Shown: positions 1-48,317 of the stretch, in pieces | How the letters are laid out: every line of letters starts with the position of its first letter | How positions within the stretch are numbered: the stretch's first letter is position 1 | The notes under the pieces: generated by a model | Told to the model about the DNA's origin: nothing | Seen by the model: the letters and a program-made list of their open reading frames with translations, nothing else | Database searches by the model: none | Translations under genes and position numbers: made by a program | Source of the DNA: a virus | DNA: 48,317 bases | IMG/VR virus record: IMGVR_UViG_3300033153_003941 | Span: 1 to 48,317 of that record | Strand: one strand, 5' to 3'

Positions 1-114
1 ATTTTCAATCTGTTCCCTTCTTGATTTACCACTACCCTTTGGGGTAGCAGAAAGCCAAGCAAGTTGCTTTACATAAATCTCAGCAACTTGTATTACATCG
101 TAAAAAAATTGGCG
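1..114. repeat. Terminal direct repeat, left copy
   Basis: The first 114 bases recur exactly at the right end (48204-48317). The repeat falls inside the tail chaperone coding region, and joining the two ends restores one continuous frameshifted gene. This shows the molecule is circular or circularly permuted, with a unit length of about 48,203 bp. The simplest reading is an assembly overlap of a closed contig, not true packaging ends. Confidence 0.9.
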
Positions 115-509
115 CGGTCACCAATGAAAGCATCAACCTGCTCACGTATCCACGGACGCTCCATATACAGGGTATAAGCAGCTTTCACAGAGAATTTAAC
201 AACCTCTCCATCAACTACAATTCCATCCCAGCCCATGGTACAAGCAGCAAGAAGCTCACAGGAATCTTCATCAGAAACACTGAAGTCACCTTTCCGTGAA
301 CGAGAGCGGGCTGCTTTAGCAATGCGCTTGGATTGCAATTCCCTTTGTTTATTGCGATAAGCAACAGAGTCAATGCCAGCAAGATTGATGACAATTGATT
401 TTTCATCATCGCCTTCTTGCATCAACACATCACCAGTTACTGGATGCTCAAGCTCAAGCTCTGCTCCAGCATCTGAACGCTTTTCCAAATCAATTGTTCC
501 TAAATCCAT
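93..509 (-). CDS. Tail assembly chaperone, zero-frame product (gpG-like)
   Basis: 138 aa, lying between the tail tube gene and (through the circular join) the tape measure gene, the usual place of lambda gpG-like chaperones. These bind the tape measure protein and guide tail tube assembly. The start ATG follows AGGAG by nine bases. The last codons read through a run of seven T (plus-strand 102-108) as AAT TTT TTT ACG ATG TAA. A -1 slip there opens a long second frame that continues at 48305-47856. Sequence is acidic at the N-terminus with a basic stretch near residues 55-72. Function is assigned from position and the slippery site, not from a strong motif. Confidence 0.8.
   Translation of the reverse strand: MDLGTIDLEKRSDAGAELELEHPVTGDVLMQEGDDEKSIVINLAGIDSVAYRNKQRELQSKRIAKAARSRSRKGDFSVSDEDSCELLAACTMGWDGIVVDGEVVKFSVKAAYTLYMERPWIREQVDAFIGDRANFFTM
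102..108 (-). other. Programmed -1 frameshift site, T_TTT_TTT
   Basis: In the chaperone zero frame the codons are AAT TTT TTT ACG, which gives the canonical heptamer T TTT TTT directly before the stop region. After a -1 slip the frame continues TAC GAT GTA and stays open for 149 codons, ending at 47856. The duplicate of this site is at 48305-48311. The predicted fusion is 285 aa (136 from the zero frame plus 149). Confidence 0.85.
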
Positions 510-535
510 GCTACAAACTCCTATTTAATCTTGAA

Positions 536-979
536 TTAAGCTTCCACGAGTGATTCAGCATCAACCGCAATCTCAATCACAGTAGTCTCAACAGCACCAG
601 AAGCAACACCACCAATCCCAGCTTTAACAACCTTGCCAGTGAAGTAACCAATGTCGCCAGATGCAAGCGCCAACTCAAATGAGTAACTTGCGGTAGCAGC
701 GAGAGCAGCCTGCAAAGCAACTTGACCGGTGTCAGAAGTAACACGACCAACAGTCAGAGTAATATTGGCAATGTCATATGTGTCCTTCAATTTCTGAGGA
801 TATGCACGACCAACAGATTGATGAGACACAATGTTAAATGCCTTGGCTAGTTCACCAACATCAATAACCTCACCAATGTCATCAAAAGACAGCGCGACAT
901 AGCCACCGGCATCAATAGTGGCAGGCGCGGCAGAATCCAAGCCCAGTGTAGTTCCAGTTGTTACGCTTACATCAGTCAT
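536..979 (-). CDS. Major tail tube protein
   Basis: 147 aa. It lies directly upstream of the chaperone gene and downstream of the tail terminator, the standard siphovirus order, and has the composition of a beta-rich tail tube subunit: many Val, Thr, Ala and Gly, no Cys, and a short acidic end (DAESLVEA). Tail tube subunits stack as rings around the tape measure. No specific catalytic motif is expected. The start ATG follows a GGAGGG-type ribosome site. The call rests on position, size and composition. Confidence 0.7.
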   Translation of the reverse strand: MTDVSVTTGTTLGLDSAAPATIDAGGYVALSFDDIGEVIDVGELAKAFNIVSHQSVGRAYPQKLKDTYDIANITLTVGRVTSDTGQVALQAALAATASYSFELALASGDIGYFTGKVVKAGIGGVASGAVETTVIEIAVDAESLVEA

Positions 980-997
980 TTTTAAACCCTCCAGGGA

Positions 998-1483
998 TTA
1001 ACGTGCTACAAAAGCTCGGTAATTTGACCGAGTTACTATTTGATAAAAACCACCATCAGATATTCCAGCACCTCTTGAATTCGATACGATTGAAACAGTT
1101 TGAAAGGCATAGGTCATTTTTCTACCTATTTTGAATGCCTCTAATATCTGCTCTGCTTTCGATTTCGCAGTAAACGCTGCTTTGTCTGATGGATACCTTA
1201 CAATCACTTGGAATAAGCCAGTGTGCTCATCCGAGTGGGCCAGGGAAAACTGTGTTCTGCCTGCTGGAAAATTCTTACATTCCAAGTAGGCATTTTGTGC
1301 ATTGGGCTTGTACACGCCAGAATAGTGAATGTAATCAGAAATGTCAGTGTCCCATTCAGAATAATTCCCATTCTCATGAACAATATCTAATTCCAAACCA
1401 GCGCTCAAAAGCTGCTCTATGAGCGCCTGGTCTATTTCAAGACCCTCACCAAGCACAAAGTCGGAAGTTATGATAATGCTCAT
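998..1483 (-). CDS. Tail terminator-like protein (DUF4128-like)
   Basis: 161 aa. The middle and end (about residues 90-160, beginning GLFQVIVRYPSDKAAF and then AEQILEAFKIGRK) resemble DUF4128 proteins, which sit at the tail terminator position in siphoviruses and cap the tail tube where it meets the head. The ATG overlaps the stop of the gene before it (ATGA), so the two are translationally coupled. Assigned from family resemblance and gene order. Confidence 0.6.
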   Translation of the reverse strand: MSIIITSDFVLGEGLEIDQALIEQLLSAGLELDIVHENGNYSEWDTDISDYIHYSGVYKPNAQNAYLECKNFPAGRTQFSLAHSDEHTGLFQVIVRYPSDKAAFTAKSKAEQILEAFKIGRKMTYAFQTVSIVSNSRGAGISDGGFYQIVTRSNYRAFVAR

Positions 1484-1851
1484 AATTTAGCAGCCCTTGT
1501 TTTTACAATTTGCTGAAGTCGCGCAACATTTCTTCCAACCATTGCATCTTCACGCTCATAAACAGCAGCATAAGAAAGGCTGTTTACAAAATAAGTAACG
1601 CCATCTGGAGAAGCAATTTTCTCAATGCGTGCCTTAACTTTTTTTCCATCAGGGTCAAGAGTCTTTAGGATGCGACGTGGCTTTGTCTTTTCCTGAATGC
1701 TCCAATTCCCTTTAAGCAATCCAGTATCAACACGAGTATCATCAACTGCTGAATTAAATAATTCAATTTTAATAGCACGACTGAGCTCACAAAGGTCTTC
1801 CTTGCCTTTTTCTGCAATCTTTTTAAGGTCAGCTGCCCAATTAACACTCAT
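1480..1851 (-). CDS. HK97 gp10-like tail completion protein
   Basis: 123 aa. It carries the family pattern: a helical N-terminus, then DTRVDTGLLKGNW (about residues 38-50), and later YFVNSLSYAAVYE (about 87-99). Proteins of this type join the head connector to the tail. Both ends overlap the neighbouring genes by four bases, part of a tightly coupled head-tail connector series. Confidence 0.7.
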   Translation of the reverse strand: MSVNWAADLKKIAEKGKEDLCELSRAIKIELFNSAVDDTRVDTGLLKGNWSIQEKTKPRRILKTLDPDGKKVKARIEKIASPDGVTYFVNSLSYAAVYEREDAMVGRNVARLQQIVKTRAAKL

Positions 1852-2201
1852 CGTCTTACCTGTACAAAGTAAACAACTGCTGTATCAGTTGGCTTAACAG
1901 TCTTGATGCTTACAACGCTCCAATCTTCACCACCAATAGTGGGCTTATCACTAGGCAGAATTTCATATTCAGAGCTACAAACCAACAGCCTATCACTAGC
2001 AAGAATCCGAGTATTGTCAATCATGTTATCTGGATAAGGCTTAATCAATCCCGTGGTGGTAACAGTAGCATCCGCTCCAGCAGTAACCGCGCCAGTAACA
2101 GGATCAATCTTTTCACCAGTCTCACGAGGTAGCACAACAGGGCCACCAAACTTAGTCAAAAGCCTGAGGGTGGTTGCTGCCATGCGATCATAAAAACTCA
2201 T
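1848..2201 (-). CDS. Putative head closure protein
   Basis: 117 aa, between the connector adaptor and the gp10-like protein. Predicted mostly beta, with a Pro/Thr-rich early segment and an ending VVYFVQVRR typical of small head-closure (stopper) proteins. It overlaps both neighbours by four bases. The role is inferred from gene order, as no signature motif is visible. Confidence 0.5.
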   Translation of the reverse strand: MSFYDRMAATTLRLLTKFGGPVVLPRETGEKIDPVTGAVTAGADATVTTTGLIKPYPDNMIDNTRILASDRLLVCSSEYEILPSDKPTIGGEDWSVVSIKTVKPTDTAVVYFVQVRR

Positions 2202-2707
2202 GCACGCACCATAGGTATGCTAACCAAGCCATTGCGCCTCAGCAAAGAGGCAAGAAGCGCATCGCCTTTGCTGCTCTTGCTCAGCTTTCTGCCGCTATCA
2301 TCAACAGCATACTCAACAGAAACAGCGCCTTCAACACGCTCTTTCTTAACAGCAGGATTTGGATTTAGTGAACGGTTCCATAAATCCTCTCCAGCATTAA
2401 TGTCAAGCGCAAATGCCATTTGGCAAAGGATGACTTGACGAGCAATTTCATCACTGGTCCAATACCACCCTTCAATTGTTAAGTCAGTCCGTGGGTGCGC
2501 CATTGATTGGTCGCGCTCAACTTTCGCGCCCTTCAAATTATCTTCATGCCAGCCAATATATTCAGCGGCCTTTCGCAACTCTACATCAGCACCATCAGCA
2601 TCAGCAACTGTTATGCCTAGTGTGGCAGCATAAGTAATGTAATCATCACGGGTTACATAGCTATCTGCGTTAGCAACTATGCTTCCATCTTCAATTATGA
2701 GTTCCAT
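2198..2707 (-). CDS. Head-tail connector adaptor (DnaT-like family)
   Basis: 169 aa. The N-terminus (IEDGSIVANADSYVTRDDY, residues about 4-22) followed by a helical segment with LRKAAEYIG (about 45-53) matches the phage adaptor family annotated as DnaT-like ssDNA-binding proteins. They form the ring below the portal. The ATG is one base from the stop of the upstream gene. A role in the head-tail joint is favoured over DNA binding by its place in the morphogenesis block. Confidence 0.6.
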   Translation of the reverse strand: MELIIEDGSIVANADSYVTRDDYITYAATLGITVADADGADVELRKAAEYIGWHEDNLKGAKVERDQSMAHPRTDLTIEGWYWTSDEIARQVILCQMAFALDINAGEDLWNRSLNPNPAVKKERVEGAVSVEYAVDDSGRKLSKSSKGDALLASLLRRNGLVSIPMVRA

Positions 2708-3453
2708 TATTGTGCGTTCTCCCCTCTACCAAACCAAGTTCCGCCAACAGTACAGCCTTTATCACTAGAGTGCGTCATCCCAATTAAAGTTTTCTCAGGG
2801 AATGGCTCTGATTCTGGAAAATTAAAGCCAAGCGCATTATCCTGCAGACCAATTGTTGAAAATGGTATAAAAATAAGCGGGTCATGGTATGAATGCGCAT
2901 CAAGACGATTGGCAACAAAATTCAACTCAGTCCGTGTCGCGGCTGTTCCGCTTATTGAACTTCCAACTGCACCTAGAATCGTAACAGTCTTCCCAGCAGG
3001 AACCATTCTGAAAGAGGATGAACAACGAACTTTATTTGCCTTGATAATGCTATAAGTCGTTCCAGCATTTGTGACTGTTATGTCACCAGCAGTTTTCTTG
3101 CCTGTGCCAACATCATGGATGTGGGTGCACTGAATCCACATAATATCTTCAGCAACGGTCAGAACAGGAGTCTCACCATCCATTTCAACATTTTCAACTT
3201 TGGGCATATAAGAGCCATTCAAATAATGAATTTGAAGAACTCTTGCGCCAGTGCCTGCAATATCATCTGCAGCATCATCTGAAACAACGGTCATCTGTAG
3301 GCCGCCAGCAGGAGGCAATGCTATCTGCCCATCAGGCCAAACTGGATAATCTTCTTCAGAGCCAGTAGAAGTGCGCACACCATAACTTGACTGATGTCTG
3401 GCGCCTGGCACTTTCCCTTTTGCTATTAATTGGTCATATGTTAGTTGGCTCAT
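2707..3453 (-). CDS. Structural protein of unknown function
   Basis: 248 aa from the ATG at 3453, which follows GGTGG; a GTG at 3471 is an alternative. The N-terminal segment (LTYDQLIAKGKVPGARHQSSYG) is followed by a beta-rich body with many Thr, Gly and Val. It sits between the capsid-associated coiled-coil gene and the connector adaptor, where many phages place head decoration or fibre proteins. I do not recognise a family. Four Cys are spread over the protein without metal-site spacing. Confidence 0.5.
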   Translation of the reverse strand: MSQLTYDQLIAKGKVPGARHQSSYGVRTSTGSEEDYPVWPDGQIALPPAGGLQMTVVSDDAADDIAGTGARVLQIHYLNGSYMPKVENVEMDGETPVLTVAEDIMWIQCTHIHDVGTGKKTAGDITVTNAGTTYSIIKANKVRCSSSFRMVPAGKTVTILGAVGSSISGTAATRTELNFVANRLDAHSYHDPLIFIPFSTIGLQDNALGFNFPESEPFPEKTLIGMTHSSDKGCTVGGTWFGRGENAQ

Positions 3454-3489
3454 TTCATCCACCACTTTCACAATAAAATGTCATCAATA

Positions 3490-3511
3490 TTGCCCTCTTT
3501 TCAGAAGGCAA
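3490..3511 (-). terminator. Post-stop hairpin, copy 1 (weak terminator or attenuator)
   Basis: Stem TTGCC/GGCAA extended by TCT/AGA, just after the stop of the 132-aa gene. It is closely related to the hairpin at 3969-3991, including the flank between stop codon and stem. No long U-run follows, so it may attenuate or protect RNA ends more than terminate fully. Confidence 0.45.
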
Positions 3512-3522
3512 TGGTGAGACAC

Positions 3523-3921
3523 TTACTTTTTGTCTCCTGCGGCGGCTTTAGAAGCGCCAGCAGGCTTCTTGTCGCCGCCTCCCTCGGTCTTTCCCTCGCC
3601 GCCCTTACTATCGGCCTTACTATCGGCCTTAGTAGCGGCTAGGGCGCTCTCAGAAGCCTTCAACTTTTCGGCCAATTCAGCATTTTCCTTGATCAACTCA
3701 GCGATTTTTGTTTGGTGCTCAGCAATAATTCCATTTGCCATTTTAGTAGCTTCATCAAGCTCAGCACTACAATCACACTCAGATTCACCAGCAACTTTCA
3801 GCGGAGCCTCCATGACTTCACCTTCACACAAAACGTGATCAGCAGTCATATCACACTCATTAATTATCATGAATCCTTGCTTATTGTCAGATTCAACTTT
3901 TACAGTTTTCAGTCGTGCCAT
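3523..3921 (-). CDS. Coiled-coil capsid-region protein with low-complexity tail
   Basis: 132 aa. The middle (about residues 55-98) is a coiled coil rich in Glu, Lys, Ala and Leu. The last 35 residues are a low-complexity Lys/Gly/Ala/Ser tail. Two Cys (CDC) lie just before the coil. Small Ala/Lys-rich proteins after the capsid gene are common and may be minor head or decoration proteins, but no family is recognised. The gene is flanked on both sides by near-identical hairpins, so its expression may be set separately from its neighbours. Confidence 0.55.
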   Translation of the reverse strand: MARLKTVKVESDNKQGFMIINECDMTADHVLCEGEVMEAPLKVAGESECDCSAELDEATKMANGIIAEHQTKIAELIKENAELAEKLKASESALAATKADSKADSKGGEGKTEGGGDKKPAGASKAAAGDKK

Positions 3922-3968
3922 GAATCACCTTCCTGTTAGCTTCACTTACGGTTAAAATGCTATCAAAA

Positions 3969-3991
3969 TTGCCCTCTCAAAGAGAAGGCAA
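3969..3991 (-). terminator. Post-stop hairpin, copy 2, after the capsid gene
   Basis: On the minus strand the stop codon of the capsid gene is followed by a stem TTGCC-TTCTC / GAGA-GGGCAA and a short run TTTT. This is a fair intrinsic terminator or attenuator, and would lower transcription of genes downstream of the capsid gene. Confidence 0.55.
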
Positions 3992-4002
3992 CGGTGAAGC
4001 AC

Positions 4003-5166
4003 TTATCCCAGAAGGACAATTCCGTGCTCAGACTTGACGCACTCATAACCCCATACAAGGGCAATTTCGTACTGCATCTGACGGTACTGAGCATACATGC
4101 TAATCTCAAAAGCCAGTCCAGAAACTGGGTCTTGAATAATCATGCGGTCAACAGCAGAGTCGCCCTGCTCAGGAAGAGCAGGGGCGCGGGTAGCCAGAGC
4201 GATGGCAGATGGGGCAAATGCCATGTTACGGGCAGAAGCAGCAACACCAGAAACAACCTGAGTTGCCTCAGTTGCAGCGCGCAGGCCAGGTTCTGCAATC
4301 ACAATGTTGCCAGTGGTAGAGTTACCAATGGTGACATCAGCAGCCAGCATGTACTTCTCAGTGTCACCAGCAAGAGTGATAAGATCACCAGCCACACCAG
4401 CCACCTCACCAGAGCCATCCGTGGTTACATTGATGGAAGTCTCGCCAACAGGCTCAACACCAGTAACGGTAACATTTGCAGTGATGACGTTGGAGCCAAA
4501 GCCCTGAACAATCTGACCAGATTCGCGGATAGCAAAGCCAGCTTTATCCAGAAGCACACCACGGGTCTGCATATCAGTGTTGCCAGCGATATCAGCACGG
4601 GATTGCTTACCAGAGAGGGTTGCACCAGCAGAGGTGTCCAGAACCAGGTTGTTACCAGTTGCAGGCGCACCATTGTCTTTCAGCAGCTTAGCAGCGAAAG
4701 AGGCATCAGTGAAGTCACCAGCAGTTGCAAAGGGAGTGGTTCCAGCAACGCCATAAGCACGACTGAACTTGACATGGAGAGAAGCAAGGTCAGCTTCAAC
4801 TTCATTGGTAAGGGTGCGCATGGCCTGAGCAAACTGGTTGCGCAGGATAACATTGTACTCAGCACCGTTGTTGTCCAGCATCAGGCGCTGCTCACCATTC
4901 CAGCGAACTGGAACACGACGCGCTTTGGTGATGGTCATGTCAACATTGCCAATGGTCTGATCACCATCATCAGGCGGAGTTACCGCAGGGGTGATATCAG
5001 TAGCGGCAGCAGTAGGGGCAACAGGAGAGCGAACAGTTTGGCCAACAGCCGCACGTTCAAAACCCATGTCATGAGTAACAGAAGGGATCAAGCCAGTCAA
5101 TTCACGGGACACAACATCCAGTGCATTGTAAAGCTCAACAGTGAGATTTGTGATAGTATTGGCCAC
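4003..5166 (-). CDS. Major capsid protein, P22 coat-like
   Basis: 387 aa. The start (ANTITNLTVELYNALDVVSR) and the following segments with ARRVPVRWNGEQRL (about residues 80-95) fit the P22 coat protein family of HK97-fold capsid proteins. The middle (about 200-300) is beta-rich with repeated Val/Thr/Gly, where the P22 type carries its inserted domain. The only usable start is a GTG at 5166: an in-frame stop lies four codons before it, and GAGGT is nine bases upstream. The scaffold gene lies upstream, separated by a 259-base leader that holds its own promoter and repeated hairpins. It is unusual for the capsid gene to have so large a structured leader. Confidence 0.85.
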   Translation of the reverse strand: MANTITNLTVELYNALDVVSRELTGLIPSVTHDMGFERAAVGQTVRSPVAPTAAATDITPAVTPPDDGDQTIGNVDMTITKARRVPVRWNGEQRLMLDNNGAEYNVILRNQFAQAMRTLTNEVEADLASLHVKFSRAYGVAGTTPFATAGDFTDASFAAKLLKDNGAPATGNNLVLDTSAGATLSGKQSRADIAGNTDMQTRGVLLDKAGFAIRESGQIVQGFGSNVITANVTVTGVEPVGETSINVTTDGSGEVAGVAGDLITLAGDTEKYMLAADVTIGNSTTGNIVIAEPGLRAATEATQVVSGVAASARNMAFAPSAIALATRAPALPEQGDSAVDRMIIQDPVSGLAFEISMYAQYRQMQYEIALVWGYECVKSEHGIVLLG

Positions 5167-5206
5167 GATTCTTTACCTCTATTTGTTGTTAATCGAGGCA
5201 AAGAAA

Positions 5207-5318
5207 AGGTCTGTGCCACGACAATGAAATGAAATCATCATCAGGCCACAGACCTGGGGTAAAGCCACGGACTTTACCACTTAAACTTTTAATCTAAAAC
5301 TTCAGCCACAGACTGAAG
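5207..5318 (-). promoter_or_regulatory. Structured leader of the capsid gene: three hairpins with one shared loop
   Basis: Read as minus-strand RNA there are three hairpins: 5318-5300 (CUUCAG / CUGAAG), 5278-5258 (GGUAAAG / CUUUACC) and 5256-5242 (CAGG / CCUG). The stems are unrelated, but the seven-base loops are UCUGUGG, UCCGUGG and UCUGUGG. A later segment at 5217-5207 (GGCACAGACCU) is complementary to the third hairpin and could open it. UCGUGG occurs twice more, at 5221-5216 and at 5168-5163, the last holding the capsid GUG start. This looks like a repeated binding motif or translational switch. I do not recognise it as a known RNA class. Confidence 0.7.
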
Positions 5319-5359
5319 CGGTACAAGAGCGAAATGCCTATACACTAGACCTATCCCCT

Positions 5360-5387
5360 AGTATATACTAATAGGGGATAAAGTAAA
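5360..5387 (-). promoter_or_regulatory. Capsid gene promoter with overlapping palindrome
   Basis: On the minus strand TTTACT (5387-5382) is followed after 16 bases by TATACT (5365-5360). This is the same promoter type seen six times on the plus strand. A 9+9 bp palindrome, TATCCCCTA and TAGGGGATA (5380-5372 and 5360-5352), spans the spacer and reaches into and past the -10 box, placed as an operator would be. It would give the capsid gene separate late transcription. Confidence 0.6.
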
Positions 5388-5425
5388 GTAGCAAAGTAGA
5401 AATATTTTAAATAAAAATTTAAAAT

Positions 5426-6169
5426 TTAATCAACAATTGTGACCTTCTCAACCACCACAATATTGCGCTGCTCAGATGGAGTAAGTTGATCAAAAGCAGC
5501 ACGCTTCATGGTCTTGCCGCTTCCACCTTTTCCTTCACCACTAGGCTTGCCACTTCCATTGGCAGAACTGCCCTTGATTATAGGCGCCAAGAATGAAATC
5601 TCAGATACCTCTGCCTTTAACTCATCAAGCGTTGCAGCCGATGGCTTTCCATCAAGCCCAAGAACCTTAATGATAGATTTTCCATCAACAATATCATTGT
5701 ATAGCCGTGGTTTGATGTGTGGTATCAATGCTTCTGAAGATCCTTCAAGTGCAATATCTACAGCCATTGAGATTGCTGCTGCGCCAACAGTAACATCCTG
5801 AATGATTTGATTAAGGCCAGCAACCTCATTCGCATTATTGCTATTTGCAAGCTCAAGCTTCTCGCTCCATGAAGCCTCAAGCGCAACAACATCACCAGAA
5901 GCACGAAGTGCATCCTCAACATCTTTTTTGGCCTTGTCTTCAGCATTTTTACGATGCTTTTCTGCCTCAGTGTGCTTGGTCTTGAGCAAGTCACGCTCAT
6001 CAGTCACAGTACTGAGATTGGATGTCATCGCCTCCATCTGCCCAGTCATTGTTGCGACTGTCGCAGTAAGCTCCTCAAGCGTTGGCCCGTCACCCTCTCC
6101 ATCGCCACGTGGGACAGAGCGCAGGGCAGAAGCAACGGCAGCAACAATCAACGGGTAATTCTTTTTCAT
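5426..6169 (-). CDS. Capsid scaffold protein
   Basis: 247 aa from the ATG at 6169, which has GAGG nine bases upstream. A long coiled coil (about residues 30-115, rich in Glu, Lys, Ala) is followed by a helical middle, a Gly/Ser-rich linker (about 200-222) and a basic C-terminal segment (TMKRAAFDQLTPSEQRN). This is the usual layout of internal scaffolds, whose C-terminal basic helix-loop-helix contacts the coat protein. It lies between the MuF-like gene and the capsid gene as expected. Confidence 0.75.
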   Translation of the reverse strand: MKKNYPLIVAAVASALRSVPRGDGEGDGPTLEELTATVATMTGQMEAMTSNLSTVTDERDLLKTKHTEAEKHRKNAEDKAKKDVEDALRASGDVVALEASWSEKLELANSNNANEVAGLNQIIQDVTVGAAAISMAVDIALEGSSEALIPHIKPRLYNDIVDGKSIIKVLGLDGKPSAATLDELKAEVSEISFLAPIIKGSSANGSGKPSGEGKGGSGKTMKRAAFDQLTPSEQRNIVVVEKVTIVD

Positions 6170-6192
6170 CTTCACATTCCTCTTTTGGATTA

Positions 6193-7251
6193 TTAAATTT
6201 TTGCTTTTTCAAAAGCAAGCGGTTCAAGTTTTCGCATTTCTTTCAGCGTTAATGGCTCAAAGTTTTTACCAAGTTGTAACTCAGCAAAACGATCAGCGCC
6301 TATGCCACCATTGCGCAAGAGCTTGCCTCTTGTTTTCCCAATGATAGAATCCTGTACTCCAGCGGGTTGTCTGCCCAGCCATGAATAGTATGTTTCTTTT
6401 GAAGACACTCTCTTCACCTTTCCAGTCACTGGGTCACGCGAAGACCTTGTAGCACCTTCGCTCAAAAATGAATAACGCTCATCAAGAGCTGCCGTGGTAG
6501 TGGTGCGGCAGTTAATGTGGAACGGCGGTCTTGGGCCTTTGTTTTTTGGAAAAGTTTTTCCATCTAGGCTTCTGCATATGCTACTTGTCTTTTCATCAAG
6601 AGTTGCGGAAATCCGAATGCGTGACACAACAGTGTCATTCTTCTCCCAAACTTCATTCCTAGCAACTTGGGCAGTATGGGCAAGGCCAGTGCGAACTATG
6701 TTATTCAAATCTTTCGCAGACACATCCATCAACCCAGATATATCACGCACTAATTGAGCAGTTGTTTTCCCATTCGCAAAACCAAGCCTTATTGCTCCAT
6801 CAACTCTGCTGATATTGCGTTTCGTCCATCCATCAAAGAATGGAGCAAGAAGCTGGCCTTGATATGGCCCAGTAACGCTCAAAGGCTGGGAATAAACAGC
6901 AGCCCTTAGTTGAGCATCACTAGGGATATCAAAGTCATAACCTTCAACGACATTGCCCAAAGACCTTACTTCAAAGCCAGCCTCATAATCTGCTAAGCCA
7001 ATGATTTGCTCTTTAAAATTACCTTTAATGCCTGAAGCAATGTTAGTGATCGTTTTATTTATCACTCTCAGCTTCTTGCGAAGTCGAGCGCGATTCCATG
7101 AAGTTATGTCACTATTTAACTCAGCTATTATAGCCCGTTTCAGCTTGTCAACAAAAGGGGCATAATCTTTTACAGCACTACTTTTGTAACGCTCTAAATA
7201 GACCGCATGCCGCACAGATTGATCAAGCAGCTGAGTAGGCGTTGAAGCCAT
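6193..7251 (-). CDS. Minor head protein, MuF-like
   Basis: 352 aa. The C-terminal half carries the MuF signature: SATLDEKTSSICRSLDGK (about residues 215-232) then PPFHINCRTTTTA (about 242-254), with the conserved Cys and His. MuF-like proteins attach near the portal inside the head and may be injected with DNA. The start overlaps the portal stop by one base. There is no fused toxin domain after the MuF core, unlike some relatives. Confidence 0.85.
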   Translation of the reverse strand: MASTPTQLLDQSVRHAVYLERYKSSAVKDYAPFVDKLKRAIIAELNSDITSWNRARLRKKLRVINKTITNIASGIKGNFKEQIIGLADYEAGFEVRSLGNVVEGYDFDIPSDAQLRAAVYSQPLSVTGPYQGQLLAPFFDGWTKRNISRVDGAIRLGFANGKTTAQLVRDISGLMDVSAKDLNNIVRTGLAHTAQVARNEVWEKNDTVVSRIRISATLDEKTSSICRSLDGKTFPKNKGPRPPFHINCRTTTTAALDERYSFLSEGATRSSRDPVTGKVKRVSSKETYYSWLGRQPAGVQDSIIGKTRGKLLRNGGIGADRFAELQLGKNFEPLTLKEMRKLEPLAFEKAKI

Positions 7252-8711
7252 TACTCTTTAACTCCTGCTTCACCCTCATCCTCATCCTTGGCATCGCTCA
7301 AATCAATACCATCTTCACCGCCAGTTCCACCAGCGCCTCCAGAGGCTGCTGCCTCCAACTCTTCAGCATATTCCTCAGCAGTTTTCTCTTCATCAAAGAT
7401 GCCATAGCCCTGCATATAGCGAACATAATCAGCCATCGGCACGCTTCCTCCCATGAAGCCAATGATGATTTCTTTCAATTCCTGCGGCGTTGCTTTTGAG
7501 TCAATGAAATCAAGATTTGGAATGTATTCAGATGTGTCATCTTCAACACCCATATATTTAGCAGCCCACTTAATGCACTTGGTGTAGGCATCGCCGATAT
7601 TTGAAGCAATCAGTGACAGCGGGGAGTGAAGCATTTCACGCTCACCAGAAGTCTGGTCAGCAGTTTTTGCTACACCACCTGGAGATATTTGACGCGCTCC
7701 AAGGCCAACCATCATGTCAATCTTATCTAGCATTGCCTGACGCACCATAGGATTGGGCGGGGCTGAGGCAAATCCAAATTGCCCATTCTCTGGAACTGCT
7801 AACATCATCCGTGAGCCTGAGTACATATTATTTTCTTTCATCAGATCAATATGCTCTTGATCCACGTTGCTCATCCATGGCTGGGCCTGTCCAGCAAACC
7901 AAACGCTGTCTTCAAAATCAGCACTATTGCGGAAGTGCGCAATATTAACATTTGCCATGGCCAGCATATTTGGAACATCAACATCAGGGTCATTGTTTAT
8001 TGCGCCAACAAAGGTGAATGGAATTTCATCAAATGCACCACCCTTTGCATCAACAGGAATTACCTCATCCCCTGCAGCCCATGTATCACCGCTCTTGGTC
8101 CATTTGCGTTCTTTATAAACACCTCCATCAAGAAACATTTCACGGACTATATCAACTGTCTTTTCTTCATAATTCTCAAATGTTACATCTTGATCAGAGA
8201 TAGTCACCAGCGTCAGTTTGCTCACTGAGCCAAATGTTTCAGTGTGCCAGTTATAAATGCGTGTTGGAGTAAGATGCTGAATAGTTGCAACATATTTCCC
8301 GCTGACTATATCTGCTCTTGAAATCTCACCCTCAACAACAGGGAAAGAGGTCACAAGGCCACAACGGCTTTTACCAATAACATCTTTAGCAACAATCTGT
8401 GATTGCTGATAGATAGAGTTGCCACGTCCATCAACATTCTTGGTAAAATACTCAAGACTTGCGTTGAGCGTAATCACCGGCGCTTTCTTAAACATCGTAC
8501 CAATCATTCCAGTAGTAGTCTGAGAAGTCAGCGCATAGAATACAGCACGCTCTTTGTAAGCAACATTACGGCTTTTATTCTCAGGAGAATCATCATCTGG
8601 ATTAAGAGTGATTAGGTGATCAGTTAAATTTTTCTGATCAATAATATCATCAATCTTTTTCCAGTTGTCAACTTGGCCATTATACTGGCTGTTCTTTGAA
8701 TCAATGGGCAT
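7251..8711 (-). CDS. Portal protein, DUF4055 family
   Basis: 486 aa, the usual length for this family. The N-terminal half has the family pattern (LTSQTTTGMIGTMFKKAP, about residues 61-78), and the middle carries IPFTFVGAINNDPDVD (about 250) and NIAHFRNSADFEDSVW (about 280). The end is acidic and Gly-rich. The portal forms the DNA gate to which terminase docks. It lies directly downstream of the large terminase and overlaps the MuF-like gene. Confidence 0.85.
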   Translation of the reverse strand: MPIDSKNSQYNGQVDNWKKIDDIIDQKNLTDHLITLNPDDDSPENKSRNVAYKERAVFYALTSQTTTGMIGTMFKKAPVITLNASLEYFTKNVDGRGNSIYQQSQIVAKDVIGKSRCGLVTSFPVVEGEISRADIVSGKYVATIQHLTPTRIYNWHTETFGSVSKLTLVTISDQDVTFENYEEKTVDIVREMFLDGGVYKERKWTKSGDTWAAGDEVIPVDAKGGAFDEIPFTFVGAINNDPDVDVPNMLAMANVNIAHFRNSADFEDSVWFAGQAQPWMSNVDQEHIDLMKENNMYSGSRMMLAVPENGQFGFASAPPNPMVRQAMLDKIDMMVGLGARQISPGGVAKTADQTSGEREMLHSPLSLIASNIGDAYTKCIKWAAKYMGVEDDTSEYIPNLDFIDSKATPQELKEIIIGFMGGSVPMADYVRYMQGYGIFDEEKTAEEYAEELEAAASGGAGGTGGEDGIDLSDAKDEDEGEAGVKE

Positions 8712-8723
8712 TTTCTACTCTCC

Positions 8724-10010
8724 TCAATTTGCGCTGCGTATTCCAGTGTTAACGATAATTGGTTTCTTGATTGGGAATTCAAACGCCACTGGATAACCAG
8801 AGGCATCATTTTGGTGATCATTTCCAGACTTCTTATCAGGCTCACCATTCTTGTCATAAACCTGCTGTTCTAAATCAGTTGCTACATCAGGACACATAGC
8901 GTCATTAACCCAAATGTATCGCTCTCTGAAGCCCTTATTTACAGCAAGAACTCTGTCCTTAACAAATGGGTTTTTCTTGTTGGCCTTTATCTTAAAGCCA
9001 GCCAATTTAAGCAATGCTATATCAGACTCACTAGCATTTGCGGATTTGCGATTCTTTCCAGAGGCATCTGGATACATTATAATCTTGTGGCCATTGTACC
9101 GTGAATGGAGAGTCTCAATGAGCGCTGGTGTATCCAGCAAATCAGATAATTGCGCTACTGCGTGCCAACCATTATCACGCTTGACGTATATGGTGCTGGC
9201 CATCTTACCAACGTTGAAATCTTGCCCAATAAATAAGTCTTCACCCTCACGCATTGTTTCTGTAGAGCGATTGCGTTCACGATCATAGTCAGAGTACACA
9301 ACACCGCTGGTAAGGTTAACAAATTTGCCCATCAGATACGCTTCAATCAACTGAGCGGGATATTGACTCTTCAACTCCTCAATATAATCAGCAGGAAGAT
9401 TCTTTGCGTTGCTATATGTGCTCATTTGAATGAGGCGGCTATTCAAAAGCTTCTCATCACTGCGTTCATCAAACAGCTTGTATGTTGCCTTAAACCCTTC
9501 AGGGGTAGTGGTAACATACAACTGATTAATGCGCCCTGCTGGATTATCTTGACGCAAACGCGCTGATGTTTTTCTGAATACTTCCAGTGCCTTATCAATA
9601 GGCAGTATATCAAACTCATCCAGTACCGCATCAGCAACTTCCCAACCAACAATCTTTTCAGGATTATCCATGGTACGGCAATAGATTTTACCAAGCCCAC
9701 TTATATCAACAATATGCTCGCTTTTGTTAATGGTATAATCCAAATCCATAGCAGGCAGGAACTTATCCATTGCTGGATAAAAGATGTCACGGATGAGGGG
9801 ATAAGTTGGAGCAAGATATGCCTGATCAATGCCAGGGGATTGCATCATATTCTGAAGCAGCCGTGATAAGGCAACGCGGGTCTTTCCAGCACCAAATCCA
9901 GATACCAGAGCAACGTTCTTTTCAGCAGCGTGAAGAAAATCATGTTGTGGTTTTGAGAAGCCAAATTTGACCTCTTCAATCACATTAGATTTTCTGCTTG
10001 TTCTTGTCAT
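8724..10010 (-). CDS. Terminase large subunit
   Basis: 428 aa. Walker A is SGFGAGKT (residues 37-44) and Walker B is AVLDEFD (about 128-134). The nuclease domain shows IGQDFNVGK (first Asp), MYPDASGKNRKSANASESD (second Asp region) and a final HQNDASGY. The protein cuts and pumps DNA into the head. The ATG overlaps the preceding stop (TGATG). It is somewhat short but has all the expected parts. Confidence 0.9.
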   Translation of the reverse strand: MTRTSRKSNVIEEVKFGFSKPQHDFLHAAEKNVALVSGFGAGKTRVALSRLLQNMMQSPGIDQAYLAPTYPLIRDIFYPAMDKFLPAMDLDYTINKSEHIVDISGLGKIYCRTMDNPEKIVGWEVADAVLDEFDILPIDKALEVFRKTSARLRQDNPAGRINQLYVTTTPEGFKATYKLFDERSDEKLLNSRLIQMSTYSNAKNLPADYIEELKSQYPAQLIEAYLMGKFVNLTSGVVYSDYDRERNRSTETMREGEDLFIGQDFNVGKMASTIYVKRDNGWHAVAQLSDLLDTPALIETLHSRYNGHKIIMYPDASGKNRKSANASESDIALLKLAGFKIKANKKNPFVKDRVLAVNKGFRERYIWVNDAMCPDVATDLEQQVYDKNGEPDKKSGNDHQNDASGYPVAFEFPIKKPIIVNTGIRSAN

Positions 10011-10249
10011 CAGTCTTGCACATTCTCATCATAGATGCGACAGCCAACATGCTTTACTGCACCCATGAGGGTAAAGACATTTGCCTTATTCTCAAAAGCA
10101 TAGTCAGTAACTATTGTGCCATCAGTACACTCAATTGCTATTGCTATGGACTTTATCTCGCCATTCTTTGAGCGCTCAAGCAATTCCTCAAAAGACTTTG
10201 CTGTAAAAGACTCTCCACGAAGATTAACAACATTATTTTTGCTACTCAC
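10010..10249 (-). CDS. Small protein upstream of terminase, unknown
   Basis: 79 aa, start taken at GTG 10249 with GAGG six bases before it. The protein looks like one mixed alpha/beta domain (FEELLERSKNGEIKSIAIAI, then TDGTIVTDYAF). It overlaps both the gene before it and the large terminase gene. Its position would suit a terminase partner, but I see no helix-turn-helix and do not claim that it is the small subunit. Confidence 0.55.
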   Translation of the reverse strand: MSSKNNVVNLRGESFTAKSFEELLERSKNGEIKSIAIAIECTDGTIVTDYAFENKANVFTLMGAVKHVGCRIYDENVQD

Positions 10250-10424
10250 CAGGCACCTCACTATTAAAGGCATCATGCTCAGCCTTATCAATAACCCAGC
10301 GCTGCTCAACAACAAAGTCAAGTGGCTCTGCCCTGAGCAGAATATTTTTCAAATTATCAGTTGCAATATTGCTCCTCAGGCCATTTTTACTAACCAGCAG
10401 CAAATAATATTTCTTTTTAAACAT
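10242..10424 (-). CDS. Small hypothetical protein
   Basis: 60 aa from ATG 10424, preceded by GGAG at six bases. It begins with a basic segment (MFKKKYYLLLVSKNGLR) and ends acidic. It overlaps the next gene by eight bases, so the two are coupled. No family recognised. Confidence 0.55.
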   Translation of the reverse strand: MFKKKYYLLLVSKNGLRSNIATDNLKNILLRAEPLDFVVEQRWVIDKAEHDAFNSEVPGE

Positions 10425-10464
10425 AGTAATCTCCATCACCAATTAGCAGAAATTTGACATGGCT

Positions 10465-10680
10465 TTAATGCTCACGCCAATCAACTCCATTCACCAAATT
10501 ATATTTATCAAAATGACCAGCTTCTTCATTGCGCTTGAATTGCTCAGAAGGACTCATGATAAGATTGTAGTTTGGGTACCACGCAACTCTGTCTAATTCA
10601 ACCCTCACCAACATTCCCCAGAAAGGAGTGAATGAGAACTCACCGCATTGAGATGTGCTACCCACCTTCAGAGACCTCAT
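10465..10680 (-). CDS. Small hypothetical protein overlapping rusA-like gene
   Basis: 71 aa from ATG 10680, with AGGA eight bases upstream; TTG 10701 would add seven residues. It overlaps the end of the RusA-like gene by 23 bases in another frame. Rich in aromatic residues (FTPFWG, WYPNY), with a charged end. No family recognised. Confidence 0.45.
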   Translation of the reverse strand: MRSLKVGSTSQCGEFSFTPFWGMLVRVELDRVAWYPNYNLIMSPSEQFKRNEEAGHFDKYNLVNGVDWREH

Positions 10681-11119
10681 TGATATAATCCTGTAATTCA
10701 ATAACCATTTTACGCATTGAATCTATATCATGTGACTCTGGACTAACAGTAATGTGGATTGGATTCCGAAATGGCATTATGCTGATATACACTTCACCCA
10801 TAGCATATGGCGCCAACTTCTCAACACTAAACTTTCTGACAAGGGCATCATCTTCCCAGACGCCTGCTTTTGTCATAGCATCAAATAATGCCTTAATGAA
10901 GTTGTCGCCATCCCACTTACCATTCCGTGGAGGCGCTAACTTGATATCAACCTCAACCTCTGTATCAATACCAAAACTAAGATTGCCCTCAGTGACAAGG
11001 CGCTGGACTTCTTCTTTGTATAAACGCCCTTTCTTGCTCATCACTTTACGCCCACGAATACAGACATAATATGTATTGAGGGATGGAGGCCAAGGAAGGC
11101 GGAATTCAACTTGGCTCAT
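10658..11119 (-). CDS. rusA: RusA-like Holliday junction resolvase
   Basis: 153 aa. The RusA core is clear: KWDGDNFIKALFDAMTKAG (residues about 69-87) followed by VWEDDALV (88-95), giving the conserved acidic residues (D70, D72, D80, D90/D91) that bind magnesium, and the Lys in the DN-x-x-K pattern. The early PWPPSLNTYY is also typical. It cuts four-way DNA junctions before packaging. It sits a few genes upstream of terminase, coupled to the upstream gene by ATGA. Confidence 0.88.
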   Translation of the reverse strand: MSQVEFRLPWPPSLNTYYVCIRGRKVMSKKGRLYKEEVQRLVTEGNLSFGIDTEVEVDIKLAPPRNGKWDGDNFIKALFDAMTKAGVWEDDALVRKFSVEKLAPYAMGEVYISIMPFRNPIHITVSPESHDIDSMRKMVIELQDYINEVSEGG

Positions 11120-11532
11120 AACGTCACCTCATGAGTAGCAATCCAAGACCTCAAACGGAGCTCATCATGGAGCACAACATCTTTGTCATGAGCCACATAA
11201 TGCTTCTTTCCTTCACGCCCTTGATTGGGGTCAAAGATAAATTCATTATTCCAATCATCAATAATGAGGATGATGCAGTGATTGAGGCCAGGGTAATTGA
11301 GTGATGGGACAGCCAGCAGATATGCCTTTCCAACTAACAGAGTCTGTGGCTCAGCAATCATCTGTGAGCAGGTAATGAAATTGCGATGTAAGTATTCAGT
11401 AATAGTCAACAGACCCGTGAAGTGGCTGTGATGAAACTCTTCAACAACTTCTTCAACTGGCCTTCCCATTAACATTGCTAGGCATGCACTGATACATGCG
11501 TCATCATGAGGTTGCTGCTGTAGCTCAATCAT
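11116..11532 (-). CDS. C39-like papain-fold protein
   Basis: 138 aa. The pattern QQPHDDACISACLAMLMGR (about residues 5-23) puts a Cys at the start of a helix, and LNHCIILIIDD with EFIFDPNQGREG (about 90-112) supplies the His and the Asp-Pro strand of C39-type papain-fold peptidases. In phages these small proteins are of uncertain activity. The ATG overlaps the stop of a tiny membrane protein gene; a GTG at 11547 is a less likely start. A second papain-like protein is at 26171-26563. Confidence 0.65.
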   Translation of the reverse strand: MIELQQQPHDDACISACLAMLMGRPVEEVVEEFHHSHFTGLLTITEYLHRNFITCSQMIAEPQTLLVGKAYLLAVPSLNYPGLNHCIILIIDDWNNEFIFDPNQGREGKKHYVAHDKDVVLHDELRLRSWIATHEVTL

Positions 11533-11615
11533 GAGTGTTCCCACCACAGAAATAAAACAACTGCTGTGAATACAAATGCGTATTCATGAGGGTGCTCTTT
11601 CATCCACTTTCCCAT
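11529..11615 (-). CDS. Tiny membrane protein (28 aa)
   Basis: A 28-aa frame with a strong ribosome site (ACCGGAG, eight bases before ATG), the same extended site used by the early plus-strand genes. Residues 9-25 form one membrane segment (YAFVFTAVVLFLWW) after a charged N-terminus (MGKWMKEHPHE). Its stop overlaps the next start (ATGA). It is short, but the ribosome site and coupling support it. Confidence 0.6.
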   Translation of the reverse strand: MGKWMKEHPHEYAFVFTAVVLFLWWEHS

Positions 11616-11628
11616 CACACTTCTCCGG

Positions 11629-12027
11629 TTATTTTTCCAACTCAAAAATTACTTTCTTAACAGCGCCCTTCACTGTATCGCCATCATCCCCATTTCTTAT
11701 CTCGTGAAGCAATTTAGCTGCTGCTAATTTATTTGCTTCAATGTCAGAGTCTTTCATGACCTTGCCTATACTATCTATTACTTGACCGTTGACTTCTACC
11801 TCTGTAAAATCATAAATTTTTCGCAGCGCAGTTTCTTGTTCTTCAGATATTTTTCCGTGGTAGATGTGTGCGTCAAGCATTATCATTGCTTCTTCAAATG
11901 AGCCTGTGGCAGCAACTCTTTGAAAGTCACCAATAGCAGCTTTTAAATCAACATCATGAAGAGTCAATTTTTGAATATTTACACTCTGGGCAATCTTCAT
12001 TGAAACCAGTGTTGGGAACATGCTCAT
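11629..12027 (-). CDS. Hypothetical helical protein
   Basis: 132 aa, predicted helical, acidic in the middle with a Lys-rich end (VKGAVKKVIFELEK). It is the first gene after the AT-rich repeat region at 12028-12379. It could be a DNA-binding or packaging-related protein given its position upstream of the terminase series, but nothing in the sequence proves this. Confidence 0.5.
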   Translation of the reverse strand: MSMFPTLVSMKIAQSVNIQKLTLHDVDLKAAIGDFQRVAATGSFEEAMIMLDAHIYHGKISEEQETALRKIYDFTEVEVNGQVIDSIGKVMKDSDIEANKLAAAKLLHEIRNGDDGDTVKGAVKKVIFELEK

Positions 12028-12379
12028 ATTTCAAACGCGCCTTTGATTATCTTTCCCTATTATCGGGGGTTTTTGAGGGTCTTTCTATAGGTAGCGGAAA
12101 AATAAAAAAATAAAAAATATAAAACCCATATTTTTTCTGCTAAGTCCTTGTTTTCCCTCCCCTTCTCTATATAAGTAATATAAAAAATAAAAAAATAAAA
12201 TAGCTCTCCAATATGGGTTTGACACCTAGTGGAAAAAACAAAAAGGCAGCAGAGTTGACAAGGAAAGAGAGGGGGATATAGGGGTATCCCCTTTATTTTT
12301 TATTTTTTTATTTTCCATGGTTTTCCCTTTAATATCAATGACTTAGCGGAATAAAACGGTTTTATTTCGTTTTATTTTT
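12028..12379. repeat. AT-rich inverted-repeat region, candidate replication origin
   Basis: 352 bases without a gene. Four long A/T tracts of the pattern AAAATAAAAAAATAAAAAAT lie at about 12098-12119 and 12178-12202 (A on plus) and, inverted, at 12292-12316 and 12369-12390. The first pairs with the third and the second with the fourth almost perfectly. AAACCCATATT (12122-12132) is inverted as AATATGGGTTT (12210-12220). AATAAAAC/GTTTTATT flank one base at 12350-12366. A hairpin GGGGATA/TATCCCC (12272-12291) precedes a T-rich run on the plus strand. Such features suit an origin or a strong regulatory block near the primase operon. Confidence 0.5.
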
Positions 12380-12514
12380 TTATTTTTTAGGGGCGAAAAA
12401 GCGGAAAATGAGGGTGAAAATGAACAAAATAAATATTATCAGCGTGATTGCAGCAATAAATAAAATGTCCAAAATTATTAATGGCATGTTAAAAATAAGT
12501 CTTAAAAATTTCAT
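12380..12514 (-). CDS. Tiny membrane protein (44 aa)
   Basis: 44 aa, almost wholly hydrophobic from residue 5 to 40 (for example LIILDILFIAAITLIIFILF), probably one long or two short membrane helices, ending FRFFAPKK. Its ATG overlaps the previous stop (ATGA), so it is coupled to the 43-aa membrane protein. Function unknown; holin-like size, but not in the lysis block. Confidence 0.55.
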   Translation of the reverse strand: MKFLRLIFNMPLIILDILFIAAITLIIFILFIFTLIFRFFAPKK

Positions 12515-12642
12515 TGAATCAAACCATTGTTAAAAGTAATCAAGATGCCAAAAATAAGTGAAGCAAGAATATAAATTGCCGCTGCGGTAGAGGTAAACAT
12601 AATTACATTAAAAACACTGTCTTTTATTTTTATATTTTTCAC
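12511..12642 (-). CDS. Tiny membrane protein (43 aa)
   Basis: 43 aa starting at a GTG that overlaps the previous stop (GTGA), with GAGG eight bases upstream. Basic N-terminus (MKNIKIKD) and one membrane helix (about residues 14-36). Middle gene of three coupled small membrane protein genes at 12380-12863. Confidence 0.55.
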   Translation of the reverse strand: MKNIKIKDSVFNVIMFTSTAAAIYILASLIFGILITFNNGLIQ

Positions 12643-12863
12643 CTTACCTTCCTCAGCGTTCTCTTATGCTTCCTGATTGGTTGCTCAATCGCAACAGGGT
12701 GATCACGCAGTGAGGTAAAGCTCAATGGGGTGAATAAATCCCCACCATCATCAATATCACTTGCCATGACAGTCAACCCTTTTATGAAAAAGTATATTCC
12801 AGCCATTGACATTATGGCTGAAAAACTTCCCAAGATACAAATTAATATTTCTTCAACAGTCAT
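12639..12863 (-). CDS. Small membrane protein (74 aa)
   Basis: 74 aa. Residues 5-34 form a membrane segment (ILGSFSAIMSMAGIYFFIKG), followed by an acidic stretch (DIDDGGD) and a basic end (RKHKRTLRKVR). GAGGATAGG stands before the ATG. First of three coupled membrane protein genes downstream of the primase. No family recognised. Confidence 0.6.
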   Translation of the reverse strand: MTVEEILICILGSFSAIMSMAGIYFFIKGLTVMASDIDDGGDLFTPLSFTSLRDHPVAIEQPIRKHKRTLRKVR

Positions 12864-12866
12864 ATC

Positions 12867-13061
12867 CTATCCTCTAATTTTTCTTTTACTTGCGTACTCT
12901 TTATTTTTATCCAAAATGCCTTTGTTAATAAGTCTTGCCTCAGCTGCTGCATCCTGCAACGCAGGGTTTTCTATAGCGTCACTATTGGCCACTATGAAAT
13001 CAAGTATTTCTTGAACATTACCAAGGTGATTTTTTACATTTAGCATCAATAGCTTTCCCAT
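12867..13061 (-). CDS. Small hypothetical protein
   Basis: 64 aa, helical, with GAGGATAGAG before the ATG at 13061. Its end is basic (KNKEYASKRKIRG). It lies between the primase gene and the membrane protein genes, all closely spaced. No family recognised. Confidence 0.55.
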   Translation of the reverse strand: MGKLLMLNVKNHLGNVQEILDFIVANSDAIENPALQDAAAEARLINKGILDKNKEYASKRKIRG

Positions 13062-13065
13062 ATCT

Positions 13066-15411
13066 CTATCCTCTCATTACATAGCATGCGCGTTTCTTGC
13101 GCTTAACTTCAATGGACTTTTTCTCTAGTCCATTGGCTGAGACCCAGTTGTTTATTGCGCGGTTAATCTTTTCAGGGTCATTGTATTTTGGATTCTTCTT
13201 GAAGAACTTATGAGCACGCACACGGGAGTGAAAACTGGTAGCTATTATGCCACCCAGTTCATGCCACTCCTTCTCTATCGTGGGAACCTTCTTGGTCATC
13301 TTACTCCAGACTTCATCAATAGCATCTGCCTCAGCAGTAGCCTGAGAAGTGCTCAGAGTATTTTCATAAAGGTGCTGACGCATCCGCAGTTGATACTCCA
13401 TAAGTGGAAGAGCATATTGCTCATACTCATGGCCATTTAGCTCAAGAACAATATCACCTATTTGGTTGCTTACCATGTCAGAAGCATCTTCACCCTGATA
13501 CAGCTTCCAGAGATATGCGAAGGCTGTTATACATGTAACCTGCTTCTCAGCACTGCCGATGATACGCTTCAGGAATTTGTATTCATCACGGCTCACTCCA
13601 TCGCTATTATTCACCAGAGGCAATAAGACATCTTCCTCAAAGCGTGCAATCACTCCATTGGGCTGCGAGGTCTTCACCCGTATCTGCTCACCAGTGTGGA
13701 CAAAGATGTATGTGAATACATATTTTATGAAGTCAATGTATTCATCAGAGACCTTGACATTCTTGCTACTCAAGCGGGTTGAGGCAACTTCAGGGCGGTC
13801 AATATTATCAGCATAATAGTCTATGCGATTGCCCAGTCCAATGTCTATCATACGCTGGGTCAGGTTGCGCTCCAGAGCCTCAGTCTGCTGTAGTCTCAAG
13901 CATGTATAATTCGGGTTGTGTATGTCGTTGTACTTTTCCTTCCCAACCAACTTACCAGAAATGTTCTGTCCATCCCAAGCGTTGATCTCTATGCGCATAA
14001 CACCCTCTGTATGAGGGTTGTCGGCGCTTGCTACCATGTCCCAGTGTCCGCTGGCCTCTGTATTAAGGATAAGCCCGCCGCTTTTATTTTCCTCCAGCCC
14101 TAGGGCCTTGAGATAAGTGGTGTCAGCGGTGATACTCTGGTAGATTGGATCCATTAGCATGAGGCCGTTCTTTAGTGAGTCGCCAATCTCATTACTCACC
14201 TGAGCTTTGATTGCTGTGGTGATCAGCTTTATAGGCTCACTGGTGTTGCTATCTTTACCAACCCCTGAGGAGCTGATAATTTGCATATTAAGATTTGGTC
14301 CACGATTTCGCACTGTCCTGAAAATGCTCCCCAGTAACACAGTGTGGAGAGCAAAACAGGAAGGTACATAGATTTCTTCAATGACTTGGTATATAGCACC
14401 TTCAAAGCTCCTGAATATCATGGGCCATGGCTCTGGCCAATCGTTGATGAATGATGTATCAAAATGCGGTGGCTCTTTACTGCCCTTGCCTTCTGACACT
14501 TCTAGGAATGAGCCTATGCGGCCTTCACTCTTTATCTTGTCAATTGCTGACTCCACGGATTGCTCATGGTGTCCATTGTTTTCTTCTGGAAAAAGAGCTT
14601 TCAAAATTGAAACAATGTCTTCCTGTGGAACTCCATGGTTGGCCAACTTCATAGCGCTGCGAGAGCTTGGGCCGTGCCTGTGGCCATCTTCATAGTCTGT
14701 GATCAACTCAGCCATTGTCTTAGTCAATGTATCACTATTACGAACAGCATTACCAGTCTTCACGCCCTCTGTCTTGCCTTTCAATATATAAGGGCTAGGA
14801 GGGAAGGCTTCAATCAGCGCGTTCCAATTGTATGGTGTTTTCTTAACCAGCTTGAAAGTAACCATGTGTGGATGCGCTGGGTCTTTCTGGTGCTTAAAGC
14901 CAGGGAGTCGCAAAATACGCACAAGGTCTTTGGCGTTGTTATCTGAGCCATAGTCATTCACCATGGTCTGCATCATACCGTGCCATTGATCACAATGCTC
15001 GTCAGTTGCCTTAGCAGTAGTCAGCCAATAGTAGTGAAACTTATTGGGGCTTGAGTTAACGACGATGTTTGGCTTAATGGGCCAATCTGTTCTTGGCTCA
15101 TCACGCTTGTTATCATCCTCTGCCCAGAGCGCATTGATTCCCACCAACATCTTCTCAGTTCGCTTGCGCCCAAGATCAAGACCTTGGTCCAAATCATTAA
15201 CAGTGAAGAAGCAACCCCAAGCATCTTTGTTGTGCTTATTCAACCATGGACCAACTTCATTTATAGTGCCGGTTTTATGCCAGGCTTTTCCATATTTATC
15301 AGTAACCTCTGAAGGTTTCTTCCCCTTGCCATCATCCTTGGCTGAGAAGATAATTGGCTGCGCTCTTTTGAATAAAGACAAGAACTCAACTGTTGAATTA
15401 TTATCAAACAT
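13066..15411 (-). CDS. Primase/helicase-like replication protein
   Basis: 781 aa from ATG 15411, which has GGGGA just upstream; an ATG at 15453 lacks a ribosome site. The N-terminal 240 residues resemble the RepB-type archaeo-eukaryotic primase fold: CFFTVNDLDQG, then KPNIVVNSSPNKFHYYWL and DLVRILRLPGFKHQKDP. A P-loop-like SSSGVGKDSNT near residue 375 starts an ATPase-like middle similar to DUF3987 proteins. Together they suggest priming plus unwinding at the phage origin. It is the first gene of the minus-strand operon, opposite the divergent control region. Confidence 0.7.
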   Translation of the reverse strand: MFDNNSTVEFLSLFKRAQPIIFSAKDDGKGKKPSEVTDKYGKAWHKTGTINEVGPWLNKHNKDAWGCFFTVNDLDQGLDLGRKRTEKMLVGINALWAEDDNKRDEPRTDWPIKPNIVVNSSPNKFHYYWLTTAKATDEHCDQWHGMMQTMVNDYGSDNNAKDLVRILRLPGFKHQKDPAHPHMVTFKLVKKTPYNWNALIEAFPPSPYILKGKTEGVKTGNAVRNSDTLTKTMAELITDYEDGHRHGPSSRSAMKLANHGVPQEDIVSILKALFPEENNGHHEQSVESAIDKIKSEGRIGSFLEVSEGKGSKEPPHFDTSFINDWPEPWPMIFRSFEGAIYQVIEEIYVPSCFALHTVLLGSIFRTVRNRGPNLNMQIISSSGVGKDSNTSEPIKLITTAIKAQVSNEIGDSLKNGLMLMDPIYQSITADTTYLKALGLEENKSGGLILNTEASGHWDMVASADNPHTEGVMRIEINAWDGQNISGKLVGKEKYNDIHNPNYTCLRLQQTEALERNLTQRMIDIGLGNRIDYYADNIDRPEVASTRLSSKNVKVSDEYIDFIKYVFTYIFVHTGEQIRVKTSQPNGVIARFEEDVLLPLVNNSDGVSRDEYKFLKRIIGSAEKQVTCITAFAYLWKLYQGEDASDMVSNQIGDIVLELNGHEYEQYALPLMEYQLRMRQHLYENTLSTSQATAEADAIDEVWSKMTKKVPTIEKEWHELGGIIATSFHSRVRAHKFFKKNPKYNDPEKINRAINNWVSANGLEKKSIEVKRKKRACYVMRG

Positions 15412-15684
15412 ACATTCCCCATTATGGTTTATTATGTCCAATTTATGGTTCATACAATATGTTTAAAAAGTGATAATGACTGGAACCATAGGCAGGAGAG
15501 CCAAAACCAGTCATCATCACAAAACTACTACAACTACAGTCTTTCAAACATACCCAGGGCGCTACCCTAGCCGTATACTATAAGGGGATAGGGCGCTGAA
15601 GGGAAGGAGTAGGAGCGTACAGCGCCCCTATTTACTTCAACTTTAAGGAAGGGGAGAATATAAAATTGAAATGGAGAAATAAAA
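15412..15684. promoter_or_regulatory. Divergent control region between primase and early genes
   Basis: 273 bases. A 14-bp near-perfect inverted repeat (15470-15483 and 15507-15520, one mismatch) encloses a smaller GGC/GCC hairpin whose loop is AGGAGA. GGGCGCT occurs at 15557 and 15591 and inverted at 15621. The segment 15563-15587 (CCCTAG, GTATACT, AAGGGGATA) resembles the capsid promoter palindrome at 5352-5380. The region must drive both operons. No clear minus-strand promoter was found. Confidence 0.55.
15631..15659 (+). promoter_or_regulatory. Early promoter, TTTACT type (copy A)
   Basis: TTTACT at 15631-15636, then 17 bases, then GAGAAT (a weak -10). The extended -35 region TTTACTTCAACTTTA is identical in copies B and C. 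It serves the first plus-strand gene at 15685. Confidence 0.5.
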
Positions 15685-15888
15685 ATGAATTTACCAATGC
15701 CAATAGGCGCAAAGTTTGAAGTTGAGCAACACAGTGAGTATGGAAGAATCAGAATTCTTGTTAATTTCATTGTGCCTAAAATGAATCACTCTAGACAGAT
15801 ACAAGCATTCCAGCCAATTGAGATTTCATTGCCACAAGCCAAAGAAATTCTATTGAAGGAATTTTGGAGAAAACGCGGCGCAATTTAG
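15685..15888 (+). CDS. Small early protein, paralogue 1
   Basis: 67 aa, with GGAG before the ATG. It is a paralogue of the next gene: both open with PxPxG(A/C)xFE near the start, carry a central basic beta-like segment, and end FWRKRGAI (FWRNLGAI in the second). First gene of the early operon. Function unknown. Confidence 0.6.
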   Translation: MNLPMPIGAKFEVEQHSEYGRIRILVNFIVPKMNHSRQIQAFQPIEISLPQAKEILLKEFWRKRGAI

Positions 15889-15893
15889 ACCTC

Positions 15894-15921
15894 TTTACTT
15901 CAACTTTAAAGAGAGGATAAT
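15894..15921 (+). promoter_or_regulatory. Early promoter, TTTACT type (copy B)
   Basis: TTTACT at 15894-15899, spacer of 16, GATAAT at 15916-15921. It lies between the two paralogous genes, so gene and promoter were duplicated together. Confidence 0.65.
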
Positions 15922-15941
15922 TAAGGCAAGGGGAAAAAGAA

Positions 15942-16157
15942 ATGAAATGTGAATATATAGATTGTTTTCCAGTTCCAGTGGGCTGTGAATTTGAGATGCT
16001 TGATACAGGGCCAGGAGATATGTCTGTGATGACAATTAAAGTTAGAGTTGTCAATTACTATCACTATAAGTCTGTACAAGCGATTAGTGTTGGTGATGAT
16101 ACACTTTTTAAAGTAGTGTTATTGAGGGATTTTTGGCGCAACCTGGGTGCAATCTAG
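15942..16157 (+). CDS. Small early protein, paralogue 2
   Basis: 71 aa, AGGGGA before the ATG. Shares start, end and length with the 67-aa protein just upstream. It has two Cys near the N-terminus (MKCEYIDCFPVPVGCEFE) that the first copy lacks. Function unknown. Confidence 0.6.
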   Translation: MKCEYIDCFPVPVGCEFEMLDTGPGDMSVMTIKVRVVNYYHYKSVQAISVGDDTLFKVVLLRDFWRNLGAI

Positions 16158-16162
16158 CCCTC

Positions 16163-16191
16163 TTTACTTCAACTTTAGGGGAGAGGATAAT
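16163..16191 (+). promoter_or_regulatory. Early promoter, TTTACT type (copy C)
   Basis: TTTACT at 16163-16168, spacer of 17, GATAAT at 16186-16191. Predicted start near 16198, at the base of the three-way junction leader. Confidence 0.65.
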
Positions 16192-16198
16192 AGGTTTC

Positions 16199-16257
16199 AG
16201 TAGCAGGTTGTTACGTCAACCGCCTTGTGAGTAATTTGATACGATGGCCATGCTACT
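16199..16257 (+). ncRNA. Structured 5' leader, three-way junction (leader C)
   Basis: Closing stem AGTAGCA/TGCTACT (16199-16205 with 16251-16257) starts at the predicted transcription start. Inside are GGTTG/CAACC (16206-16210 with 16217-16221) and a stem GCC-TTGT / ACGA-GGC with one bulged base (16222-16228 with 16241-16248). The ribosome site follows 13 bases later. A matching architecture is at 18946-19049. It may be a regulatory leader or a 5' end protector. Confidence 0.5.
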
Positions 16258-16282
16258 CTTAATTTAAAACCGGAGAAATGAG

Positions 16283-16537
16283 ATGGCTGCTGAATTAAAA
16301 TTCAAGTACAGAAAGCTGGACATTGAAATGTGGAAGACAAGCTTCCGCATTGGCTCACGCATGGGCGCTATGTCAAAAACCCTTCATGTTGGAAATTTCA
16401 TAAACAGAGAGGTGATTGAGCAAATCATTGATGTTATATGGGAGCAGGCTGAAAAAGATATTAGGCTTGGTGAAAGAAATCACTCAGAGATTTTTAGCGC
16501 ACATGAAGATAAATTCAACCACTTGGTGATCAAATGA
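16283..16537 (+). CDS. Small early protein, unknown
   Basis: 84 aa, ribosome site ACCGGAGAA. Mixed charge, with a basic start (KFKYRKLDIEMWKTSFRIGSR) and a helical acidic end. First gene after the structured leader. It overlaps the next gene (ATGA). Confidence 0.6.
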   Translation: MAAELKFKYRKLDIEMWKTSFRIGSRMGAMSKTLHVGNFINREVIEQIIDVIWEQAEKDIRLGERNHSEIFSAHEDKFNHLVIK

Positions 16538-16749
16538 CTGATCCAAAAAATATGTATATTAATTCAGCAATGGCGCAAGTTGTTGCTGAATTTGAATCCC
16601 TTATTGAAAAATCTGTGGCGGAAATCATTGACAAAGATATGACAAGTGAGCCTAAGAATTATGATGAGGCAGTTGCTGTATTCCGCGTATTCTTTTCAAA
16701 TGCTCTTTCTGGGGCAGCAAAAGATTTAAGGGCATTGAATGATGTATAA
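16534..16749 (+). CDS. Small early protein, unknown
   Basis: 71 aa, helical and acidic, with repeated short helices (AEFESLIEKSVAEIID). Coupled to both neighbours by overlapping start and stop codons. No family recognised. Confidence 0.55.
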   Translation: MTDPKNMYINSAMAQVVAEFESLIEKSVAEIIDKDMTSEPKNYDEAVAVFRVFFSNALSGAAKDLRALNDV

Positions 16750-16912
16750 ATACATGTACAGAGTTGTGAGGCGCTGGCACAATGGTGAGGAGTGGGATAG
16801 AGAGCCAGTCTATACAAACAAAGCAACTCTCAAAGATGCTCGTGATTTGATATCACGCAGCAATAATAATTCGATGCTTTCCCCTGAAAAATATCAAGTG
16901 AGGCCAGGCTGA
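16742..16912 (+). CDS. Small basic early protein (56 aa)
   Basis: A 56-aa frame starting eight bases before the previous stop and ending on the start of the next gene (TGATG). It is basic and aromatic (MYKYMYRVVRRWHNGEEWDR). The GGGGC/AAGG context is weak, but the compact overlaps support translation. Confidence 0.5.
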   Translation: MYKYMYRVVRRWHNGEEWDREPVYTNKATLKDARDLISRSNNNSMLSPEKYQVRPG

Positions 16913-17112
16913 TGAAAAGGAATCCATTAGGCTGGGCTGGTGATGCAGCTCGCATTAATGCAATTGTAAGTTCATCCTTGAGGCTTGGGATTTCAATAAA
17001 AGATGCAGAGGATTCATTCAAAAGACTTTGTGATGTAATTAGGGAATTTAACAAACAAGAAGCAATTAAGAATATAAAATCACAGTCATTCTTTGTGGGA
17101 TATCATGGTTGA
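16912..17112 (+). CDS. Small early protein, unknown
   Basis: 66 aa, helical, beginning MKRNPLGWAGDAAR. It overlaps the preceding stop by one base and the next gene by eight bases. No family recognised. Confidence 0.55.
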   Translation: MKRNPLGWAGDAARINAIVSSSLRLGISIKDAEDSFKRLCDVIREFNKQEAIKNIKSQSFFVGYHG

Positions 17113-17530
17113 TTTAACTCAATTTGCTCATGTTGAAAAGCCTGATGTTGTTGATTATAAATCTGGTTTTCCAGTTGTCTGCTCATATTGCGGTGAAGAA
17201 GCAGAGCTTGTTGATAGCAGAGAGGTTTATTCAAGAAGCTATGGGTTGATTTGGCTATGTCGTCCGTGTAAAGCATGGGTTGGCGTCCACCTGAATAGCA
17301 AAGAGAATGCGCCGCTTGGTCGTCTTGCTGATTCAACATTGCGATTCTGGAAGAAAGAGGCGCATGCTGCTTTTGACCCCTTCTGGAAGGGTGAAGTGCC
17401 AAATAGGCGCAGTAAAGAATACCACTGGCTATCTTCAATGATTGGGATAAAATTAAGGCATTGTCACATTGGAATGTTCAACGTTGAGCAGTGCAAAAAA
17501 GTAGTTGAAATTTGCAAAAACCGGAGATAG
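17105..17530 (+). CDS. DUF3268-like zinc-finger protein
   Basis: 141 aa from ATG 17105. A zinc-ribbon pair is clear: VCSYCGEEAELV (about residues 25-36) and IWLCRPCKAWVGVH (about 48-61), giving Cys-x2-Cys twice, as in DUF3268. The second half (LADSTLRFWKKEAHAAFDPFW) is also typical. Small DUF3268 proteins occur in phage early regions; their role is not established. Confidence 0.7.
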   Translation: MVDLTQFAHVEKPDVVDYKSGFPVVCSYCGEEAELVDSREVYSRSYGLIWLCRPCKAWVGVHLNSKENAPLGRLADSTLRFWKKEAHAAFDPFWKGEVPNRRSKEYHWLSSMIGIKLRHCHIGMFNVEQCKKVVEICKNRR

Positions 17531-17532
17531 CT

Positions 17533-17898
17533 ATGTCAAATGAATTATTGGATTACGCTGATGAGGTGGATCACTGGAATGGTGAACTAAAGCGCATTGA
17601 GGATGAAATCAAGAAAAGCGCTGAGGCTCGTCAGGCTGCCATGAATAAAATTGGTGAATTTGTAAAAGTTGACTGGCCGTGTGATAGCTCTTGGCCAAAA
17701 GGCTGGCACAATTCTGAAATGATGGAAGTTGGATTCATGGGGATAATTGGCCAGCGCGGGATCATTATCAACATCACGGACACTAGTGTTGGTGCCTCTA
17801 TCTTTGACCCGATGTATATTATACGATTAGTTGAGGGGAGGGTTGTTGACCTCTGGGAAGAAGAATTTGAAATAACTGGAGAGCTAAAATGTCAATAA
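17533..17898 (+). CDS. Early protein with N-terminal coiled coil
   Basis: 121 aa; ribosome site CCGGAG before ATG 17533. Residues 5-40 form a charged coil (ELKRIEDEIKKSAEARQAAM), followed by a beta-rich domain with VGFMGIIGQRGIIINITD. Overlaps the next gene by ten bases. Not recognised. Confidence 0.6.
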   Translation: MSNELLDYADEVDHWNGELKRIEDEIKKSAEARQAAMNKIGEFVKVDWPCDSSWPKGWHNSEMMEVGFMGIIGQRGIIINITDTSVGASIFDPMYIIRLVEGRVVDLWEEEFEITGELKCQ

Positions 17899-18158
17899 AA
17901 ATTATGAAAGAAGATGAAACAGTTGAGGAATTTAAGGGCAGTGAATCCCCTCCACTTTCATGGCTACAGGCAAAAGTTGGTGGGAATATTGAAATGCTTG
18001 GATTCACAATTGATGGAAAGGCAGCCCAGCTAGTGTTTGATGAGGATGGAAGGCAAAAAGGTCTTTATTCAAATGATGCTGTGAATAAAATGTTTGGGAT
18101 GGAGACTGACTTTGTTGGAAATGTCATCCTTCTGACTGGAATGAGTGTACTGAAATGA
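17889..18158 (+). CDS. DUF3846-like protein
   Basis: 89 aa. WLQAKVGGNIEMLGF (about residues 24-38), then LVFDEDGRQKGLYSNDAVN (about 47-65) and FVGNVILL near the end match the DUF3846 pattern found in phage and plasmid early genes. Function unknown. GGAG precedes the ATG, which lies inside the previous gene. Confidence 0.55.
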   Translation: MSIKIMKEDETVEEFKGSESPPLSWLQAKVGGNIEMLGFTIDGKAAQLVFDEDGRQKGLYSNDAVNKMFGMETDFVGNVILLTGMSVLK

Positions 18159-18256
18159 TGTTTCTCTGTGGATTTGCTGTGATAAATCTAACAGCCCTCA
18201 TCTGGTTCTATGGAACCTGGAAATTAGGTCAGTTCATGAACATGAGGTGGAGGTAA
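18155..18256 (+). CDS. Tiny membrane protein (33 aa)
   Basis: 33 aa with a single membrane helix (FLCGFAVINLTALIWFYGTW) and a basic tail (MNMRWR). Its start overlaps the previous stop (ATGATG over TGA), and it ends three bases before the next start. Too short to assign, but position and hydrophobic profile support it. Confidence 0.5.
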   Translation: MMFLCGFAVINLTALIWFYGTWKLGQFMNMRWR

Positions 18257-18258
18257 AG

Positions 18259-18435
18259 ATGAGCGGTGATAAAGAATATTACAAATTCATGGAAAAGGTT
18301 GATGATTTATTAAATGAAAGACTTGGCTTTTCCCACGATGATTTGCCAGATTATATCTGGTACACCCGATACCAGAATGGAGACACGCCTGAGGAAGCTG
18401 TAAAGGCGTATGAAGATTCTGGCTATTTAGAATAA
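18259..18435 (+). CDS. Small acidic protein, possibly DUF5419-like
   Basis: 58 aa from ATG 18259, with a GGAGG site upstream. Acidic; contains LGFSHDDLPDYIWYTRYQNG followed by EEAVKAYEDSGYL, a compact helical pattern seen in small phage proteins such as DUF5419. Function unknown. Confidence 0.5.
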   Translation: MSGDKEYYKFMEKVDDLLNERLGFSHDDLPDYIWYTRYQNGDTPEEAVKAYEDSGYLE

Positions 18436-18453
18436 ACAAACTGGAGAATGAAC

Positions 18454-18834
18454 ATGGCTATAACTAAAGCACAGCTGGTAGAGTGGGAAAGCGCAAAAGA
18501 TAATCTTGATCACTACAAAGAGCTTGAGATGAAGTTGCGCAAGCGAATTGTTTCAAGCTTAACTGGAACGGATGCTAAGGCAATTGCGAAGACAACGATT
18601 GGGAATATTGATGTTGTTGCAACTTCAAAAGTCACAACGTCTATTGAAGATAAAGATGAGCTGCTTGATGACCGTGATGGAATGAGCCCAGAGGTTCAAG
18701 GTTGCTTCCCAATGAAAGTTTCATTCTCAGCAGCTGAATACAAGAAGCTTGATGAGAGTGATAAGCGTGAGGTTGACTACTATTTAATTGAGAAGCCAGC
18801 TGCGCCCACTCTTACAATTAAACACAAGAAATAA
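18454..18834 (+). CDS. Hypothetical early protein
   Basis: 126 aa. ATG 18454 keeps the usual seven-base gap from CTGGAG; an ATG six bases upstream is too close. Residues 5-40 are a helical pair (WESAKDNLDHYKELEMKLRK), then a mixed domain ending TLTIKHKK. Last gene of the first early operon, followed by a terminator. Confidence 0.6.
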   Translation: MAITKAQLVEWESAKDNLDHYKELEMKLRKRIVSSLTGTDAKAIAKTTIGNIDVVATSKVTTSIEDKDELLDDRDGMSPEVQGCFPMKVSFSAAEYKKLDESDKREVDYYLIEKPAAPTLTIKHKK

Positions 18835-18844
18835 AGCCACTTTT

Positions 18845-18866
18845 GCGGTGCTTGCACCGCTTTTTT
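18845..18866 (+). terminator. Intrinsic terminator
   Basis: Stem GCGGTG/CACCGC with a CTTG loop, followed by six T. It ends the first early operon, 11 bases after the last stop. Confidence 0.85.
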
Positions 18867-18908
18867 AATAAGCGTATTGTGAAAGTATTTTTATTAAAAA
18901 TCGACCTA

Positions 18909-18937
18909 TTTACTTCAACTTAATAGAGTCGTATTAT
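18909..18937 (+). promoter_or_regulatory. Early promoter, TTTACT type (copy D)
   Basis: TTTACT at 18909-18914, spacer of 17, TATTAT at 18932-18937. It restarts transcription after the terminator and ahead of the second structured leader. Confidence 0.7.
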
Positions 18938-18945
18938 TAACCTTA

Positions 18946-19049
18946 GACCCGCCGCCTTTTTAGGTTGTACTGCTTCTTCCCCTCCGGTTTGTTGCAGCGC
19001 TTGTGTCCTATATGATGTTGTGTCAGTGCCACATCACTGGCGGTGGGTC
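18946..19049 (+). ncRNA. Structured 5' leader, three-way junction (leader D)
   Basis: Outer stem GACCCGCCGCC (18946-18956) with GGCGGTGGGTC (19039-19049): ten of eleven pairs, starting at the predicted transcription start. Within it CTGC/GCAG and TGATGT/ACATCA stems can form, giving a three-way junction like leader C. The words AGGTTGT and CGC(C)TTGTG occur in both leaders in the same order. The CCGGAG ribosome site follows after 15 bases. Confidence 0.5.
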
Positions 19050-19079
19050 TATTAAATTATAATGACCGGAGAAGTTGCG

Positions 19080-19370
19080 ATGAAGCAACATTATAATCTC
19101 AACGATGTTGAGTGGAATAAGCTGGAAAGAACGGTGAAAACTATGGACTTGCTCAAAGCAATTCCTGAGTTTGACCCCAATGGCTCAGAGGTTTCAATCA
19201 CCAAAGTTTCGCTTATGTATTATCTTGATAAGCATGGCGACTTTAGTGAGGGGAATAAGATTCACCAAAAGATAGCACGTGCCATATTTGGTAGCTTAGA
19301 TGCCTCTGATAAGATTGAAATAATGAAATATGTCCAATGGCTTGAAGAAGGGGATGAAGAAGATGGTTAA
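19080..19370 (+). CDS. Hypothetical early protein
   Basis: 96 aa from ATG 19080 (ACCGGAG eight bases upstream). Helical and acidic, ending EEGDEEDG. First gene after leader D. Overlaps the next gene by eight bases. No family recognised. Confidence 0.6.
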   Translation: MKQHYNLNDVEWNKLERTVKTMDLLKAIPEFDPNGSEVSITKVSLMYYLDKHGDFSEGNKIHQKIARAIFGSLDASDKIEIMKYVQWLEEGDEEDG

Positions 19371-19521
19371 AGTAACTCATATTGGAAGCGGGAACATGCT
19401 TCACCAATCCTTTGGGAAAAGGGGTGAGTATGCATCATCAGAAGTTTTTAAACTCAGCTCAATTTACATGGCTGTTAAAGTTGGGATTATGCAACAGCAC
19501 CTTGAGCGTACGGCAAAGTGA
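19363..19521 (+). CDS. Small basic protein (52 aa)
   Basis: 52 aa from ATG 19363 (AAGAAG upstream), starting MVKVTHIGSGNMLHQSFGKR. Ends with a TGATG overlap onto the next gene. Not recognised. Confidence 0.5.
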   Translation: MVKVTHIGSGNMLHQSFGKRGEYASSEVFKLSSIYMAVKVGIMQQHLERTAK

Positions 19522-20213
19522 TGGAGGGTATTGGGGAAAAGGGGATAAGGGAATTGCTTGATATCATGGGTGAAATTGTAGATGTTGCAATTCCAAGAGT
19601 CACTCGAATTCCACCAGAGCAAATGAACTGCCGTTGCTCTTATCATCCAATTTCAGAGGATGACATAGATATTAATTCGCCATGTACAAGTGGCATCATT
19701 GAAATTTTATCACAACAACCGGAGAAAGAGAAGATGAAAAACGCAAATACAGCAGCACTGTTTCAGGATAACATGACCACTATTCAAGTGGTTTTTGATA
19801 CCAAGGAATTTGAATTACGCATTAAAGAAGGGCTTGATATTTCATCCATTGGCCAGCATGGCTACACCTACAAAGTTGAAAAAGACTGCGGTGTAAAAGT
19901 TGATGATTATGTAGTTGTTCCTGCAAATGGCGAGTTGAAAGTGGTTCGCGTAATTGCCGTGAATGATGAGCCTCAGATTGACTATGACACTGGAATCAAA
20001 TACCAGTGGGCCATCTGTGGGGTTGAATTCACCGAGTATCTTGCTGCGCAGGAGTCTGAAAAGAAATTCTATGACATGTTGCGCGAGAGTGAGAAGAAAG
20101 TTATCAGAGATCAGCTGCTTGATTCAATGACTGAGCAATTTGGCATTGGCGTTCTTGAAAGTGATGCTGTCAAGTCACTTCGCGGTGTGAAATTCACAGT
20201 TGGTGAAAAGTAA
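19521..20213 (+). CDS. Hypothetical protein with an internal start
   Basis: 230 aa from ATG 19521. A second, in-frame ATG at 19734 has the strongest ribosome site in the frame (ACCGGAG), giving a 159-aa shorter form. The first 71 residues have their own character, with two CxC-like Cys (MNCRCSYHP), and end in QQPEKEK, which is simply the ribosome site translated. The second part has a beta-rich core (VKVDDYVVVPANGELKVVRV) and a helical tail. Either two products are made or two genes became fused by stop loss. Confidence 0.6.
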   Translation: MEGIGEKGIRELLDIMGEIVDVAIPRVTRIPPEQMNCRCSYHPISEDDIDINSPCTSGIIEILSQQPEKEKMKNANTAALFQDNMTTIQVVFDTKEFELRIKEGLDISSIGQHGYTYKVEKDCGVKVDDYVVVPANGELKVVRVIAVNDEPQIDYDTGIKYQWAICGVEFTEYLAAQESEKKFYDMLRESEKKVIRDQLLDSMTEQFGIGVLESDAVKSLRGVKFTVGEK

Positions 20214-20503
20214 TGGCTAAGTCAAAAATGAAGGCAAAGCCAGCAAGCCATCGTGAAAATGACCTTGCGGCGCTTGAGGTTTTTTCCAAGGTGGTTGATA
20301 AACTATCTGGAAGGAATGTTGATATCAAACAGGTTGCTGAGGATGCAGAAGTATCGCTTGGAACCCTGTACAACTGGGTTGCGGGCAATGTGCTCCTGCC
20401 CTATACCCGCACTCTGTTTCGCGTGTCAGCAGCAGTTGGAATTAAGATCACTGCGACTCACATCAAGGGCTTTAAAGTTCCACAACGCTTGCGCGTTGTA
20501 TAA
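20213..20503 (+). CDS. Helix-turn-helix DNA-binding protein
   Basis: 96 aa. A basic start (MAKSKMKAKPASHREND) is followed by an HTH pattern at about residues 38-57 (IKQVAEDAEVSLGTLYNWVA) in which LGTLYNW is the recognition helix. A Cro/XRE-type regulator is likely. It is placed directly before the recombination cassette, so it may control it or the divergent region. The start overlaps the previous stop. Confidence 0.65.
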   Translation: MAKSKMKAKPASHRENDLAALEVFSKVVDKLSGRNVDIKQVAEDAEVSLGTLYNWVAGNVLLPYTRTLFRVSAAVGIKITATHIKGFKVPQRLRVV

Positions 20504-20512
20504 TTTCTAAAC

Positions 20513-20532
20513 AATCCCAACAAGGAGGGATT
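20513..20532 (+). promoter_or_regulatory. Hairpin enclosing the Sak4 ribosome site
   Basis: AATCCC/GGGATT form a stem that places AAGGA of the AAGGAGGG ribosome site in the loop and the rest in the stem, five bases from the ATG at 20537. Folding would limit translation. Confidence 0.45.
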
Positions 20533-20536
20533 AAAA

Positions 20537-21475
20537 ATGGCAGTAAAAATTACGTCAATAGATGAGGCAGTTGAAGATAACGGCCTCAAGATTCTGGTTC
20601 ATGGCTTGGCAGGGGCTGGTAAAACAGTCCTGTGTGCAACCACTGGCTCCCCAACATTGATTCTTAATGTTGAGGGTGGATTGCTTTCAATTGTGGGCGC
20701 GCCTGATTACATCCACACGGCAAAAATTGAATCTATTTCAGACCTTGATGAAATTTATCATATGCTGAAAAAGCAACGTGCTGATGATGAGCAATTTTAT
20801 CAGTGGGCTGCGATTGATTCAATTTCAGATGTTGCTGAGACAATTCTGAAAAATGAATTGGAAAAGTGTAATGACCCGCGCAAGTCATACCCTGCTTTTC
20901 AGGCTGAGGTAACTCGGTTGATGAAAGCATTCCGCGATTTGGAGGGCTACAATATCATCATGACATCAAAGCAAGATTTGGTGAAAGATGATTACACTGG
21001 AATCACCCTGCGAGTTCCTGCAATGCCTGGCAATAAATTGGGGCCAACTGTTCCCTATTTGTTTGATGAGGTTTTCGCACTCCGTGTTGAGAAGGATGAA
21101 GAAGGTGAGGATTACCGCGTTATCCAAACCAGCCGCGATATTATGTTTGAAGCAAAAGACCGCAGCGGAAAGCTCAATATGTTTGAGAAGCCAAGTCTCA
21201 AGCACATTCTGAAGAAGATTCATGGGGAGGCGGTTGTTGAGGTTGAGATGAAAGTCAAAACCAAAAAGGCCAAGCCTGATGAAAAGACTTCTGGCGAAAA
21301 GGGTGAGCCAGATGAAGCATGCGACATTCCATGGTTCCATGAAGCATCTGAAACAGTTGGAATTGCAACGAAAACTGAGTTTGATAAGATGATGTCAAAT
21401 GGCGATGAGATTGCTGAGATTTCAAAAGATCAGTATGATCAAGCTGTTTCAAATGGAGCCACTGTAGCTGAATAG
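20537..21475 (+). CDS. Sak4-like RecA-type ATPase
   Basis: 312 aa. Walker A is HGLAGAGKT (residues 22-30). A Walker B-like strand (YQWAAIDSISDV) follows near residue 93, and later YNIIMTSKQD and PGNKLGPTVPYLFDEVFAL match Sak4/AAA_24 recombination ATPases. These help single-strand annealing with a phage SSB and are usually encoded with a DUF669 protein and a RecB-like nuclease, exactly the order seen here. The C-terminal 90 residues are acidic and variable. Confidence 0.8.
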   Translation: MAVKITSIDEAVEDNGLKILVHGLAGAGKTVLCATTGSPTLILNVEGGLLSIVGAPDYIHTAKIESISDLDEIYHMLKKQRADDEQFYQWAAIDSISDVAETILKNELEKCNDPRKSYPAFQAEVTRLMKAFRDLEGYNIIMTSKQDLVKDDYTGITLRVPAMPGNKLGPTVPYLFDEVFALRVEKDEEGEDYRVIQTSRDIMFEAKDRSGKLNMFEKPSLKHILKKIHGEAVVEVEMKVKTKKAKPDEKTSGEKGEPDEACDIPWFHEASETVGIATKTEFDKMMSNGDEIAEISKDQYDQAVSNGATVAE

Positions 21476-21485
21476 AATTGGGAAC

Positions 21486-21508
21486 GCGGCTGCCCATTTG
21501 ATAGCCGC
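21486..21508 (+). other. Intergenic hairpin
   Basis: GCGGCT/AGCCGC with an 11-base loop, in the 69-base gap between the Sak4 and DUF669 genes. No T-run follows, so an RNA processing or stability role is more likely than termination. Confidence 0.45.
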
Positions 21509-21544
21509 AAATTTAAAAATTCACTTTGATTAGGAGAAATAAAC

Positions 21545-22075
21545 ATGGCAATGTTACCAAGCCAATTCAATTCTGAAGAACATGATGACATGGGCACATT
21601 TGATGCCCTTCCTGCTGAAGTCTATACAATGTCAATTGTAGACTCCAACATCAAGCCAACCAAGAAGGCTCTTGAGGCAGCTGGCGGTAATGCTGACTTG
21701 CCTGTTGAGCAATACAGTGGCTTGCGTCTGAATCTTCAGTTCAAGATCATGGGCGGTGAATTTGATGGCCGCTCTGTTTGGAATGGGCTTAACATCAAAA
21801 ACCCCAATCCTCAGGCGGTTGAGATTTCACAGAAGGAGTTGGCAACAATCACCCGTGCATGTGGTAAGGTGAATGTCCAGGACTCTGCTGAACTTCACGG
21901 AATCCCTCTGAAGGTTAAGCTTGGCATCAAACCTGCTAGTGCGCAGTATGAGGCTCAGAACACCTTCAAGTCCTATGAGGCTCATGATGGTTCACCAATC
22001 CAACAGGCTGCTGCGGGTGATGTAAAAAATCCCTCTGGAAAGAAGAAGTTGTTTAATGATGATGATGATGAGTAG
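21545..22075 (+). CDS. DUF669 single-strand DNA-binding-like protein
   Basis: 176 aa. The N-terminus (MLPSQFNSEEHDDMGTFDAL) and GGEFDGRSVWNGLNIKNPN (about residues 72-90) fit DUF669, found next to Sak4 and thought to act as its SSB partner. Ends in an acidic tail (NDDDDE) as SSB proteins often do. Confidence 0.75.
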   Translation: MAMLPSQFNSEEHDDMGTFDALPAEVYTMSIVDSNIKPTKKALEAAGGNADLPVEQYSGLRLNLQFKIMGGEFDGRSVWNGLNIKNPNPQAVEISQKELATITRACGKVNVQDSAELHGIPLKVKLGIKPASAQYEAQNTFKSYEAHDGSPIQQAAAGDVKNPSGKKKLFNDDDDE

Positions 22076-22085
22076 TTGAATAATT

Positions 22086-22141
22086 GGCGCAAGGATGCGC
22101 CGTTATTTTTAGATTTATTTCAACAGTGAATCTAAAAATAA
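22086..22141 (+). terminator. Double hairpin after the DUF669 gene
   Basis: First hairpin GGCGCA/TGCGCC (22086-22101, AGGA loop) followed by GTTATTTTT, a fair terminator. A second, perfect 13-bp inverted repeat TTATTTTTAGATT / AATCTAAAAATAA (22103-22115 and 22129-22141) starts in its T-run. The two may compete, giving partial read-through to the nuclease gene. Confidence 0.5.
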
Positions 22142-22160
22142 CTAAACTGGAGAATTAAAA

Positions 22161-23030
22161 ATGGCAAAGCTACCTGATTTTACAAACACTATTGCTAGTC
22201 TTATGGCGCACAGAGACACAGAAGAGATTGTTGGAAAGCCAAGAACATATCTTGGGATGAGTGGAATTGGCGGTGAGTGCATGAGAGAGCAATGGTATGG
22301 CTTTCACTGGTGCTCTGAAAAGAAACACCCGCGCAGAGTTCAAAGAATCTTTGAGCGTGGAGATTGGGAAGAACAGCGACTCATACGCGATCTCACGGAA
22401 ATTGGAGTTGAGTGCTATCGCCTTGATAAAATTGGAAACCGAATTCCAATCACTGGAGCACCAGGAGAAAAGCAAGAGGAGGTGATTGGATTCGCACGCC
22501 ATTGCATGGGACATACTGATGGCCGTTGTATGGGTGTTCCAGATGCGCCAAAAGCTGAGCACCTTTCTGAATTCAAAACAGCAAATGATAAAAACTTCAA
22601 ATTGTTTGCAAAGAAGGGGGTTGAAGAAGCCCACCCAACTTACTATGGCCAGATGCAGCGATACATGCATGGGCTTGGTTTGACCCGCGCTCTTTTTGCT
22701 GTAACGAATAAAAATGATGAGAGCCGTTACTGGGAGCGCGTTCCATATCGTAAAGACTTTGCAGAAGATTTGGAGCGCAAAGAGCAACATATTGTTATGT
22801 CTGATTCCCCACTGGATAAAATTGGTGGCCCAACTTGGTTTAAGTGTAAGTGGTGCGATCAAAAAGAAATCTGCCATCATGGTGATGCACCGCTTCAAAA
22901 TTGCCGCACATGCGACCACTCTGATATTGAGAATGAAGGTAAGTGGACTTGCTCTTACAAAGAGAAAGAAATTTCAACTGAAGAGCAACGTGCTGGTTGT
23001 GAAATGTGGAAGAAGGGATGGGGGCTATAA
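22161..23030 (+). CDS. PD-(D/E)XK exonuclease, RecB/Cas4-like
   Basis: 289 aa. GHTDGR (about residues 117-122) and HLSEFKTAND (about 134-143) form the nuclease core (D120, E137, K139), followed by YYGQMQRYMHGLGL, the family's helix. Cys at 40 and a C-terminal cluster (FKCKWCDQKEIC, then NCRTCDH) suggest an iron-sulfur site as in Cas4/AddB-type nucleases. It likely makes single-stranded ends for the Sak4 annealing system. Confidence 0.78.
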   Translation: MAKLPDFTNTIASLMAHRDTEEIVGKPRTYLGMSGIGGECMREQWYGFHWCSEKKHPRRVQRIFERGDWEEQRLIRDLTEIGVECYRLDKIGNRIPITGAPGEKQEEVIGFARHCMGHTDGRCMGVPDAPKAEHLSEFKTANDKNFKLFAKKGVEEAHPTYYGQMQRYMHGLGLTRALFAVTNKNDESRYWERVPYRKDFAEDLERKEQHIVMSDSPLDKIGGPTWFKCKWCDQKEICHHGDAPLQNCRTCDHSDIENEGKWTCSYKEKEISTEEQRAGCEMWKKGWGL

Positions 23031-23035
23031 TCCCA

Positions 23036-24676
23036 ATGATGCAAGACAGATGGTATCAAACAGAGGCAGTTGATAAGACTTTTGATCTGATGGCTGAAAA
23101 GCCATTGGCCCATCCTCTTATTGTTATGCCCACTGGCAGCGGGAAAAGCCACACGCTCTGTCGATTGATTGACAGAATCCTCAGCGCTGCCCCATCTGAA
23201 AATATTTTGGTGATATCTCATGTTAAAGAAATTCTGGAGCAAGATCACGAGTCACTTTCTAATTACTTTGAAGGTATTGAAATTGGTTTGTATTCAGCGG
23301 GATTAGCATCAAGGACAATTAAGAAAATAACAGTTGCTGGAATTCAATCAATTCACAATAAGGCTGAGCTATTTGTGGACTTTGATAAAATCATCATTGA
23401 TGAATGTCACTTAATTCCCGTGAAGGGTGAGGGCATGTATCGAACATTCCTTGAGACGCTTGATTGGGTGACTTACATTGGATTAACAGCAACTCATTTT
23501 CGCCTAGGCCATGGCTATATCCATAAAGGTGAAGGCGCACTGTTCACTGATATCTCATATGACCTTGGAACGCGTGATGCTTTCAATCGCCTAGTTGATG
23601 AAGGCTTCTTGTCAAGGTTGGTTACTGCGCCCACCAAAAACAAATTTGATGTAGATGGGTTGAAAGTTACTGCTGGTGAATATAATATCAAAGCAATGAC
23701 AGAACGCTTTGACAGAGAGTCCATAACAGATGCAGCAATTGAAGAAGTCATCAGACGTGGAAAGAATTTAAATCTCTGGTTGCTATTCGCAATTGATATT
23801 AAGCACGCAGAGCATATAGCTGGCGCACTACGCACCCACGGAATCAAAACGGCCTGTATTCACTCAAAGATGGACGGGGATAGGGATCAGATTCTGCGTG
23901 ATGTAAAAGCAGGATTGTATCAAGCGGTTGTGAATGTTGACATTCTAACCACTGGTTTTGATGCACCACAAATTGATATGATTGTTCTTCTGAGGCCAAC
24001 TCAGTCTCCAGTTCTTCATGTTCAAATGGTTGGAAGGGGGTTGCGAATTGTTTATGCGCTTGGTTTTGATTTAAACACCATTGAGGGAAGATTGGCTGCT
24101 ATTGAAGCTGGCCCCAAGCAAGCGTGTCTGGTGTTGGACTTCGCAGGCAACACCGCCAGGCTGGGGCCAATCAATGACGTTCACATAGTTCAGAAGGGTG
24201 ATAAGAAAGGAACTGGTGAGGCAATTACAAAGACTTGCCCAGAGTGCGGTTGTATAAATCATCCATCAAATAAATTCTGTGATAATTGTGGGCACAAATT
24301 TATTTTCCAAGAAAAGATTCAATCCAATTCAGCGAATGATGCAATTGTCCGTGAAGCGGTGAATGTAAAAGAGTGGCTTGATGTGAAAAGCGTTTCATAC
24401 TCTATTCACCAAAAGACTGGCCACCCATCAAGCTTGCGAGTTACATATACAACTGGATTGATTTCATTCAGCGAATGGGTTTCAATAGATAATAAAAATC
24501 CATGGGCGCGCAGGCAAGCAGTGAATTGGATAAAGTGGCGGTGGCTAGGATACAAAGATAAATTGCCATCCAATCTCGCAGAATTAAATGCAAATACAGA
24601 TTTGTTAAGGAAGCCAAAAAGCATCCTAGTGAATAATGCTGGAAAGTTCCCCTCTATTGAGGATGCTAAATTTTAG
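23036..24676 (+). CDS. SF2 DEAD/DEAH-type helicase with zinc ribbon
   Basis: 546 aa from ATG 23036; GTG 23006 and ATG 23018 are alternatives overlapping the previous gene. Motifs: WYQTEAVDKTF (Q-like), Walker A MPTGSGKS (residues 31-38), DECH box (122-125), LTATHFRL, and motif VI QMVGRGLRI. A four-Cys zinc ribbon follows (CPECGC, then CDNCGHKF). Helicases of this type open DNA during recombination-dependent replication. It closes the recombination cassette. Confidence 0.85.
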   Translation: MMQDRWYQTEAVDKTFDLMAEKPLAHPLIVMPTGSGKSHTLCRLIDRILSAAPSENILVISHVKEILEQDHESLSNYFEGIEIGLYSAGLASRTIKKITVAGIQSIHNKAELFVDFDKIIIDECHLIPVKGEGMYRTFLETLDWVTYIGLTATHFRLGHGYIHKGEGALFTDISYDLGTRDAFNRLVDEGFLSRLVTAPTKNKFDVDGLKVTAGEYNIKAMTERFDRESITDAAIEEVIRRGKNLNLWLLFAIDIKHAEHIAGALRTHGIKTACIHSKMDGDRDQILRDVKAGLYQAVVNVDILTTGFDAPQIDMIVLLRPTQSPVLHVQMVGRGLRIVYALGFDLNTIEGRLAAIEAGPKQACLVLDFAGNTARLGPINDVHIVQKGDKKGTGEAITKTCPECGCINHPSNKFCDNCGHKFIFQEKIQSNSANDAIVREAVNVKEWLDVKSVSYSIHQKTGHPSSLRVTYTTGLISFSEWVSIDNKNPWARRQAVNWIKWRWLGYKDKLPSNLAELNANTDLLRKPKSILVNNAGKFPSIEDAKF

Positions 24677-24928
24677 CGCCCTGCTGGCCCTCCTCTCCTC
24701 TCCCTAGCGTACCGGCTCCCCGCCTATCCTTCGCCCTTCCTTATATATAGGCCCCCTATAGGGCGCTATAGGGCGTTGAAAGCCTTGCTATAGCTTGATT
24801 CCTTTGAAAATCAACAACTTAGCTGTTCTAATGGATTATTTTCAACTTTTTCCACTTTTTTTGTTTACTTCTTCAAAATTTCGCGTACACTCGTTTGTAA
24901 GTTAAGTGAAAACAACCGGAGAGAAAAA
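24677..24928. promoter_or_regulatory. Intergenic control region with GC-rich repeats
   Basis: 252 bases without a gene. It holds CCCCTATAGGGCGCT (24753-24767), followed by a second CTATAGGGCG (24766-24775). The 15-base word also occurs at 37111-37125, and the TAGGGCGCT part at 15589. A C/T-rich stretch fills 24677-24740. A TTTACT promoter lies near the end. No clear terminator is seen. Confidence 0.55.
24864..24891 (+). promoter_or_regulatory. Early promoter, TTTACT type (copy E)
   Basis: TTTACTTC at 24864, spacer of 16, TACACT at 24886-24891. Serves the small-gene block from 24929. Confidence 0.65.
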
Positions 24929-25138
24929 ATGATAAACGCATATTATGAGATGTTGGTCACCACTCCTAAAGGCGACAAGTTGAAAATGGTTTTTGTTGAT
25001 ACTGACATAATGTTTGATGCTCACTTGAAGGCTCAGAAAATGGGATTCACAACTAACTATTACGAAAATATCCAGCACGGTTATAGCATTATGCGAAAAG
25101 AATCTGATTACACCGACTATCTAAATGCTTGGAAATAA
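24929..25138 (+). CDS. Small early protein (69 aa)
   Basis: 69 aa, ribosome site ACCGGAGAG. Rich in Tyr and Met (INAYYEMLVTTPKGDKL). Alternating strands and a helix suggest one small alpha/beta domain. No family recognised. Confidence 0.55.
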   Translation: MINAYYEMLVTTPKGDKLKMVFVDTDIMFDAHLKAQKMGFTTNYYENIQHGYSIMRKESDYTDYLNAWK

Positions 25139-25147
25139 ACCCACCAT

Positions 25148-25161
25148 TGCCCTTCGGGGCA
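25148..25161 (+). other. UUCG-loop hairpin before a ribosome site
   Basis: TGCCC/GGGCA around a TTCG tetraloop, seven bases before the GGAG of the next gene. A very stable small hairpin, probably an RNA stability or processing element. Confidence 0.55.
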
Positions 25162-25178
25162 GAACTGGAGAAAAGAAA

Positions 25179-25367
25179 ATGAAAAAATTAGCAATAGGAA
25201 ATGTAGCTACTGTGCCAGAATGTAAGGTGACTGGGGCGCAAAGTGAAAAGGTCAAAGTTCTGGAAGTTTTCGATTGGGGCTATCTTGTAATTTCACTTTC
25301 TGATGTAAATGGAGAGATTGGCGAATTTACAATAAATCTCGATTTGGAAACAGTTTACGTTTGCTAA
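25179..25367 (+). CDS. Small early protein (62 aa)
   Basis: 62 aa from ATG 25179, CTGGAG upstream. Beta-rich (VKVLEVFDWGYLVISLSD), SH3-like in outline. No family recognised. Confidence 0.55.
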   Translation: MKKLAIGNVATVPECKVTGAQSEKVKVLEVFDWGYLVISLSDVNGEIGEFTINLDLETVYVC

Positions 25368-25394
25368 TAAACACCTTACAACCGGAGAAATAAA

Positions 25395-25604
25395 ATGAGA
25401 CAGCAATATAAAAATGTAACCCGCACCTACGCCACTTGGGCCAACGCCAAGAAAATTATTGATAAATTGGAAGATGGTGACTTTCACTGGCTAATCGCAG
25501 CAAGCGAAGATGGACGGTTCTTCCCAGTTGTGTTTTTGGAGTCAGGATGTGGTTTGAATCACCACTACTTTATTCACAAAGGCTGCTGCGTTCGGATGTG
25601 CTAA
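25395..25604 (+). CDS. Small early protein (69 aa)
   Basis: 69 aa, ACCGGAGAA upstream. Basic start (MRQQYKNVTRTYATWANAKK) and three Cys in the last 20 residues with two His (CGLNHHYFIHKGCCVRMC), a possible metal site. Not recognised. Confidence 0.55.
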   Translation: MRQQYKNVTRTYATWANAKKIIDKLEDGDFHWLIAASEDGRFFPVVFLESGCGLNHHYFIHKGCCVRMC

Positions 25605-25610
25605 AATAAT

Positions 25611-25644
25611 TGTAGACTCCTTCAAAAAATCGGAGTAGTCTACA
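25611..25644 (+). other. Intergenic hairpin
   Basis: TGTAG-ACTCC pairs with GGAGT-AGT-CTACA around an 11-base loop, with one three-base bulge. Lies between two small early genes. Confidence 0.5.
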
Positions 25645-25677
25645 GGCTGAATCTAATTGATAACCGGAGAATTGAAA

Positions 25678-25914
25678 ATGAAAAACTTAAATAAAATGAC
25701 TGCTGATCAACTTATCAATCTGGCTGATAAGACAATTAAATCACTTGTAAAATGTAATGAGCGTGACAGGAATCCTGATGCTCAGTTCACAGGAGCTTTT
25801 GTGAAGCGCCATGCTGAGTTGAAAGAGCGCCTTCAAGATTTCGGTGTATGGAATAAGTTTTGTAAAAGCCGTGACCTTTCTCCTTCCCATGAAGCCTTTG
25901 ACTTTTTCTGTTAA
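25678..25914 (+). CDS. Small early protein (78 aa)
   Basis: 78 aa from ATG 25678, ACCGGAGAA upstream. Helical (MTADQLINLADKTIKSLVK) with charged middle (AFVKRHAELKERLQD). Not recognised. Confidence 0.55.
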   Translation: MKNLNKMTADQLINLADKTIKSLVKCNERDRNPDAQFTGAFVKRHAELKERLQDFGVWNKFCKSRDLSPSHEAFDFFC

Positions 25915-25923
25915 TTAATTGAT

Positions 25924-25941
25924 GCCCTCTCTCTGGAGGGC
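25924..25941 (+). other. Hairpin directly before a ribosome site
   Basis: GCCCTC/GAGGGC with a six-base loop, two bases before the CTGGAG of the next gene. Same arrangement as at 25148-25161. Confidence 0.5.
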
Positions 25942-25955
25942 GCTGGAGAATTGAA

Positions 25956-26174
25956 ATGAAATTTTTAGTTGTCAATAAACACAGCGAAGTGCTAGGTGAG
26001 TTTGAATCAACCCAAGGCGCGGTTGAAAAATTGATTGGCATGTCAACTGATGGGACATCAATAAAAACCATTTCTCAAAAGCATGGCATCTATTCACTGA
26101 TTAGTTCAACTGGATGGGTCTTGGCAAAGTCTGGCCCTGAAGAAATGTTCAAAGGCAGGGTGATAAAATCATGA
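25956..26174 (+). CDS. Small early protein (72 aa)
   Basis: 72 aa, CTGGAG upstream. Starts with a strand-turn-helix pattern (KFLVVNKHSEVLGEFESTQGA). Overlaps the papain-like gene by ATGA. Not recognised. Confidence 0.55.
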   Translation: MKFLVVNKHSEVLGEFESTQGAVEKLIGMSTDGTSIKTISQKHGIYSLISSTGWVLAKSGPEEMFKGRVIKS

Positions 26175-26563
26175 GCACGCAAGAATTTGAAGAAGTCAGC
26201 ACGCTTTCAAATGACGCTGAAGAGAATAATGATTGTGCTGTAAAGGCAGTGTCAATCGCCACTGGGATTGACTACAATATGGTTCACGCCATCTTCAATA
26301 AATTTGGAAGAAAGGATGGGGGTGGATCTCCAAGGCACATAACTGAATCTGTGATTGAGTTTTTCAACTTCCTCCAGGTTGAAGATGATTCCTTCAGCGC
26401 CAGAACCATCAGAACGCTTGGGCGACAACTCCCACCACACGGATCATATTTGGTTTTTGTAAGAGGTCATGTTGCTTGCGCAAAAGATGGAAGGATTCAC
26501 GACTGGACTTCAGGAAGGCAACACCGCATTGTGCGAATTGTTAGATTGATTGATTGTAATTGA
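26171..26563 (+). CDS. Papain-fold (C39/NlpC-like) protein
   Basis: 130 aa. ENNDCAVKAVSIATGIDY (about residues 18-35) places a Cys at a helix start; HGSYLVFVRGHVACAKDGRIHDW (about 95-117) supplies the His followed by a strand and an Asp/His. This is the order of papain-like peptidases. Phage examples may act on host proteins or be inactive relatives. It differs in sequence from the C39-like protein at 11116-11532. Confidence 0.6.
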   Translation: MSTQEFEEVSTLSNDAEENNDCAVKAVSIATGIDYNMVHAIFNKFGRKDGGGSPRHITESVIEFFNFLQVEDDSFSARTIRTLGRQLPPHGSYLVFVRGHVACAKDGRIHDWTSGRQHRIVRIVRLIDCN

Positions 26564-26573
26564 GGGGAGTGAA

Positions 26574-26714
26574 ATGAATAAGTTGAAAATAAAATCTATG
26601 TACAAGAAAGTTCAAAGCAAATTGTTAAAAAACGCTGGAGACCCGCATGTCAGGTCAATGTACCGCCACATCACTTGGGTCTTTACTTGTGAGCACAGAT
26701 ATAGTAGGCGGTAG
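26574..26714 (+). CDS. Small basic protein (46 aa)
   Basis: 46 aa with GGGGAG six bases before the ATG. Strongly basic (MNKLKIKSMYKKVQSKLLKN), ending CEHRYSRR. Could bind nucleic acid. Follows the papain-like gene after ten bases. Confidence 0.45.
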   Translation: MNKLKIKSMYKKVQSKLLKNAGDPHVRSMYRHITWVFTCEHRYSRR

Positions 26715-26750
26715 CCCAGAAATTTATTTTAAAAAAGTTGGATTTAATTG

Positions 26751-26778
26751 TTTACTTTCGTTCAGATGAGAGTATGAT
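26751..26778 (+). promoter_or_regulatory. Early promoter, TTTACT type (copy F)
   Basis: TTTACTTTC at 26751, spacer of 16, TATGAT at 26773-26778. Start predicted near 26785, at the base of a hairpin leader (TCAGAG/CTCTGA, then GGGG/CCCC with an ATTA loop at 26814-26825). Confidence 0.65.
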
Positions 26779-26850
26779 TGATCTCAGAGTTAAGGAAAAA
26801 GCCTGGCTCTGAAGGGGATTACCCCAAAATTGATAACCGGAGAAACTATC

Positions 26851-27660
26851 ATGAACAACGTAAAATATATCATCAACCCTTCTTTCAAAGCCATCTTCAA
26901 AGGCAAGTTTTCAGCTGCCTCTACTGATGATGGTGAGTTTGAATATAATTCTGATGGTGCTGCTGACGATTTCCCAGCACTCGCAACACTAATTGAAATT
27001 GGAAAGGCAAATGGCCTGAAAATTTCTTCCAAGGCCAAAAAGGCTGACGCAATCGAGCAGCTCAATGCTCATCTTGAAACTCTGGAAATTAACGAGGTAA
27101 ATGAAATGACTGATACACAAAAAGTTGAAGAAATCATCGAAGCTGGCTTGGAAGCTGGTCAAACTGATGACGAAATGTTGGTTGAAATTGTCAATCAAGG
27201 TGTCAGCTTTAAGTCAGCCGGCAAGCTCTTCAAATCCGTGATGGAGACCAAGGGTTATCGCATCACAGCCAAAGAGCGCGGCGAAAAGATCAACGACATT
27301 CTGACTGGCTCTGACTTTGGTGGTGAAGAAGTTACCGCTGAAACAATTCAGGAAGCAGTCAAGCGCATCACTGGTGAAGTTGCTGATACTTCTGAGAAGC
27401 AAGCTCTGAATTCCATTCGTAAGTTTGCGAAAGCCAATGAAATTGATCTCCCCAAGGTCAAGAAAGGTGGCGGTGGTGGAAACAGTGGTGCGATGATGGA
27501 CAAGGTTCAGGAGTTCATCCTTTCAAATCGTGATACTGATATTGCTGAAATCCAGAGCAAGATCAAAGAGTGGAAGCCAGAGGTGTCTGAAGGCTCCATG
27601 AATGGCTACACCAAGCACACCAATCGTATGCTCAGCATGCTGAAAGCCCTTACTGAATAA
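26851..27660 (+). CDS. Early protein with SAP/HeH-like motif
   Basis: 269 aa from ATG 26851, ACCGGAGAA upstream, own promoter and own terminator, so probably strongly expressed. Residues about 46-76 (LIEIGKANGLKISSKAKKA) resemble the short helix-extension-helix of SAP/HeH DNA-binding motifs. Then a helical acidic middle, a Gly-rich linker (KKGGGGGNSG) and a C-terminal helical domain. A nucleoid- or DNA-associated role is an inference. Confidence 0.55.
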   Translation: MNNVKYIINPSFKAIFKGKFSAASTDDGEFEYNSDGAADDFPALATLIEIGKANGLKISSKAKKADAIEQLNAHLETLEINEVNEMTDTQKVEEIIEAGLEAGQTDDEMLVEIVNQGVSFKSAGKLFKSVMETKGYRITAKERGEKINDILTGSDFGGEEVTAETIQEAVKRITGEVADTSEKQALNSIRKFAKANEIDLPKVKKGGGGGNSGAMMDKVQEFILSNRDTDIAEIQSKIKEWKPEVSEGSMNGYTKHTNRMLSMLKALTE

Positions 27661-27680
27661 GGTCACTTTTCAGCCCAACC

Positions 27681-27707
27681 AAAAGGCCGCTTTTTAGCGG
27701 CCTTTTT
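27681..27707 (+). terminator. Intrinsic terminator
   Basis: Stem GGCCGC/GCGGCC with a six-base loop, preceded by AAAA and followed by five T. Ends the transcript of the SAP/HeH-like gene; the A-run makes it usable on both strands. Confidence 0.9.
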
Positions 27708-28008
27708 CATTATGTGATATATTAAAATATTATAATATTCTAATTGGAAGCTGCCCTCCTGCAATCGTTTCTAAGCCGTTCTATTTGCTACCCGCTAGTA
27801 GGGTAGCGGGTATGTTATGAAATAAGCTTGAGCAAGCGCGCAGATAGGGCAGCGCCCATGTACTCCCGCCCTTGTATCTTATTAATTTGAAGATAGGGAA
27901 TAGACAAGGGTGCTCAACAAGAGCGCATTCTATCCCAGAGGGGTCTTCCTTTGAAAAGATAAACAGGAGACAATACCCCCTAGAAAATATTTCAACCAAG
28001 AGATCGTT
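27708..28008. promoter_or_regulatory. Leader region of the nucleotide and replication operon
   Basis: 301 bases without a gene. AATATTATAATATT (palindrome) includes a possible -10 box TATAAT at 27731, but no good -35 is seen. CCCGCTA/TAGCGGG (27791-27797 with 27804-27810) forms a strong hairpin. GGGCAGCGCCC at 27847 is a smaller one. The promoter of this long operon must lie here, but I cannot place it firmly. Confidence 0.45.
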
Positions 28009-28614
28009 ATGAACCAAGTGAAAGAATGGATTGGAACCATAGAAAATTTGTCATGCGTCAAGCGTTTTTCACAATGCTTTTTACACAAGCAGGAAAATGT
28101 TTTGGAGCATTCTGGAATGGTGTCTTTGGTCTGTCTTCAACTTTCAACGCTTTTGAGAAAAGAAGGGTATGAAATTGACATTGAGAAAATCCTTACAAAG
28201 TCTTTGATTCATGACTCTGAAGAATCAGTTATTGGGGATGTTTCAAAGCCTTCAAAATATTCTAGTGATGAATTGAGGAAGCTATTTGGGGTGTATGAAA
28301 AAACAGTTGCTATGAAGATTTTTCACGATGCTGGTCTTGAAGGGGTGATGGGGAACTGGGAAGGCGCAAAGGATGGCCCAGAGGGAAAGATAATTGCTTT
28401 TGTTGATACCCTCAGCGCAATAATGCGATTTCATAATGAAATTGTAATGAGGGGGAACAAGACAATGATTGAATTGCTATCCCCAACTGCTTTTGATGCA
28501 CTGTTTGGAAAATTAAATAAAGTTTGTGAGTGCTATCCAAACTCAAAAATCCTGAAAGAATATGAAGAATTCTGTTGGGATGTGAAAGAACAAATAACCG
28601 GAGTGAAAATATGA
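28009..28614 (+). CDS. HD-domain 5'-deoxynucleotidase (YfbR-like)
   Basis: 201 aa. The HD-domain residues are clear: ENVLEHS (H34), LIHDSEE (H68, D69) and a late FVDTLSAIM Asp. This set fits YfbR-type enzymes, which remove phosphate from deoxynucleoside monophosphates. It is the first gene of the operon and overlaps the ThyX-like gene. In this context it could deplete a normal nucleotide or release a nucleoside for base exchange. Confidence 0.78.
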   Translation: MNQVKEWIGTIENLSCVKRFSQCFLHKQENVLEHSGMVSLVCLQLSTLLRKEGYEIDIEKILTKSLIHDSEESVIGDVSKPSKYSSDELRKLFGVYEKTVAMKIFHDAGLEGVMGNWEGAKDGPEGKIIAFVDTLSAIMRFHNEIVMRGNKTMIELLSPTAFDALFGKLNKVCECYPNSKILKEYEEFCWDVKEQITGVKI

Positions 28615-29720
28615 AAATTAAACTGATGAATCAACCTGATATAAATCAGAATTTGAAAGCGTGGAAAAATTCAAGGCCAAATGAAACGCGCTCAAATTTT
28701 GATGATATAATTGGACTTGACCTTCCAGTCAATGAGTTTGCCCAAATCAATCTATTCATTGAATCAAGTATGATTGAGCGTGAGATTTTTACAACCCTTC
28801 GCAATCATGTAATGTGGGCGCAAACATCAAGAGTTCAAAATGTTTTTGAGTTTGAAGTTGATGCAAATCACCCTTCACATCTTGCTGATTATTACGAAGA
28901 TATAAGGGGTGAAATGATTGCGCTTAGTGATACAGGAGTGCGTCAAGATGAATATCGTTTGAAGCTTCCATTGATGTCTCTAACAAAATACTCAATTTCA
29001 ACTACAATCCGTGGTATTGTTAAGGCAGCTATGTACTTTGAGCATCTGGCTGAAGAAACTATCCTCACGGATGTGTTCAGATGTGCGGCAAATGAGCTAT
29101 TTTCTGTGCTATTCTCAATTGGGATTGATCGTGATGAAGTATGTGATTATAAGCTTCATAAATTTCTTGATGAAGAATTATGTGAAAGTGATTTTGGAAT
29201 CAATTCAGGATCATCATCAATTAATGATGGTGTAATAGTTGTTTCTGGTGAGCTTCCTTTTCACCTCAGGTCTCAGTTGGTTCGCCATCGTGGAATTGGA
29301 ATCAAAGATAATTTGTTTCAATTTCTACAGTATGAATCAATCTGGGAAAAGAATATGGAGGATAAATTACAAGTTGTTGCATATGGAATTGAAAGTGACT
29401 TTAAAGAAGTTGTTTCAAAGCGAAGTTGCTGGGTTGCTCATTATAAAATTTGGGGCAACTATTTAAACCTAATAAACAAACAAATGGGTGAAAATTCACT
29501 CCCATGCGCGGGTGGACATTGTCCTTTTAATGCCGATGCTATGTTGCGATTTGAAGGAAAGGATCCAAACCCACCATGCCCAATTCACTGTAATATAAAT
29601 AAACTTGACCCTACACTGAAGCAAATTGATGAAATGCGCATTCTTGTAATTGCTGATAATCGTGAAATGGGCTTCTGGGGTCATCAAATTAATCACATCT
29701 ATAGGAACCAAGACCAATGA
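28611..29720 (+). CDS. ThyX-like flavin-dependent thymidylate synthase relative, two ThyX-like segments
   Basis: 369 aa, longer than ordinary ThyX (about 220-250). Residues 208-233 (LPFHLRSQLVRHRGIGIKDN) keep the R-x4-RHR layout of ThyX, but the usual S-x-N-x-x-S-x-R part is missing. An earlier segment (about 41-74) has the same outline (FTTLRNHVMWAQTSRV) with the Ser-Arg but not the RHR. A late Cys/His cluster (C299, C304, C323, C327, with H303 and H326) could bind zinc or iron-sulfur. ThyX methylates dUMP using folate and FAD; this relative may transfer another carbon unit. Ribosome site ACCGGAG. Confidence 0.5.
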   Translation: MKIKLMNQPDINQNLKAWKNSRPNETRSNFDDIIGLDLPVNEFAQINLFIESSMIEREIFTTLRNHVMWAQTSRVQNVFEFEVDANHPSHLADYYEDIRGEMIALSDTGVRQDEYRLKLPLMSLTKYSISTTIRGIVKAAMYFEHLAEETILTDVFRCAANELFSVLFSIGIDRDEVCDYKLHKFLDEELCESDFGINSGSSSINDGVIVVSGELPFHLRSQLVRHRGIGIKDNLFQFLQYESIWEKNMEDKLQVVAYGIESDFKEVVSKRSCWVAHYKIWGNYLNLINKQMGENSLPCAGGHCPFNADAMLRFEGKDPNPPCPIHCNINKLDPTLKQIDEMRILVIADNREMGFWGHQINHIYRNQDQ

Positions 29721-30136
29721 AAGTATATATCGCAGCGCCTTTTTTCAATCCAGAGCAATTAGAAATTGTATCTGGGGTTGAAAGTATTTTAACCGCAAGC
29801 GGAATTGATTTTTTCTCTCCACGCAGCGCAGGCATATTGAAAGATATGTCAAAGGATGAGCAAAAGCAAACAAAAAAAGAAATCTATGACGGAAATATTC
29901 AAGAAATGAATAATTGCACTCATATGATTGCGTGTGTTGAGCATAAAGATCAAGGAACGACTTTTGAAATTGGATTTTATGCAGCAGAAAATAAGCCAAT
30001 TGTTCTTTTTTCTGAAAAAATTGGAACTGTAAATGTGATGCTTGCTGAAGCCGCATTTTCAATTTGTGATTTGGTTGAAAATCTTCCACTCTCGTTAGAT
30101 GGAAAGTACACAATTGAAATAAATTCTTTAACTTGA
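29717..30136 (+). CDS. Nucleoside 2-deoxyribosyltransferase-like
   Basis: 139 aa. MKVYIAAPFFNPEQ at the start and DQGTTFEIGFYAAENKPIVL (about residues 78-97) match this family, with E84 as the likely catalytic Glu and D58/N65 near the sugar. These enzymes swap the base on deoxynucleosides or cleave the bond. It overlaps the ThyX-like gene by four bases. Confidence 0.78.
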   Translation: MKVYIAAPFFNPEQLEIVSGVESILTASGIDFFSPRSAGILKDMSKDEQKQTKKEIYDGNIQEMNNCTHMIACVEHKDQGTTFEIGFYAAENKPIVLFSEKIGTVNVMLAEAAFSICDLVENLPLSLDGKYTIEINSLT

Positions 30137-30149
30137 TTGGAGTGTGAAA

Positions 30150-30896
30150 ATGAAATATGTAATTACTGGAGTTGGTGCAAAAAATGGCCTTGGTGTTAAG
30201 ATTATTGAGGCTTTGAAAGAAGCACATCAAGATGATATTGAAATCATTGCAGTTTGCGCACCTGGGAACTTTCCAGAGGTTGAGGTTGATAACATTTATT
30301 ACTGTGACCTTGGTGATGTTATAGAAACAATTGAAGCCTTTTCAGAAATCTCTGACGAACACCCATTGGTTGATTGCCTTATCAATTGTGCTGGTGCAAA
30401 TCGAATGGATTGGTTTGAAGATGTTATTCCATCTGAGTTCATGAATGTGATGAATGTAAATTGCAATTCTGCAATTTTTGCAACTCAACAGCTTCTTCCA
30501 AGTCTTTCAGAAGCAAAAGGCACTGTGTTGAATATTATCTCTATGGGCGCCCATCGTGCTTTCCGCACCTCTCTGGCCTACAACGTAAGCAAGGCTGGTT
30601 TGAAAATGGCTAATGAGCAATTGGCGCGTGAGCTCAACTCCAAATTTGGAATCACAGTTTTTGGAATCAGCCCCAATGAATTAGCAGGAACTGGAATGAC
30701 TCTTGAAAATGAGCCTGAAATCTGTCGTGTCCGTGGGTGGTCTCCAGAGGAGGCAGAAGAATACCGCGTCAAGACTTCTGGCCAAGCAGCCAATCAAACT
30801 AAGCCAGAGCAATTGGCTGAATTCATTGCCTTCCTTCTTCACAAGAAAGAGAATCACGCTATGATGAATGGGGTGGATTTATATTATGGAGACTAA
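30150..30896 (+). CDS. Short-chain dehydrogenase/reductase
   Basis: 248 aa from ATG 30150 (GGAG seven bases upstream). TGVGAKNGLG (6-15) binds NAD(P), NCAGAN (79-84) and N104, S131, Y144 and K148 (YNVSK) complete the classical SDR catalytic set. It oxidises or reduces a carbonyl/alcohol. SDRs are unusual in phages; here the gene is embedded among nucleotide enzymes. Codon use is somewhat less AT-rich near 30540-30860 than in its neighbours. Confidence 0.85.
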   Translation: MKYVITGVGAKNGLGVKIIEALKEAHQDDIEIIAVCAPGNFPEVEVDNIYYCDLGDVIETIEAFSEISDEHPLVDCLINCAGANRMDWFEDVIPSEFMNVMNVNCNSAIFATQQLLPSLSEAKGTVLNIISMGAHRAFRTSLAYNVSKAGLKMANEQLARELNSKFGITVFGISPNELAGTGMTLENEPEICRVRGWSPEEAEEYRVKTSGQAANQTKPEQLAEFIAFLLHKKENHAMMNGVDLYYGD

Positions 30897-31263
30897 ACCA
30901 AAAATTGATTTTGGGAAAAGCAAAAACAATCTTGAAGATGATTTGACTGATAGGCTTGGTGCGGAAAATGCCTATCACAATCGCAATGAACTTGTTGTGT
31001 CTTCCATCTTGGATATGATGCTTGAGAAAACAAAAATGTATGGTGGGGATGACAACGAAGCGCCATTCAATGAAAAGGTTAAAACTGCTTACTATGAAGG
31101 CATTGGGAGGAAAAGCAAAAGGCTAAAGAAAATTATTGAGAGAGTTCTGGAGGATCAAGGTGATCAAGCTGCGAAAGCAGAGTTGGTTGATACCCTGATT
31201 GACACGGCTGGCTATTCAATAATGTTCTTAGCTGCTATTGCTGAGGAGGTTCAAGGTGGATGA
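30886..31263 (+). CDS. DUF1599 / Nmad1-like protein
   Basis: 125 aa. VVSSILDMMLEKTKMYGG (about residues 32-49), GRKSKRLKKIIER (about 71-83) and VDTLIDTAGYSIMF (about 104-117) match DUF1599, named nucleotide modification associated domain 1 by comparative work on phage base modification. Overlaps the SDR gene by 11 bases. It is probably a nucleotide-binding all-alpha protein. Confidence 0.65.
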   Translation: METKPKIDFGKSKNNLEDDLTDRLGAENAYHNRNELVVSSILDMMLEKTKMYGGDDNEAPFNEKVKTAYYEGIGRKSKRLKKIIERVLEDQGDQAAKAELVDTLIDTAGYSIMFLAAIAEEVQGG

Positions 31264-32146
31264 TCACAAGTGTTGTGAAGTTGATTTGTCAAGGAATCAA
31301 AGTCACATAATAAAGAGTGAATTTTTCAGCCAGTTTCTATTCATGGAAGAGAGAAAATATCCAAGTGATGTGAGAATTAAAAAGCAGCTTTCAAAAATTC
31401 ATGATAAGGAGCCTGATCAGATAATAATTGGGAATGGGTCATCTGATATCCTTGATATTTTAGCAAGGGCATTTCTTTGTGATGGAAAAATTGTAAAATT
31501 TCAAATGCCATCTTACGCTCCAATAAAAACAATTATTGAACGCACTGGCGCAAAAGTCTCCCACTGCATTGGAAGTGTTAAATTTATAGTCAATCCAAAT
31601 AACCCAACTGGTGAATTTTGTAACCCACAGTCCACCAATTATGATTATGACTTGGTGGTTGTTGATGAAGCATATATGGACTATCACCCTGAAAGAGAAT
31701 CATTTGTTGATCAGATTGATAAGAGAGGAAATGTTATTGTTGTAAAAACATTTTCCAAATTCTATGGGCTTGCTGGAATGAGGATTGGATACGCAATTGT
31801 TCCAAAAAAATTAGTTGCGGATATTGAAAAAATACAAAACAAATATCCAGTTTCTTGCTTTTCAACTCAAGCTGCAATTCACATGCTGAATGATAAAGAT
31901 TATTATAGGAGGGCAATGCAAGAAACAAAGGAAAATCTTTCAATGCTTGCCTTTGGGTTGGATGGATTAGGGATTGAGAGATTTCCATCATGCGGTAATT
32001 TTGTTTCTGCAAAAATCCCTTTTGTAAAAGGGTTCCAAATTCGTGACCTTAATTCCTATCCAGGAATGGAAGGTTGGAAAAGAATAAGCTGCTCAACAAA
32101 AGAAAATATCAAAAACTTTTTAATTGAACTGGAGAAAACATTGTGA
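31256..32146 (+). CDS. PLP-dependent aminotransferase/decarboxylase, HisC/CobD-like
   Basis: 296 aa from GTG 31256 (GGAGG six bases upstream). Fold type I motifs: GNGSSDILD (59-67), NPNNPTG (113-119), VDEAY (136-140), and TFSKFYGLAGMRIG (165-178) with K168 forming the PLP Schiff base; a late WKRISCST holds the substrate Arg. It is 50-60 residues shorter than HisC, mainly at the N-terminus. It would transaminate or decarboxylate an amino acid or an adduct. Confidence 0.82.
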   Translation: MDDHKCCEVDLSRNQSHIIKSEFFSQFLFMEERKYPSDVRIKKQLSKIHDKEPDQIIIGNGSSDILDILARAFLCDGKIVKFQMPSYAPIKTIIERTGAKVSHCIGSVKFIVNPNNPTGEFCNPQSTNYDYDLVVVDEAYMDYHPERESFVDQIDKRGNVIVVKTFSKFYGLAGMRIGYAIVPKKLVADIEKIQNKYPVSCFSTQAAIHMLNDKDYYRRAMQETKENLSMLAFGLDGLGIERFPSCGNFVSAKIPFVKGFQIRDLNSYPGMEGWKRISCSTKENIKNFLIELEKTL

Positions 32147-32625
32147 AATTTTCACAAATTGCAATTTACATGCCAAATCATGATAAGTCAAAAGAAGATT
32201 TTTTCAAAATCTTTGGGCTCCCTATGTACACAGATTCACTAAAGATGAATGGTTTATTCTGCGGATTGACTGAAGAAGATATTGATTTGAAGCTTTCTTT
32301 TAATCATGACATAATGGATAATGTTGAGGTTGAATACATTACATCTGAAAGTCCATATCACTGGCACGCAAAAAAGATTGCTGCAAACCCTGGAAAGCCT
32401 TTTCTAAGCCACCTTGGAATATATTGCTCTGAAGAAAAGTTTGGGTCGTATTATAGCAAGCTTCAGCTGATGGGTTTTAAAATCCTTCAAGATTCAATTT
32501 CCCATTGTCACTCCAATAAGCGTAAAGAAGATGGCGATGGACCAAGCTCTCGTCATTATCGTGATGCAATCTTCAACACTGAAGATTTTATTGGGTTTAA
32601 CATAAAGCTATCTTCAAAAGTTTGA
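32143..32625 (+). CDS. VOC-fold (glyoxalase/dioxygenase-like) protein
   Basis: 160 aa, GTG start coupled to the previous stop (GTGA). Two beta-alpha-beta3 modules: the second (FLSHLGIYCSEEKFGSYYSK, then GFKILQDSISHCHSN and HYRDAIF) is typical of VOC metal enzymes, with His and Glu positions as possible metal ligands. Family members isomerise, open or oxidise small molecules. A substrate cannot be named. Confidence 0.6.
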   Translation: MKFSQIAIYMPNHDKSKEDFFKIFGLPMYTDSLKMNGLFCGLTEEDIDLKLSFNHDIMDNVEVEYITSESPYHWHAKKIAANPGKPFLSHLGIYCSEEKFGSYYSKLQLMGFKILQDSISHCHSNKRKEDGDGPSSRHYRDAIFNTEDFIGFNIKLSSKV

Positions 32626-32626
32626 T

Positions 32627-33190
32627 ATGAATATTCCTCGCAAAGGTGATACAATTATTCTTGATAATGAGACAACTGGGCTTTTAATGCCAAGTGCTTC
32701 AGAGTTACGTCTTCAACCATTTATCACAGAGTTTTATGGGATAAGGGTTGATCCAGAGTGGAATATAATTGATGAATTTGAAACATTCATCAAACCACCA
32801 ATTCCAATCCCTGAAGAAATCACTAAGATAACTGGAATCACTGATGAAATGGTTTCCAATGCGCCTTCATTCATTCAAATTGCAGACCGAATGATTGAAT
32901 TATTCTTGGGCGCAGAAGCAATTGTTGCGCACAATGCTACTTTTGACATGGATGTGATACGCCATGAGCTTGAGCGCCATGACCTTCAATTCAAATTCCC
33001 ATGGCCGCCAACTCAAGATTGCACTGTTGAGCTCAGCAAACCAATTAAAAATAAATTCATAACCCTTGATGCACTTTATGAAATAGCAACAGGCAAAAAA
33101 AGATCATTTGGTTCACACAGAGCAAAAAAAGATGTTATGGATTTAGCAGTGTGCTACAAGTGGCTTGTGGAAAAAGGCTTTGTTGTATGA
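32627..33190 (+). CDS. DEDDh 3'-5' exonuclease (DnaQ/epsilon-like)
   Basis: 187 aa. ILDNETTGLL (D13, E15), AHNATFDMDVIRHEL (second Asp) and SHRAKKDVMDL (His and last Asp) form the DEDDh set. It is the likely proofreading partner of the polymerase encoded next, whose start overlaps its stop (ATGA). Confidence 0.85.
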   Translation: MNIPRKGDTIILDNETTGLLMPSASELRLQPFITEFYGIRVDPEWNIIDEFETFIKPPIPIPEEITKITGITDEMVSNAPSFIQIADRMIELFLGAEAIVAHNATFDMDVIRHELERHDLQFKFPWPPTQDCTVELSKPIKNKFITLDALYEIATGKKRSFGSHRAKKDVMDLAVCYKWLVEKGFVV

Positions 33191-35997
33191 AACAGATAAT
33201 TAATCTTGGCTTACGCACTGAATTTTCATTCAAGAAAACTTATGGCTATGTTAATAAAATTACTGATGGTGCTGAAATAGCAGTTGGTATTGCTGATATC
33301 AACAATACATTTGGGCATGTTAGTCTTGAAAAACAATGTAAGAAAGCTGGGATAAAGCCAATTTTTGGCGTCAGACTAATGGTTGTTGAAGATGCTACAC
33401 TAAAAGGCAGGCAGAGATATCACGGGCCAGAATATATATTTTTAGCAAAGAATTTGAAAGGCTTGCGTGAAATGTATCGTCTTGTTGATTTAGCATATAA
33501 ACAATTTCACTACTGGCCGCGAATTGATAATGATGATGTCCGTGGTGTGAGTGATGATATCTTTGTTATAGCAGAGAACTTTGTAGACCCTGAGCGCATT
33601 GATTACATAGCCCTGACTCCATCCACCCCAAAGATGTTGCGAGACTATCCACTTCCAAAGGTTGCATTCAACAATAATTTCTTTCCAAGGCCTGAAGATA
33701 GGCCTGTGTATGAATTGCTTTCTGAAAATGGCTTTTCGCAAACCTATCCACAGCACATTCTTACAACGGATGAGTGGTTCAGAATCTGGAAAGATGAGGA
33801 TGCAATAAATAACACTCATGTAATTGCAAATGAATGCGAGCATTTTGAAATTGAACATGCGCCAATGGTTAAGTATGATGGTGCTATGAATATAGTTACA
33901 TCAGTCAAACAAGGCGCTAGGCGAAAGGGAATTGACCTATCTGCTGAGCCTTATAAAAGCAGGCTGGAAAAAGAACTTGGGTTGATAAATGAAAAAGACT
34001 ATGGTGACTATTTTTTAATTGTTGGGGATATGATAAAGAAGGCAAAGAAAAAGGGGATTTTTGTTGGGCCTTCACGCGGTTCATCAGCAGGGTCACTTGT
34101 TTGTTATTTGATGGACATAACTGAAATTGATCCAATTCCATTTGGGTTAATTTTTGAACGCTTTATTGACATAAATCGCCATGACCTCCCTGACATTGAT
34201 GTTGACTTCCCAGATAATATGCGAAAGTCTGTTATCAAGCAACTGGTAAAAGATTATGGCGCGGAAAGAGTTGGCCACATTGCTACAATTTCAAAGCTCA
34301 AGGCAAAAAGTGCAATTGGTGAATTTGCAAAAGGGCTTGGGATTCCTCCATATGAAACTGCAGAAGTCAAAGATGCCATTATTGAAAGAAGTGGTGGTGA
34401 TGCGCGTTCTGCAATGTGTATCCTTGATACCTTTGAGACTACAGAAACTGGAAAGGCATTTCTTGAAAAGTTCCCTTCAATGAAATTAGTTGAAAGAATT
34501 GAAAATCATTCTCGTCACGCGGGTGTACACGCAGCTGGAATAATAGTTTGCAACAATCCAATTGTTGATTATGCGGGGATCAATTCACGTGATGATATGA
34601 TAATGGTTGATAAAAAAGAGGCTGAGTATCTCAACCTATTGAAAATTGATGTATTGGGGTTGAGGACTCTTTCTGTTCTTGCGGATTGCGCAAAGTTAGC
34701 TGGGTTTGACGCACATGATTTTTACTCAATGGGATTGGATGATAAGCCAACATTCAAAACTATAACAGATGGAAGGTGGTCAGGAATATTTCAATTTGAA
34801 GGACAAGCCCTTCAATTTGTGACTCGCCAAATAGGGGTTTATGAATTTAATGATATTGTTGCAATTACTGCATTAGCGCGTCCAGGCTCAATGAACTCTG
34901 GTGGAACAAATAGATATATCAAATACAAAATAGGTGCTGAATCACCTAAGTTTTTTGGAAGCCTTCATGAAGAAATTACTGGAGAGACTTTTGGCGTTAC
35001 AGTTTATCAAGAACAGATGATGAAAATGGCGCGTGAAGTTGGAGCAATGGATTGGAGTGATGTTTCCCAATTAAGGCAAATTGCATCAAAATCCCTTGGT
35101 GATGAATTCTTTAGCAAATTCAAAGATAAATTTTTGAAGGGTGCAACTGAAGTGAATGGCTATAGTCCTGAAGACGCAAATACAATGTGGTCTGATATCC
35201 AACACTCTGGCTCATGGATTTTCAACAAGTCCCACGCAGTTAGCTATGCATTGATTTCATATTGGACTGCTTGGGCAAAAACACACCATCCACTTGAATT
35301 TGCAGCCGCCAATTTAAACAATGCCCGTGATGAGGATTCGGCGCTGCGTCTGCTAAGAGATATGGTGGAGAATGATGGGATTGAATATGACGCGCTTGAT
35401 CCCGATAGGTCACTTGCTGAGTGGTCTATTTCTGATGGAAAGTTGCTTGGGGGGTTGATGAGCGTCAAAGGGATTGGAATCAAAAAGGCCAATGAGATTA
35501 TCAAGCGCAGGGATGGAGGGCTTGGGTACACACCATCCATGGTACGAATGTTGATGAATCCAATTAGTATTTTTAATTCACTATTCCCTTGTAAGGATTT
35601 GTGGGGTAGAATTTATGAAACGCCTTTGGAGGTTGGTCTAAAAAATCCACCCCAATTGATACGTGATGTTGATGGTGGGCAGTGTATGATCATTGGAAAG
35701 GTCATTACACGTGACTTGCGTGATAGGAATGATTACCAATCTGTTCAAAAGCGCGGTGGAAAAAAAGTTGACAAGAATCAATTTTATTTGAAGATGTATG
35801 TTGAAGATGATACTGATTCAATTATGTGCATGGTTTCTCCTCAAGATTTCAAAAAGTTAAATGGACAGCATTTGGCTGAAACTTTGAAAGAAGGTGAAAC
35901 ATGGGTTCTTATAAAAGGCGAAATAAATAGTGATTGGCGAATGATAACAATTAAAGAAATCCTGAACTTAACTGAATGGGAAAAGAAAAATGGATAG
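33187..35997 (+). CDS. dnaE: DNA polymerase III alpha subunit (DnaE-like)
   Basis: 936 aa, shorter than bacterial DnaE (about 1160). The polymerase core is complete: FVGPSRGSSAGSL (about 292-304), LPDIDVDFPD (about 333-342) with two catalytic Asp, LKIDVLGLR (about 482) with the third, and HSRHAGVHAAGI. The N-terminal PHP domain is degenerate: LRTEFSF stands where LHxHS would be. A C-terminal OB-like part (MIIGKVITRDLRDRNDY) remains. Family C polymerases are rare in phages. Self-made alpha plus proofreader suggests independent replication. Confidence 0.92.
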   Translation: MKQIINLGLRTEFSFKKTYGYVNKITDGAEIAVGIADINNTFGHVSLEKQCKKAGIKPIFGVRLMVVEDATLKGRQRYHGPEYIFLAKNLKGLREMYRLVDLAYKQFHYWPRIDNDDVRGVSDDIFVIAENFVDPERIDYIALTPSTPKMLRDYPLPKVAFNNNFFPRPEDRPVYELLSENGFSQTYPQHILTTDEWFRIWKDEDAINNTHVIANECEHFEIEHAPMVKYDGAMNIVTSVKQGARRKGIDLSAEPYKSRLEKELGLINEKDYGDYFLIVGDMIKKAKKKGIFVGPSRGSSAGSLVCYLMDITEIDPIPFGLIFERFIDINRHDLPDIDVDFPDNMRKSVIKQLVKDYGAERVGHIATISKLKAKSAIGEFAKGLGIPPYETAEVKDAIIERSGGDARSAMCILDTFETTETGKAFLEKFPSMKLVERIENHSRHAGVHAAGIIVCNNPIVDYAGINSRDDMIMVDKKEAEYLNLLKIDVLGLRTLSVLADCAKLAGFDAHDFYSMGLDDKPTFKTITDGRWSGIFQFEGQALQFVTRQIGVYEFNDIVAITALARPGSMNSGGTNRYIKYKIGAESPKFFGSLHEEITGETFGVTVYQEQMMKMAREVGAMDWSDVSQLRQIASKSLGDEFFSKFKDKFLKGATEVNGYSPEDANTMWSDIQHSGSWIFNKSHAVSYALISYWTAWAKTHHPLEFAAANLNNARDEDSALRLLRDMVENDGIEYDALDPDRSLAEWSISDGKLLGGLMSVKGIGIKKANEIIKRRDGGLGYTPSMVRMLMNPISIFNSLFPCKDLWGRIYETPLEVGLKNPPQLIRDVDGGQCMIIGKVITRDLRDRNDYQSVQKRGGKKVDKNQFYLKMYVEDDTDSIMCMVSPQDFKKLNGQHLAETLKEGETWVLIKGEINSDWRMITIKEILNLTEWEKKNG

Positions 35998-37087
35998 TGT
36001 TGAATTATTTAAAAAAGATTCATCTGGCACAATAAGAGTGTGGTCAATTGTTATTGATCATGAAATGGAATGTCTTTTGATAACCCATGGTGTTTTAGGC
36101 GGAAGCCTTCAAGAGAAAGAGGAGTATATTGAAGAGGGCAAGGCCAGTCGTGATATTGATGAGCAGCTTGAATCAAGAATGAATTCAAGAGTCAACAAAA
36201 AGCTAGACAATGGGTATGTAAAAACAATTGGAGAGACAGCACTTCCTGTTACAAATGCCCTTGGTCTTTTGCGACCAATGAGAGCAAAGCCCACTGTTGA
36301 CAAGGATCTTGTTTTCAAAAAGACATTAATTGATTCAATAGATTGGAATAATGCCTTTCTTCAAAGAAAGTACAATGGCCTTCGCTGTTTGATTAAAAAT
36401 GAATGTGGTGAGTTGATTGCATATTCAAGAGGAGGGAAGCGCTGGGAATCACTTGGTCACATTCTTGATTGCTTAAGCATACCAGAGGGAGTGACGATTG
36501 ATGGTGAATTGTACCACCACGGAACTCACCTACAGACAATAAACAGTTGGGCAAAACGAAAGCAAGAAAATACTCTCAAGCTAAGGTTCTTGGCATATGA
36601 TGTGATATCAGATGAGTCATATAGCAAGCGTTTCAAAAAATTAAGTGAAATTTGCCTATCATCAGGTGACAAAATAATTCTTGCAGAAACTGCCATAGTA
36701 ATTAATATGGATGGTTGCACAAAATATTTCAATCAATTCCGTGAAGATGGATATGAGGGCGCTATCATCCGGCATGGCTCCTCTGGGTATGAAGTTGACA
36801 AAAGGTCAAGCAGCACCCTAAAGCTGAAGGCTTGGTTTGATGATGAATTTATTGTCAATGACATAACTGAGTCACCACGTGATGGGATGGCAGTTTTACA
36901 CATGTCCACTGAAAATGGCCTTTCATTTAAAGCAACTGCCCCAGGCAGCTTTGCTGAAAAACGTGAGGCACTTCGTAACAAAGATGAGTATATTGGCTTC
37001 TCAGTCACCATCAGATATGCTGAAAAAACAAAAGATGGGAAGCCTGCCCAGCCGGTAGCTGTAGCATGGCGCGAAAGGGGTGAATAA
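35990..37087 (+). CDS. ATP-dependent DNA ligase with N-terminal WGR-like domain
   Basis: 365 aa. Residues 1-85 (IRVWSIVIDHEMECLLITHG, KKLDNGYVKT) resemble a WGR domain. Motif I is QRKYNGLR (near 123-130) with the adenylated Lys; the usual Asp of KxDG is Asn. ITIDGELYHHG (about 168) is motif III, EGAIIRHG (about 255) motif IV and TLKLKAW motif V. An OB domain follows. Overlaps the polymerase gene by eight bases. Confidence 0.85.
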   Translation: MDSVELFKKDSSGTIRVWSIVIDHEMECLLITHGVLGGSLQEKEEYIEEGKASRDIDEQLESRMNSRVNKKLDNGYVKTIGETALPVTNALGLLRPMRAKPTVDKDLVFKKTLIDSIDWNNAFLQRKYNGLRCLIKNECGELIAYSRGGKRWESLGHILDCLSIPEGVTIDGELYHHGTHLQTINSWAKRKQENTLKLRFLAYDVISDESYSKRFKKLSEICLSSGDKIILAETAIVINMDGCTKYFNQFREDGYEGAIIRHGSSGYEVDKRSSSTLKLKAWFDDEFIVNDITESPRDGMAVLHMSTENGLSFKATAPGSFAEKREALRNKDEYIGFSVTIRYAEKTKDGKPAQPVAVAWRERGE

Positions 37088-37202
37088 TAGCCTATTTCTC
37101 GCCTTTGTAGCCCCTATAGGGCGCTCTATCTCCCCTAGTCCTAGGGGATAGTAGCGGGGGAGGGATTAGAGGCGCTTAGAAAGGCTTAGAAAAGGGGTGA
37201 AG
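37088..37202. promoter_or_regulatory. Intergenic GC-rich palindromic region
   Basis: CCCCTATAGGGCGCT (37111-37125) is the same word as at 24753. Directly after it CCCCTAG/CTAGGGG (37132-37138 with 37141-37147, TC loop) forms a hairpin close to the capsid operator sequence. No T-run, so more likely regulatory or processing than a terminator. Confidence 0.5.
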
Positions 37203-37502
37203 ATGTACAATTATCGCTGTTCAAAGACAGGTTGTAGAAAAAGAGTTTCAAAAAGAAAGCGCATTGAAGAATATTCAATTTGGAAACTTACTGTTTGTCC
37301 ATCTTGTAAGTGTGACTCACTAAGGCTGGATGAAAAGATAAAAGAGTACAACAGAAAAAATACTTGCAATTGTGATGGCTGGCCGCATCCACATAGAGTA
37401 AAGTCAATATCTGGAATGTATGTGTGTTCCAAAGCAAGTGCTTTGGATATTGCGAAGCATGAATTTGATGAAGAAAAGGATGGAGAATGTGATGGAAGTT
37501 AA
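37203..37502 (+). CDS. Cys-rich zinc-binding-like protein
   Basis: 99 aa from ATG 37203. YRCSKTGCRKRV, VCPSCKCDSLRL and NTCNCDGWPHPHR supply at least seven Cys and two His, enough for two zinc sites. Basic N-terminal half (SKRKRIEEY). Similar small Cys-rich proteins accompany phage replication genes. Confidence 0.6.
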   Translation: MYNYRCSKTGCRKRVSKRKRIEEYSIWKLTVCPSCKCDSLRLDEKIKEYNRKNTCNCDGWPHPHRVKSISGMYVCSKASALDIAKHEFDEEKDGECDGS

Positions 37503-37674
37503 TGCAAAGAAAAAGGTGAAAGTTGGTGACAAATTTAATCTCTTGGAAGTCACAAAGGATAATGGAATTGTGTGGTTGTGCAAGTGTGATTGTGGAAGGG
37601 CAGTGAGGGCAACTACAATTGAACTTACCAATGGAAGAATAAAAAGCTGCTGCTATTGTGGGTGGGGGAAGTGA
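37492..37674 (+). CDS. Small zinc-finger protein
   Basis: 60 aa from ATG 37492 (TGGAG seven bases upstream). The pattern KVGDKFNLLEVTKDNG, WLCKCDCGR, then KSCCYCG is a recurrent phage zinc domain, often found beside or fused to HNH homing endonucleases; no nuclease domain is present here. Overlaps the preceding gene. Confidence 0.6.
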   Translation: MEVNAKKKVKVGDKFNLLEVTKDNGIVWLCKCDCGRAVRATTIELTNGRIKSCCYCGWGK

Positions 37675-37871
37675 TGGAGAATAAAAAAAGATGGGTGCTG
37701 GGGCAATTAATTGTATTAAAAGAATCTAATGCTATTGTATATGAATTAGTGAAAGAATCATGCAATGGGTCAATTAAATGCCAAGCAATTGGAAAGAGTG
37801 AAGAGGAGGTGCGCGCAAAGATAGATGTAACTCTTGCGCGCATGAACAAAGTATACAGCCCACGGATTTAA
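37674..37871 (+). CDS. Small hypothetical protein
   Basis: 65 aa from ATG 37674, overlapping the previous stop. Compact alpha/beta (RWVLGQLIVLKESNAIVYEL). Last plus-strand gene; its stop overlaps that of the converging o-spanin gene. Confidence 0.5.
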   Translation: MENKKRWVLGQLIVLKESNAIVYELVKESCNGSIKCQAIGKSEEEVRAKIDVTLARMNKVYSPRI

Positions 37872-38113
37872 TCCACTCCTCCTCTTATCCATTTAATCAA
37901 AGTTTGGCGCCAACCTTCACACTGAGCATGGATGCGCAAATTCCCTATTCCAACACTCAATGCTTCCAGCGGGTCGCCACTAGAAACAGAAAGCGGCTTT
38001 GGGCAATCCTGCATTTGCTCAATCGGCAAAGTCCGTGCTGGCCGCTCTGACGGCATCGTTGTACAACCTGCGCCAATCATCACCAAGGTCAACACAATCA
38101 GCAATTTCAACAT
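37868..38113 (-). CDS. Outer membrane spanin (Rz1-like lipoprotein)
   Basis: 81 aa from ATG 38113 with AGGAGG six bases upstream. The signal peptide LIVLTLVMIGAGC has a lipobox-like end, so Cys17 is the likely lipidated residue. A Pro/Arg segment and CPKPLSV follow. The start lies inside the i-spanin gene in another frame, the classic nested arrangement. With i-spanin it fuses inner and outer membranes at lysis, so the host is Gram-negative. Confidence 0.82.
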   Translation of the reverse strand: MLKLLIVLTLVMIGAGCTTMPSERPARTLPIEQMQDCPKPLSVSSGDPLEALSVGIGNLRIHAQCEGWRQTLIKWIRGGVD

Positions 38114-38396
38114 CTTCAACCTCCTTCTCAATATACTTAAAAACAGTTTTTATTTCAATTTGAATTTCAACAGAGTCTTCAAGAATCTCTCTGTCAATAT
38201 CCCATTGCTCATTGGCTTCAACAATGGCGCGTTTTACAGCAGAAAGTTGTTCACTCTCTGCCTTAGCATCCCGCACCCACCAACCACCATATGCACTAGC
38301 CCCCGCTACGACTAAAGCGGCGATAAGGTATAGGCCCGCCTTAGTTTTAAAGAAGGGGAGAGCGCGTGTTATAAGTGCAATAATTAAATCCAACAC
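38019..38396 (-). CDS. Inner membrane spanin (Rz-like)
   Basis: 125 aa. One membrane helix near the N-terminus (LYLIAALVVAGASAYGGWWV, about 22-41), then a charged periplasmic coiled coil (EQLSAVKRAIVEANEQW) and an end DDWRRLYNDAVRAA typical of i-spanins. The o-spanin gene starts within it. Confidence 0.82.
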   Translation of the reverse strand: MLDLIIALITRALPFFKTKAGLYLIAALVVAGASAYGGWWVRDAKAESEQLSAVKRAIVEANEQWDIDREILEDSVEIQIEIKTVFKYIEKEVEDVEIADCVDLGDDWRRLYNDAVRAASTDFAD

Positions 38397-38408
38397 ATTA
38401 AACCTCCA

Positions 38409-38633
38409 TCACTTTTTATCAGCAAACTTCTCGGCAATATTGCCTCCGTGATATGCTAAGACTATGAGCGCCAGCGTCCAAGCAATCACACCAAGAACCT
38501 CACCATTAACTGTCTTTAATTCTGGCCCCCAAATCAGTACACAGCCAAGGCCAATCAGAGCGCAGAAAGAAAGCCATGCTTGCCAGCGTCTGTTTTTCCA
38601 GAGCTGCTTTGCATCAGGATGCCCCTCTGTCAC
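38409..38633 (-). CDS. Holin-like membrane protein
   Basis: 74 aa, GTG start overlapping the previous stop (GTGA). Two membrane helices (about 18-36 and 45-62) after a charged N-terminus and a Lys-rich end (AEKFADKK), directly upstream of the spanins. Size, topology and position fit a holin. Confidence 0.6.
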   Translation of the reverse strand: MTEGHPDAKQLWKNRRWQAWLSFCALIGLGCVLIWGPELKTVNGEVLGVIAWTLALIVLAYHGGNIAEKFADKK

Positions 38634-38914
38634 TGTGCTGCCAAGGCAGCAGCTGCCAATGAAGCCTGAGCAGCTTTAATTTCAACCAAGGTAGCATCAT
38701 ACTCAGCCTGTGAAAGAGAAACCATATCGGCGGTTTCAGGAAAATCATCAGAGGCAATTCCATAAGCAAACTCATTGTTGTAGTGCTTTTTAACACCAGC
38801 TTGATGCTCAAACGCTTCAAGCATGATCTCTTTCCCATCAAATCCATCGGGATAGCTCCAGGCTACGACTCCACCTGAAATTTTCTTTGTTACTTTAATT
38901 TGCATAGTTTTCAT
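38630..38914 (-). CDS. Small protein between tail fibre and holin genes
   Basis: 94 aa. An alpha/beta first half (QIKVTKKISGGVVAWSYPDG) and an Ala-rich helix at the end (LVEIKAAQASLAAAALAAQ). Position suggests a fibre-assembly or lysis helper, but no family is recognised. Confidence 0.5.
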   Translation of the reverse strand: MKTMQIKVTKKISGGVVAWSYPDGFDGKEIMLEAFEHQAGVKKHYNNEFAYGIASDDFPETADMVSLSQAEYDATLVEIKAAQASLAAAALAAQ

Positions 38915-38927
38915 GAGTTTTCCTTAG

Positions 38928-39611
38928 TTAAGATATAATTGTAACCCCAGTAGGATTACTTGCAGGTGCATTGAAAGAATAGTCAATAGCTGGTGTGAAT
39001 CCGCTGTGTGAATAAATATTGTCAGATCCATTATCACAACTAATTAAATCTGTTTCATTTGCAGCTACTCCTGTTGGTGATCCCGCAGGAGAATTGAAGG
39101 AGCTTAGAACAGAAGAAGTAAAGCCATCATATTTGTATATTTTTCCAGTTCCCAAACTACATCCAATTAAGTTGCCTCCCATAACAGCTAATCCAGAAGG
39201 GGTGCTTCCTGCTGATGCGAATGACCCCAATATTGATGAAGTAAGTCCATCATGTTGATATATTAGATTGGTTGAAGCAGAGCAATCAAATAAGTCAGTT
39301 CCATTATAAGTTATGCCATAAGTGCCACCCCCTCCAGCAGAAAAGGAAAAGTCAATGGTATTTGACATCCCATCCATGACATATACTGTAGCACCTGAAT
39401 AACTCGCTACTATTAGATTCCCACTCAAGTCACTTGTAACCCCTGCTGGATAAGGGCCGCCACCGTACCATGATTCTATTACAGTTGAGGTTATTTCTTC
39501 ATGAACATAATTGAGGCCTGCGTTTGAATCTATGGACACCAAATAAGAGGCTTCTCCACCACCTACAGCAGCCCCTGCAGCAGCTAACAGCATTTTATGA
39601 AGTAGCATCAT
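38928..39611 (-). CDS. Beta-propeller-like tail-associated protein
   Basis: 227 aa from ATG 39611. After a short hydrophobic start, about five repeats of some 42 residues with the pattern G-x-P-x-G-(L/V)-x(5-6)-L-(I/F)-x-(C/A)-x(5-8)-I-Y-x-(H/Y)-x-G-(L/F)-T, for example SGLAVMGGNLIGCSLGTGKI. This suits NHL/Kelch-like propellers. Encoded just after the tail fibre, it may form a receptor-binding head or bind host surface sugars. Confidence 0.6.
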   Translation of the reverse strand: MMLLHKMLLAAAGAAVGGGEASYLVSIDSNAGLNYVHEEITSTVIESWYGGGPYPAGVTSDLSGNLIVASYSGATVYVMDGMSNTIDFSFSAGGGGTYGITYNGTDLFDCSASTNLIYQHDGLTSSILGSFASAGSTPSGLAVMGGNLIGCSLGTGKIYKYDGFTSSVLSSFNSPAGSPTGVAANETDLISCDNGSDNIYSHSGFTPAIDYSFNAPASNPTGVTIIS

Positions 39612-40366
39612 TTCATATCTGCCCCAGCAAGGAATCCAAACCACGTTGCCCCATTGTTCCGTGTGATGAAAGTAAGCACATCAACTCCAGCCGCAGTCAA
39701 AGTGGGCGCCTCCCCACCTGCCCAATCAACTGAAGCAGGCCATGTTTGAGCAAACGCGCCGCCATTAGTCAATTCAAGGGTCACAGAAGATACACGCCCT
39801 GCTGCTGCCGCTCCACTAAATGTCCAAGTTGTATTGCCAGTAGTTGTTCCATATTGCAGGTCTCCATTTGCAACACCAAGCGTTTTTGCTCCAGTTAAAT
39901 TACCAGCGTCATATGCCTTGGAAGTTGCTATAGTCAGGTTCACTGCTGCTGGTGTTGTTTCACCAATATCACCAGCAGCCTTTCTGCTAAGAATTGGAAA
40001 TGTAAAGCCCAGATTTGCTAACGCTGCGGCAGCATCACCCAAGTCACTCAAATTGTTTGTTGTAACCAAGCGCACTGCTATAGCAGCGGCCATAGCAGCA
40101 ATGCCACCCCCATCAGTAAGTGATATTCCTTCAATCACAGTATCTGTATCGCCTGAAACTTTAATGTCATACAGGCCATCAGCAGCAGCAAAATCAACTT
40201 CGCCAGAACTTCTTTCATAACCAGACAAAAATGGATTGTCTAATGAACCACCATCTTTATCAAAAATGGTAGCCAAGTCTGAAGTTCCTGCATCATAAAC
40301 TGTAATGGTTGCGCCATTTAAAATATTGCCGCGACTATCCTGTGCTGTTTCATGATAAAGTTCCAC
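39608..40366 (-). CDS. Tail fibre protein
   Basis: 252 aa. Begins with a small attachment domain (ILNGATITVYDAGTSDLATI, GLYDIKVSG), then a helical Ala-rich part (LSDLGDAAAALANLG) and a beta-rich end (TWTFSGAAAAGRVSS, ITRNNGATWFGF) seen at the tips of fibres. Its stop overlaps the start of the propeller gene. Confidence 0.65.
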   Translation of the reverse strand: MELYHETAQDSRGNILNGATITVYDAGTSDLATIFDKDGGSLDNPFLSGYERSSGEVDFAAADGLYDIKVSGDTDTVIEGISLTDGGGIAAMAAAIAVRLVTTNNLSDLGDAAAALANLGFTFPILSRKAAGDIGETTPAAVNLTIATSKAYDAGNLTGAKTLGVANGDLQYGTTTGNTTWTFSGAAAAGRVSSVTLELTNGGAFAQTWPASVDWAGGEAPTLTAAGVDVLTFITRNNGATWFGFLAGADMK

Positions 40367-40375
40367 AATTGCCTC

Positions 40376-40837
40376 CTAGTGATGCTTCCAAATAATTTCA
40401 ATAGCGTCAATCTGTTTGCTACTAATCAATCTCATTAACTTAGCAGTTGTTGTTCTACTACTTGTTACCATTAGGCAATTTTTATCTGAACTCCAAGTCC
40501 AGTGATCGCCTGGGCCTATACAACCAACCACATCATCAATATAGTTTGCTATGTGAATTAAAATAGCATAACGGCCTTGCCCACCTGCTTCATCCATGTC
40601 TTCTTTTGTAAGGTATACACGCAAGTCTTCATTCACCAATGCATATACATCTTGGCCATTGAGACGATGGAATGGAATGAGGCGATAGCGCCCAGCGGGA
40701 ATGCATGACTTGAATGGAATATTATCCAGCCATGGACGCTCTACTGTGTTGCATTGCCGACTTCCACGGAATGATATGACTCCAAATGTTCCGTGGTCTG
40801 CGCTGTCACAGAACCGCTCAAGAATTAAATCACTCAT
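40376..40837 (-). CDS. DUF5675 family protein
   Basis: 153 aa; starts at 40837 or 40840 overlap the previous gene's end. ERFCDSADHGTFGVI, VERPWLDNIPFKSCIPAGRY and YAILIHIANYIDDVVGCIGPG match DUF5675, common in phage late regions. The His-Ile and Gly-Cys core resembles an L,D-transpeptidase-like fold, so a cell-wall role is possible. It is the only candidate for a wall-acting enzyme near the lysis genes. Confidence 0.65.
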   Translation of the reverse strand: MSDLILERFCDSADHGTFGVISFRGSRQCNTVERPWLDNIPFKSCIPAGRYRLIPFHRLNGQDVYALVNEDLRVYLTKEDMDEAGGQGRYAILIHIANYIDDVVGCIGPGDHWTWSSDKNCLMVTSSRTTTAKLMRLISSKQIDAIEIIWKHH

Positions 40838-41273
40838 CATTCCCCCTAGCCATTTTATCAATACGTTCAATAATCTGGTTCATTGAATGGTCTTGAGCAG
40901 ATGAAGAAGTCTGCGCACCAATCCAAGTTATGAAGCCAGTTGTTATAGATACTGCTGCAATGATTATAACAGCGTACAGCTTCAAATCTGTTTTCTTCAC
41001 AAAAGTCCCATGGTATAGCTCATGATGGTCAGAAATTGTTTTGCGCAAACCACCCTCACATTGCCTACGTTCAATTGAGCCTTCAGATACTTTTTTCAAT
41101 AACTCCTTTTGTCCAGTTTTCTCATCCCTAATGTGGTTGGTAACTGTGAGAGTCAGCTCTTTTACGGCGCTTTCAACCCCATCCAGTCGCAGATATGTTT
41201 TCTGATCCGCCAGCATGCGGTTCACTTCTTCTTCTGTATAAGTGTCAGCCACGACTTCAACCCCTGATTTCAT
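40830..41273 (-). CDS. Coiled-coil membrane protein
   Basis: 147 aa. N-terminal helical part with a coil (EEEVNRMLADQKTYLRL, ELTLTVTNHI), then one membrane helix (LYAVIIIAAVSITTGFITWIG, about 99-119) and a polar tail. Similar proteins accompany lysis genes in other phages; a holin or antiholin function is possible. Confidence 0.55.
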   Translation of the reverse strand: MKSGVEVVADTYTEEEVNRMLADQKTYLRLDGVESAVKELTLTVTNHIRDEKTGQKELLKKVSEGSIERRQCEGGLRKTISDHHELYHGTFVKKTDLKLYAVIIIAAVSITTGFITWIGAQTSSSAQDHSMNQIIERIDKMARGNDE

Positions 41274-41278
41274 TTTAG

Positions 41279-41932
41279 TTAACTTTTGAAATAGTCAAAA
41301 GTATCAAAAATTTCTTTTTCCATTTCATAAATAAGCTCTTTTGAATCACTATTGAGTTCCGCTTCATTGGTGCCGACATTAACTGGACCAAGCAAAGCAA
41401 TGTGCTCTTTCATATGCTGTGGAACAATGGCTGCTAATTCCTCACGTAAATTCTCAACATGAAGATATTCATCAACCATCCCAATTCCGTTTATAAAACA
41501 CATCTGCTTCCAGCGCCAAGTTTGTACGCCATATCCCCCAGCGCGCATTTCTTCAACAGGGTCACCAATTTTCCACAGCGCACTTAAATCAGCAAGCCCA
41601 CAACAAGCATCCTTTTTAAAACGCAGCGCAGCGCCACTTCTAATTTTCTCATAAGCCGCAACAACAAATTCATTTAAGGGAAGGTGTGAAATATCACCAA
41701 ATAACGGATGGCCTTCACGCTTGTAAAACATCCCCCACTTAGACTTCCACCAAGTATATGGATGTCGAATTGTAGCTACTGTCAAACGCCCATCAAAACA
41801 ATGCGCATAAGGAGCAGTGTGTGGATGCTTTATTTGCGACGATAAAATAATATCATTGCGCAGTGCAGCATGAACAAAACTGCCTGCGCTTTTTGGCATA
41901 TGGATGAACGTCATGTACTCAGTTTGAATCAC
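41279..41932 (-). CDS. Sulfotransferase-like protein
   Basis: 217 aa from GTG 41932, coupled to the upstream stop (GTGA) with GGAG nine bases before. FIHMPKSAGSFV (9-20) is the 5'-phosphosulfate-binding loop (PKxAGT type), and TVATIRHPYTWWKSKW (51-66) the 3'-phosphate-binding strand and Arg. Such enzymes move sulfate from PAPS to sugars or other hydroxyls. It lies between tail-tip genes, so it may modify a virion protein glycan, the host surface or a metabolite. Confidence 0.7.
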   Translation of the reverse strand: MIQTEYMTFIHMPKSAGSFVHAALRNDIILSSQIKHPHTAPYAHCFDGRLTVATIRHPYTWWKSKWGMFYKREGHPLFGDISHLPLNEFVVAAYEKIRSGAALRFKKDACCGLADLSALWKIGDPVEEMRAGGYGVQTWRWKQMCFINGIGMVDEYLHVENLREELAAIVPQHMKEHIALLGPVNVGTNEAELNSDSKELIYEMEKEIFDTFDYFKS

Positions 41933-42945
41933 GAAGTTTTTCTCCAATTCAAACGCGCACTCAACACTCCATTTGGCATAGCCAATCCAGTAAATTCATC
42001 ACCAATTTCCAAATACCCATCATGGAGTAATTCAGAAATATTCCCATCTGCGCCATCACGCTGGCCAGCTGCCGCATTTAAGTAACGCAAATCATCCATC
42101 ATATCAGCAACTGGATCAAGCAAAATCACAGCTTGGTCAGCAGGAACCTCACCAAATAAGTGCGGAGCGTTGTGAATATCAGCATTTTTATCAGCAAATG
42201 AGAATGGCAAATCAGTTATGATTTTTTGCTCGCTAGGCGTCATGCTCTTTATGAGAGCTAATTTTTCAGCTACATCAACCATAGTTAATCCATCAGAGTC
42301 AGTCCCATCCATAATCCGGCGGATGCTTTTTCCCCACAGCCCAACGTGTTTTTCCAACTTCCCGTATGGCGACTGATTAAAGATTCCGTGTGCGTACCAC
42401 GGTGGATCTTCGGCAACATATGTTCCCTTGATTTCTTTAGTAGTTCTGTCAACTAGTGCGAAGATAAACAGAGGGATATCAAGGTCACTGTTGGGCATAC
42501 GCCAAGGCGGGGATGCTTGAATATAACGCGAGTACAAGCGGCCACCAGAGCACCCATATGAATCTTCACAATATGCTGCTATTTTTGCTGCATAGCTGCT
42601 TGAATGCGGAGTAAGGCGCATATCTTTTTCCGTTGATGTTGCGCCAAGAAACCAGCCCATTGTATAAGAACCGCCTGTTAATGCAACAACAGTTGGATTG
42701 GATGTGCTTGCGGTAAATGATTGGCTTGCAGTGGTGCTTTTTAATTCCCCTTGTCCAATGGATGCTGCGCCTACATCTGCTTGATTAAAGGGATAGCTTG
42801 CCAACGCAGCCATGGCAACATCAGGCGCAGTTGCGTCACCCTCTTGAATGGCCAAAGGGTTGTCACGAAGCAGCGTCATTAGCGCAGTTGTAATTGGGCT
42901 ATCGGGGTCTATGTCTGAATTGGGAATTGCCGTGAAAGTAGTCAT
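41929..42945 (-). CDS. Tail tip or receptor-binding structural protein
   Basis: 338 aa. Start (IDPDSPITTALMTLLRDNPLAI) followed by Thr/Ser/Ala-rich repeats is a recurrent phage tail pattern. The middle is beta-rich with GGSYTMGWFLGATST, the end mixed. Function is inferred from place among tail genes. Confidence 0.55.
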   Translation of the reverse strand: MTTFTAIPNSDIDPDSPITTALMTLLRDNPLAIQEGDATAPDVAMAALASYPFNQADVGAASIGQGELKSTTASQSFTASTSNPTVVALTGGSYTMGWFLGATSTEKDMRLTPHSSSYAAKIAAYCEDSYGCSGGRLYSRYIQASPPWRMPNSDLDIPLFIFALVDRTTKEIKGTYVAEDPPWYAHGIFNQSPYGKLEKHVGLWGKSIRRIMDGTDSDGLTMVDVAEKLALIKSMTPSEQKIITDLPFSFADKNADIHNAPHLFGEVPADQAVILLDPVADMMDDLRYLNAAAGQRDGADGNISELLHDGYLEIGDEFTGLAMPNGVLSARLNWRKTS

Positions 42946-43178
42946 CCTTCAAGCTCCTCAAACACTTCAAGTATGTGGGTGCGACGCTCAATTACATGCG
43001 CGCATCGAATTGCAAAGCGCTCATTCCAAGGCTTTGCAGGGTCAGAGTTCATCAGGCCAACACCCGCCCAATTTGGACACTTTGGACAAGCCTTTGCAGC
43101 CTTGCGCATTTTAAATTCAACCTCAGGACAGGCAATGAGCGCATCAGGGTGAATGTCTACTTCTGCTATTTGTAACAT
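42942..43178 (-). CDS. Small Cys-containing protein in the tail block
   Basis: 78 aa from ATG 43178 (GGAG seven bases upstream). CPKCPNW (two Cys, possible zinc site) and a charged helical end. Its stop overlaps the next gene (ATGA). Not recognised. Confidence 0.5.
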   Translation of the reverse strand: MLQIAEVDIHPDALIACPEVEFKMRKAAKACPKCPNWAGVGLMNSDPAKPWNERFAIRCAHVIERRTHILEVFEELEG

Positions 43179-43188
43179 GTTTACTCTC

Positions 43189-44997
43189 CTATGCAATATT
43201 GTATTGAGTTCCGCCATCAGCGAAATCAGAGCCATCTGAAATATATCCACCTGTTTGTTTTTCTTCATCAGAAGCAGCTGAATAATCAGGAGCAGTATTC
43301 ACCATAATGAAGCCATATCGTATGATTTGATACACAGTAGATTCTGCAATGATTTCATACTCGTGACCTGCCTTTTTTTCAGTAATCTGTAAAATCTGTG
43401 CTTTGCGCAGTTCATTAGCACCACTGGAGTCTTGAAATACATGCGAATCAATCAGCAAACTAGAGCCTGTCCAAATATCAGTATCACGGGCATCTATTGA
43501 AAATTTTATTTCCCTTGGCGTTTCATTGAAGCGATTTAGCAAACGCCCTGCTAATGTAACAACAAGGGCGCCAGAAGTCAGCCAATTGGCATAAATTATC
43601 TTTATTGATTTTTCATCAAAAGCATTTTCACCTTCGCTATCTGTATCAACATGAACATGGAGTGATTTATAATTAGTTGGCTTATCATCATCAGTAAGAT
43701 TTATTTTTTCATAGTACACCCAAAGCTGGCTAATGCGGCGCTTTGGTAAATCCTTCACCTTGAGCGTATCTGCAAGCATATGCTCCACATCATTAATGGT
43801 GCGAGGTATTTCATTTTTCAGAGTTGGCGCGATGGCTCGCAACTTAATTTCTTGGTCAATTTCATCCCACCAAATATACATCAAGTTCTGTTCCATCATT
43901 TCAACAATTAAATCATTGACTCCTTCAGGGCCAGAGATACAGCGCGTTAGTGTATTTGAACTTAGCCAATCTGCCTTCTCAAAATCCCATTCATCATCAG
44001 TACCAGTAGGCACTGTAAGGCCAGCATCATATGGAATATACTCTTCTGGGATATCACAATAAACTTTCAACAGATGGTCCAGAATATCAACAACATTTAC
44101 ACCATTGTAGAACAGGCATTGCTGCACAAGGTCATCTTCATCCTGGGACTCCGCAGGGGTTCCAAATTGCCCACGCACAAGACCAGTTAAAGTATCTGTG
44201 CTAATTCCAGTGTATTTAATTACCTCATCGCCAATTCGCACATACCCTGGATATGTTGCGCTAACTGCATTCCCAGTATAGGGATCAGTATTATAATCAA
44301 CACCTTCACCAGTTTGTAACGCAAGGCTAGTATCAGAATCAGTTATTCCAGCAGATAGAGTCCCATCAGATGGGTCAGGCGCTTGTGCTTTTGAATTATC
44401 CGTGAGGGATAAAATATCAGTGCCTTTTACAGTCACCATGCCACGAGAATCTGGGCCATCAATACTCTCAATAACAAAGGCGCGTGTTTCAAAATTATCC
44501 CATGTAAATGGCGTTGTTATGTATCCAACTTTGACGCGCATAATGCGCCCCTTGTAATATGGATTGCGAGCTTTTAGCTTACCAAAGAAAGTTCCTTGCA
44601 AACTGGGGTCATATGTACGCGTTGAAACATAAGGATCAACACCTCTGTCATGGTGTGGAAAATCCTGTAACTTAACGCTAATTGTACCGCGCCACCCAAG
44701 CCCCTTATCAGGTGTGATTTTAGTTGGTGTGAACTTAGGCTCACCAACCATACATGGGTAATGCGCAATGCCATGATTGCACCCAGACCTAGGCTGTGCA
44801 AAGCGATAAGTTTTTGTTCCTTTGTTGTAGTTGGGCTGATCTTGGCAATGCTTGAAAGCATTATAGCACTCACTACCAGCAGCGCCAGAAGCAGTACAAG
44901 GAGCAGAGTCAAAAGTTTCTTGGCACTCGTCCAAGTCCAGTTCTAGCAAGACAACTGGCTCACGCCCAACCTTTAATTTTTCTGTGTCATAACTCAT
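43189..44997 (-). CDS. Large tail protein (hub or tip)
   Basis: 602 aa. The N-terminal 90 residues hold seven Cys and two His (SECYNAFKHC, SGCNHGIAHYPC), a possible iron-sulfur or zinc site. Then beta-rich domains (GWRGTISVKLQDFP, YPGYVRIGDEVIKYTG) and a gpJ/hub-like region (VNVVDILDHLLKVYCDIP). It is placed after two tail genes downstream of the tape measure, where the baseplate hub is expected. Confidence 0.65.
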   Translation of the reverse strand: MSYDTEKLKVGREPVVLLELDLDECQETFDSAPCTASGAAGSECYNAFKHCQDQPNYNKGTKTYRFAQPRSGCNHGIAHYPCMVGEPKFTPTKITPDKGLGWRGTISVKLQDFPHHDRGVDPYVSTRTYDPSLQGTFFGKLKARNPYYKGRIMRVKVGYITTPFTWDNFETRAFVIESIDGPDSRGMVTVKGTDILSLTDNSKAQAPDPSDGTLSAGITDSDTSLALQTGEGVDYNTDPYTGNAVSATYPGYVRIGDEVIKYTGISTDTLTGLVRGQFGTPAESQDEDDLVQQCLFYNGVNVVDILDHLLKVYCDIPEEYIPYDAGLTVPTGTDDEWDFEKADWLSSNTLTRCISGPEGVNDLIVEMMEQNLMYIWWDEIDQEIKLRAIAPTLKNEIPRTINDVEHMLADTLKVKDLPKRRISQLWVYYEKINLTDDDKPTNYKSLHVHVDTDSEGENAFDEKSIKIIYANWLTSGALVVTLAGRLLNRFNETPREIKFSIDARDTDIWTGSSLLIDSHVFQDSSGANELRKAQILQITEKKAGHEYEIIAESTVYQIIRYGFIMVNTAPDYSAASDEEKQTGGYISDGSDFADGGTQYNIA

Positions 44998-45755
44998 ATG
45001 CCATTCACCTTAAATGAAAAGCGCAGGTACAAGGGGGTTGCTTGGCGAGGAACAGGCGCTTTGCCTTTGCTCAACCAGCAGTAAGTTGCCTCATCAGGGT
45101 AGTTTTCAAAATCCCATGAGAAGAAAAATGGCTTTAATTCAATGTGCTCCGCAAGAGCATCCCAATTGCTATCCATCCAAGCCCGTGATACATAGTCTTG
45201 ACTAATAGAAAACTCCAGCCCCTCACGGATTAGTGAGCGCCCAATAAACGCACCACCAGTGGTCTTGTTATTCAGCACCTTGTTCTTTTTTGACATGCGC
45301 GGTGGAGTCATGCGCTTTCCAATTCCCAGTGGAAGTTCAAGAGCAGTACCAAGAAATAGCATCCCAATGAATGAAGCGATTGTAGTACTGTCAAAAGCAA
45401 ACCGCCAATATCTTGCATTAACATTATTCTTTTTGCGGAATATTGGGTCATTATTTGTGGGGGTTACAAGCGCATTGAAATCAACTTCTTCACCTGCCCA
45501 AGCGCCAGTTGAAGAATATTGTGGCTTAATGGTTCCACTGTTGTCTGATAAATTGTGAGCGGCAACGCCCCAGCTATCAACATCCATTGATGAACCTAGA
45601 TCAATATAGAAATATACAGCCCCTGCAGCATCTGCCTGCCACCAATCAGAAGTGAGCCAGTCATACGCATTTTCTTTCTCATAGCCAGTGGCCTCTGATG
45701 TTACAGTAACAGCGCTGTCTTCAATTAAATTATTGTAGCCAATATACGCAGTCAT
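44994..45755 (-). CDS. Distal tail-like protein with F5/8-type N-terminus
   Basis: 253 aa. The first 130 residues (WWQADAAGAVYFYIDLGS, VDSWGVAAHNLSDNSG, ARYWRFAFD) follow the discoidin/F5-8 pattern used for sugar binding. The second half is tail-specific. Directly downstream of the tape measure, so it likely starts the tail tip. Confidence 0.65.
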   Translation of the reverse strand: MTAYIGYNNLIEDSAVTVTSEATGYEKENAYDWLTSDWWQADAAGAVYFYIDLGSSMDVDSWGVAAHNLSDNSGTIKPQYSSTGAWAGEEVDFNALVTPTNNDPIFRKKNNVNARYWRFAFDSTTIASFIGMLFLGTALELPLGIGKRMTPPRMSKKNKVLNNKTTGGAFIGRSLIREGLEFSISQDYVSRAWMDSNWDALAEHIELKPFFFSWDFENYPDEATYCWLSKGKAPVPRQATPLYLRFSFKVNGI

Positions 45756-47863
45756 TATCCAGCCTCCAGTGAAACGCCTTCGCCAATCTCTTCATTGATT
45801 TGACCAATCAACTCACGTACATTTTCCTTGCTGTAGCCAGCGCCAGAAAGTGTTATTGAAACAGATTTCACATCCTCTTTGGCCTCTTCACCAGCAGGAG
45901 CCGCAGCACCCTCAGGAGCGCCAGCAGTAGCACCCGCAGCAGCGCCACCAGCAGAGCCTGCGCTAACTGAAACAGCACCACCGCCTCCTCCACCAAATGA
46001 TTGTGATTTAATCCCATCAATCATACTTGCTGTATTTGCAATTGAAACTCCAGTGTACAACGCAGCGAGAATTGGCGCCCATGGGCCGCCAGTAGACATA
46101 CCAGCATCCCAAGCAGAAACCGCAGCATCCTTGCCCTTGATAACAGCATTGGAAATCGCAGCAATTTTGTTCATTTCAAATGCCTCCTTGCTTTGCTTTG
46201 CAGCACCAGCAAGAAGTGACTTTCCAGTGCTTAATGCACTTTTTGCCTCTTGCTTGCGCAATCTTTCTTTTGCTTTTGCTGTAGCAGTTTCACCTTTAAT
46301 TGCAATGTCTTTCATCTTGTCAGTGAATTCTTGGGCAGCAGAAAGGCGTATGTCATTGTACTCGCCATCAACTTCAAGCTTTGCGTCTTCAAATTCTTGA
46401 ATTTGGGCAAGCTTCCTTTCATAATCCATGATGGCCATTTCTTCATCAGTCATATAAAATTCTTCAAGGGCAATTAGCTTATCCTCAAGACCAACTCGAT
46501 GTGCCTCAGCTGCCTTCTCTGCTCGAATGGCCTCACTCATTTCAGCCATATCACCTTCACCTCCACCGCCTTCTTCAGCAACAATGGCAGTATCAGTCAT
46601 CTTTGATTCATTCAAGGAATCAGTTGCGCTTTTCTCTGCCCAAATCGCAGAGATTTTTTCATCAGTTAATTTGCGTTCTTCTTTGCGCAAATCAATTATC
46701 ACCCCAGCCTGTTCAAAGTCAAGGGTCAAGACTGAAGCTGCTATAGCAGCATATGCACCCATCATGTCGCCTAAATCACCAAACTCAATCACAAGAGATT
46801 TCGCAATTTTAGCGGTGCTAGTCAAGAACTGAGTAGTGGAGCGCAAGGCAGGATCAAACACAGCGCCCAGAGTTAGCGCAACGCCTTCCCAAGCAGATTC
46901 CATTCCTTTCAAATCACCATCAAGATTGTTTGTATTAATGCGAGCTTGTTCATAGGCAATGCTTGTGCCTTTTAAATCCGCAGTCAACTTACCAACCGCC
47001 CCTGCTTGATTTATCAAAGCAGTTGCTGCAGTAGCAGACTCAAGCCCAAATATTTCCATCTTGTCAGTGGTGCTTAAATTCGCTGCTTTCAAGTTATCCA
47101 AGGCAGTGGTCAGGCCAACTATCTCTGGGTTGAAATCTGCATTAGATTGCTTAGCAAGCTTCAGCAGAACCCCACGCAAACCAGTACCAGCCTCAGCACC
47201 CTTTATGGACACAGAAGCAAGTCCTTGAATAGCAGCATTAGTTTCTTCAAATGTTAATCCAACACTGGCTGCTACAGCACCTACATTTTTCAACGCAAGT
47301 GAAGTTTCAGTAACCTCAGAAGCTCCAAGCTTTGAACCAGCAGCAAGAACATTTATGAACCGTGAGGCTTGGTCTGCGCCAGCACTAAATTGATTCAATG
47401 AACTGCCAAGAGCATTGGCTGCCTCTGGAAGCGTCATCCCAGCAGCTTCAGCAAGTGTTAATGTCTCTCGCGTCACCGCAGCCAGTGCTTCTTTGCTTGC
47501 CAACAAATCTGGCTTTGCAGAAGCTACTAATTTGAACGCAGTTGCTACCTGAGACGCAGAGAAAGTAGTTGTGCTTCCTAGGGCCATCGCCTCCTTGCGA
47601 TAAAAAGCTAAGTCCTTACCCGTAGCGCCCGTTATAGCGGAAAGCTCGCTAATAGACTTAGTGAATTCTCTGTGAAGGGCAATAGATTTACCGATTGCAA
47701 CTCCAACCAATGCTAATGAGGCATACTTCTTGAAAGATGAAGTTAATCCATCAGTTGCCTTCTGAGTTTTGCCAGATTGTTTCTCCATTACACCAAGATT
47801 TTTATTCGCAGTTTTAACATCGCGACTATCAACCTTCATACCAATGTCAACAATATCAGTCAT
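45755..47863 (-). CDS. Tail tape measure protein, TP901 type
   Basis: 702 aa. The TP901 core is clear: FTKSISELSAITGATGKD (about 69-86), STTTFSASQVATAFKLVA, then AGMTLPEAANALGSSLNQF. Long helical parts and a Gly/Ala-rich stretch near 630-665 follow. The protein sets tail length (roughly 0.15 nm per residue in known cases, so about 100 nm) and is coupled to the chaperone extension. Confidence 0.9.
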   Translation of the reverse strand: MTDIVDIGMKVDSRDVKTANKNLGVMEKQSGKTQKATDGLTSSFKKYASLALVGVAIGKSIALHREFTKSISELSAITGATGKDLAFYRKEAMALGSTTTFSASQVATAFKLVASAKPDLLASKEALAAVTRETLTLAEAAGMTLPEAANALGSSLNQFSAGADQASRFINVLAAGSKLGASEVTETSLALKNVGAVAASVGLTFEETNAAIQGLASVSIKGAEAGTGLRGVLLKLAKQSNADFNPEIVGLTTALDNLKAANLSTTDKMEIFGLESATAATALINQAGAVGKLTADLKGTSIAYEQARINTNNLDGDLKGMESAWEGVALTLGAVFDPALRSTTQFLTSTAKIAKSLVIEFGDLGDMMGAYAAIAASVLTLDFEQAGVIIDLRKEERKLTDEKISAIWAEKSATDSLNESKMTDTAIVAEEGGGGEGDMAEMSEAIRAEKAAEAHRVGLEDKLIALEEFYMTDEEMAIMDYERKLAQIQEFEDAKLEVDGEYNDIRLSAAQEFTDKMKDIAIKGETATAKAKERLRKQEAKSALSTGKSLLAGAAKQSKEAFEMNKIAAISNAVIKGKDAAVSAWDAGMSTGGPWAPILAALYTGVSIANTASMIDGIKSQSFGGGGGGAVSVSAGSAGGAAAGATAGAPEGAAAPAGEEAKEDVKSVSITLSGAGYSKENVRELIGQINEEIGEGVSLEAG

Positions 47864-48305
47864 CAGACTTCCTCAGCATTGAAAATAATGTTTTTAATTT
47901 GCCAACAACCACATCCTTATTTGGCAATTCATTTTTATTCGGTGAAGGGCAACCAGTATCCGCAGACAAATGGTATTGATTAACATAAGCCCTTGATAAA
48001 TTTATCATGGCTATTGCTTCACCAGATGTCAATTTTGTTCCAGTTACCCTGCTCCATGCATCAATATCAACCCAGTTACTAGACCTTAGTGAGCCGCCAT
48101 CAACCTGCCCTTCTCCTATCTCAGCAAGATAGTGAACTAAATAATCAATCTCACCTAGCTCAGGCAAATCAAAATCAGGCAACTCATCAGAGCCTTCTGA
48201 TGCATTTTCAATCTGTTCCCTTCTTGATTTACCACTACCCTTTGGGGTAGCAGAAAGCCAAGCAAGTTGCTTTACATAAATCTCAGCAACTTGTATTACA
48301 TCGTA
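47856..48305 (-). CDS. Tail assembly chaperone, frameshift extension (gpGT-like)
   Basis: This frame has no start of its own with a good ribosome site. Its first part is reached by -1 slipping in the preceding gene, whose body is at 93-509 after circular joining. The extension is 149 aa, and its stop overlaps the tape measure start (TGA at 47856-47858, ATG at 47863), typical of translational coupling. In lambda-like tails the short form and the frameshifted form are both needed in a fixed ratio to load the tape measure. A TTG at 48182 could be called as a start by software, but the open upstream frame makes the fusion much more likely. Confidence 0.82.
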   Translation of the reverse strand, partial: YDVIQVAEIYVKQLAWLSATPKGSGKSRREQIENASEGSDELPDFDLPELGEIDYLVHYLAEIGEGQVDGGSLRSSNWVDIDAWSRVTGTKLTSGEAIAMINLSRAYVNQYHLSADTGCPSPNKNELPNKDVVVGKLKTLFSMLRKSDD

Positions 48306-48317
48306 AAAAAATTGGCG
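48204..48317. repeat. Terminal direct repeat, right copy
   Basis: Exact copy of bases 1-114. It contains the second copy of the chaperone slippery site (run of seven A on the plus strand at 48305-48311). Only one copy should be counted in the real genome. Confidence 0.9.

Follow-up and report, generated by a model that had tools for sequence, protein, structure and literature searches.

Results

The capsid gene leader and its three hairpins

The window, by which we mean the whole 48,317-nucleotide stretch of the viral record IMGVR_UViG_3300033153_003941, encodes a P22-type major capsid protein on the minus strand (4003-5166, GUG start; PHROG 283, E = 1.3e-81; Pfam P22_CoatProtein) and, upstream of it on the same strand, a head scaffolding protein (5426-6175; PHROG 206, E = 2.3e-24). 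Three minus-strand hairpins with a shared loop have the scaffold gene on their 5' side and the P22-fold capsid gene on their 3' side, and the region is best explained as the 5' leader of the capsid mRNA. The extra upstream hairpin H1 (5318-5300) folds as CUUCAG(UCUGUGG)CUGAAG. H2 (5278-5258), GGUAAAG(UCCGUGG)CUUUACC, corresponds to P1, which has homologues in related phages, and H3 (5256-5242), CAGG(UCUGUGG)CCUG, corresponds to P2, the putative antiterminator, with an energy of -6.1 kcal/mol when folded alone and a conserved spacing from P1; the loop-to-loop distance between P1 and P2 in the window is 19 nt. The first-pass annotation, made from the sequence alone, had described three hairpins with unrelated stems and a common UCYGUGG loop, and all three are present, far beyond chance expectation.

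The folding of the 201-nt leader has a z-score of -6.6, and none of 200 shuffled sequences was equally stable. TCYGTGG is present in 22 copies in the window versus 7.9 expected, and only the three leader copies lie within strong hairpins. On both strands of the 48 kb, loop-sharing hairpin pairs no more than 200 nt apart were confined to the leader locus and one unrelated plus-strand pair. Two UCGUGG sequences had also been put forward as copies of the motif, and both are coincidences: the one at the capsid start (5168-5163) consists of the GUG and a conserved alanine codon, and the one at 5221-5216 lies inside the 3' arm of the terminator described below and is unconserved. Since most relatives begin with AUG GCN, the start-codon UCGUGG is rejected as a functional element. 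Loop-loop kissing through self-complementarity is permitted by wobble pairing for CCGUGG but is unconserved (the L007 relative has CGGUGA), and the frames of small upstream ORFs starting at the loop GUGs are, as judged by eye, unconserved. DNA operator palindromes are disfavoured, since the motif occurs in a single orientation, includes U-G pairs and differs in its arms from copy to copy.

A consensus scan found a candidate sigma70-type promoter, TTTACT-16-TATACT, at 5387-5360 on the minus strand, within an inverted repeat; it is weak by consensus (P = 0.26), which counts against reading the leader as a switch. In the related leader L212 a comparable palindrome contains TTTACC-17-TATAAT (P = 0.04), a perfect TTGACA-16-TATAAT is present in L230/L009 (P < 0.005), and good promoter-like sequences lie upstream in L003, L005, L212, L213, L219 and L222. 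The inverted repeat of the window, UAUCCCCUA...UAGGGGAUA (5380-5352, minus strand), overlaps the promoter-like -10 element and has a similar counterpart at the same place in L212; it may serve as a DNA operator or form another hairpin in the RNA.

Neither the window nor any of 16 related loci reached the gathering threshold of an Rfam family, megablast of window positions 1-12000 against phages returned no match, and a description of such a leader was not found in the open-access literature. Elsewhere in the window, the plus-strand segment 28009-30896 encodes dATP triphosphohydrolase-like and nucleoside deoxyribosyltransferase proteins of nucleotide metabolism together with a FabG-like reductase, and DNA polymerase and ligase genes adjoin it.

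Conservation of the loop on differing stems

Capsid-protein searches yielded 144 unique capsid upstream regions, most of them metagenomic fragments. The scaffold and capsid genes are separated by at least 80 nt at 57 of these loci and by less than 80 nt at the other 87, which have the same coat and scaffold and no leader. Twelve of the leaders share the loop C-NGU-G, closed by U-R or G-C, on differing stems: those of the window, L002, L212, L003 (L214), L005 (L218), L007 (L226), L022 (L371), L040 (L372), L344, L213, L009 (L230) and L008 (L229). P1 homologues with a different stem are found in L002, L003, L007, L022, L040 and L212. When every copy of CNGUG was counted, unselected for pairing, at least four contiguous flanking pairs were present at 20 of the 29 copies in the 12 leaders, versus none of 151 in downstream coding DNA of the same phages, so the motif is kept in related phages. 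Among 21 extracted hairpins 93.7% of cells are paired, with 30 double changes and both-side changes at five of the six pairs (0/500 shuffles; slid controls at most 48%); these rows were chosen beforehand as hairpins, and the unselected CNGUG count is the cleaner test. Position 1 of the loop UCNGUGR is U in 17 of the 21 hairpins and G in the others, and the U-R and G-C versions of the outer loop pair coexist within one leader in L213 and L344 and occur once each in L009. The covariation of the hairpins and the conservation of the loop in relatives bear out the earlier proposal that stems and loop are both under selection.

The spacing of the hairpins is also conserved. The loops of the last two hairpins lie 18-20 nt apart in nine of the 11 leaders that have both, the exceptions being L009 (33 nt) and L008 (22 nt), and a third, upstream UCNGUGR hairpin lies 41-43 nt off in the window, L212 and L007. 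Across 120 leaders, a strict loop-sharing hairpin pair was detected in 18, compared with a mean of 0.5 for shuffled sequences and none in 119 coding controls. A search of viral contigs with the exact pattern CAGGTCNGTGGCCTG recovered the leader anatomy in none of the matches examined among the 119 stretches listed, and those inspected looked like chance coding matches. A gapped terminator pattern retrieved 12 stretches, of which the true ones were all already-known coat leaders and the remainder chance.

Competition between P2 and a terminator-like helix

A later strand complementary to the third hairpin had been predicted to be capable of opening it. This strand (GGCACAGACCU, about 5216-5207) lies in the 3' arm of an intrinsic-terminator-like helix (5255-5207, minus strand, -26.5 kcal/mol) whose 5' arm consists of the 5' arm and loop of P2, and P2 and the long helix are mutually exclusive, as predicted. 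The helix is followed by the U-rich tract UUUUCUUU (5207-5200), a modest run that counts against the switch reading; runs of U5-U7 follow the stem in L003, L005, L040, L344, L008, L004 and L219. P2 alone has energies of -3.4 to -6.7 kcal/mol across the NGU leaders and the long helix -15 to -32 kcal/mol, the latter followed by U4 to U7 in most NGU phages. The arms of the long helix covary in nine phages, with pairing at 62 of 63 positions (permutation P = 5e-5); in all nine, the variable base N of the loop forms a Watson-Crick pair with the terminator arm (P = 3.5e-4). As both folds covary, the P2 hairpin and the terminator are both under selection. In the window, P2 is part of the minimum-energy fold until the 3' arm of the terminator emerges; from then on P2 can be kept in place of the terminator only at an equilibrium cost of about 14.7 kcal/mol, so that a switch would require either kinetic control or very tight binding.

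L212 and L022 lack both the U run and a downstream partner for the P2 loop, and their loops are intact. The loops are thus not kept merely for pairing with the terminator arm, and conservation on that account alone is ruled out. The terminator form is absent from L212, L022 and L213; the output is consequently not uniform, which also counts against the switch reading. Downstream of the terminator, a hairpin formed by UUCUUUGCCUC...GAGGUAAAGAA (5205-5169, minus strand, -14.2 kcal/mol) hides the Shine-Dalgarno sequence, and a hairpin containing the Shine-Dalgarno region is found at the same place in 13 of 13 leaders folded (-10 to -18 kcal/mol). The close relatives L004/L215 and L219, which have no UCNGUGR loops, contain a terminator-overlapping hairpin GGG(AGAAGCR)CCC that is possibly another loop type of the switch.

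Other loop types in the same coat family

Leaders of the same anatomy, preceding genes of the same coat family, carry other common loops: NGC (L223, L234, L239, L249, L309, L352 and L056), NAG (L221, L228, L244 and L247), NGG (L232, L314 and L222) and GGAU (20 leaders and cultured phages). Assignment to these groups was partly visual, and under a strict rule a single clear hairpin remains in some leaders. Neighbouring hairpins in the four groups are spaced 20-25 nt apart, the GGAU spacing being about 23-25 nt in most members, or 17 nt if the nearer GGAT is counted. By the most parsimonious count, loop type has changed at least 13 times on the capsid tree, and several of the changes fall inside one clade with 75-82% identical capsids. 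The loops within one leader stay alike and switch together, and spacing and position are kept.

An exact anti-Shine-Dalgarno sequence (CUCCGG/CCGGAG) falls within or touches the 5' arm of the middle hairpin, 77-83 nt upstream of the start codon, in nine of 15 NGC, NAG and NGG leaders (L223, L228, L232, L234, L247, L309, L314, L222 and L221), in an Alpha-like clade. Its position at that arm suggests that the mutually exclusive partner in these nine is sequestration of the ribosome site and not a terminator, and they appear to represent a translational form of the same switch.

The GGAU hairpins occur in Klebsiella phages 5 LV-2017 and ST405-OXA48phi1.3, Salicola phage CGphi29, Rhizobium phages P106B and RHph_X2_24, and Caulobacter phage DMCA, which has one clear hairpin. 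In these leaders, 47 of 58 copies of GGAT have at least three flanking pairs versus 3 of 190 in coding DNA. GGAU tandem hairpins about 23-24 nt apart precede the P22-type coat genes of L290, L292 and L294 in Pseudomonas genomes and of L445-L447 and L450-L452 in cultured phages. The record containing the GGAU leader L241 (G026) encodes in addition a CsrA homologue (6051-6215, E = 1e-20).

Discussion

A proposed capsid switch

The attribution of the repeated motif to a reader that controls capsid translation stands in part. A protein reader is likely, and the direct output in the window clade is more likely to be transcription, through attenuation, than translation by itself, because the competing strand and the U run together form an intrinsic-terminator-like helix. 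We propose, with somewhat better than even confidence, that the capsid leader is an ANTAR-like tandem-hairpin attenuator in which an oligomeric and probably phage-encoded protein holds the last hairpin and so turns the capsid gene ON. P1 and P2, with H1 in addition in the window, would be tandem binding sites in which the recognised feature is the loop C-NGU-G, closed by U-R or G-C, and the stems only present the loop. When the ligand is absent, the longer hairpin would take over the P2 strand, end in the U run and halt RNA polymerase short of the capsid gene; the hairpin that follows would also hide the ribosome site. A dimeric or oligomeric RNA-binding protein gripping P1 and P2 at their fixed spacing would allow P2 to persist, in which case the terminator could not form and capsid protein would be made.

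That one loop sits on varied stems at a conserved spacing, that both folds covary, that the long helix has the form of a terminator and that the leader precedes the same gene in relatives can all be read directly from the sequences. The proposal further supposes that the terminator is functional, that P2 would be the ON state and that the reader would be a protein, probably phage-encoded. The concerted switching of loops at constant spacing points to an oligomeric reader that is probably encoded by the phage and changes with it. Among about 30 early and middle genes scanned against PHROG, no obvious RNA-binding regulator emerged. The ANTAR domain PF03861 is absent from 22 phage records including that of the window and CAT_RBD PF03123 from 23 records including one Pseudomonas genome, some of the records in each set being fragments; CsrA is encoded in one of 26 records, and a csrA gene is absent from the window record.

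Comparison with known leader systems

The closest likeness is to the ANTAR-responsive leaders of eut, nasF and amiE, which are read by EutV, NasR and AmiR. In ANTAR leaders, the loops of P1 and P2 have residues in common, P2 overlaps the terminator and both hairpins are bound by a dimer (PMC3369936, PMC8934654). The tandem hairpins with different stems and common loop residues, the importance of spacing, the overlap and exclusion of the terminator by P2 and the dimer thought to hold both hairpins are alike, and the capsid leader likewise has tandem P1 and P2 hairpins on unrelated stems at a set spacing, with a P2 that excludes an intrinsic terminator. The loops differ: ANTAR hexaloops have A1 and G4, whereas the capsid-leader loop UCNGUGR is an NGU triloop closed by C-G. 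The capsid leader also has two to three sites and a hidden Shine-Dalgarno sequence, varies in loop identity among relatives and precedes a phage coat gene. It would lie outside the ANTAR family, as the A1/G4 hexaloop rule fails and the phage records contain no ANTAR domain, although an ANTAR protein of the host is conceivable as a reader.

Judged by sequence, the capsid leader is not an ANTAR, LicT or CsrA system. The RAT antiterminators of LicT, BglG and SacY resemble it in that a protein-stabilised hairpin excludes an overlapping terminator; however, RAT is a single hairpin whose internal stem loops are read by the CAT domain, whereas the capsid leader has tandem hairpins with a conserved apical loop, and no CAT_RBD was found. 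CsrA/RsmA dual-site leaders likewise have two hairpins with one loop motif, spanned by a dimer, and the GGAU members resemble them; the GGA in the loop is absent from the UCYGUGG loops of the window and present only in the GGAU group. The coat-protein operator of the ssRNA phages is a hairpin and provides an analogy for reading by a virion protein. As there, a hairpin stands near the start of a phage gene and reading by a virion protein is conceivable, but the present leaders belong to dsDNA phages and have tandem sites and a terminator overlap.

Alternative explanations

If the coat protein, or the scaffold, itself read the loops, the leader would match coat synthesis to the supply of scaffold or procapsid. 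Such autogenous control seems unlikely to us, for all that the leader precedes the coat gene in every member and that switching loops need a phage-borne reader, structural genes being common to all members. The four NAG phages (L221, L228, L244 and L247) share the coat residues MAF/MVF-S-R-N, extending to the motif MAF/MVF-S-R-N-A, even though L221 is sister to an NGC phage; the column permutation value for this link, P = 0.013, is not tree-corrected, and the pattern is only a lead. NAG-type coat residues occur in leaderless phages too, many phages have the same coat and scaffold without the leader (the 87 of 144 loci with a gap below 80 nt), and a coat protein acting as reader would imply positive feedback if binding turns coat synthesis ON. 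Loop-linked columns sought in the coat, the scaffold and neighbouring genes gave a weak signal confounded by the tree.

The hairpins might need no protein at all. HK022 put is made up of two stem-loops of about 70 nt and requires no protein factor (PMC9378689). It works in cis, on RNA polymerase and distant terminators, with long bulged stems and a triplex, whereas here the stems are short and simple and the terminator incorporates the second hairpin. Both have two adjoining stem-loops near the start of a phage transcript, ahead of terminators, and tandem hairpins could conceivably bind RNA polymerase directly; a fixed polymerase surface would not favour loops that vary freely between related phages, and we regard a put-like antiterminator as quite improbable. 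There is about as little to recommend a passive role, in which the hairpins shield or insulate an abundant mRNA at its 5' end and the loops are read by no factor. Many mRNAs are stabilised by 5' hairpins, and capsid mRNA is abundant late, but stability needs neither the same loop on unrelated stems at fixed spacing nor a terminator that destroys the third hairpin. Least probable of all, and by a verdict of very unlikely, is that host CsrA or RsmA reads the leader, an idea most plausible for the GGAU members, which mostly place GGA in loops 23-25 nt apart (17 nt with the nearer GGAT). For CsrA, the optimal spacing of two bridged GGA hairpins is above 18 nt (PMC7652899). Against this, the loops of the window and of the NGC, NAG and NGG groups contain no GGA, the ACA before GGA that is invariant in SELEX is missing here, and GGAU leaders are found in Rhizobium and Caulobacter phages as well.

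Implications for phage capsid production

Extending the attenuator proposal to the whole set, we place slightly less than even confidence in a widespread new family of capsid-leader switches, with concerted loops, a co-evolving phage regulator that is possibly a virion protein, and gating by either a terminator or the Shine-Dalgarno sequence. To our knowledge, how tailed phages time and dose coat protein against scaffold is largely unexplained beyond a few models, and the capsid leader RNA would offer a concrete and mutable switch for coat timing and dose. The presence of the GGAU form in cultured Klebsiella, Rhizobium, Salicola and Caulobacter phages means that testing can begin now. The concerted change of loops within a leader would make RNA-protein co-evolution directly measurable, and such loops might yield orthogonal RNA-binding proteins and antiterminator parts.
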